From positions 1 to 34,621 of the forward strand of contig CAMOPX010000018.1 in NCBI GenBank assembly GCA_946622415.1: DNA of 34,621 nt. Reading direction: 5' to 3'. Numbering within the stretch: position 1 is the first letter of the stretch; each line of letters begins with the position of its first letter. Source of the stretch: an uncultured bacterium. GTDB lineage: Bacteria > Cyanobacteriota > Vampirovibrionia > Gastranaerophilales > Gastranaerophilaceae. Both the position numbers and the translations under genes were made by a program. Shown here in pieces: positions 1-34,621 of this stretch. The notes below the pieces were generated by a model. The model did not search any database, was not told where the DNA came from, and saw only the letters and a list, made by a program, of their open reading frames with translations.

Positions 1-3000
1 ATAACTATTGAAGAAGCTAGTGCTGATGAACAACGTGAAATGGAAGACTTTTTATTTGCGAAAACAGATGCTATATCTTCATTTTTTTGTTTGTTTAGGT
101 TAATGAAAAACTTACCCGGATTGTTTTCCAATCCAAACATTTCTTTTTGTTTACTTTCTAAAATTTCATACAAATCAGGTTCCGAATTATTAACCGTCAA
201 AATTCTTTTTAACTTGTATAAAAATTTGTTGCTTTTGAATTCTTCCGTCGATTTTTCCCCAATTTCCGACATAAAGTCATCAAATAGCTGTAACAATTCG
301 GTTTTCAATTGCTCATCGATTTCTGCTTCTTCTACAATTTTCTGCATATCCTCAAGTATCAGCATTCTTGCCAGTTGCGTATCGTCTAAATATCTTTGTG
401 CGAGCATTTTTATAATACTTCTTATATTTTCATCGGGATATTTTATTGTATTTTCTTTTATTAATTCTAAGGCTTCTTCTGCCGTGGGGTCGAATACAAA
501 ATCAGAAGAATCGTCATTTTTTACCATAGGATAGAGTAAACCGTTTTTCATTCCGTTTTCTATGTATTCTTTTGCTTCTGCACCACTCAAAAGTAACATT
601 TTAAGAGCATATTTTTTAGCTTCTGATTCTTTTGCCATCGGTTCATTACAAACAGGACAAATATTTACCGGCATATCCTCAACTATCTTGTGTGCAGGCA
701 GTTCTGCCTTTTCAATACCGCTTATGGGGGGTCTGTTCATTAACCATATTGCTTCATCACATTTTTCTCTTAAAGAATACCAGTATTCACTGTTCGGAAA
801 ATCAACACTGTTTTCAAGTGCGCAATTGCATACATATTTCATTTGCTTAAGAACGGATATTGATTGAGCTATTACTTTATAAACATCGCCTTCTTTAGCT
901 TTATCACTATATATACTTTTTGACTCTTCAGAACCGCATTCGCCATAGGGAGTCAATATAGTATTAAAATTTTCAATTGAACTTTGTCTGTTTTGATTTA
1001 ATAATGCCCAGCAATATGTGTAATATCCGCTAACATCATTTGAATATGTTTTGCCTGCAAAATCAATATGCGACGCTTTAGATTTTATTCTGCTTTCTTT
1101 ACTTTTGAAAAAAGTTTTCATTCTGTCATATTCTGTTGATGACTGAGGGGTTGCATCTTTTGGTAAACATCCTAATTTTTCTTGTATATTTTTCGCACTT
1201 TTTGATAACATTCCAATAAATTCACTGTCTATATTGGTGTCTTCTGCTCTTCCGCTTCCTCCTATGTACCCTGCAACTTGGCATAATTCCACAACGGAAA
1301 CATCTTTTAAATTTTCATGATATAGCATTTCAGCAAACATAATGGGGTTAGGGTTTTTTGAATATGCAAGTAATTTTCCCTTTGGTGTTACGGTTATTTC
1401 ATCGTCATTTATAGTAACATAGCCCATTCTTGATAACCAAAGGGTAAGTGTATCAAATTCCCTTGATAAATTTTCCGTTTCAATGTTTTTATCTTCTGAT
1501 AAATATACCCTAAAAGATTTTTTTATTTTATTCAATAATTCACTGTTATCTTTATTGTCGCAATAGTACTGCGTTAAATACGAAACCGAAGGTCTGAATG
1601 AACTATATAAATCATCGGGTTTTGAAACAAGATATTCTTGAATAAGTGCTTCCTCGTTTATTTTAAACCTATCTTCAGGTTTTTTAGGATTCGGAACAAA
1701 CGGGTTATATATAATTACATTACCTATTGAATCTTGTCCCCGTCTGCCTGCTCTGCCTATCATTTGATGAAACTCATTTACGGTTATCGGGGTTTGTATT
1801 ATCCCTTTAGCATCGGGGCTAAGTTGTCCGTATGTAACTTCGTTTACTACCGTAGATTTTGCGGGCATATCTATCCCGACACCCAAAGTTGAAGTTGCAA
1901 CAACAACTTTTAAGAGTTTCTTTCTGAACAATTCTTCGACAAGCTCTTTATAATCGGGGGCTTTGCCTGAATGGTGCGTACCTACGCCATTTATTAAATT
2001 TTGTCTTTCTGTTTTATCAAATAAACCTAAATATTTATTATTTTCTATGTAACTGTCAATAATTTCTTCTATTTGTTTCTTTTCTTCGTCGGATGTTAAA
2101 CATAACGTTTTATCATACGCAATTTCTCTTGCCGTATATTCGCATTTGTTTCTTGAAAGCCTGTATACAATAGCGGGGAGCATATTTTTTTCTTTTAAAT
2201 CAAAGACAAGTTGAGCAAAATTATCACTTTTTGGTTTAGAATGAAATTTTTTAATCACTTTGTTTTCGGGAGTTAAGAGCAGATTCGCTATTGCTTTAAC
2301 TTCATCATCCCCCAAACCGTAACTGCTTTTAAGCACACTTTCTAAATCATAAATTGAAATATTCGAAGAATCAAAACCGATACTATCTATATTTTTTCTC
2401 AAATCAAAAACAGTAGCTTCTATATCTTCATCTGATACCGTTTCATTTATATCTTTATCTTCTTTAATTCGATATAGTGTTTCTATACCCCTTTTTTGTC
2501 TTTCGGTTAATTTATCATCCAATGATATTTTTCCGTCTGTTAAAGGTTCAAATTTTCCGTCGGAATAAAAATAATGAAGCAGCGGAACATATCTTTCTTC
2601 AGGGTTTACTTCTATTCTTGAGATTTTTTGAGTTGGATTTAAACCTAAAATCCAGTTTTGAAATTTTTCACTGTTTCCTATTGTGGCAGATAAAATGAGG
2701 ATTTGTATGTTTCTTTGTGCACTTCCGACAATCGAGTTTTCCCATGCCATTCCTCTTTCCATATCTGATATATAATGGCCCTCATCATATATAACAGTAC
2801 CTACATTTTCCGAATTAAGAAATTCTGATTCTATTTGTTTATCATATATTTCAGTCGTCATAATAACAATTGGTGCAAGAGGATTTTCTTTTCTGTCACC
2901 CGTTAAAATTCCCACATTTTCTTTGCCGTATATTTCGGAAAATTCATCATATTTATCGTTTGCAAGAGCCTTGACAGGAACCGTGTAGATTGATTTTTTA

Positions 3001-3371
3001 TCTTCGGATAAATTCTTTGTCATTGCCCAGTGCGCAACGGCTGTTTTGCCCGAACCCGTTGAAACAGAATACAAAAGACTGTTTCCGTTATACAATTCTT
3101 TTGCTGCTTGTATTTGATTTTCATCCGGCATAAGCTGATACATTTCGCCGTTTTTGAGTTTAATCTTCGGCAATTGGAAAAAGTTTTTATGAAGCGTATC
3201 TTCAAAACTGATGCTTGGAACAGTTTTATAATATCCCGTAAAATTCATATTCTTGGGATAATTTAAACTGATATTTTGGAGATTGGTATTTTGTTTTGTT
3301 GCTGCTTTGCGATTTTGAATCTGACAACCGGCAAAAGGTCTGTTGAATGGCAATTTTATGGGGGTAATCAT
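1..3371 (-). CDS. Ski2-like DExH-box helicase, 3' end beyond the window
   Basis: Superfamily 2 ATP-dependent RNA/DNA helicase of the Ski2/Mtr4/Hel308 type. The reading frame is open from an ATG at 3371 to the left edge (at least 1123 residues), so the C-terminus is missing. In the minus-strand translation I see Walker A STGSGKT (about residues 104-110), DEGH (196-199), SAT (228-230) and QMIGRAGRRG (536-545), all in one frame. A CPVC pair near 905-908, after the helicase core, could be half of a zinc site. AAGGA sits 7 nt upstream of the ATG. The first ~70 residues before the core are low in conserved motifs and contain NFTGYY. It is divergent from fliF and looks monocistronic. RNA unwinding or decay is likely from the family, but the substrate cannot be read from the sequence. 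Confidence 0.9.
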   Translation of the reverse strand, partial: MITPIKLPFNRPFAGCQIQNRKAATKQNTNLQNISLNYPKNMNFTGYYKTVPSISFEDTLHKNFFQLPKIKLKNGEMYQLMPDENQIQAAKELYNGNSLLYSVSTGSGKTAVAHWAMTKNLSEDKKSIYTVPVKALANDKYDEFSEIYGKENVGILTGDRKENPLAPIVIMTTEIYDKQIESEFLNSENVGTVIYDEGHYISDMERGMAWENSIVGSAQRNIQILILSATIGNSEKFQNWILGLNPTQKISRIEVNPEERYVPLLHYFYSDGKFEPLTDGKISLDDKLTERQKRGIETLYRIKEDKDINETVSDEDIEATVFDLRKNIDSIGFDSSNISIYDLESVLKSSYGLGDDEVKAIANLLLTPENKVIKKFHSKPKSDNFAQLVFDLKEKNMLPAIVYRLSRNKCEYTAREIAYDKTLCLTSDEEKKQIEEIIDSYIENNKYLGLFDKTERQNLINGVGTHHSGKAPDYKELVEELFRKKLLKVVVATSTLGVGIDMPAKSTVVNEVTYGQLSPDAKGIIQTPITVNEFHQMIGRAGRRGQDSIGNVIIYNPFVPNPKKPEDRFKINEEALIQEYLVSKPDDLYSSFRPSVSYLTQYYCDNKDNSELLNKIKKSFRVYLSEDKNIETENLSREFDTLTLWLSRMGYVTINDDEITVTPKGKLLAYSKNPNPIMFAEMLYHENLKDVSVVELCQVAGYIGGSGRAEDTNIDSEFIGMLSKSAKNIQEKLGCLPKDATPQSSTEYDRMKTFFKSKESRIKSKASHIDFAGKTYSNDVSGYYTYCWALLNQNRQSSIENFNTILTPYGECGSEESKSIYSDKAKEGDVYKVIAQSISVLKQMKYVCNCALENSVDFPNSEYWYSLREKCDEAIWLMNRPPISGIEKAELPAHKIVEDMPVNICPVCNEPMAKESEAKKYALKMLLLSGAEAKEYIENGMKNGLLYPMVKNDDSSDFVFDPTAEEALELIKENTIKYPDENIRSIIKMLAQRYLDDTQLARMLILEDMQKIVEEAEIDEQLKTELLQLFDDFMSEIGEKSTEEFKSNKFLYKLKRILTVNNSEPDLYEILESKQKEMFGLENNPGKFFINLNKQKNEDIASVFANKKSSISRCSSALASSIV

Positions 3372-3541
3372 TTTTAATCCTTAAAATTTTAAAGTGGTTT
3401 TTATTTATCTATAAAACTCCTGAAAAAAAATTTTTGCGAAATAACATTGCTTTGATAAAAACATTTACTGTTGAGCCGCTATTACTACAAATCTAACCTT
3501 TTATTTTCAATCTTACTTACATATTAAAATATATTACGAAA

Positions 3542-3571
3542 TTGAAATAGCCTTAATAAATATATTATACT
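3542..3571 (+). promoter_or_regulatory. Candidate sigma70-type promoter of the fliF operon
   Basis: TTGAAA (3542-3547), an 18-nt spacer, then TATACT (3566-3571). The expected transcription start, about 7 nt downstream, falls on or next to the GGGGAG Shine-Dalgarno (3577-3582), so the leader would be very short. The assignment rests on consensus match only. Confidence 0.45.
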
Positions 3572-3588
3572 ACTGTTGGGGAGTGCCC

Positions 3589-3651
3589 TTGGATAAAATT
3601 AGTAATTTTATGGATAAAATCAGTGAACGAACACGTCAAATTAATAATTGA
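3589..3651 (+). other. Out-of-frame 5' segment in front of fliF with GAAC tandem duplication
   Basis: A TTG at 3589 lies 6 nt after the strong Shine-Dalgarno GGGGAG (3577-3582) and opens a frame reading LDKISNFMDKISERTRQINN before TGA at 3649-3651. The fliF frame is offset by one. The offset coincides with a perfect tandem GAAC-GAAC at 3625-3632. Removing one copy joins the two frames and gives LDKISNFMDKISEHVKLI, a natural amphipathic FliF-like N-terminus. The segment also has an internal 15-nt near-repeat (3589-3603 and 3610-3624, two mismatches). It could be a small leader peptide, a frameshifted fliF start, a phase-variable site or an assembly error. Confidence 0.5.
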
Positions 3652-5398
3652 AGATATAAAAAATTTGTGGCAAAAACTCGACCTGAACCAGAAGTTTTCT
3701 ATTGCTGCGCTTTTAGTGGCAGTGGTTGTCGTAGGAGTATTTTTTATATTTAAAGCCACAGAACCGAATTGGACAGTATTATATTCGGATTTATCAAAGG
3801 AAGATGTTGCATCAATCTCGGAAAGCCTTAAAAAAAGCGGGTACGCATTTAAGGTTTCGGATGACAAAACAGCAATCTTGGTCAGAAATCAGGATAAAGA
3901 AAATTTAAAAATCTTTGTTGCGGAAAATGACCTCATAAAAGATACATCGGGTGGATTTGAGTTGTTGGATGATTTACAATTAGGTTCTACTGATTTTAAA
4001 AATAAATTAACAAAACAACGAATTTTCCAAGGTGAACTTACACGTTCAATTGAAAAAATACAAGGCGTTACAAAAGCCAGAGTTCAATTGGCAGAACCCG
4101 AACGTTCAATATTCTCGGATGAAGATGAAGAACCTTCAGCGAGCGTTGTTCTTATTTTGCAAGCCGGAGTTAAATTAAAAGCAAGCCAGATTTTAGCCAT
4201 AAAAAACCTTGTTGCATACGCAATTCCGAGATTAACAAACGACAGAGTATTTATAACAGACCAATTCGGAAATGTATTATCAGAAGATGTTTCAAAAAAT
4301 TCATCTGATATGCAATCATATAGAACAAACTTTGAAAAAGAAGCGGCAAAAAAGATTAAAGATACTTTAGAAACCATAATGGGAAAAGATAACGTCTCCG
4401 TTCAGGTTTCAACCGTAATGGATTTTAATCAAACCCGCTCTACAATAGAAAGCTATACTCCGACAAAAGGCTCTGAAACAGGAGTCATAATGACTCAACA
4501 GGGCGAAAAAGAAGTTTATTCAAAACCTCAAGACTTACCTTCGGCAAACGGTGACGTTGATAGCGCCGATTTAGCAAACAAACCCGAACCCACTCAAGCG
4601 CAAATATTAGCACAAAACCAAATGGATAATATTGCAGCCGAACAAAATCAAAATCCTAAATTAAATCAACAACAAGCAGGCTCAAGTGCTCAGGATGTTG
4701 TTGAACTTCCTTTGAACGAAACACCCGCAAAAACCGTAAATTATATGGGTACAAAAATGGGCGACAAGGATGATGATGTTCGCAAATTAAGCTATGAAAA
4801 AGAAAAACAAGCAACAACATACGCCATCACAAAAGAAGTAAAACAGGTGGTTTATGCACCGGGGTCTGTTGTGAGAATGAGTGTTGCTGTTGCCGTTAAT
4901 AAAATTTTAACCGAAAACGAAAAGAAGGAAATAGAAAATCTCGTTATGGCAGCAGCCGGTATGGACGCTGCAAGAGGTGATATGGTTAATGTTTCCAGTC
5001 TTAAATTTACGGGGATTGATACCGAAGAAGAACTCAAACAAGATAAGCTTGAACAAAAAGAATTCATTTTTGAAGTTTTGAGTTTCATATTTAAAAATAT
5101 AGCGCCTGTATTTATTGTTTTGCTTTTGGGCTTGCTTGCAATGCATAATTTTGGTAATGTATTTAAAGCACCAAAACCAAACGGCGACGGAAAAGAAGAA
5201 GGCGAAGAAGAAGCACAGTTACCAACATTCGACCCTTACTTAATGCTTCAACAAAACAATACAAATACGGATGATTTTTATAATCAGGATATGCAGTTTG
5301 CTTCGGCACTTGATAAGAAGAAAAATGATATAATAAATATGATTCTTGAAAATCCCGAAGAAGCAGGCAGAGTAATAACTTCATACTTGAAAGAGTAA
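3623..5398 (+). CDS. fliF: Flagellar MS-ring protein FliF
   Basis: Forms the inner-membrane MS ring that anchors the flagellar rotor and surrounds the export gate. As read here it has 591 residues, usual for FliF. A first membrane helix lies at about 25-43 (FSIAALLVAVVVVGVFFIF). The ring-building YscJ/FliF-type periplasmic domain follows, then a Gln/Asn-rich linker (about 300-370) and a second membrane helix near 485-512. The acidic C-terminal tail ends NPEEAGRVITSYLKE, typical of the FliG-binding end. The only in-frame start is GTG at 3623, preceded by a weak GGA. A much stronger ribosome site serves TTG 3589 in another frame, so the true N-terminus is uncertain. First gene of fliFGHI, 16 nt before fliG. 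Confidence 0.93.
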   Translation: MNEHVKLIIEDIKNLWQKLDLNQKFSIAALLVAVVVVGVFFIFKATEPNWTVLYSDLSKEDVASISESLKKSGYAFKVSDDKTAILVRNQDKENLKIFVAENDLIKDTSGGFELLDDLQLGSTDFKNKLTKQRIFQGELTRSIEKIQGVTKARVQLAEPERSIFSDEDEEPSASVVLILQAGVKLKASQILAIKNLVAYAIPRLTNDRVFITDQFGNVLSEDVSKNSSDMQSYRTNFEKEAAKKIKDTLETIMGKDNVSVQVSTVMDFNQTRSTIESYTPTKGSETGVIMTQQGEKEVYSKPQDLPSANGDVDSADLANKPEPTQAQILAQNQMDNIAAEQNQNPKLNQQQAGSSAQDVVELPLNETPAKTVNYMGTKMGDKDDDVRKLSYEKEKQATTYAITKEVKQVVYAPGSVVRMSVAVAVNKILTENEKKEIENLVMAAAGMDAARGDMVNVSSLKFTGIDTEEELKQDKLEQKEFIFEVLSFIFKNIAPVFIVLLLGLLAMHNFGNVFKAPKPNGDGKEEGEEEAQLPTFDPYLMLQQNNTNTDDFYNQDMQFASALDKKKNDIINMILENPEEAGRVITSYLKE

Positions 5399-5414
5399 GA
5401 AAGAAACAGTAGAA

Positions 5415-6437
5415 ATGGCAAGAATTCGACTAGAACAAATGACTCCAACCCAAAAAGTCGCAGCGCTTTTGATAACGCTGGGGCCGAATACTGCTTCTGA
5501 AATTATGAAGAATATTACGGATGATAACGTTCTTGAGCAAATAACAATAGAAATCACAGGTTTATCAAAATTGCCACAAGAAATTATAGAAGCCGTTGTT
5601 GATGAATTTCATACTGTATTTCAGGCATCTTCAATGCTTTCATCGGGCGGTATGTCTTATGCTAAAGAATTATTGGAAAAAGCTTACGGTTCTGCAGAAG
5701 CGGATAATATTTTAAACAGACTGGTTACTATTTTAAATTCAAACCCCTTCCAGTTTTTAAACGAAGCAGACCCCGTGCAATTGGCAACATCATTTCAAAA
5801 TGAAACTCCTCAATTAATTGCTCTAATACTTGCGTATTTAAAGCCTGAACAATCAGCAAAAATATTAAACTGTTTCCCTCCGGGAATCCAACATAAGGTT
5901 TCACTTAAAATTGCGCAAATGGGTACTACAAATCCCGAAATACTTGCGGAATTGGAAAAAATTGTTGAATCAAAGTTTTCAACAGTTGTTGCTTCAGATT
6001 TTACAAAAGCAGGCGGAACAAAGGCTCTTGCAGATATCTTGAACAGTTCGGACAGATCGACAGAAAAGAACGTTATAGAAATGATGGAGCTGGAAACTCC
6101 GGAATTAGCGGAAAATGTAAGAAATCTAATGTTTGTATTCGAGGATATTGTTTTACTGGACGATTCTTCAATACAAAAGGTTTTAAGGGAAGTAGATTCA
6201 AAAGACCTTGCTATGTCGCTTAAAGGCGCAAGAGAAGACGTTAAACAAAAAATTCTTAAAAATATGTCTGAGCGTGCTCAGGGTATATTGTTAGAAGATA
6301 TTGAATACATGGGACCGATTAGAGCTAAAGAAGTACAAAAAGTTCAATCAAAGATAGTCGGCATCATAAAAGCACTGGAAGCTGTTGGCGAAATTACTAT
6401 TTCCCGTGGAAATCAAGAGGATGAATTAATTGAGTAA
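5415..6437 (+). CDS. fliG: Flagellar motor switch protein FliG
   Basis: Cytoplasmic rotor protein that links the MS ring (FliF) to the FliM/FliN switch and carries the torque-generating charges. It has 340 residues, the normal length. The N-terminal domain opens with the FliG-type stretch MTPTQKVAALLITLGP. The C-terminal domain has MFVFEDIVLLDDSSIQ and LREVDSKDLAMSLKGA, which hold the conserved charged torque helix. The middle-domain EHPQ motif, which contacts FliM in well-studied FliGs, reads ETPQ (residues 130-133) here. The C-terminal tail is acidic (EDELIE). The gene's 3' end overlaps the fliH start by 8 nt, which suggests translational coupling. Confidence 0.96.
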   Translation: MARIRLEQMTPTQKVAALLITLGPNTASEIMKNITDDNVLEQITIEITGLSKLPQEIIEAVVDEFHTVFQASSMLSSGGMSYAKELLEKAYGSAEADNILNRLVTILNSNPFQFLNEADPVQLATSFQNETPQLIALILAYLKPEQSAKILNCFPPGIQHKVSLKIAQMGTTNPEILAELEKIVESKFSTVVASDFTKAGGTKALADILNSSDRSTEKNVIEMMELETPELAENVRNLMFVFEDIVLLDDSSIQKVLREVDSKDLAMSLKGAREDVKQKILKNMSERAQGILLEDIEYMGPIRAKEVQKVQSKIVGIIKALEAVGEITISRGNQEDELIE

Positions 6438-7368
6438 AATTAAAAAAGACAGAATCAATTTCATGGATGATGATTATGTCGTTGAAATAGATAAAAAAGT
6501 AAAAACAAAAACTCCGGTTCAAATTTTTGATGAAGAATTTTCTGAAGCTCAAGTTGAAGCACAACTGGATAAAGATGAGCTTGCTAAAGTTAATGCTCAA
6601 AAAACTTTAGAAGAAGCGGAAACAAAAGCAGAAACTCTTTTGGATAATGCCAATAAAGAAGCAGATGAAATTTTAAAAAAAGCAAAATCCGAAGCCGAAA
6701 AAATTTTAAAGCAGGCGCAAACGGAAGCTCAAGAAAACGCTCAAAAGAGTGTCGATGAAATAATTTCCAAAGCAAAAGCGGAATTTGACGATAAAACGGA
6801 AAAAGAACGTGTTGAAACAATAAACAATGCCTATAAAGAAGGATACGAAGACGGACACAAAAAACTTCTTGAAGAACTGGACGAAAAAATAAAATTTTTT
6901 GATGAATTCTGCAAAACGCAATACACAATTGAGCAAAATATTTTAAAAGCGGCATCTAAAGAGATTTTGGATTTAATTTTAACAATTTCAAAAAAAGTAT
7001 TGTTAAAAGAACTGGATTCTGCAGCTCTTGAAAAAATTATAGAAAATTCAATTAATTTGCTTGAAAACAAGGAAAATATTAATATAATATTGAGCGAAAA
7101 ATACGCAAAAATCCTTTATGAATATCAAAAAAGGTCATTGAATACAGATATAGATTTTGATTTTAAAGATTTTAAGCAATACAAAAATTTTAATATAATA
7201 TACAGTCCCGAATACAGTGATGATACAATTATTGTAGAAAGCATAAAAGAAAGATTGGACGCTTCAATCGCTTCTCAAATGGAAATTTTAATCAGAAACA
7301 TAGAAGAAAAAACACAGCAGGAAAAACTTGAAATAGAAGAATACAAAAGAATCCATGAAATTGAGTGA
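6430..7368 (+). CDS. fliH: Flagellar export ATPase regulator FliH
   Basis: FliH holds and regulates the FliI ATPase of the flagellar type III export apparatus and is related to V/F-ATPase peripheral-stalk subunits. The protein has 312 residues. A long, heavily charged Ala/Glu/Lys coiled coil (about residues 50-135, with repeated EAExxLxxA patterns) is followed by a compact C-terminal domain. I chose TTG at 6430 because AGAGG lies 9 nt upstream, inside the fliG end. An ATG at 6463 is the alternative and would remove 11 residues. Its 3' end overlaps fliI by 14 nt. Assignment rests on composition plus operon position, because FliH sequences are poorly conserved. Confidence 0.88.
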   Translation: MSKIKKDRINFMDDDYVVEIDKKVKTKTPVQIFDEEFSEAQVEAQLDKDELAKVNAQKTLEEAETKAETLLDNANKEADEILKKAKSEAEKILKQAQTEAQENAQKSVDEIISKAKAEFDDKTEKERVETINNAYKEGYEDGHKKLLEELDEKIKFFDEFCKTQYTIEQNILKAASKEILDLILTISKKVLLKELDSAALEKIIENSINLLENKENINIILSEKYAKILYEYQKRSLNTDIDFDFKDFKQYKNFNIIYSPEYSDDTIIVESIKERLDASIASQMEILIRNIEEKTQQEKLEIEEYKRIHEIE

Positions 7369-8662
7369 TTTAAAAGATGTAATAAATGATTCAAGAACAA
7401 TAACAAGGGTGGGAAAGATTATAGAAATAATCGGCCTGACGATTGTTGCAGACGGGCCTGTTTCTTCTATAGGCGATTTTTGTTATATTGTGCAGGATAA
7501 CAGTGAAGATTTAATCAGTTGCGAAGTCGTTGGTTTCAAAAAAGATTGTATATTATTAATGCCCCTGGGGTCTATTGAAGGTTTAAAAGCAGGCGCAAAA
7601 GTAATAAATACAGGCTCCGAAATGAAAGTGAAGGTTTCACCTACTTTGCTCGGAAGAGTTTTAGACGGTTTAGGCAATCCGCTGGATGATAAGGGAGAAA
7701 TTATTGCAGATGATTACTATCCGACTAATGCAAAAATAATTAATCCTATGGATAGAAAACCTATAGATGAAGTTCTGTCGCTTGGCTTGAGAGCAATTGA
7801 CGGCTTAAATACAATAGGCATGGGGCAAAGAATGGGGATTTTTGCAGGGTCAGGTGTCGGAAAATCCACGACTCTTGCAATGATTGCTAAAAATACCTCA
7901 GCCGATATTAATGTAATAGCTCTAATCGGAGAACGCGGCAGAGAAGTACGGGAATTTATTGAAAATACAATGGGAACAGAAGGCATGAAACGTTCTATTG
8001 TTGTTTGTGCGACTTCGGAACAACCTGCCCTTGTAAAAATAAAAGCCTCTTTTGTTGCATGCGCAATTGCTGAATATTTTCGTGACAAAGGAAAAAATGT
8101 ATTGTTTATGCTTGATAGCGTAACCCGTATTGCATTAGCGCAAAGAGAGGTCGGGCTCGCTGTCGGTGAACCGCCTGCAACCAGAGGTTATACCCCTTCC
8201 GTTTTTGCATTATTACCTAAATTTTTGGAGCGCGCGGGCGCAAATAAATTCGGTACCATCACAGGGTTATATACCGTTCTTGTTGAAGGTGATGATATGA
8301 ATGAGCCCATAGCTGACGCCGCCCGCAGTATTTTAGACGGTCACATTGTACTTTCCCGTGCATTGGCTCACAAAAATCATTATCCCGCAATTGATGTTTT
8401 AGCAAGTATTTCCCGTGTTATGAATAATATCGTAGATGACGAACATAAAGAAGCCGCGGGCGTAATCCGTAATTTAATGGCGAATTATGCAAAAAATGAA
8501 GATTTGATTAATATAGGTGCATATGTAAAAGGAACAGACCCCAATACGGACTTAGCAATTTCAATGCATGACAGAATTGAAGAATATTTAATTCAAAAGG
8601 CAAACGACAAATCAGATTACGAATTGAGTAAACAGATGTTAATTGAATTAGCTAAAGGATAA
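7355..8662 (+). CDS. fliI: Flagellum-specific type III export ATPase FliI
   Basis: Hexameric ATPase at the base of the flagellar export gate that energises release and unfolding of export substrates. It has 435 residues, as expected. Walker A GSGVGKST is at 165-172. The Walker B strand reads VLFMLDSVTRIA, followed by the QREVGLAVGEPPATRGYTPSVF region typical of FliI/YscN rather than F1-beta. The start ATG lies inside the fliH 3' end (14-nt overlap). No fliJ follows: the next gene is convergent and begins only 9 nt beyond the stop, so the operon ends here. Confidence 0.97.
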   Translation: MKLSDLKDVINDSRTITRVGKIIEIIGLTIVADGPVSSIGDFCYIVQDNSEDLISCEVVGFKKDCILLMPLGSIEGLKAGAKVINTGSEMKVKVSPTLLGRVLDGLGNPLDDKGEIIADDYYPTNAKIINPMDRKPIDEVLSLGLRAIDGLNTIGMGQRMGIFAGSGVGKSTTLAMIAKNTSADINVIALIGERGREVREFIENTMGTEGMKRSIVVCATSEQPALVKIKASFVACAIAEYFRDKGKNVLFMLDSVTRIALAQREVGLAVGEPPATRGYTPSVFALLPKFLERAGANKFGTITGLYTVLVEGDDMNEPIADAARSILDGHIVLSRALAHKNHYPAIDVLASISRVMNNIVDDEHKEAAGVIRNLMANYAKNEDLINIGAYVKGTDPNTDLAISMHDRIEEYLIQKANDKSDYELSKQMLIELAKG

Positions 8663-8671
8663 GCTTATATT

Positions 8672-9217
8672 TTACCATCCGTATATGTTTTGCAGTTTTT
8701 TGATATCTTCCGGCATTATATTTTGATTTTTATTGGTTGTAGGGTACATTATGCTTTTATAATCGCTTGAATGTCCTAAACCCAGCGCATGGCCTATTTC
8801 ATGAATAAGTACATGATATAAAGTTACATCATCCAATACAACACCGTTTTGTGATTTATATGGTATTTGTATCTTTGCTTTTGCTATTCTGCCATCAGGA
8901 GTATAGTCCGAATATGTTAAACCGAGAATCTCGCCCGATTGGAGTTTACCTTCAGGGATTATTCCCACAAATTCAAACACAATATTGGCATTTTTCGGAT
9001 AATCCAAAAACACAAAGCCGATTTTCTCATCACTTGCCCTAATCCATGCCTTAAAGCTTTCTTTTACTATGGTTCTTCTTCTGTTTTGCGGAACATAAAC
9101 TGAAATCTTTCTCGAATTTTTCCAATAATCAGCACCGTTCAATGCATCTTCTGCTCCGAAGGCGATAATGTTTATAAAACATAAAATAACCGTAATTAAT
9201 GATAATATTTTTTTCAT
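8672..9217 (-). CDS. Secreted matrixin-like zinc metalloprotease
   Basis: Predicted M10A/matrixin-family peptidase of 181 residues. A Sec signal peptide (about 1-21, Lys-Lys then a hydrophobic stretch) is followed by a small catalytic domain. The zinc-binding consensus HEIGHALGLGH is at 139-149, with three His ligands and catalytic Glu140, and the Met-turn SIMYP is at 155-159. No pro-domain cysteine switch or C-terminal hemopexin-type domain is visible, so this is a minimal protease domain. It probably acts in the periplasm or outside the cell; the substrate is unknown. No clear Shine-Dalgarno precedes the ATG. It lies downstream of, and possibly shares a transcript with, the secreted protein at 9274-9828. 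Confidence 0.88.
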   Translation of the reverse strand: MKKILSLITVILCFINIIAFGAEDALNGADYWKNSRKISVYVPQNRRRTIVKESFKAWIRASDEKIGFVFLDYPKNANIVFEFVGIIPEGKLQSGEILGLTYSDYTPDGRIAKAKIQIPYKSQNGVVLDDVTLYHVLIHEIGHALGLGHSSDYKSIMYPTTNKNQNIMPEDIKKLQNIYGW

Positions 9218-9273
9218 AATTATAATTACGGCAATTTTTTTGAAAAGTTTAATTTAATTTTAATATTTTAAAC

Positions 9274-9828
9274 TTAATCATAAATTATCGTAACACCTGT
9301 CTTGGCACCCGATTTAGAATTATCGATATAGTTTTTTCCGTTTGTTGAAAAATCATTGTCTTTTCCTGTGTTATCGTTCCCGTTTCCCCACAATTCCGTA
9401 TTACAGGTTGGACTGTTTAAAAGAGCGGGTTGGGATTTGTTTTGAAAATTATTCCAAAACCCGTTTTGCACAGGAACACTGTAACCTGTCAGAGCACCCT
9501 TATTATTAAGCAAAGAGATTCTGTTTTTATTTTTTCTTTTTATTTTTTTTAATCTCTGTCTTTGTTTTAAGGCGGAAACACTTGTTGTATAAGGATTATA
9601 CCTTTGTGTATAGTAGGTAGTATAGTTGCCTCTCCCGCAATAAGGACATCTCGTATTGTTGTAGAGAGTATATTGCGGATTATGAGAATAGTATCTGTAT
9701 TGGTTTATGTTTGCTCGATATGGATAATAAGGAGCATAGGGACTGTAATAATTCCCGTTTGAATACCCAAAAACAGAACAAGTACCGATTAAAAATCCTA
9801 ACCCTAATATAAAAAATTGTTTCTTCAT
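9274..9828 (-). CDS. Tyr/Asn-rich secreted protein of unknown function
   Basis: 184 residues that I do not recognise. The N-terminus is a signal peptide (MKKQFFILGLGFLIGTCSVFG, about 20 residues), with a Cys near 17 that does not form a clean lipobox. The mature first half is very rich in Tyr, Asn and Pro (residues ~23-85) and contains a CPYCGRG motif that could be a redox or metal CxxC. A basic stretch (KQRQRLKKIKRKNKNR) follows, and the tail is Asn/Gly-rich. Such composition suggests an envelope or extracellular structural protein, but that is a guess. It lies 56 nt upstream of the metalloprotease on the same strand. Confidence 0.65.
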   Translation of the reverse strand: MKKQFFILGLGFLIGTCSVFGYSNGNYYSPYAPYYPYRANINQYRYYSHNPQYTLYNNTRCPYCGRGNYTTYYTQRYNPYTTSVSALKQRQRLKKIKRKNKNRISLLNNKGALTGYSVPVQNGFWNNFQNKSQPALLNSPTCNTELWGNGNDNTGKDNDFSTNGKNYIDNSKSGAKTGVTIIYD

Positions 9829-10110
9829 ATATTAAGATTAAATCGGAATGTAAAAAAATTAATTAGCCAATCAGCGTTTATTTTTAACTATTTTGTTTGT
9901 ACAAGAATTTAATTTATTCTTACACAAGTGACATAATGCCATACATCAACACTAAAGAAAACGTGCTCAATACTATCCATAAACGCATTGAAGAATGTAA
10001 ATTGTTCCAAATTTCCAAAGTTGTTTTTAACATAATTTGATTATATGTTTTTTTTCTTATATTTGAATCATCTGACAATACTACATCTTTTGATTGATTT
10101 GAAATTATTC
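9829..10110. other. Intergenic region, little recognisable content
   Basis: About 280 nt between the end of rfbH and the start of the Tyr/Asn-rich protein gene. A 34-codon frame on the plus strand (ATG 9936 to TGA 10040) has no ribosome site. I see no tRNA, no convincing terminator hairpin and no repeat. Confidence 0.5.
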
Positions 10111-11478
10111 TTACAATTTTTCACTGATAAACTTATGAATTGTATCCGATATTTTATCCATTTCCTTAAATGACAGTGCAGGATAAACACCCACCCAAAA
10201 TACGTTATTCATAATATATTCCGTATTCGGTAAGAGTTTAAAATCTTCTTCGGTTAAATCTTTTGAGGATTTAATTTCACCGTCATTTATTCTTAATTTA
10301 ATATCGTTATAAACAAACGAGGGTTGTCTTAATATGTTACCGGCAAAAAGTTGTCTTGTGCCTATGCTGTTTTTTTCCAAATATTCAACAAGCTCTTGTT
10401 TTGTAAATTTACAATTTTCTTTTAAGCCGATTAAAAACCCAAACCAAGAAGGCTCTGATTTGTCCGAATAAGAAGGTAAAATAATATATTCCGTTAAATC
10501 AGACAATTTTTTATATAAATATGAAAAATTCTCTCTGCGTTTTTTAATAAAGGAATCAACCTTTTTTAATTGCGCTAAACCAATTGCAGCTTGCCAATCG
10601 GTAATTTTCATATTATAGCCTATATGGGAATATACATATTTGTGATCATATCCGAAAGGCAATTTGCCAAATTGTTGTTCAAATCTGCAATTGCACGTAT
10701 TATCGTGTCCTGTCTCGCACCAACAATCTCTTCCCCAATCCCTGTATGATTTCAGAATTTTATTCAATAAGGTATTGTTTGTTACAATAGCACCACCCTC
10801 GCCCATAGTGATAAAATGTGCCGGATAAAAACTAAAAGTACCGATATCTCCGATTGTTCCCGTCAGTTTTCCTTCGTATTTTGCACCTAAGGCGTCACAG
10901 TTATCTTCAATTAACCATAAATTATGTTTTTTGCATATTTCTTGAATTTTACCCAAATCATATACGTTTCCCATGGTATGTGCAAGCATAATCGCTTTTG
11001 TTTTTTCCGTGATTGCTTTTTCAATTGCATCTGCATCAATATTGCAGGTTTCAACCTTGCAATCAAGAAAAACGGGAACTAAACCTAAAGACACAATAGG
11101 ATTTATTGTTGTCGGAAAACCTGCCGCAACCGTTATTATTTCATCGCCTTTTTTAATTTGTCTTTCTTGAAGTTTATAAGACATTAAAGCGGACAAAGCA
11201 ATAAAATTAGCACTCGAACCTGAATTTACGGTTATACAATGTTCAACACCCATATATTTTGCAAATTTTTCTTCAAATTCTCGGTTGAATCTTCCGCCCG
11301 TCAACCACATATCCAATGATGCATCAATCATATTTTCCAATTCTTCACAACCCAAAAGTTTTCCTGAAGGCGGAATATATTTAAATTCTTTTTTATTTTT
11401 GTATATTAAATTCCAATATAATTTTGATGAAGCTTTTACAAAATTTCTCAAAAACTTTTCTTTTAAATTCGTCATCAT
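10111..11478 (-). CDS. rfbH: CDP-4-keto-6-deoxyglucose-3-dehydratase type enzyme (E1, RfbH)
   Basis: PMP-dependent, iron-sulfur sugar dehydratase of the DegT/DnrJ/EryC1/StrS fold that removes the C-3 hydroxyl of a CDP-4-keto sugar. It has 455 residues. The PLP-lysine of ordinary aminotransferases is replaced by His221 (in PAHFITMGEGG), the hallmark of E1. Cys194, Cys252, Cys254 and Cys262 match the E1 cluster spacing C-X57-C-X1-C-X7-C exactly, so a [2Fe-2S] centre is expected. The next stretch, GYDHKYVYSHIGYN, is also RfbH-like. Two adjacent ATGs exist (11478 and 11475); GGAG is 2 nt from the first and 5 nt from the second, so 11475 may be the real start. Last gene of the sugar operon. Its usual reductase partner (E3) is not in the window. 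Confidence 0.93.
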   Translation of the reverse strand: MMTNLKEKFLRNFVKASSKLYWNLIYKNKKEFKYIPPSGKLLGCEELENMIDASLDMWLTGGRFNREFEEKFAKYMGVEHCITVNSGSSANFIALSALMSYKLQERQIKKGDEIITVAAGFPTTINPIVSLGLVPVFLDCKVETCNIDADAIEKAITEKTKAIMLAHTMGNVYDLGKIQEICKKHNLWLIEDNCDALGAKYEGKLTGTIGDIGTFSFYPAHFITMGEGGAIVTNNTLLNKILKSYRDWGRDCWCETGHDNTCNCRFEQQFGKLPFGYDHKYVYSHIGYNMKITDWQAAIGLAQLKKVDSFIKKRRENFSYLYKKLSDLTEYIILPSYSDKSEPSWFGFLIGLKENCKFTKQELVEYLEKNSIGTRQLFAGNILRQPSFVYNDIKLRINDGEIKSSKDLTEEDFKLLPNTEYIMNNVFWVGVYPALSFKEMDKISDTIHKFISEKL

Positions 11479-11483
11479 TTCTC

Positions 11484-12734
11484 CTATAAAACATATCTTA
11501 AATCGTAAATATTTTTATTTTTCAAAAGCTCCTTCTTTTGAATAAATTCTTTCCAGCCTGTTGCAATTATGATATTTTCCGAATAATTAACAGCTTCTTC
11601 AAAAGTATTTGCGTATTTTATTTCAAAATTGTACGTTTTTTTAAATAAATCGTTTGATATGGGGTCATATGCCATTATTTTTTTATATCCCTTTTCGGAT
11701 AAGAGTCTTATAATTTCAGAAACCGGAGTTTGTCTTATATCATCTGATTCAGGTTTAAAAGATAGCCCTAAAATTGTAAGTGTACTATCTTTTGGAACAT
11801 CTTTTTCAATTTTAGATATCCAATGAGGTTTAATTTCAGAATTAACTTTTAAAACACTTTCAAGTATTTTTGGATTGTAATCGAATTCTAAAGATTTTCT
11901 GACCAGAGCTTGTGTATCCTTCGGCAGACAATACCCGCCAAAACCGCAACCGGGGTATGCATATGTTTGCATATTTGCGGGATTTCCATACCATCTTTTA
12001 TCTTCATGGAATATTTTAAATGCGGTTTTAATATCAATTTCGCCTATTTTGTCTGCAATAATCGACATTTCGTTAGAATAGCTGATTAAAGTTGCAAGAA
12101 AAGTGTTAGAAAGATATTTTATAAATTCTCCCGTATTTAAAGATACAAAATGAACGGGAACTTCAAAAGTTTTATATATTTGATACATTACTTCTTTTGC
12201 GTAATCATCATTGCTGCCTATAACTATTCTATCCGGATTAATAAAATCGTCCCAAGCATGACCTTCTCTTAAAAATTCAGGGTTATTTGCAACAAATATA
12301 TCGACACCCGTTTTAAATCCTTTTGATTCAATATAAGGTATTATTTCTTTTTGTGTTGTGGAAGGGGGAATTGTTGATTTTGTTACAATAATTTTCTTAT
12401 CATCTTTTTTAATTGAAGATAAAATTGTATCTAATGCCGATTTAATATATTTTAAATCAGCTTTTCCCGTTTCATCCGAAGGTGTTCCGACGCATAAAAT
12501 AATAATTTTTGAATTTTGAACCGCGTCTTCTAAAGTCTGCGTAATTTTAAAATTATTGTTAACATGTTTTTCGAGAATTTCTTGCATGCCGGCTTCAAAA
12601 AAAGGTAACTTTTTGTTCTTTATGGTTTGAAGTTTATTATTATCCACATCAAATCCATATACAATATTTCCCTTTTCTGCTAAACCCAGTGCGGTTGTTA
12701 AACCTACAAACCCCAATCCTGCAACAGTTATCAT
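11484..12734 (-). CDS. UDP-glucose 6-dehydrogenase-like nucleotide-sugar dehydrogenase
   Basis: NAD-dependent four-electron oxidation of a nucleotide hexose to a uronate is the family reaction (UDP-glucose/GDP-mannose dehydrogenase family). It has 416 residues. A Rossmann motif GLGFVG opens the protein (residues 6-11). The substrate region NPEFLREG is at 151-158, Lys206 sits in GEFIKYLSN, and the catalytic thiol is Cys269 in GGYCLPKD. The C-terminal domain includes LSFKPESDDIRQTP. ATG 12734 overlaps the stop of the SDR gene by 4 nt (ATGA). Whether it accepts UDP- or CDP-glucose cannot be told from the sequence; the CDP-sugar neighbours make the second worth testing. Confidence 0.92.
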   Translation of the reverse strand: MITVAGLGFVGLTTALGLAEKGNIVYGFDVDNNKLQTIKNKKLPFFEAGMQEILEKHVNNNFKITQTLEDAVQNSKIIILCVGTPSDETGKADLKYIKSALDTILSSIKKDDKKIIVTKSTIPPSTTQKEIIPYIESKGFKTGVDIFVANNPEFLREGHAWDDFINPDRIVIGSNDDYAKEVMYQIYKTFEVPVHFVSLNTGEFIKYLSNTFLATLISYSNEMSIIADKIGEIDIKTAFKIFHEDKRWYGNPANMQTYAYPGCGFGGYCLPKDTQALVRKSLEFDYNPKILESVLKVNSEIKPHWISKIEKDVPKDSTLTILGLSFKPESDDIRQTPVSEIIRLLSEKGYKKIMAYDPISNDLFKKTYNFEIKYANTFEEAVNYSENIIIATGWKEFIQKKELLKNKNIYDLRYVL

Positions 12735-13810
12735 TCTTTTACACCTTCTTCAATAATATATTTTAAAAATCTTTCAACGCCTTCTTCAACATATATTTCA
12801 GGATTATAATCTAATAAATTTTTGGCCTTATCAATAATCGGACATCTTCTGTTGGGATTATCCGTTAAATAATTCTTTTCATCGGATTTTTGATAAATCA
12901 CATTACCTGTATATTTTGCAAATTCTCTGCCTTTTTCGGCATATATATTTGCAAGTTCTAATATAGAAATTTCAGGTTTATCAATCCCTATATTGAATAC
13001 ATCAAATTTTCCATGGAGCAATACTTTAAGGTAGCCTGTTATTGCGTCTGCAATATAACAAAAAGTTCTTGTCGGTTTTCCGTCCGATAATATAGTAATA
13101 TCTTCATTATTAATTACCGCCTTCATAAAATCCGCAGGCACTCTTTTATCCCCTAATTTCATTCCCGGTCCATAGTTATTAAAGGGTCTTACCAAAGTAA
13201 TCGGAAGATTGTATTCCTTTGCATATTCATAACATATTGTTTCACCGAATCTTTTTGATTCATCATAGCAGGCTCTGGGCCCTATTGTATTTACATATCC
13301 TCTATAGTCTTCGCTTGTCGGGATATGTGCATTATCGGGGTCACCATATATTTCCGAACTTGAAAAGAATAAAAATCCTTTTAAGCTTTCATCTTTATAT
13401 AAATCGAGAAGTTTTTTAAGTCCCCAAATATTGGCTTCTATAGTCTTTATCGGATATTTTCTGTAAAAAACGGGGGAAGCAATTGATGCCATATGTATTA
13501 CAAAAGAGTTTGATTTATCAAGTTTAATTTTTTCAATATCGCCATCTATTATATCGAAAACCTGAAAATCAATTTCACTTTCTTTGGCTAATTTTTCAAT
13601 CCATTCGGGACGTCCTGATTGAAAATTATCAACAGCAACTACGGATTTTATTCCGAGATTGTTTTTGTAAGCATTAAAAAAGTTTAAAAAATAATATCCC
13701 AAAAATCCGCAACATCCTGTAATAAATATATTTGAATTTTTAAATTTTTCAAGATTACGTCCGGTTTTTTTATAAATATATTCTAAATCTTCTTTTAATA
13801 TCGTATTCAT
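12731..13810 (-). CDS. NAD-dependent sugar epimerase/dehydratase, UXS/ArnA-decarboxylase-like SDR
   Basis: Extended short-chain dehydrogenase of 359 residues. The NAD motif TGCCGFLG is at 31-38, SSSEIYGD at 150-157, and the catalytic pair Tyr182/Lys186 lies in RACYDESKR. The combination SSSE plus GPRACYDESKR resembles UDP-glucuronate decarboxylase (UXS, ArnA) more than hexose 4,6-dehydratases, which carry TDE at that site. The start is the ATG at 13810, preceded by AGGAGAAG inside the rfbF end; an upstream frame extension of 13 codons is less likely. It occupies the position where rfbG (CDP-glucose 4,6-dehydratase) would normally stand. Either it substitutes for RfbG, or it decarboxylates a nucleotide uronate made by the adjacent dehydrogenase. 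Confidence 0.87.
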   Translation of the reverse strand: MNTILKEDLEYIYKKTGRNLEKFKNSNIFITGCCGFLGYYFLNFFNAYKNNLGIKSVVAVDNFQSGRPEWIEKLAKESEIDFQVFDIIDGDIEKIKLDKSNSFVIHMASIASPVFYRKYPIKTIEANIWGLKKLLDLYKDESLKGFLFFSSSEIYGDPDNAHIPTSEDYRGYVNTIGPRACYDESKRFGETICYEYAKEYNLPITLVRPFNNYGPGMKLGDKRVPADFMKAVINNEDITILSDGKPTRTFCYIADAITGYLKVLLHGKFDVFNIGIDKPEISILELANIYAEKGREFAKYTGNVIYQKSDEKNYLTDNPNRRCPIIDKAKNLLDYNPEIYVEEGVERFLKYIIEEGVKE

Positions 13811-13811
13811 T

Positions 13812-14600
13812 TTAATTCTTCTCCTGCTGCCATATTGCCCACGGTGCAAGTCCGCTTCCCCATAATTCGTCTAATTCTCTTTTTTCTCTTAATGTATCCA
13901 TGGCTTTCCAAAAACCATAATGTTTATAGGCATTGAGTTTATTTTCCTGAGCAATTTTTTCAAGCGGTTCTTTTTCAAAAATAACATCGTCGCCTTCTCC
14001 TATGTAATCAAATACTTGGGGTTCGCATACAAAAAAACCGCCATTTATCCAACTTTCATCACCTTTTGGTTTTTCTTTGAAAGAAGTTATTATATTATCT
14101 TCTTTTATAACCAATGAACCAAATCTGCCCGCCAGTTGTACTGCGGTCATTGTAAGCATTTTATTTGATTTTTTATGCGAATCAATAACTTTTGATATAT
14201 CAACATCCGCAACACCATCCCCGTACGTCAAAAGAAAAGGTTCATCTCCTATGTATTCTCTGGCCTTTTTAATACGGCTTCCGGTCATTGTTTCTATACC
14301 TGTATAAAGCATAGTAACTTTCCAAGGCTCAGTTTGCATGCGGTGAATTTTAACCGAATTATTTTCCATATCGACCGTTATATCGGAATACTGTTCATAA
14401 TAATGCAAAAAGTAATCTTTTATAACGTGAGATTTGTAACCTGTCAGAATAATGAAATCGTTAAAACCGTAATAGGAATATATTTTCATTATATGCCACA
14501 AGATTGGTTTTTCGCCTATTTCTACCATAGGTTTTGGTTTTAGGCCTGTTTCTTCGGATAATCTTGTACCTAATCCGCCTGCGAGTATAACAACCTTCAT
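13812..14600 (-). CDS. rfbF: Glucose-1-phosphate cytidylyltransferase RfbF
   Basis: Makes CDP-glucose from CTP and glucose-1-phosphate, the entry step to CDP-deoxysugars. It has 262 residues, the family length. The nucleotidyltransferase signature GGLGTRLSEET is at 8-18, followed by KPKPMVEIGEKPILWHIM, characteristic of RfbF. Further conserved stretches are TYGDGVADVDI and the segment ending KHYGFWKAMDTLREK. The start is ATG 14600: AGGTGA lies 7 nt upstream, whereas a 10-codon upstream extension has no better signal. The ATG shares its A with the stop codon of the preceding gene (TGATG), so the two are translationally coupled. Confidence 0.95.
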   Translation of the reverse strand: MKVVILAGGLGTRLSEETGLKPKPMVEIGEKPILWHIMKIYSYYGFNDFIILTGYKSHVIKDYFLHYYEQYSDITVDMENNSVKIHRMQTEPWKVTMLYTGIETMTGSRIKKAREYIGDEPFLLTYGDGVADVDISKVIDSHKKSNKMLTMTAVQLAGRFGSLVIKEDNIITSFKEKPKGDESWINGGFFVCEPQVFDYIGEGDDVIFEKEPLEKIAQENKLNAYKHYGFWKAMDTLREKRELDELWGSGLAPWAIWQQEKN

Positions 14601-15400
14601 CAATTCATCACCTCTTTGAATAGTGACCAAAAACTCCTTTTAACGAGGGGTTTGATTTTTATTTTGGTATCTTTTAATACATTTTCATATAAATCAGTAA
14701 TTATATCTACATATTTTTTTGTTGAAACCACGACATAATCAGGATTTAGTTCTTTAATATCATCAACGGAATATGTCTTATATCCCAAAAATTCATTCTC
14801 GTCGGTTTTAAATGAATATCTCCTATCCGTAATTCCGATTATATTCAATCCCGATAAATCAAAATATTTTTTTATTGCTTCTAAATATGCACCCGCACCA
14901 TACAAAAGCACTTTCTTGTTTTTCAATTTTTTTATTAATTTAGGAAAAGTTTTTTCAAACTTATGTTTATACAAATTACTCAAATTTATTGATTCATCTT
15001 CTATTTCTTGAACAAACAAAGTTCTTATTTTATTTTCATCAATATCGAATTTTTCTTTTAAAAATCTCAGAATGGGTTTTGTGTATTCGTTTGTAATTAA
15101 CAAATAGTCAAACTCCTCTTGTTCGATATTTTCGGGAATTTCAGGATTTATCATTTTTATATCTTTAAATTTTTTTTGATTTTCTTTGATTACTTTTTTA
15201 TCTTTAGAAGCAAATTTTAAATCGGCAATCCCTATAATATCAAATTTTTCTTTAAAATTATAAATTTTATCCAGAGCAAAATATGCTTCTCCCGCACCAT
15301 AAAGAAGAACTCTTTTTCCTTTTAATTCATCAAAAATCTCACTGCAATGGTTTTTAAATATATCCTTATCCTTAACGATTTTAAAATATTCGCTTAACAT
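14600..15400 (-). CDS. Two-domain Rossmann-like protein of a sugar-operon family
   Basis: 266 residues with an internal duplication. Residues 29-126 and 161-250 each begin with a K-VLLYGAG glycine loop and a following IIGI(A/T)D strand, and end in a (D/N)YVVVST- or DYLLIT-like strand. The pattern suggests a small nucleotide-binding fold such as the N-terminal domain of PglD-type sugar acyltransferases or CoA-binding-like domains. No transferase domain is attached. A single-domain relative is encoded at 16928-17329 on the other side of the divergent promoter region, and both end with a similar KPL/RPL...F...F(K)E motif. GGAGAA precedes ATG 15400. First gene of the minus-strand sugar operon. 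The biochemical role is unknown. Confidence 0.8.
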   Translation of the reverse strand: MLSEYFKIVKDKDIFKNHCSEIFDELKGKRVLLYGAGEAYFALDKIYNFKEKFDIIGIADLKFASKDKKVIKENQKKFKDIKMINPEIPENIEQEEFDYLLITNEYTKPILRFLKEKFDIDENKIRTLFVQEIEDESINLSNLYKHKFEKTFPKLIKKLKNKKVLLYGAGAYLEAIKKYFDLSGLNIIGITDRRYSFKTDENEFLGYKTYSVDDIKELNPDYVVVSTKKYVDIITDLYENVLKDTKIKIKPLVKRSFWSLFKEVMN

Positions 15401-15428
15401 CTTTATTCTCCAAAAATAACATATATGT

Positions 15429-15457
15429 ATTTTAACATTTTAGATAAATTTGCACAA
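15429..15457 (-). promoter_or_regulatory. Candidate promoter of the minus-strand sugar operon
   Basis: On the minus strand: TTGTGC, a 17-nt spacer, then TAAAAT preceded by an extended-minus-10 TGT. It lies 29 nt upstream of ATG 15400. Consensus match only. Confidence 0.45.
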
Positions 15458-15486
15458 ATTGTTTCACAATAAAACGCCGTTATTAT

Positions 15487-15515
15487 TTGAAAAACTGCAA
15501 ACAATATGCTAAACT
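15487..15515 (+). promoter_or_regulatory. Candidate promoter of the plus-strand transferase genes
   Basis: TTGAAA (15487-15492), 17-nt spacer, TAAACT (15510-15515) with an extended TGC just before it. It lies 30 nt upstream of ATG 15546. The minus-10 box is weak. Confidence 0.4.
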
Positions 15516-15545
15516 TTACCGATAGGAGTTTTTTAAAAAGGCAAT

Positions 15546-16928
15546 ATGAAATTATTTAAACTGTTTAAAATCAATAATGAATTGATAAATACAAAAGAAA
15601 CAGATAAAAATGAACTGGGTAAGCTGTTTTTTAAAAAACTTTTTGAACCTTTAATTGAAATACAAAATCGCTCTTTAAGGTTTTGTATATTTTTATTTAA
15701 CAAACAAATCTTAAATATCTCAAAATTAAGATTAGAAAGCATAAAGAGGACTTTTGTTTATTCGTTTATTCTTTTCAAATTAAAAATTTTATCGAAATTC
15801 AGAAAAATAAGAGTAGGATTTTTAGTGAGTGAAGAAGCCAAATGGACAAATCAAAATTTATACAATGAATTTAAATGCGATAAACATTTTGAACCTTTTA
15901 TTTTATTGACATATTTTTCAAGACCGCAAGGAGAATATTCGCCCGAAGAATTTTATAAAAAAACAAGAGATTTTTTTAAACAACAAGGTATAAAAATTTA
16001 TAACACCTATGATGTCATTAAAAAAGCACACAAAAATTTAAATAAATATAGAGCAGATATAATCTTTTATCAGCAACCATGGATGATAGCCAATATTCAA
16101 AAACCGAATACAGTCTTTAATAAATCTTTGCTCTGTTATGTTCCTTATTGCTTTTATTCGATGAATAGCTATATAAATTATCTTGCTAAATTTCACGGAA
16201 TTATGTGGAAATATTTTGTTGAAACAGACTTGCATAAAACAGAATATAAGACGCTGTATGGTGCAAATAATTGCTGCGTATCAGGTTCAACAAAACTCGA
16301 TAATTTTCAATACTTGGATAAAGAAAAATCAGAAAGTCATTGGAAAACAAAAGATAAAAAAAGAATAATTTATGCTCCGCACCATTCGTTTGTTGACAAT
16401 TTCCATGAAGTTGCAACTTTTTTAGAAAACGGGAATTTTATTCTTAATTTAGCAAAATCACATCCGGAAACAGAATGGATAATAAGACCTCATCCGCTTT
16501 TTGTCGATAGAATTATCAGAAATTCAATAATGACAGAAGATGAAATAAATGAATATTTTGAAGAATGGAAAAAAATCGGCAGGATATCAAAAAGTGAAAA
16601 TTATTATGAAATGTTTTTATCCTCTGATTTATTAATTACTGATTGCATATCATTTTTAACGGAATATGCGCTGACTTTAAAACCCGTTATCCATTTAAGA
16701 AAAAATAAACAAAAAGACGAATTTAATTCTATAGTAAAAAAGCTCGATACCGGTTATTATCAGGTTTATTCAAACGAAGAACTGGAAAAAATATTCAATA
16801 GTTTGATAAAAGACAATAATGACTTCTTAAAAGAAAAAAGAGAGAAAAATATTGATATCTTAAACACTTCGACACCTGCAAGTAAAAAAATATATGAATA
16901 TATCAAAAAGGAATTAAAAATAAAATAA
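15546..16928 (+). CDS. CDP-glycerol glycerophosphotransferase family protein
   Basis: Predicted TagB/TagF-like transferase of 460 residues that would move a (glycero)phosphate or sugar unit from a CDP-activated donor to a glycan. The C-terminal half carries the family landmarks: RIIYAPHHSF, then WIIRPHP (about 311-317), then SDLLITDCISFLTEYAL (about 360-373), a variant of the usual SD-hLITDYSS-h-FEY, and PVIHL. The N-terminal ~120 residues are basic and without clear homology. AAGG sits 4 nt before the ATG. Its stop overlaps the next gene's start (TAATG). Next to a CDP-sugar operon, the donor could be an unusual CDP-sugar rather than CDP-glycerol; no CDP-glycerol synthase is in the window. 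Confidence 0.85.
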   Translation: MKLFKLFKINNELINTKETDKNELGKLFFKKLFEPLIEIQNRSLRFCIFLFNKQILNISKLRLESIKRTFVYSFILFKLKILSKFRKIRVGFLVSEEAKWTNQNLYNEFKCDKHFEPFILLTYFSRPQGEYSPEEFYKKTRDFFKQQGIKIYNTYDVIKKAHKNLNKYRADIIFYQQPWMIANIQKPNTVFNKSLLCYVPYCFYSMNSYINYLAKFHGIMWKYFVETDLHKTEYKTLYGANNCCVSGSTKLDNFQYLDKEKSESHWKTKDKKRIIYAPHHSFVDNFHEVATFLENGNFILNLAKSHPETEWIIRPHPLFVDRIIRNSIMTEDEINEYFEEWKKIGRISKSENYYEMFLSSDLLITDCISFLTEYALTLKPVIHLRKNKQKDEFNSIVKKLDTGYYQVYSNEELEKIFNSLIKDNNDFLKEKREKNIDILNTSTPASKKIYEYIKKELKIK

Positions 16929-17329
16929 TGACTGAAAATAAATTTGATTTTTTAAAAAAATATAATATCCAAAAAAAAATAAATGCTTTAGAAAAAAAAT
17001 ATAAAAACAAAAAAGTATTATTATATGGTGCTAATGATTTTTCAGGATATATTTTTGAAAATTACAATTTATCAATGTTAGATATTATAGGAATTACGGA
17101 CAAAATTTTTCAAAACAATATGCCCGATTCTTTTAAAGGATTTGATTGTATTAACCCTCATAATCTTAAAAACGAAAGATTTGATATAATTTTAATTTCT
17201 GATTTTGAATCACAAAATGCGTATAAAATCTTAGACGAAGAAATTTTATACGGAACAAAATATGCAAAAACCGAAATAAGACCTCTGATTTCATTTACAT
17301 TTAAAGAAATTTTCCTTTCTAAAGAATAA
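16928..17329 (+). CDS. Single-domain Rossmann-like protein related to the 14600-15400 product
   Basis: 133 residues. KKVLLYGANDFSGYIFE, then LDIIGITDKIF, then FDIILISDF reproduce the strand-loop pattern of each domain of the two-domain protein encoded divergently. The end TEIRPLISFTFKEIF parallels IKIKPLVKRSFWSLFKE in that protein. The glycine loop is GAN instead of GAG. Translation is coupled to the transferase gene by a 1-nt stop/start overlap. A nucleotide- or nucleotide-sugar-binding accessory role is likely, but the function is unknown. Confidence 0.75.
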   Translation: MTENKFDFLKKYNIQKKINALEKKYKNKKVLLYGANDFSGYIFENYNLSMLDIIGITDKIFQNNMPDSFKGFDCINPHNLKNERFDIILISDFESQNAYKILDEEILYGTKYAKTEIRPLISFTFKEIFLSKE

Positions 17330-17618
17330 TTTTTAAAATTTAAATCATATAAACAAATTAATTTATAATATACTAAAAACGGTTGAACACTAGATTAAAC
17401 ACAGTATTTTACCTGTTTATTTATTTTCTTTTAAAAAGTGTTATTTATACGTTTTTTCATTTTCTCCATCTAAAGATTTAGATAAAAAGAAGCACAACAA
17501 ATAACTTAAATTTCAATCTCAAGCTTGATGATGAGCCCGCCTAAAAGAAGTATATTCAAAATATAAATTACATAAATTGAATTAAATCGTTTGGAAAAAT
17601 ATACTTTTTGGAGGGGTA
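17330..17618. other. AT-rich intergenic region before the response regulator
   Basis: About 290 nt between the glycan genes and the regulator. Apart from the candidate promoter at 17577-17605 I see no ORF, tRNA or strong hairpin. No clear terminator follows the upstream gene. Confidence 0.5.
17577..17605 (+). promoter_or_regulatory. Candidate promoter of the response-regulator/flagellar cluster
   Basis: TTGAAT (17577-17582), 17-nt spacer, TATACT (17600-17605). As at fliF, the predicted start of transcription falls within or beside the Shine-Dalgarno (GGAGGGG, 17610-17616), leaving almost no leader. Inferred from consensus and from the identical TATACT box. Confidence 0.4.
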
Positions 17619-18332
17619 ATGAGAAGAACAATTGATTTTAAAAGAAAACAGAAGGTTATCGTAGTTGACGATAAATATGAACACGCATCAGGAGTAAGAG
17701 AACTGGTAAATCTCGAAAATGATTACGAAGTTATTGCAAATGCAGGAAACGCTAATGTTGCAATTTCTTTAATCAAAAAATATCAACCGGATTTGGTTTT
17801 AATGGATATAAACATGCCTGAAATGGACGGTATAAACGCAATTGCAGAAATCCAAAAATTAAACCTTAAAACAAGAATCATAGTTTTAACCGCTTATGAT
17901 GATGCTGATTTGATTTATCGTGCAATGAAAGTCGGTGCTTGCGGTTATGTTTTAAAAACCATGGTTTCAGCTCAATTAATTAAAGCATTGGATGAAGTTT
18001 CAATGGGCAGAATTTATCTTCCGAATGTACTTTGTTCAAAATTCTTTGAATATTTCCAAGAATTTGAAAGAAACGGACAAAAAGCTATGGAAGATGATAA
18101 CGAAGAAAACTTGCTTCACTATTTAACAAACAGAGAAGAAGAAGTTCTTTCATTGTTATTAGAAGGTTCAACCTATAAAGATGTTGCAAGAGAATTGTTT
18201 ATATCAGAAACAACAGTAAAAACTCACGTAAACAATATCTTCCAAAAATTACAAGTTAAAGAAAAAACACAAGCTGTACTTTATGCAATTAATAAAGGGT
18301 TTAAACCCAAGAAAAAAGTTGGCGTAGCGTAA
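17619..18332 (+). CDS. NarL/FixJ-family response regulator
   Basis: Cytoplasmic two-component transcription factor of 237 residues. Receiver domain: acidic pair Asp17-Asp18, phospho-acceptor Asp63 in LVLMDINMPEMDG, Thr91 and Lys113. After a linker (about 135-165) comes a LuxR-type helix-turn-helix, LTNREEEVLSLLLEG...ISETTVKTHVNNIFQKL. GGAGGGG is an optimal Shine-Dalgarno. The cognate kinase is probably the next gene (18523-19731), and flgB-flgC-fliE follow, so control of flagellar genes is a reasonable inference. The stop codon TAA is also the first part of a structured repeat (18331 onward); the last few codons (GVA) lie just before it. Confidence 0.93.
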   Translation: MRRTIDFKRKQKVIVVDDKYEHASGVRELVNLENDYEVIANAGNANVAISLIKKYQPDLVLMDINMPEMDGINAIAEIQKLNLKTRIIVLTAYDDADLIYRAMKVGACGYVLKTMVSAQLIKALDEVSMGRIYLPNVLCSKFFEYFQEFERNGQKAMEDDNEENLLHYLTNREEEVLSLLLEGSTYKDVARELFISETTVKTHVNNIFQKLQVKEKTQAVLYAINKGFKPKKKVGVA

Positions 18333-18488
18333 CCCGAGCCAAACGAGCGAATTTAGTGCGCAAGCACTTAATGAGCGAAGTTGAGGGCATCGGGTGTGTG
18401 AAGCCCGAACGGGTTTGCGTTGAGCAAAGCCGACAGGGCGTAACCGTACCAATGCGACGTGGGACGAAGTCCCTCAGGAGCAAACCCG
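18331..18488 (+). repeat. Structured intercistronic repeat, unit A (152 nt plus the next unit's AACCCG)
   Basis: Begins AACCCGA on the regulator's stop codon and ends ...CAGGAGCAAACCCG. Parts in order: hairpin P1 AGTGC/GCACT with GCAA loop (18355-18368); conserved GAGGGCAT (18383-18390); hairpin P2 (18403-18439) with outer stem GCCC/GGGC, CGG/CCG, a G-G mismatch, inner stem TTTGC/GCAAA and loop GTTGA; conserved CGTACCAATGCGACGTGG (18445-18462); hairpin P3 GGGAC/GTCCC (18461-18473). A second unit start, AACCCG (18483-18488), follows. It is clearly more GC-rich than its surroundings. The same architecture with compensatory stem changes occurs at 20727-20877. Function unknown. Confidence 0.85.
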
Positions 18489-18522
18489 TACCAAACCGCC
18501 AACCACAAATATTGGTAAGTAA

Positions 18523-19731
18523 ATGAAAACAAAAAGCTTAAATCAATTTTTTAAAAACAATGAATTATTTAACAACCGTTCTTATTCAAAGACGGTTGTT
18601 AAATCATTAATTAGAAGCGTACTTGAGCCTATAACAACACAAAATTCAAAGGCTCTTGTTTATATGCGTCTAAAAAACATGGAAGGAATTGAAAGCTTAA
18701 TAAAAAGAATAGAATATTTGCCGGATGTAGCCTTAAATCAATTTGGGGATTTTGAATTTTCAAAATTTGATTCCGAAGAAGTCGGCTTCATTGTTTTAAC
18801 TTCTCAAAGATACAATTGCGCACTGTTATTTAAAGAAATTGAAGACAACAAATATGAAATATATTTAAAACTGAATTCAAAACTCGTATCCGATGTTTAT
18901 GAAACATTAAAAAGCATATTTTTAATTGATGACGATGAAGAATTTTATTCACATAAACCTGAACGCAGAGAAAATACGACTATGAATAACGCCGTTGAAA
19001 ATATATTAAAATATTTTGAAGATACAGTGGAAGAAAGCGAGTGTAATTTAAAAATCCAAGAAACTTATAAAAACGTAAATCTTGTTAATAAGGATTTAAG
19101 AAACGAAGTTTATCAAAACGTAAAAGCAATAGCACATGAAATAAAAAATCAATTAAGTATCTTGGATATATATACAAGAATATTTGAAAAAAAGACACAA
19201 ACACCTGAAATTGTTCAACCTATAAGAAAATCCGTAGAAGTTATTAAAAAACAACTTGAACAATTTAAAAACATTGATGTCGTAAACCTGTGCGAAAGAA
19301 ATGTTAAAGAAATAATACAAGAATCAATAAAAATGTATTCAAGCGTTTTAAAAGAAAAAAACAATAAGATTATCCTGATAGATGAAATGCCCGAACATGT
19401 TGCAAATGCATTTGTAGATGAGGATAAATTGTCTATTGTAATTAACAACGTAATTAAAAACGCAAATGATTCAACAAAAAATGATGAAATTTTAATAAAA
19501 TTGGCACAAGTGCAGGATAAAATTAAAATTTCTTTCATAAATCACGGACAAAAAATCAAACAACAAGACCAAGAAAAAATTTTCTCATCGGGTTATACTA
19601 CTAAAAAAGACGGATGGGGAGTTGGTCTTTCCGTTTGCAAAAAATTCATAGGCTCGCAATTCGGTTCGTTTGAACTTGAAAAGAGCGACAACAAAGAAAC
19701 AATTTTTTCTTTAAAATTGCCTCTGGCATAA
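18523..19731 (+). CDS. Soluble sensor histidine kinase
   Basis: 402 residues without membrane segments, so it senses a cytoplasmic signal. A weakly conserved N-terminal region (1-170) precedes a coiled coil and the dimerisation/phospho-acceptor helix AIAHEIKNQLSIL with His205. The ATPase domain has N-box VINNVIKNANDS, F-box IFSSGYTTK and G2 box GWGVGLSVCKKF. The G1 box is not canonical (NHGQKI where DxGxG is usual), so ATP binding may be altered, though such drift occurs in active kinases. It follows the response regulator across structured repeat A and precedes flgB by 20 nt. A cytoplasmic HEIKN-type kinase beside flagellar genes recalls FlrB/FleS, but the partner here is NarL-like rather than an NtrC-type sigma54 activator. 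Confidence 0.9.
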   Translation: MKTKSLNQFFKNNELFNNRSYSKTVVKSLIRSVLEPITTQNSKALVYMRLKNMEGIESLIKRIEYLPDVALNQFGDFEFSKFDSEEVGFIVLTSQRYNCALLFKEIEDNKYEIYLKLNSKLVSDVYETLKSIFLIDDDEEFYSHKPERRENTTMNNAVENILKYFEDTVEESECNLKIQETYKNVNLVNKDLRNEVYQNVKAIAHEIKNQLSILDIYTRIFEKKTQTPEIVQPIRKSVEVIKKQLEQFKNIDVVNLCERNVKEIIQESIKMYSSVLKEKNNKIILIDEMPEHVANAFVDEDKLSIVINNVIKNANDSTKNDEILIKLAQVQDKIKISFINHGQKIKQQDQEKIFSSGYTTKKDGWGVGLSVCKKFIGSQFGSFELEKSDNKETIFSLKLPLA

Positions 19732-19751
19732 AAACTAATAAGGATAGAATT

Positions 19752-20225
19752 ATGGATTTTATTAACAATAGGACAAAAGACATTACCGCAATGGCACTAG
19801 ACGGGCTATATGAACGCTCAAAAGCAATTTCTGCTAATACCGTTAACGCCTTGACTCCTGATTACAAAAGGAAAGAAGTAAATTTTGAAGCGAGCTTGAG
19901 AAATATTATTCAGCAAGAAAACGAAAAAGCGGAATTAAAAGCTCAAAATTCGGCATTTTATCAGGCACACCCTGATATGATTTTAAAAGGAAAAAGTCCT
20001 GCCGAGCTTGCACTTTTGAGTTCGAATTTCGATAAAGGTTTTGAGATTGAGGTTGAAACAGATATATCAGACCCTGTTGACAGCGAAGGCAACAACGTAT
20101 CAATCGAAAGAGAAATGATGGACGAAGCCAAAAACGGTATGCAATATATGGTTTTAACAAATCTGATGTCAAGACAGTACAGACAAATGAATTCAATAAT
20201 TTCAGGTCAAATAGGTAATTCATAG
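19752..20225 (+). CDS. flgB: Flagellar proximal rod protein FlgB
   Basis: Rod component exported through the flagellar type III apparatus to build the periplasmic drive shaft. It has 157 residues, slightly above the usual ~130-140. The N-terminal part (LDGLYERSKAISANTVNALTPDYKRKEVNFEASL) follows the FlgB pattern of a helix, then a SxNxAN-like turn, here modified to SANTVNALTP. The C-terminal helix ends with QYMVLTNLMSRQYRQMNSII, typical of rod proteins. A reasonable AAGGA precedes the ATG. It is 11 nt upstream of flgC. Confidence 0.93.
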   Translation: MDFINNRTKDITAMALDGLYERSKAISANTVNALTPDYKRKEVNFEASLRNIIQQENEKAELKAQNSAFYQAHPDMILKGKSPAELALLSSNFDKGFEIEVETDISDPVDSEGNNVSIEREMMDEAKNGMQYMVLTNLMSRQYRQMNSIISGQIGNS

Positions 20226-20236
20226 GGGGATAGAAA

Positions 20237-20728
20237 ATGAGTTTTAGTGTTTTTGATATTGCCGCAACAGGAATGGAAGCGCAAAGAATCAAAATGGATA
20301 CCGTTTCCTCTAATATAGCCAATGTGAATACAACAAGAAACGCAAAAGGCGAAAGAGCTGTTTACCACAAACAAGAGGTTACATTTAAAGAAATGGCTCT
20401 GAAAAAAGGTTTTACATTCCCAAAAGGAAACGCATTTGTAGATTTTGATCCGCCAAGTGAACCTATATTAAGAGGGGGTGTATATGACGGTAACGAAGAA
20501 ATAGCAAAAGGCGTTATGGTAAGTTCTATAACGGATGCGGACAATCCGACAAGAATCATCTATGATCCGAATCATCCGGATGCGGATTTAAACGGATATG
20601 TGGAATTACCAAATGTAAATGTGGTAGAAGAAATGGTCAATATGGTAAACGCTTCACGAGCTTATGAAGCAAATGTTTCTATAGCACAAACAACAAAAGC
20701 TATGATAAATAGCGCCATGAATATATAA
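20237..20728 (+). CDS. flgC: Flagellar proximal rod protein FlgC
   Basis: Proximal rod subunit, partner of FlgB. It has 163 residues. The rod/hook N-terminal signature DIAATGMEAQRIKMDTVSSNIANVNTT and the C-terminal NVNVVEEMVNMVNASRAYEANVS are textbook FlgC. AGGGGGATAG serves as the ribosome site. Its stop codon TAA (20726-20728) coincides with the start of the structured-repeat array (AACCCGA). The next flagellar gene, fliE, is therefore 485 nt away although all three normally work in one export step. Confidence 0.97.
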   Translation: MSFSVFDIAATGMEAQRIKMDTVSSNIANVNTTRNAKGERAVYHKQEVTFKEMALKKGFTFPKGNAFVDFDPPSEPILRGGVYDGNEEIAKGVMVSSITDADNPTRIIYDPNHPDADLNGYVELPNVNVVEEMVNMVNASRAYEANVSIAQTTKAMINSAMNI

Positions 20729-20877
20729 CCCGAATGAAGTGAGGCGTAGTGCACTGCACTAGCCGAACAAAATGAGGGCATCAGGTGTGCGAAGTGCGTA
20801 CGGGAAAGCGACGAGCTTTGCCGTTAGCACGAAGACCGTACCAATGCGACGTGGAAATTTTAATTTCCACAGGAGCA
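20727..20877 (+). repeat. Structured intercistronic repeat, unit B1 (151 nt)
   Basis: Same architecture as unit A. Start AACCCGAATGAAGTGAG on the flgC stop codon. P1 TAGTGC/GCACTA (20747-20761), extended by GGC/GCC. Conserved GAGGGCA (20774-20780). P2 20794-20830: outer GTGC/GCAC, CGG/CCG, G-G mismatch, inner AAAGC/GCTTT, loop GACGA. Then GAAGACC and CGTACCAATGCGACGTGG. P3 GTGGAAATT/AATTTCCAC (20851-20870). Then CAGGAGCAAACCCG, whose AACCCG opens the next unit. Relative to unit A, five P2 base pairs are changed on both sides so that pairing is kept. Confidence 0.85.
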
Positions 20878-20977
20878 AACCCGAATCAAGTGAGCGGATT
20901 TTGCGTAGGGTGAAGCGAAGCGAAATCCCGAAGTAACGAGGGCAATATGAAGCGATAACGAAGTGAAGCGAAATGCT
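20878..20977 (+). repeat. Structured repeat, truncated unit B2 (about 100 nt)
   Basis: Opens AACCCGAATCAAGTGAG, nearly identical to the first 17 nt of B1. A P1-position stem GGATTT/AAATCC (20896-20901 with 20923-20928) is followed by GAGGGCA (20938-20944). P2 and P3 are missing. Instead GGGCA (20940-20944) can pair with TGCCC (20978-20982). The internal sequence is dominated by GAAGCGAA/GAAGTGAAG copies. Confidence 0.65.
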
Positions 20978-21171
20978 TGCCCGAGTGAAGCAAAATACAA
21001 GACAGCTTTAGTTTGCGAAAGCAAACTTAGCGAACGCAGATGAGGGCAAAGCTGTGCGGAATAAACGTCAAAACATTGAGTTTTGACGTTTATGAAGACC
21101 TTAGATAACCGCCGTTGCGAAGTGAAGCGATAGCGAAACGAGCGAAGAAATCTTCGATTTCACAGGCGGAT
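20978..21171 (+). repeat. Structured repeat, unit B3 (about 194 nt, enlarged)
   Basis: Starts CCCGAGTGAAGC (20980), like the other units. P1 AGTTTGC/GCAAACT with GAAA loop (21010-21027) is enclosed by ACAGCTTT/AAAGCTGT (21002-21009 with 21048-21055). GAGGGCA is at 21042-21048. P2 is a 14-bp perfect stem (21061-21074 with 21080-21093) with loop ATTGA. GAAGACC follows exactly as in B1. P3 GAAATC/GATTTC (21147-21161) lies inside CCGCC/GGCGG. The unit ends CACAGG then AACC, again resembling a unit boundary. Confidence 0.75.
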
Positions 21172-21213
21172 AACCATAAGCCAAATGGTAAACTAATTAA
21201 ACGGAGATAAACT

Positions 21214-21675
21214 ATGAACAACTTTGAAATAAATCCAAATTTTAACACCAATTTCGACAGCTCCATAAAAGACTTTAACAAAATCTTTTCTGATTCTTTA
21301 AACCAAACCAATAAAACTCTAAATGCGAGTTTAAGTTTTGATGACGTTTTTAATAAAGTTGGTGAAAACTTCAAAAACAAAACCGTAAAAGGTGGTATAG
21401 AATTAACCTTTGACGATACAAAAAAGAAAAATTTATCTCCCATAGCAAAACTTGCAAGCGATATAGGCAAAGGTTTTAGCAACAGTTTAACTGAATTAAA
21501 CGATATGCAAAAAAAAGGTGAACACGACATTGAAACATTTGCATCGGGCGGAGATATTAGTATTCACGAAGTTATGATTTCCGCACAAAAATCCGGCCTT
21601 GCAATGAATATGGCAATTCAATTAAGAAATCAAATGATGAATGCTTATAATGAATTTAAAAATATGACTATATAA
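21214..21675 (+). CDS. fliE: Flagellar hook-basal body protein FliE
   Basis: MS ring-rod junction protein, one of the earliest export substrates. It has 153 residues, longer than the usual ~100-110; the excess is a polar Asn/Asp/Lys/Phe-rich N-terminal extension (about residues 1-60). The C-terminal half is canonical: THE-type motif SIHEVMISAQKSGLAMNMAIQLRNQMMNAYNEF (HEV, rod-like helix). AACGGAG precedes the ATG. It is separated from flgC by the structured array; fliF, its usual downstream neighbour, lies 16-18 kb upstream on the same strand. Confidence 0.92.
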   Translation: MNNFEINPNFNTNFDSSIKDFNKIFSDSLNQTNKTLNASLSFDDVFNKVGENFKNKTVKGGIELTFDDTKKKNLSPIAKLASDIGKGFSNSLTELNDMQKKGEHDIETFASGGDISIHEVMISAQKSGLAMNMAIQLRNQMMNAYNEFKNMTI

Positions 21676-21750
21676 TTTTTTGAATGGCAACTTTATTTCT
21701 TTACGAGTTTCATATGACTATTAAATATTACTATGTAAAGAAAGGCAATC

Positions 21751-22467
21751 ATGATTTCACCAATTTCATTTTCAAGTACATATAAAGTAAATAACGAAGA
21801 CCCCAAAGCATTTAGCGAATTTCAGAAGTATGCGCTGAATAAAGAATATAAAGATGGTGTCAAAACATTTTTAAAAGACAGAGCCACAAGAAAAGGCATG
21901 GATTTTAAATATAAAGCCGAACAAACATTAATTGTTCCGGATTCTATGGATTTGGGTGTTGAAATGTATTGCGCCAACAGAGGAATCAAATATAAAAAAA
22001 TAACCGCAGAAGATTTATTGCAGGTTGAAGCAATAAAATCAAGAATCAGAACAGCTCCTGCAGGTTATAAAAAAGTCTATGTTGATGCAGACAAATTAGA
22101 AGAATTAAGCGCAAATCAAAGCAGTAATTTAGGTCACTGCAGAGAAGTATATAATGAACATTTTTCAGATGAAGTAGATACCATGATAAAAAGCGGAGAT
22201 AAAATTACCGCAACAACCTTGTTTATTAATCCCGAAGAAGGATATTTTTCTTTTGGAGAAGGAAATAAAAGGTTAAAAAAATATGTTGAAACATTTGGAA
22301 TAGAAAGATTGAATAAAGAACAAATCGGTCTCTTTTTCTGCCAAAGAACAAACCAACCCGACCATTGCACATATTTTGCTCTAAAAGATTTGGGAATGGA
22401 TAAAATCCCTGTTTATGTAGATAAACAAGGTTATGAAGCAGGAAGAATTTTAGGTTTATTTGAATAG
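21751..22467 (+). CDS. Protein of unknown function (possible ParB-like fold)
   Basis: 238 residues, not recognised. The N-terminus MISPISFSSTYKVNN looks like an unstructured leader, not a Sec signal. The body has a stretch TTLFINPEEGYFSFGEGNKRLKKYVETFGI and a later ALKDLGMDKIPVYVDK. Together these faintly recall ParB/sulfiredoxin-like domains (DGxxRLxAA...GhxxIPVYV). That comparison is by eye and weak. Three Cys-His-containing spots (GHCRE, FFCQR, DHCTY) may indicate metal binding. AAAGG precedes the ATG. It follows fliE by 75 nt on the same strand and is convergent, 2 nt apart, with kdsA. Confidence 0.6.
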   Translation: MISPISFSSTYKVNNEDPKAFSEFQKYALNKEYKDGVKTFLKDRATRKGMDFKYKAEQTLIVPDSMDLGVEMYCANRGIKYKKITAEDLLQVEAIKSRIRTAPAGYKKVYVDADKLEELSANQSSNLGHCREVYNEHFSDEVDTMIKSGDKITATTLFINPEEGYFSFGEGNKRLKKYVETFGIERLNKEQIGLFFCQRTNQPDHCTYFALKDLGMDKIPVYVDKQGYEAGRILGLFE

Positions 22468-22469
22468 AA

Positions 22470-23288
22470 CTATTTATTCACAAGCTTAAATATTTGATTA
22501 CAAATTTCAAATGTTTCTTCCGCCATATCTAAAGTCAACATGTTGTCTCCATCGCAAAGAGCTTTTTCAGGATTCGGGTGAACTTCAAAAAATAAGCACT
22601 TTGCACCCGCCGCAACCGCAGCTTTTGCAAGCAGGGGAACAAACTTTCTTTCTCCCGCAGAACTGTTACCGTGACCGCCTGGAATTTGTACACTGTGCGT
22701 CGCATCAAAAACATAAGGATAATTAAGTTCGTCCTGTATAATCTGTACACCCCTCATATCAACAACAAGGTTATTATAACCAAACGAGGTTCCTCTATCC
22801 GTAATCAAAATTTTATCATTACCGGAATCGGATACCTTTTGAGCTATTGATTTCATCTGATAGGGAGATAAAAACTGTCCTTTTTTAATATTAATTATTT
22901 TCCCTGTTTTAGCCGCAGCAACAAGAAGGTCTGTCTGGCGGCACAAGAAAGCGGGGATTTGTATAATATCAACTACTTTAGCGGCAATTTCCGCTTGGTA
23001 TGATTCATGGATATCCGTTACAACCGGAACATCGAGTTCTTTTTTAATTTCCGATAAAATTTCAAGTCCTTTTTCAATCCCCAATCCTCTGTAAGAATTT
23101 AAAGATGAACGATTTGCCTTATCAAAAGAGGTTTTAAAAACAAAATTTATATCAAATTTTTTGCATATTTCTTTTAATTTTTTTGCGGTTTCAAAAGAGA
23201 TTTCTCTTGATTCCGTAGCACAAGGACCCGCAAGAACGGTTAACTTATCTTTACCTATTTCAAAATTTTTTAAAGTTATACTTCTCAT
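22470..23288 (-). CDS. kdsA: 3-deoxy-D-manno-octulosonate 8-phosphate synthase KdsA
   Basis: Condenses phosphoenolpyruvate with arabinose-5-phosphate to KDO-8-phosphate, the committed step to the KDO of LPS, in the cytosol. It has 272 residues, the normal length. Signatures: LTVLAGPCATES at the N-terminus, VFKTSFDKANRSS, PVVTDIHE, IIQIPAFLCRQTDLL, DRGTSFGYNNLVVDMRG, FDATHSVQIPGG and FEVHPNPEKALCDG. Presence of KdsA indicates an LPS-bearing outer membrane. AAGGA lies upstream of the ATG, and a good promoter precedes it. Confidence 0.97.
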   Translation of the reverse strand: MRSITLKNFEIGKDKLTVLAGPCATESREISFETAKKLKEICKKFDINFVFKTSFDKANRSSLNSYRGLGIEKGLEILSEIKKELDVPVVTDIHESYQAEIAAKVVDIIQIPAFLCRQTDLLVAAAKTGKIINIKKGQFLSPYQMKSIAQKVSDSGNDKILITDRGTSFGYNNLVVDMRGVQIIQDELNYPYVFDATHSVQIPGGHGNSSAGERKFVPLLAKAAVAAGAKCLFFEVHPNPEKALCDGDNMLTLDMAEETFEICNQIFKLVNK

Positions 23289-23309
23289 AAAAATAATTCC
23301 TTTTTGAAA

Positions 23310-23338
23310 ATTATAAAATAAAAAACAGCCCTATACAA
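23310..23338 (-). promoter_or_regulatory. Sigma70-type promoter of kdsA
   Basis: On the minus strand: TTGTAT, 17-nt spacer, perfect TATAAT, ending 22 nt before ATG 23288. This is one of the best consensus matches in the window. Confidence 0.6.
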
Positions 23339-23381
23339 TATTAGGATATAGTCTTTCGCTTTCAAAAGCAGATGTCGAATT

Positions 23382-24350
23382 TTAAAACTTAACAAGAATT
23401 TTTAATGTATCTTTTTTTGAATTTTCTTCAAAAGCTTTTTCAAAATCATCAACACTATATATCCCTGAAATCAAAGGTTTTACGTTTATTTTGCCTTGTT
23501 CCAACAATCTTAATATAGGTCTGAATTGTCCGCATCTTGAACCCACAACCGTAATTTCATCCACAACAATAGAAGCCAGATTTAATCCTTCTTTCGCTGT
23601 TATTGTGCTTTTTAAAACGAGTGTTCCTCGCGGTTTAACAAGAGAAGAACTCAATTCAAAACCGCCTGTTGAACCTGTTGCTTCTATTACGAAATCAAAC
23701 GATTTTTTGTGACTGTCTTTTAATTCGGATAAAAGCATTGTTTTTACGCCGTTACTTTTTGAAATATTTAATTTTTCTTCATGTTTTCCAATATGAATAA
23801 AATCAATATTTAAAGCGGAAAATACAAGACTTATACACAAACCCAATTTACCGTCACCGACAAGTGCAACCTTAGAATCCGGCCTTATATGTAATTGTTC
23901 CAATATTTCATAAGCCGCAGCCAAGGGTTCTGTGAATGTAGCGGTTTCATTATCTATATTATCAGAAATTTCTATGACGTTTTCTTTGGGCAAGGTAAAA
24001 TATTCACTAAAACAGCCGTCTTTTTTAAATATTCCGAGTGTGCTTCTGTTGGGACAGTGCCTTCCTAATCCTTTATGACACCATTCACAATTGTTGCAGG
24101 CTAAATTAATTTCCCCGACTACTCTTTTATTGATTAAATTTTTGTCAACATTGGAACCTGTTTTTTCTACAATACCGACAAATTCATGTCCTAAGACACC
24201 TTGATATCCCATATATCCTTTTGTTATTTCATAGTCCGTATTACAAATGCCGACCATTAAAGTCTTAATTAAAACTTCATTTTCTTTTACATCAGGTATC
24301 GGATAATTGTTATCTAATTTAAGTTCTTTATTATACACTAACGCTTTCAT
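23382..24350 (-). CDS. Zinc-dependent alcohol dehydrogenase (MDR family)
   Basis: Medium-chain NAD(P)-dependent dehydrogenase of 322 residues. Catalytic zinc ligands: Cys36 and His55-Glu56 in GHEFVG. Structural zinc site: Cys85, Cys88, Cys91 and Cys99. The nucleotide fold follows (VALVGDGKLGLCISL). GGGGAG is placed well for ATG 24350. The short length and polyol-dehydrogenase look (threonine/sorbitol/ribitol-phosphate type) do not fix the substrate. Between kdsA and a GmhA-like sugar isomerase gene it may serve envelope sugar metabolism, which is contextual inference only. Confidence 0.88.
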   Translation of the reverse strand: MKALVYNKELKLDNNYPIPDVKENEVLIKTLMVGICNTDYEITKGYMGYQGVLGHEFVGIVEKTGSNVDKNLINKRVVGEINLACNNCEWCHKGLGRHCPNRSTLGIFKKDGCFSEYFTLPKENVIEISDNIDNETATFTEPLAAAYEILEQLHIRPDSKVALVGDGKLGLCISLVFSALNIDFIHIGKHEEKLNISKSNGVKTMLLSELKDSHKKSFDFVIEATGSTGGFELSSSLVKPRGTLVLKSTITAKEGLNLASIVVDEITVVGSRCGQFRPILRLLEQGKINVKPLISGIYSVDDFEKAFEENSKKDTLKILVKF

Positions 24351-24404
24351 TTTTCTCCCCTTTTTATTTTTATTTTAAATAAATATTTTTTTTAATACAA
24401 CTTT

Positions 24405-24433
24405 TATATAATTTTATTTGATTTTTGTGTAAA
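24405..24433 (-). promoter_or_regulatory. Candidate promoter of the alcohol dehydrogenase gene
   Basis: On the minus strand: TTTACA, 17-nt spacer, TATATA, in the divergent region between the dehydrogenase and SIS genes. The region is extremely AT-rich, so chance matches are possible. Confidence 0.35.
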
Positions 24434-24469
24434 ATAACATTAAGGTTGAGAAAAAGTTTTGAAGGTTTA

Positions 24470-25021
24470 ATGGTAAAAGAATTATTACAACAAAGAATAG
24501 CAAACATTAATTTTCTCATTGAAAATAAAGAGAATATTGAACTTTTATACACAATTGTTCTTGAAACCATATTAAACAACAAAAAACTCCTTATATGCGG
24601 AAACGGGGAAAGCTCGGGAATTGCTGATAATTTAGCAGGATTGTTTGTATCGAAATTTAAAAACTTGAAAAACCCGATAAAAGCAATTTCTCTTAATTCA
24701 AATATTTCTCTTATCACGTCGATTGCAAACGATACGTCATTTGACGATATATTTAAAAAACAAATAGAAAATATAGGAGAATCAGGTGATACATTAATTA
24801 TTTTTTCCGCATCGGGTACAAGCAGAAATATAATAGAAGCTATTAAACAGGCAAAATTTCAAAACATAAAGGTTGTTCTTGTAACGGGAAGCTTGAAATT
24901 AAATTATGCAATTGATTTAGAAATCAATACGTTTGGCGAAGATATTGAACAAATCAACGAAATGCACAACATTATTGCTCATATAATTTGTGAATTAATA
25001 GGCAGTAATTTTAATTCCTAA
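24470..25021 (+). CDS. GmhA-like SIS-domain sugar isomerase
   Basis: 183 residues from ATG 24470 (AAGG 4 nt upstream); a TTG 15 codons earlier is less convincing. One SIS domain aligned by eye with sedoheptulose-7-phosphate isomerase GmhA: CGNGESSGIADNLAGLF matches CGNGGS..., then a Ser/Thr-rich phosphate loop FSASGTSRN, and C-terminal EQINEMHNIIAHIICELI. Against E. coli GmhA, zinc/catalytic positions His61, Glu65 and Gln172 appear as Asn, Leu and Asn; only His180 is kept. The phosphosugar fold is therefore intact but the known GmhA chemistry is doubtful. It may be a different phosphosugar isomerase or a sensor. Confidence 0.8.
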   Translation: MVKELLQQRIANINFLIENKENIELLYTIVLETILNNKKLLICGNGESSGIADNLAGLFVSKFKNLKNPIKAISLNSNISLITSIANDTSFDDIFKKQIENIGESGDTLIIFSASGTSRNIIEAIKQAKFQNIKVVLVTGSLKLNYAIDLEINTFGEDIEQINEMHNIIAHIICELIGSNFNS

Positions 25022-25033
25022 TTTAATAAAATA

Positions 25034-25062
25034 TTGATAGAACAAAATTTTTCGGATAAAAT
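25034..25062 (+). promoter_or_regulatory. Sigma70-type promoter of the TolC/adaptor/ATPase operon
   Basis: TTGATA (25034-25039), 17-nt spacer, TAAAAT (25057-25062), followed by AAGGAG (25075-25080) and the TTG start at 25087. Good consensus and spacing. Confidence 0.55.
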
Positions 25063-25086
25063 TTTATTAAATTTAAGGAGATAAAG

Positions 25087-26715
25087 TTGTATATAAAATA
25101 TAAGAAAATTGCTGTCTTTATTTTGTTTTTATTATTTACATTGAATATAAATCAATATTCTTATGCAATAAAAGATAACTCTCAAACTCAAACTCAACAA
25201 AATAAAAAATTTAGTTTATTTAAAAAGAAAACTTCAACTCAAAAAACAACAAAACCCAAAGAAGATAAAATACAAAAAAGAGTAGAAAAATTATTTAAAC
25301 ACAAAAAAGGCAGGGTGGAAGAAATTGAGCTCCAACCGGTGATTGAAGGCAGACCAAAGATACCTTTCAATCAATTAAAAGTAATGACGATAGAAGATTG
25401 CGTTGATTATGCACTCGAACACAATCCAAACCTTATGTATTCTCATAGCAGAGTAGAAGCAATAAAAACAGGTGCAAATCAACAAAGAGCAAATTATTAC
25501 CCCAGAATTTTTGCCAGATTAAACTATAACCACGATTCCATACACAACAAAATGTACACATCCGATAATGATTCCGCAGGATTTAATGCAGGAATTTCCG
25601 AGATGATTTGGGATTTCGGAAGAACAACCGCAAAAATCAACATGGCAAAATTTAACTATTTATCTGCCGTTTATGACCACGATTATGAAATATTAAACGT
25701 AATATACAACGTAAAAATCAGCTATTACAAAGTTCTTTCGGCTTTGGCGGATTTGGATATTTATGAACAGTATGTCCGTATTCAAAATCTTAATTACGAA
25801 AGAACAAAAGCAATGTTTGATGAGGGTCTGAAATCTAAAATCGACGTTGTAAATGCAGAGGTTAATCTTGCTGATTCTAAAATACAGCTTGTCGAAGGAC
25901 AAAATACTCTTGCTAATGCAATTATTGATCTTCAAAATGCAATGTATTATCAGGAAGAAAATCCCTTTATTGTACAAAATACAGAAAACTTTAACTTTTT
26001 AAAAGCCGATTATAAGAAAAAAATAGAAAGTATAACAACCGTAAAATCACCCGAAACCAATATCAAAAGAACTCCCGACGGATTAATAATGTTATCTTCC
26101 GGTATTGAACACAGGGATATAATTCAAAATTTTGAATTTAAACCTTGGATTTTATCAAAACAAGAAGCCGTTAATCAAGCGCTTGAGCTTCGTCCTGATT
26201 TAAAAGCTAATCAAATGCTTGCTTTAATGCAGGAAGAATCTTTAAAAGCAGTTAAAAAACAATATATGCCGGAAATAACGGGCGAATTAAGCTGGGGATA
26301 TACAAGACAAGAAAACCATATGTATAATTCACCTCTTACTATGGGCGCAAGTATCGGAGTAGGTTCAATTAACCCCTACGGAATCCACTGGCAGGTAAAA
26401 GAGGGAGAAAATTATTTGGATATGGCTTTGCATAATCTGAATATTGCTAAATCCGATATTTATTGGGAAGTTCAACAAAACTACATTAATATGCGTCAAT
26501 TGGAAAGAAAAATTCCTTTAATGAACAGTAAAGTAAAAGCTACTTTAGAAAATTTTGAACTCGCTGACGGAAGATACAGTGTGGGTTTAAATAACTATGT
26601 TGAGCTTCAAGACGCATTAATAAACTACAATACTTCACAACTAAATTTTGTTGATGCGGTATTTAAATATAATGTTGCAAGAGAAACCTTATTAAAATCA
26701 ATGGGGGTAAGGTAA
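25087..26715 (+). CDS. TolC-family outer-membrane efflux protein
   Basis: Outer-membrane channel-tunnel of a tripartite exporter, 542 residues. TTG start 6 nt after AAGGAG. Signal peptide about 1-27 (IAVFILFLLFTLNI...YSYA). A basic, low-complexity linker (about 28-90) is unusual for TolC. Two OEP repeats follow: the first starts MTIEDCVDYALEHNPNL (about residue 100) and the second SKQEAVNQALELRPDL (about 358), each with long heptad-rich helices such as YEQYVRIQNLNYERTKAMFDEGLKSKIDVVNAEVNL. Operon order TolC-adaptor-ATPase, 1 nt before the next gene. Confidence 0.92.
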   Translation: MYIKYKKIAVFILFLLFTLNINQYSYAIKDNSQTQTQQNKKFSLFKKKTSTQKTTKPKEDKIQKRVEKLFKHKKGRVEEIELQPVIEGRPKIPFNQLKVMTIEDCVDYALEHNPNLMYSHSRVEAIKTGANQQRANYYPRIFARLNYNHDSIHNKMYTSDNDSAGFNAGISEMIWDFGRTTAKINMAKFNYLSAVYDHDYEILNVIYNVKISYYKVLSALADLDIYEQYVRIQNLNYERTKAMFDEGLKSKIDVVNAEVNLADSKIQLVEGQNTLANAIIDLQNAMYYQEENPFIVQNTENFNFLKADYKKKIESITTVKSPETNIKRTPDGLIMLSSGIEHRDIIQNFEFKPWILSKQEAVNQALELRPDLKANQMLALMQEESLKAVKKQYMPEITGELSWGYTRQENHMYNSPLTMGASIGVGSINPYGIHWQVKEGENYLDMALHNLNIAKSDIYWEVQQNYINMRQLERKIPLMNSKVKATLENFELADGRYSVGLNNYVELQDALINYNTSQLNFVDAVFKYNVARETLLKSMGVR

Positions 26716-26716
26716 A

Positions 26717-27904
26717 ATGGATAAAATCAAAAAAAGATATCTTATTATAGGTATTGTAATCGCTATTGCAGTGCTATTTTGTTTAACATTTTTTGTTAAA
26801 AACGGCTCCGTTAAATACATTACAAAAGAAGTAACAAAAGATACAATAACTCAATATGTAGAAGCGAGCGGAACAATAAAACCGATTAATACAATACAAG
26901 TCGGTACGCAAGTTTCAGGAACCGTATCTAAAATATATGCGGATTACAATTCACAGGTTAAAAAAGGTGACTTGCTGGCTGAGCTTGACCCGAGCTTATT
27001 CCAAGCAAATGTTGACCAGTCACAGGCAAAATTAAACAACGCAAAAGCAACACTTGCAAAGGCGAAAGCCTCTTATAACTATAAAAAGAACAACTATGAA
27101 AGATATAAACATCTTTATCAAAAAAATTATGTTTCAAAAGATGACGTAGAACTTGCACAAGCTAATTATTTATCCGCAAAAGCCGAGCTTGATGCGGCAA
27201 CTGCCGAAATTTCAGCTGCGAGCGCAACATTAAACAATAATTTAACAAATTTAGGATATTCTAAAATAACCTCTCCCGTTGACGGAACGGTTATTTCAAG
27301 AGCGGTTGACGTGGGACAAACCGTTGCCGCAAGTTTTAACACTCCGACATTATTTGAGGTTGCGGAAGATTTAACAAAAATGCAAATCGAAACTTCCGTT
27401 TCAGAAGCTGATATCGGAAAAATAAAAGTCGGACAAAAAGCAGAGTATACTCTCGACGGCTATCAGGATAAAACCTTCTATGGCGAAGTTTCACAAATCA
27501 GACTGGAATCCACTACAACAAATAACGTTGTAACATATACGGTTATTATTTCTGTTGATAATACGGAAGGTTTTGTTATTCCGGGAATGAGCGCTAACGT
27601 TTCCATTATCGCAAAAGAAATCAAAGATGTACTCACGGTGCCTTCTCAAGCGCTTAAATTTACGCCCGAAGATAAACAAAATGCGGGTAAAAAATATGAC
27701 AAACAAGGTATTTGGCTGCTAACAAAAACAGGCATAAAACGCTATGATGTTGAAATCGGCGCAAGTGATGATACAAAAGTTCAAATAATCAGCAACGAAA
27801 TAAAAGAAAAAGATAAGGTTATAATAGGAATCGTCGGTCAACATCAAGGAAACAGACGACCAAACAGCACAAACAGTGCCGTTCCAAGACGTATGCCCAT
27901 GTAA
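26717..27904 (+). CDS. HlyD/MacA-like periplasmic adaptor (membrane fusion protein)
   Basis: 395 residues. N-terminal membrane anchor at about 8-27 (LIIGIVIAIAVLFCLTFFV). A lipoyl-like half-motif ASGTIKPINTIQVGTQVSGTV follows, then an alpha-hairpin (about 95-180, Ala/Lys/Asn-rich) and the second lipoyl half ITSPVDGTVISRAVDVGQTVAASF. A beta-barrel with GMSANVSI and VPSQALKF completes it. This is the MacA/RND-adaptor layout. The C-terminus is a short Arg/Pro/Asn tail. It couples an inner-membrane pump to the adjacent TolC protein. Confidence 0.93.
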   Translation: MDKIKKRYLIIGIVIAIAVLFCLTFFVKNGSVKYITKEVTKDTITQYVEASGTIKPINTIQVGTQVSGTVSKIYADYNSQVKKGDLLAELDPSLFQANVDQSQAKLNNAKATLAKAKASYNYKKNNYERYKHLYQKNYVSKDDVELAQANYLSAKAELDAATAEISAASATLNNNLTNLGYSKITSPVDGTVISRAVDVGQTVAASFNTPTLFEVAEDLTKMQIETSVSEADIGKIKVGQKAEYTLDGYQDKTFYGEVSQIRLESTTTNNVVTYTVIISVDNTEGFVIPGMSANVSIIAKEIKDVLTVPSQALKFTPEDKQNAGKKYDKQGIWLLTKTGIKRYDVEIGASDDTKVQIISNEIKEKDKVIIGIVGQHQGNRRPNSTNSAVPRRMPM

Positions 27905-27920
27905 AAATAAAAAGGAAACA

Positions 27921-28637
27921 ATGACTTTAATAAAAGTAAGAAATGTAATAAGAACTTATCAAATGGGGGATGAAACCTTTTATGCCCTCAATGGTGTTTC
28001 TTTTGATATAGAAGAAGGTGAATTTGTTGCGATTATGGGAACATCGGGTTCAGGAAAATCCACCTGCATGAATATGTTAGGAACCTTAGATAGACCCACC
28101 TCGGGTGAATATTATTTGGATGGTATCGATGTATTTTCCTTGAGCAGTGACGAATTATCCGACATCAGAAACAAAAAAATCGGTTTTGTTTTTCAAGGGT
28201 TTAATTTAATATCAAGAACATCCGCTATTGATAATGTTTGTTTGCCTATGATTTATAAGGGAATAGGCGAAGAAGAACGCTATGAAAAAGCAAGAGAAGC
28301 TCTAAAAATCGTAGGCTTGGAAAATAAAGAAAACAACCTTCCATCTCAAATGTCAGGCGGTCAGCAGCAGCGTGTTGCTATCGCAAGAGCGATTGTTAAT
28401 GATGCACCTTTGATATTGGCAGATGAACCGACAGGTAACTTGGATACCAAAACAAGTATTGATATTATGGAATTTTTTGTTAATTTGAACGAAAAATACA
28501 ATAAAACCGTTGTGCTTGTAACTCACGAACCCGATATTGCAGAATATACAAAAAGAATTTTGAAATTCAAAGACGGAAAAATTATTTCTGATTTAAAAAA
28601 AGAAGATTGGGTAAAACAAAGGAATAAAGAGACCTAA
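27921..28637 (+). CDS. ABC transporter ATPase, MacB/LolD type
   Basis: 238 residues, nucleotide-binding domain only. Walker A GTSGSGKST, Q-loop GFVFQGFNLI, signature SGGQQQRVAIARA, Walker B LILADEPTGNLD, H-loop VTHEP. I chose ATG 27921 (AAAGGA upstream); a 15-codon upstream extension overlaps the adaptor end. It belongs to the LolD/MacB/FtsE-like group that works with FtsX-type permeases. In MacB the permease is fused, but here the protein stops after the ATPase and the next gene is convergent. The permease must therefore be encoded elsewhere or be missing. Confidence 0.93.
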   Translation: MTLIKVRNVIRTYQMGDETFYALNGVSFDIEEGEFVAIMGTSGSGKSTCMNMLGTLDRPTSGEYYLDGIDVFSLSSDELSDIRNKKIGFVFQGFNLISRTSAIDNVCLPMIYKGIGEEERYEKAREALKIVGLENKENNLPSQMSGGQQQRVAIARAIVNDAPLILADEPTGNLDTKTSIDIMEFFVNLNEKYNKTVVLVTHEPDIAEYTKRILKFKDGKIISDLKKEDWVKQRNKET

Positions 28638-28642
28638 AGTTT

Positions 28643-29362
28643 TTACACAAAAAATTTAGAAAAAACTTTAATATAAATCAGAATAGCCGCAAGAATAAGC
28701 AATACCCCCGAAACCTTCATCAAAATATCCGAAATATGGGCGATACTTTTTATACCTTTTAAAAATGAAGTAAATACCCCCGCAAGCACCACTATAACGC
28801 CTTGTCCTAACGAGAAACAAAGAAGCATTAATCCCGCCAAAAAGATATTTTTTGTTAATGAAGCAAAACTCATTATCCCCGCTAAAATCGGAGTAGAACA
28901 GGGGCTTGCCGCAAAAGCAAATAAAATCCCGATTAAAAAGGGATAAATAAACATGCTTGTTGAATTTCCTTTGGGAAATTTTTTAACTATGGGCGATAAA
29001 TTTAATTCAATTAACCCCAATAAATTTAATCCCATAATTAAAATAAAAGAAGCTAAAAATAATATCCAATAATTTCCGCCAAAAGCAACAAATACGCCTC
29101 CGCCGACTGCACAAATTATTCCGATAACGGATAAAACAACCGATAGACCAAATACAAAAGAACACAACTGTAAGAAAGTTTTAAATTTGTTTTCGCTATC
29201 GCCATATCCCCCGACATAACCGACAATCAAAGGGATAATTCCTATTGAACAAGGTGAAATCGAGGCTAAAATACCGCCTAAAAACGAAATCACCAAAAAC
29301 AAAAACGAAAAATGCTCCGTTTGCATGTATTGTACTAGTGTATTTGACAGTTGATTCAACAT
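28643..29362 (-). CDS. ccdA: CcdA-like thiol-disulfide transmembrane transporter
   Basis: 239-residue integral membrane protein with about six helices. Two pseudo-symmetric motifs, SPCSIGIIPLIVGYVGG and SPCSTPILAG, each carry the single redox-active Cys typical of CcdA/DsbD-beta. It moves electrons from cytoplasmic thioredoxin to extracytoplasmic partners (cytochrome c maturation or disulfide repair). The thioredoxin-like gene 9 nt upstream on the same strand is the natural partner. It is convergent with the ABC ATPase, 5 nt apart. Confidence 0.9.
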   Translation of the reverse strand: MLNQLSNTLVQYMQTEHFSFLFLVISFLGGILASISPCSIGIIPLIVGYVGGYGDSENKFKTFLQLCSFVFGLSVVLSVIGIICAVGGGVFVAFGGNYWILFLASFILIMGLNLLGLIELNLSPIVKKFPKGNSTSMFIYPFLIGILFAFAASPCSTPILAGIMSFASLTKNIFLAGLMLLCFSLGQGVIVVLAGVFTSFLKGIKSIAHISDILMKVSGVLLILAAILIYIKVFSKFFV

Positions 29363-29371
29363 ATTATTATC

Positions 29372-29785
29372 CTATTTCATTGAAGCCATGATTTTTGTTA
29401 TTTCGTCGGCTTTCATTGCTCCTTCTTTCCGCATAACCGTTTTTCCCTCTTTATCCACAAAAACAAGTGTCGGAACAAGAGTAACTTTATATTTTTTAAT
29501 CATTTTTTTATTATAATCCGCTTCGGGTTTAGTATTTTCTAAGACATTAATTTCTTCTATCAATATACCGTTTTTAGTGTCAGCAGAAACTTTTGATAAT
29601 TCCTGTGCTACTTCTTTACATTCGGAACACATCGGAGAAGAAAATTTGATTAATTTTGGTGTTTCTTGTTTTAATAATTTTTCCTGTTCTATTGTACACA
29701 TTTTATTCTGTGCTCTTGCTTCCAAATAAGCATATAAACTCAGAGGCGTAATAAAGATTAATAAAATTATAATCCAATTTTTCAT
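29372..29785 (-). CDS. Membrane-anchored thioredoxin-like protein
   Basis: 137 residues from ATG 29785 (AAAAAGGAAAG upstream); an 18-codon longer frame lacks a good ribosome site. The N-terminal hydrophobic anchor or signal (MKNWIIILLIFITPLSLYAY) places the domain outside the cytoplasm. The active site is CSEC (in SPMCSECKEV), unlike classical CGPC. The thioredoxin cis-Pro lies in TLVPTLVFVDKEGK. It is transcribed with ccdA, so it is likely the extracytoplasmic electron acceptor of CcdA. The CSEC dipeptide suggests a reductive role. Confidence 0.87.
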   Translation of the reverse strand: MKNWIIILLIFITPLSLYAYLEARAQNKMCTIEQEKLLKQETPKLIKFSSPMCSECKEVAQELSKVSADTKNGILIEEINVLENTKPEADYNKKMIKKYKVTLVPTLVFVDKEGKTVMRKEGAMKADEITKIMASMK

Positions 29786-29877
29786 TATTCTTTCCTTTTT
29801 AAAATATAACAAGAACAGTATATGTTTTATTTTAACCAAAAAAATCCTAAATGTGTCTAGTCTTTTCGTACAATTCT

Positions 29878-30564
29878 TTAAAGCTTTATAAAAGCCGAGT
29901 GTCTGTTTTTGGTTTTGTTTTCTTTTCTGTAAGAAAAAAATTTGTCGTTATCGTCAACCGTACAATAAGGACAAATGTCTATTCTTTTAACCCCTGCTTC
30001 ATTTAGCTGTTTTGCGTTTATTCCTTTTAGGTCTGCATGGTTTTTATTGAACAAGCCGGCGGGATTTTTAATTGTTGTTTTTAATTTGTTAACAATTTCA
30101 TCGGAAGTTTCAAAATTTTTAAAACTTATCGCAGGGCCAATCACGGCCGTAATATCTTCTGTATTTGTATTAAAATTATTTTTCATTTTCTCAATTGCAA
30201 CTATTGCTATTTTTTCTGCCGTTCCGCGCCAGCCTGCGTGAACAATTGATGCTATGTGGTTTTTATTGTCATAAAGAATAACAGGAGTACAATCGGCAAA
30301 ATTTAAATACAGTCCGTAACCTTTTTTATTTAAAATTATTCCGTCGCAATCGGGATATTCTTTTTTATTTTCGTCAAATATTTCAACATTTTTACTGTGA
30401 GTTTGGGTCGGCTTGATTATGTTTTCTGCTTTTAAATTAAAATAATCAGCAACAAAAGACAGATTTTCTTTTACCATAAAATCTCTTGAATTAAAAAAAT
30501 GCTCAATTTCCAAAATATCAGAGCAATAGATTCTTTTTCCTTTTATTGTTTTTTCAATAAACAT
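29878..30564 (-). CDS. pgeF: Peptidoglycan editing factor PgeF (YfiH/laccase-domain family)
   Basis: 228 residues from ATG 30564, with AGGAG just upstream; a 5-codon longer frame would start inside that Shine-Dalgarno. Conserved copper-oxidase-like family motifs: TQTHSKNVE, ADCTPVILYD, IVHAGWRGTAEKIA, VIGPAIS and the C-terminal CPYCT, holding the His/Cys metal site. Family members prevent misincorporation in peptidoglycan stem peptides (PgeF) and also show purine-nucleoside activity. Monocistronic. Confidence 0.92.
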   Translation of the reverse strand: MFIEKTIKGKRIYCSDILEIEHFFNSRDFMVKENLSFVADYFNLKAENIIKPTQTHSKNVEIFDENKKEYPDCDGIILNKKGYGLYLNFADCTPVILYDNKNHIASIVHAGWRGTAEKIAIVAIEKMKNNFNTNTEDITAVIGPAISFKNFETSDEIVNKLKTTIKNPAGLFNKNHADLKGINAKQLNEAGVKRIDICPYCTVDDNDKFFSYRKENKTKNRHSAFIKL

Positions 30565-30669
30565 ATTTTCTCCTGTCAATTATTTTAATTTAAATAAGCT
30601 AGAGTGTATAGGATTAATGTTTTTATTTTTACTATCTTTTAACCGTAAAATCTTCTTATTATTTAATGT

Positions 30670-31108
30670 CCGCTTTCTTTTTAAAAAGAAAGCGGAAAGA
30701 AAGAAAACCTCAACCTAATCTTCGTTTTTTATTTATTGTTACTTTTCGATTTTTTCTGCAAGTCTTGAACTCGGAAAAATATGTATTAAGTCATTGCTAA
30801 CGCAATTCATATTTTTCCTCAGACAAACAAGACTTGTTATATGAAAAAATCTCAAAAGACAATAAATAAAAACTCCGATATGGTTGAGTGTTTAATTCTA
30901 TCTAAAAATATTTTATTCCCACGCATTAACGTAGTGAATAAATTTGTTATGCAACGAAAATTTCGTTAAGAAATCGTGTTGTTTGAGAGGTTGAAAACCT
31001 CGAGTTCACGATTTCAGAAATTGAGTTGCAATAACAAAACGAACGGAGTGGAAGCTAAGGCGAGTTTCTTTTCCGTCACTTTTCTTTGCAGGTTCAAAGA
31101 AAAGTGAC
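30670..31108. repeat. Multi-hairpin, MITE-like intergenic element
   Basis: The 865-nt gap before the next gene holds no convincing ORF but has strong secondary structure. The left end is a loop-free 13-bp inverted repeat (CCGCTTTCTTTTT at 30670-30682 with its complement at 30683-30695) followed by a purine-rich flank. The right end is a 14-bp stem with 6-nt loop (GTCACTTTTCTTTG at about 31075-31088, complement 31095-31108). Read from the other strand, its inner flank GGAAAAGAAACTCGCCTTAGC resembles the left flank, so the ends are imperfect inverted repeats. The first 53 bp recur exactly at 34567-34619. No transposase is present. Confidence 0.6.
30944..31037. repeat. Nested stem-loop core of the intergenic element
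   Basis: TTGTTATGCAAC (30944-30955) pairs with 31025-31037 with one bulged A. It encloses AACGAAA/TTTCGTT (30953-30967, partly competing), a 9-bp stem GAAATCGTG/CACGATTTC (30970-30978 with 31007-31015) and an apical stem GAGGTT/AACCTC (30987-31001). This is a compact, several-level fold. Confidence 0.6.
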
Positions 31109-31444
31109 AAGTGATTATTGAATAAAGTTTTCTTTGCAATAAAAAAATAGATATATAAAACTTTTTTAAAAAAGTAAATAAGTAAAATTAAAACATTAAG
31201 AAAGCCATAACAATTAGTGAGGCAGTAAAGGTACACCCCCAAATTGCATTATAATAAACAAAAATTTTAATATTTTTAATGTTTTAGCCATATTTGTATT
31301 GTACTAAACAAACGAAGGTTTTTCAATGAATGAAGATAAATTAATAAATAATCTATAAATAATATAATCAATTATTTAAAACTAATTTATAAAAAACATA
31401 TAAATAATATTTCACATTTTAAATTTTTTTTGTATTATAAAAAT

Positions 31445-32152
31445 ATGAGAGTTTCAAAAACTATTAAAAATACAGGAACAGAAAGCGACATTTTCACAAA
31501 AGTTATCTGCAACTTTAAAACTCCTATTCTGGCGCAAATTGGAGCCCTGAATTCTCTATTATCCACCGCAAATCAAAAAATAAATAATGAAGAGCGGGAG
31601 CTTATTGAACTTACACTCAATTCTTGCGGAGTTTTGCAGAATTTAATAGATGTTTTTTTAATTGCTTACAAAATGAGCTTTTCTACAATTACACCGGAAT
31701 ATGAAAAGTTTGATTTTAGTGAACTAATTAAAGATATTGTTTTGGAATTTAAGATTTTATTAAAATATTATAATATTGAACTTGATTTGAAAATTCCCGA
31801 AAATATTTCTTTATATGCAGATAAAAATTTATTGAAACAAATTATAAAAAATATTATTTTTAATAATATCAATACGGCATACAAGGGTTCAAAAGCAGAA
31901 ATAGAAATTCAAATAAGAAATTCGGAACTTGAATTTCAAATTAAAACACAAAGCAACTATTTAGAACCTTATATGCTAAAAGAAATTTTTGAAAAAGAAA
32001 AGAAATATAATTCACAATATTCAAAACCCTCTATCAGCCTTGGTTTATATATGTTAAACAAAATTATACATATCCACTACGGCTCCGTATTTATAAAAAG
32101 TTACCCCAATAACGTAAATATTTTCGGATTCATATTGCCGATAAAAAAATAA
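31445..32152 (+). CDS. Histidine-kinase-like protein lacking the phospho-acceptor His
   Basis: 235 residues from ATG 31445; a TTG at 31430 in the same frame is possible, and neither has a clear ribosome site. Layout is a HisKA-like helix pair plus a HATPase-like domain, without membrane segments or sensor domain. Where active kinases have SHExRTPL the sequence is ICNFKTPI, so the His is Cys and the following Glu is Asn. The N-box is KQIIKNIIFNNINTA. The G1 box is not visible and the G2 region SISLGLYMLNKIIH keeps only part of the glycines. It probably cannot autophosphorylate in the usual way. It could act as a dimerising regulator or phosphatase-like partner. Confidence 0.78.
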   Translation: MRVSKTIKNTGTESDIFTKVICNFKTPILAQIGALNSLLSTANQKINNEERELIELTLNSCGVLQNLIDVFLIAYKMSFSTITPEYEKFDFSELIKDIVLEFKILLKYYNIELDLKIPENISLYADKNLLKQIIKNIIFNNINTAYKGSKAEIEIQIRNSELEFQIKTQSNYLEPYMLKEIFEKEKKYNSQYSKPSISLGLYMLNKIIHIHYGSVFIKSYPNNVNIFGFILPIKK

Positions 32153-32159
32153 AAATAAA

Positions 32160-32178
32160 GTGCGGGAAACACCCGCAC
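32160..32178 (-). terminator. Rho-independent terminator of the 32215-32994 gene
   Basis: Stem GTGCGGG/CCCGCAC with 5-nt loop between convergent genes. Read on the minus strand it is followed by a T-rich run (TTTATTTTTATTTTTTTA), so it mainly terminates the minus-strand gene. On the plus strand no T-run follows. Confidence 0.75.
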
Positions 32179-32214
32179 AAGTAATTTAATTAAGTGAAAT
32201 GTGGGTGTGTAAAC

Positions 32215-32994
32215 TTAGCCAAAAGCATTGAATGTTTTTTCAATATTTTCATTTATAACTTTTTCAACGGAATCAATTTCAGTTTTTACGGCATCTCTTT
32301 GAGTTTCAATATTATCTAAATCGAGTTGAAGTTTTTTATCTTGTGCTTCAACTTGTTTTGATAATCTGTCGTATTTTGCCTTTGCGCCTGCATCATCAGC
32401 ATCATAATATTGATCTGCAACATTAGAAGCTGCGTCCCAAGAAATTTCTTTCCAGGGTTTATCTTGTGATACAGAATCTGCATAATGTTTTTCTATAATA
32501 TATTTGCCGTTTCTGAGGCAATTTTGAAGATAATTTACATTACTTCCGTTATCATTTAATTTTTCATCAACTACATATGTTTTTCCGTTTACGGAATATT
32601 TGTTATCGCCGATTTCTTTTGCTTTATCAATATCGGGAATTTCTGATTTATCCGAAACGACAATAGAGCTTCCGTCTGAAAGACGAAATGCTTGTGAATT
32701 TGAATAATCGGTTGTATTTATTCCTGCAGATTGTTTTAGACCGCCATCTAAACCAACCGCACCACTAACAAGCTTTGCATATGTTAAATTAGAAGTAACA
32801 CTTGTTCCTTCGCTTGTTTGCATTGTTATAATCATTTGACGGTTGTTTGTTGATGTTTCATATTCTTGACTTATTTCGTCAAGTTTTCCTGCCAAAGCTA
32901 ATCTTTGTTGTGAAACTTGTTGTGCTTGATACTCAAGATCGTTTTGTCTTGCAGTTAATAATAACAACCTTCCTTGACTTGCTGATAAACCCAT
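32215..32994 (-). CDS. Coiled-coil protein of unknown function
   Basis: 259 residues. I chose ATG 32994 because AAAGG lies 8 nt upstream; a GTG three codons earlier overlaps that site. Not recognised. The N-terminal ~55 residues (MGLSASQGRLLLLTARQNDLEY...) and the C-terminal ~60 (KYDRLSKQVEAQDKKLQLDLDNIETQRD...) are predicted long helices with heptad spacing. They flank a polar, Ser/Asp/Asn-rich centre (about 60-190) with beta-like stretches. Two terminal helices around a variable centre resemble flagellar axial or other type III-exported proteins, and no Sec signal is present. An exported filament-like or needle-like role is a possibility only. It has its own terminator. Confidence 0.7.
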   Translation of the reverse strand: MGLSASQGRLLLLTARQNDLEYQAQQVSQQRLALAGKLDEISQEYETSTNNRQMIITMQTSEGTSVTSNLTYAKLVSGAVGLDGGLKQSAGINTTDYSNSQAFRLSDGSSIVVSDKSEIPDIDKAKEIGDNKYSVNGKTYVVDEKLNDNGSNVNYLQNCLRNGKYIIEKHYADSVSQDKPWKEISWDAASNVADQYYDADDAGAKAKYDRLSKQVEAQDKKLQLDLDNIETQRDAVKTEIDSVEKVINENIEKTFNAFG

Positions 32995-33250
32995 TTTTGC
33001 CACCTTTACTTATTAAATTACTTTTAGATTATTCACCCATATTTTTAATTCCATCATTCGCAATTATTTAACGCTTTTTTGTATATTGGTTTACAAAACT
33101 TAATATTTAAAATATAAAAAACAACCGGATGTTAACAACTAAAGTATGATTTTTGTAAACTATTGTATAAAGTTTTTAAAAATCGCTTCAGATTTTAAAA
33201 TTTGTGCCGATATGTTATTATATAATATACGGCAAAAGGATTGAGTATTT

Positions 33251-34528
33251 ATGAATGCAAAAAAGGATAGTGCCAACACTTCATCAATGTATACAAGAAG
33301 TATTAACTTGATAGAGGACGACCCGTTAGAGGAAATTTTCGCGCTTAATTTGGGTGATTTTTTAACAGAACAATTAATCAACCCCGAACTTGTACAAAAA
33401 ATTTCCAAAAAAGCAAAAGAAAAAGACAAAAGAAAAAGCTTAAAAGAACAGTTATTTGAACTTATTTCAATTTATTCAATAGACAATACATTGTCATTAT
33501 TGGGCTTTGAAAACAATGAAGATTTTGTTATCTATAATTCAATTGCGAAAACAATTAAATTGATATTAAATTTATCCGAATGTAATATTTTTCTTTGCAA
33601 AAAAAATGAACCTCTGCGTTTAGCCGGCGTGTCGGAAGGAAATATTACGGAAGGCGAAATTGCAGACTATATCAAAGATGTAATGGAAAAAGAAGAAGAA
33701 GTCGTTTTTGAAAAAGATGACTATCAGTATTCTTTATTCCCTATGAAAAACAATTTTGAATGTATAGGCGTAATTGAAGTAATAAGAAAAAAAGAACGCC
33801 CGCTTGAATTTGAATATGCGGATTTGATTCAAAATATGGCAGGTTTGTTTGTTACTTCTTTAGGTTTGCAAAAGTTAATTGAACAGGTAAAAAGAATAGC
33901 TTCTATTGATGATATTGCAACATTAGAACTTCAAAATCTGAGAGCACAATTAACGGCAATCATCGGCGACCTTGGCGATCAACAACAATCTTTCGTTGAA
34001 AAACTCGCCTACGCATCAGACCTCAAGGGTCAATATAAAAGAACACACTCTATGGAATGTGCGGAATTGTCCCGTGAAATTTGTAATCACTTAGGATTGA
34101 ATGAAAAAACTACGGATTTAGTATATTATGCAGGTTTATTACAAAACATAGGAAAAATTACTTTATCTGAAGAAATATTCAATAAAAAAGAAGAATTGAC
34201 TCCCGAAGAATGGGAAGAATTGAAAAAATCTCCGAATGCGGGTGTAGATTTATTAATGAACATAAACTTCATGTCAGAAGTTGTTCCTTATATTAATTAT
34301 CAACAAGAACGCTTTAACGGAAAGGGATACCCGGAAGGTCTAAAAGGAAATTCAATTCCTTTAGGCTCCAGAATAATTGCTCTTGCGGGTGCATATTGCG
34401 CTTTGACTCAGGATAGAGCTCACAGAAAGGCTCTTTCTAATGAAGAAGCTCTTAAAATACTAAAAGAAGAAGCCGGAATCAAGTGGGATCCGAAGCTTGT
34501 TGATGTTTTAGTTGAAATAAAAGGATAA
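33251..34528 (+). CDS. GAF plus degenerate HD-GYP domain protein
   Basis: 425 residues, cytoplasmic. A polar N-terminus (1-85) precedes a GAF-like domain (about 90-210), then a linker helix and an HD-GYP-like domain (about 260-425). The fold signature ERFNGKGYPEGLKGNSIPLGSRII is clear. The c-di-GMP phosphodiesterase ligands are mostly gone, however: the HD pair is Gln298-Asn299 (LLQNIGK), the KxHP His is Ser327, the HHE motif is Gln351-Gln352-Glu, and the late ADVFD reads AGAYC. Only His266 and the GYP motif survive. It should be catalytically dead, perhaps a c-di-GMP or protein-interaction sensor for motility. AAGGA about 10 nt before the ATG. Confidence 0.88.
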   Translation: MNAKKDSANTSSMYTRSINLIEDDPLEEIFALNLGDFLTEQLINPELVQKISKKAKEKDKRKSLKEQLFELISIYSIDNTLSLLGFENNEDFVIYNSIAKTIKLILNLSECNIFLCKKNEPLRLAGVSEGNITEGEIADYIKDVMEKEEEVVFEKDDYQYSLFPMKNNFECIGVIEVIRKKERPLEFEYADLIQNMAGLFVTSLGLQKLIEQVKRIASIDDIATLELQNLRAQLTAIIGDLGDQQQSFVEKLAYASDLKGQYKRTHSMECAELSREICNHLGLNEKTTDLVYYAGLLQNIGKITLSEEIFNKKEELTPEEWEELKKSPNAGVDLLMNINFMSEVVPYINYQQERFNGKGYPEGLKGNSIPLGSRIIALAGAYCALTQDRAHRKALSNEEALKILKEEAGIKWDPKLVDVLVEIKG

Positions 34529-34566
34529 GAATAACTTTCTTTAACCGAAAAACTTTTCATATATAA

Positions 34567-34619
34567 CCGCTTTCTTTTTAAAAAGAAAGCGGAAAGAAAG
34601 AAAACCTCAACCTAATCTT
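34567..34619. repeat. Second copy of the left end of the MITE-like element
   Basis: Identical over 53 bp to 30670-30722, including the 13-bp loop-free inverted repeat (34567-34592) and the purine-rich flank AAAGAAAGAAAACCTCAACC. It diverges at the last bases of the window, so whether a complete element follows cannot be seen. It lies 39 nt after the HD-GYP gene stop and may also act as its terminator. Confidence 0.75.
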
Positions 34620-34621
34620 GA

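Follow-up and report, generated by a model that had tools for sequence, protein, structure and literature searches.

REP and BIME elements are described in passages of PMC3733652 as short, multicopy palindromes located behind genes, in co-directional or convergent spacers with avoidance of divergent ones, which are grouped and sometimes intragenic. The same passages present CGTC-type REPs as being without a dedicated transposase and name the Rickettsia palindromic elements. BOX elements of Streptococcus pneumoniae are interspersed and highly structured, likely act on co-transcribed genes and have been read as parasitic, according to the part of PMC3049150 drawn on here. Template switching during replication produces reverse-complement copies and multi-base compensatory changes, as set out in an excerpt of PMC8794818.

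The window analysed here, a stretch of 34,621 nucleotides, carries a repeat with three hairpin modules (P1, P2 and P3) that looks new in detail while resembling known bacterial interspersed repeats. As in REP/BIME elements, many short palindromes lie close behind genes, avoid divergent spacers, occur in groups and are sometimes intragenic. The units are, however, ~150 nt long with three different hairpins and an outer stem particular to each locus, succeed one another in direct order in the arrays listed and have no conserved GTAG/CGTC foot, and 27 of 28 genus genomes are without RAYT. Compared by eye with the REP palindrome of 20–40 bp and its unpaired GTAG or CGTC end, P2 and P3 are bigger and composite; this and the near absence of the Y1 transposase agree with the earlier note, in which no REP element was recognized. 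BOX elements consist of fixed A, B and C modules. They share with the present repeat the interspersed distribution and the extensive secondary structure, whereas here P1 is locus-dependent and P2 and P3 types are swapped. Rickettsia palindromic elements are palindromic insertions, some of them intragenic and translated. The present repeat also consists of palindromic insertions but is mainly intergenic, the one clear in-frame case being L289, antisense within a DNA methylase gene.

The reading we prefer, at a probability of roughly 0.65, is a non-autonomous, mosaic mobile repeat, and we read its behaviour as REP/BOX-like. The earlier note had proposed a structured, covarying family, which was borne out; mobility, mosaic composition, a partly local P1 and the occurrence of both orientations were not foreseen in it.

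Repeat units in the window

Units A and B1 were found where the earlier note had placed them, with the blocks common to both as described, although the repeat proper is slightly longer (18331-18488 and 20727-20883, respectively). In both units the first base falls on the stop codon of the preceding gene. The general anatomy is a P1 module beside the gene, partly of local sequence, followed by exchangeable P2 and P3 cassettes and often by P1 again. All modules in the window lie on the + strand, and the P1 and P3 modules of the three units were delimited on sequence.

In unit A, the P1/T hairpin (18331..18389) begins on the stop codon of a response-regulator gene and ends in GAGGGCA. The P2 cassette (18392..18451), with a GTTGA loop and a G-G mismatch, was the top match of the P2 covariance model R1 (75.8 bits) and that of unit B1 (20783..20843; GACGA loop) scored 68.8 bits, both being among the 50 sequences of that model. 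The P3 cassette of unit A, GCGACGTGG..CAGGAGCA (18454..18482), is the same at 29/29 nt in three relatives (G006, G011 and G017), and is followed by the decayed start of a second P1 copy (18483..18497; AACCCGTACCAAAC vs AACCCGAGCCAAAC, a weak match with a score of 18). Unit B1 consists of a P1/T module on the flgC stop codon (20727..20781), the P2 cassette above and a P3 cassette of the AAATTTTAATTT stem type (20846..20877). A third P1 module (20878..21048) has the outer stem CCCGAATC/GATGAGGG, and its 5' arm is interrupted by an extra palindromic module that is also present in other loci. The P4 module GCGGATTTTGCG..GCAAAATACAAGACAGC (20894..21006; genome matches at query 165-279) is a separate interspersed palindrome which also occurs as solo copies. 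The third P2 cassette (21048..21106; ATTGA loop) was matched by nhmmer at E 4.1e-6 and was not among the R1 matches at E <= 0.001; it is followed by a third P3 cassette (21109..21169) of the CCGCC..GGCGG type, which was seen by eye in other loci.

Folded as RNA, units A and B1 had z-scores of -4.47 and -5.31, with 0/200 shuffles equally good for either, and the complement of unit A had a z-score of -2.42 with 4/200. In the minimum-energy fold of unit A, the first P1 arm pairs partly with bases reaching the P2 start, and AGGAG stands opposite GCGAC at the base of P3. Complementarity between the two outer P1 arms of unit A is poor (best 5/9, not above the control level).

Pairing and covariation of the hairpins

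The P2 layout given in the earlier note (4-bp outer stem, CGG/CCG, G-G mismatch, 5-bp inner stem and 5-nt loop) was confirmed, as were the five pairs changed on both sides between units A and B1 (GCCC/GGGC to GTGC/GCAC and TTTGC/GCAAA to AAAGC/GCTTT). Pairing in helices 1, 2 and 3 was 88.0, 98.7 and 98.5%, respectively, across 118 different P2 copies, and four of the eight positions in helices 2 and 3 showed all four Watson–Crick pairs. Two-sided changes occupied 340 cells compared with 92 in shuffles; further pair types were not above shuffles (28 vs 32.1). G.U was nearly absent from the inner-stem pairs (7/674). Outside the conserved wobbles, G.T outnumbered A.C by 21 to 7, but 17 of the 21 G.T came from one loop-adjacent pair, so its value as an RNA signature is undecided. 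R1 was built from 50 of 65 P2 copies, with divergent types including the third P2 of the window left out, and it misses the P2 of L158, L177, L184 and L307.

Conservation in P2 and P3 centres on GTGTG..CGTAC, GCGAC..CAGGAGC and the loop ending in GA. Of 115 P2 copies, 109 have an NNNGA loop; past the inner stem, 106 carry a purine–purine mismatch, which in 74 is G-G. A tandem G.T/T.G wobble is conserved in helix 1 (89/112 and 101/112). Tandem G.A in P1 and, in P2, the G-G mismatch and the GA-ending loop are present on one strand only; the conserved G.A and G.G mismatches mark one strand. The earlier note had taken the covariation as evidence of a selected RNA or single-stranded DNA structure. 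The mismatches retained on one strand do argue for a selected, strand-specific structure, but the scarcity of G.U and the prevalence of double changes are also what template switching gives. The folded form may be RNA or single-stranded DNA.

In P1, the outer stem fits a pattern of 3 bp, 2 nt and 3 bp in 39 of the 97 P1 regions used (from 119), compared with 85/1921 when paired with the arm of another locus. The fitting stems comprise 23 different ones. Their middle is GA/GA in 21/39 and TC/TC in 0/39, in a count where the script favours GA/GA if several readings fit and where GA/GA is the commonest middle among control fits too (19/85). P1 length varies from about 24 to 62 nt, and some stems are perfect (L006, L020, L023 and L053).

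Distribution among genomes

The unit A query gave 19 matches in its own genome, in which unit B1 matched unit A at E 2.7e-10. The B-region query, which pools P1, P2, P3 and P4 parts, gave at least 64 matches in one metagenome-assembled genome (MAG), with 40 of 53 candidates scored. By DNA search the repeat was present in 20 of 24 genomes of the genus. G009 gave no match, either by DNA or by model. The search of genome and relatives with a covariance model, as the earlier note had advised and here built on P2, yielded more copies, with matches in 25/27 genus and 91/383 order genomes at one genome per species; in a phylum sample (n=386), the 40 matched genomes all belonged to the order Gastranaerophilales, gut bacteria with a relationship to cyanobacteria. 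With copies in relatives and covariation in the enlarged alignment, the proposed family held up as a new structured repeat whose stems covary. Consistent with that proposal, Rfam contained no known riboswitch or ribozyme for it and no gathering-level match in the window; in eight loci that carry the element, searched up to E 5, the three tRNAs of L022 reached the gathering score and nine others fell below it.

Insertion sites, gene context and array structure

The element is missing from flgC-fliE in the five relatives listed. At rpsH-rplF, as judged by eye, 11 of 27 genomes are filled, 14 are empty (65–89 nt) and two are longer without recognizable units; at the 3' end of pgi, 3 of 26 genomes with a readable flank are filled (by eye). 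At site A, L070 has its P2 on the opposite strand (53.1 bits). The empty flgC-fliE and rpsH-rplF sites and this inverted copy indicate that the repeat is an insertion rather than a fixed part of the genes. Among these genomes, one per species, no new insertion between strains was seen. At pgi in three species, the outer stem is formed by the last codons of the gene, and the inverted arm changes along with the codons.

The repeat sits mostly behind genes. Upstream genes were on the same strand in 46 cases and on the opposite strand in 23, and divergent spacers held 3/50; orientation was taken from simple longest-ORF calls, and 18 of 95 arrays inside a called ORF, some of these plainly spurious, were excluded. 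Single copies begin right after tmRNA genes in several genera.

Cassettes are flanked by direct repeats in 20/34 cases among relatives (272/3734 control pairs) and 21/39 in the own genome (357/1412 control pairs), based on 73 of 86 P2 matches, the other 13 having too little flank. By eye, 9 of 41 high-scoring flank repeats are P3 or other sequence and not P1 (L005 1709, L011, L018, L019, L021, L022 2502, L041 twice and L050). In a larger set without controls, the repeat extends to P2, and so takes in the end of P1, in 28/117 units, and a direct repeat at score 30 was missing in 66/117; these 117 remained from 145 A2 matches once duplicated loci, identical rows and matches that were short or had short flanks had been dropped. 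By eye, L177, L254, L256 and L270 are without a direct repeat, and G006 at pgi has a single P1 with no second copy. With respect to insertion with target-site duplication, empty sites exist, but the direct repeats vary in length and are not found at every unit, and the variable length of P1 is unlike that of an ordinary duplication of this kind. Part of the arrays is explained by tandem duplication without transposition. Modules also reassort, one P1 being found with differing P2, and vice versa, within one array. Between loci of the own genome P1 identity had a median of 0.65, compared with 0.59 within arrays, as a single number uninformative. Truncated right-hand P1 copies ending at the hairpin apex were considered and dropped (3/23 within 2 nt).

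Alternative explanations

It is unlikely that the covariation is mostly mutational, with template switching rewriting one hairpin arm from the other in the absence of RNA selection. The mechanism is described in the excerpt of PMC8794818 and would account for inverted copies, for double changes that are nearly all Watson–Crick with little G.U, for the G.T and A.C counts above and for the perfect P1 stems. However, it would erase mismatches, whereas G-G and the GA-ending loop in P2, GA/GA in P1 and the helix 1 wobbles persist at the frequencies given above in stems that have otherwise changed. Template switching may nevertheless be behind part of the covariation. A portable, structured cis-acting RNA that tunes the translation or stability of its neighbours, either as a 3' UTR element or as an intercistronic leader and perhaps of phage origin, is quite unlikely. 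The strand-specific motifs, the excess of co-oriented upstream genes and the copies behind tmRNA genes speak for it, as do L259, L263 and L270, in which the P3 end AGGAG is shortly followed by a start codon and L270 is flanked by tail genes belonging to the GPD and baseplate-V families; in such phage-like loci the P3 3' end (CAGGAG) would serve the following gene as its ribosome-binding site. Against this, AGGAG in the chromosomal arrays listed leads into P1 or another sequence instead of a start codon and faces GCGAC in the fold, close relatives differ in presence at rpsH-rplF and pgi, and both orientations occur, even at one site.

That the units are ordinary terminators or attenuators of upstream genes is very improbable: several directly follow stop codons, but arrays also lie within clusters expected to be read through (rpsH-rplF and flgC-fliE), relatives are without arrays at those sites, and P3 in the units inspected by eye has no T run after it. 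Close to untenable is an adaptation of the CRISPR kind, in which a Cas1-type integrase would insert a cassette and duplicate P1 each time. Similar palindromic P1 copies do alternate with cassettes in P1-cassette-P1 arrays, but P1 length is not fixed, the cassettes form one structured family and not foreign sequence, and Cas1 (PF01867) exceeded the cut-off in 3/28 genomes of the genus (5/28 at E <= 0.001) and not in that of the window, which largely refutes it.

Interpretation as a mobile repeat

P1-cassette arrays, presence or absence at orthologous sites, a position mostly behind genes and one-strand features are all observed. For the mobile, mosaic repeat that we favour, an enzyme supplied in trans would recognize the single strand in its folded state, as RNA or single-stranded DNA, copy the cassette and insert the copy behind a gene. 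Duplication of units and exchange of cassettes would subsequently enlarge the arrays, with the P1 outer stem built on local sequence and kept complementary to it. Arrays in operons would likely be co-transcribed structured spacers, tolerated rather than needed.

A more far-reaching reading, unlikely and offered tentatively, is that the repeat represents a novel type of mobile element, one that derives its terminal stem from the target. A few to ~20 bases of the gene end would be copied directly and inverted, and the resulting strand-specific tandem-G.A hairpin would be the landing place for exchangeable cassettes by way of an enzyme not yet known. At pgi, the inverted arm tracks the last codons in three species.

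The repeat would be an order-wide system in a little-studied branch near the cyanobacteria, with covariation very clear for an interspersed repeat and with locus-specific stems that follow neighbouring coding sequence at pgi. It lends itself to testing, in a natural setting, the debated question of what share of stem covariation comes from structural selection and what share from templated mutation; strong covariation is by itself no proof of a functional host RNA.

Mobilizing enzymes, plasmids and viral contigs

No mobilizing enzyme was found, the window's genome (a 92% complete MAG) being without Y1 transposase, reverse transcriptase and Cas1. Among 28 genus genomes, the Y1 transposase (RAYT, Y1_Tnp, PF01797; 0/1 in the own genome) was present in one and reverse transcriptase (PF00078), looked for as the mark of a retroelement, DGR or group II intron, in 12. 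Cas1-type integration, RAYT or reverse transcriptase as a shared engine was rejected on these gene counts. Blastn searches with one short query each had no match among INPHARED phages or in the plasmid database, which in both cases is weak evidence of absence. A fourth degenerate pattern on viral contigs recovered L270 again with a second match, plus L300, judged a chance match from its sequence alone. The other three patterns had matched 0, 1 and 29 viral contigs, and on those 30 IMG/VR contigs R1 gave two matches at E < 1e-7 and three at E 0.008 to 0.3.

Repeat units and their setting

The genome carrying the repeat spans 1.88 Mb in 50 contigs, of which the window is one of 34.6 kb; pooled with 35 fetched stretches, the window had a G+C content of 33.5 %. 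The flagellar genes identified in it by Pfam encode FliF, a FliI-type ATPase, a rod protein (FlgC) and FliE, and presumably FliG, FliH and FlgB are also encoded among them. The closest named relatives of FlgC were from Candidatus Gastranaerophilales MAGs, at 78–79 % identity, and on this basis the genome is placed in that order.

The earlier note had described two structured units with compensatory stem changes, A (18331–18482) and B1 (20727–20877), and inspection of the sequence found both in place, reaching slightly further (to 18488 and 20883), with features matching that description. Unit A begins on the stop codon of a response-regulator gene and has a histidine kinase gene on its other side (both by Pfam); unit B1 begins on the flgC stop codon. 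Downstream of B1 lies a third unit (20878–21169), into whose first arm a separate palindrome, P4 (20894–21006), is inserted. RNA folding gave z-scores of −5.31 for unit B1 and −4.47 for unit A, compared with −2.42 for the complement of unit A.

Covariation and strand-specific structure

The units combine a gene-adjacent hairpin, P1, with exchangeable hairpin cassettes, P2 and P3. A covariance model of P2 (R1), built from 50 copies, returned 145 matches from 100 sources, of which 118 were distinct. In the alignment of these 118 copies, which was fitted to R1, 94.1 % of structure cells were paired, the covariation score was 0.529 (shuffles, 0.148; slid structure, no higher than 0.109) and 340 cells were changed on both sides, compared with 92 in shuffles; further pair types did not exceed shuffles (28 versus 32.1). 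A MAFFT alignment (A1) not fitted to the model gave 94.3 % pairing, a score of 0.481 and 129 double-sided changes versus 37.

The P2 loop was NNNGA in 109 of 115 copies, and the mismatch past the inner stem was G-G in 74/115 and purine-purine in 106/115. For P1, an exact outer stem (3 bp, 2 nt, 3 bp) was present in 39 of 97 copies, compared with 4.4 % when the arm of another locus was used and 5.1 % when the arm was shuffled. The middle of this stem was GA opposite GA in 21/39 and TC opposite TC in 0/39, as read by a script that favours GA/GA wherever several readings fit. The P1 and P2 mismatches fit one strand alone, which is evidence against a symmetric double-stranded cruciform; RNA or single-stranded DNA remain as the structured form. 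G.U accounted for only 7 of 674 inner-stem pairs of P2, a near-absence compatible with single-stranded DNA or, alternatively, with template switching (PMC8794818). The retained mismatches call for selection or some other type of constraint.

Mosaic arrays

Cassettes, either P2 or P2 with P3, were often flanked on both sides by direct repeats. In relatives, a flanking direct repeat scoring at least 40 was found for 20/34 cassettes versus 272/3734 control pairs; the genome's own values were 21/39 versus 357/1412, cassettes common to several loci having raised the control figure. By eye, 32 of 41 high-scoring flanking repeats were P1, whole or partial, and nine were P3 or other sequence. A second direct-repeat test, run without a control, found a repeat in 51 of 117 units, extending to P2 in 28 of these, and none in 66. 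Within single arrays, identical P1 occurred with differing P2, and identical P2 with differing P1 (for example, fetched loci L020, L041 and L233; L215 and L228). One long run of units (L022, 1661–3185) is interspersed among three tRNA genes.

Distribution

By DNA search, unit A matched 19 places in its own genome and the B region (B1 and the third unit with P4) at least 64, probably undercounts because several matches lie at contig ends. Among relatives, matches were found in 21 of 39 genomes, comprising 20 of 24 from the genus and one from another family. The P2 model matched at least 25/27 genus genomes and, across the order, at least 91/383 genomes in 24/52 genera, with up to 14 candidates scored per genome. 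When 386 genomes sampled from the phylum, a number outside the order not given, were searched for P2 at E up to 1e-5 with strict filters, all 40 with a match were order members.

Presence, absence and orientation at shared sites

The repeat is gained or lost between relatives. Between flgC and fliE, the spacer is short and lacks the element in the five relatives inspected. The rpsH–rplF spacer, judged by eye, was filled in 11/27 genomes (in the repeat's own genome it is cut by the contig end), empty in 14/27 (65–89 nt) and longer without recognisable units in 2/27; R1 misses two of the loci judged filled (L158 and L177). The 3′ site of pgi was filled in 3/26 genomes with a readable flank, a count excluding the second gene of G005 and one locus cut at a contig end. 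Here the pgi gene's own end forms the outer stem of P1, with GCGATGAAC opposite GTTCAGCGC in genus genomes G017 and G006 and GCGCTAGCC opposite GGCGAGCGC in G011. The gene end is repeated after each of two cassettes in G011 and partially or with changes in G017; no recurrence followed the cassette in G006.

At the genomic site of unit A, R1 placed a P2 antisense to the genes in L070 (53.1 bits) and found no P2 in L068, L069 or L071; a site is thus reusable, and orientation is free. For the 69 arrays with a call, the upstream gene ran in the same direction as the array in 46 and against it in 23, and divergent spacers numbered 3/50.

Probable mobility and comparison with known repeats

The repeat is mosaic, strand-specific in structure and sited mostly behind genes. 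We consider it a mobile repeat, with a probability of about two in three. A trans-acting enzyme would mobilise it, and movement may pass through a single-stranded intermediate. Searches of 28 genus genomes for Y1 transposase, reverse transcriptase and Cas1 did not find a mobilising enzyme, with the three detected in 1, 12 and (above cut-off) 3 genomes, respectively; the repeat's own genome, 92 % complete, had no Y1 transposase, reverse transcriptase or above-cut-off Cas1. REPs behave alike in position (PMC3733652), but the sequence foot and transposase that define them were not found for the present repeat. With BOX elements it shares the nature of a structured interspersed repeat (PMC3049150). 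The open-access titles and abstracts listed yielded no printed account of the repeat for Gastranaerophilales or Melainabacteria.

Other palindromic repeats

Palindromes resembling P4 were found solo at other loci (L026, L027, L021, L034 and L038), with matched end changes (GGATTTTG/CAAAATCC, GTATTTTG/CAAAATAC and GAATTTTG/CAAAATTC); the matching changes at both ends indicate a second structured family in this genome. Another palindromic repeat (CCGCTTTCTTTTTAAAAAGAAAGCGG with a tail) is present twice in the window as identical 53-nt copies, at 30670–30722 and 34567–34619, and similar sequence occurs in L034, L036 and L202.

tmRNA, phage-like and other settings

ARAGORN identified a tmRNA gene in 8 of 12 suspected loci (L235, L245, L246 and L249–L253) and tRNA-Ala rather than tmRNA in L247; it called no gene upstream of the element in L248, L266 or the genome's own L039 (227–287), where the flank is short. 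The tmRNA end lies 54 nt upstream of P2, the starting point of P1, in L235, L245, L249, L251, L252 and L253, as does the tRNA end in L247. The copies directly behind tmRNA or tRNA genes are single ones, and after several of them the gene end recurs as an imperfect repeat.

In phage-like loci L259, L263 and L270, intergenic P2 and P3 end in AGGAG just upstream of a start codon. The copy at 4117–4225 of L270 lies between tail genes (families Phage_GPD and Phage_base_V), and this viral contig holds a second copy, at 1300–1405, identified by eye and pattern only. In L289 (3843–3903), P2 lies antisense inside a C-5 cytosine DNA methylase gene whose frame is unbroken. Adjoining reverse transcriptase genes in L307 (~1000–1250) and L309 (~880–1130) is sequence that, by eye, we take to resemble the template region of a diversity-generating retroelement; it lies close to repeat arrays.
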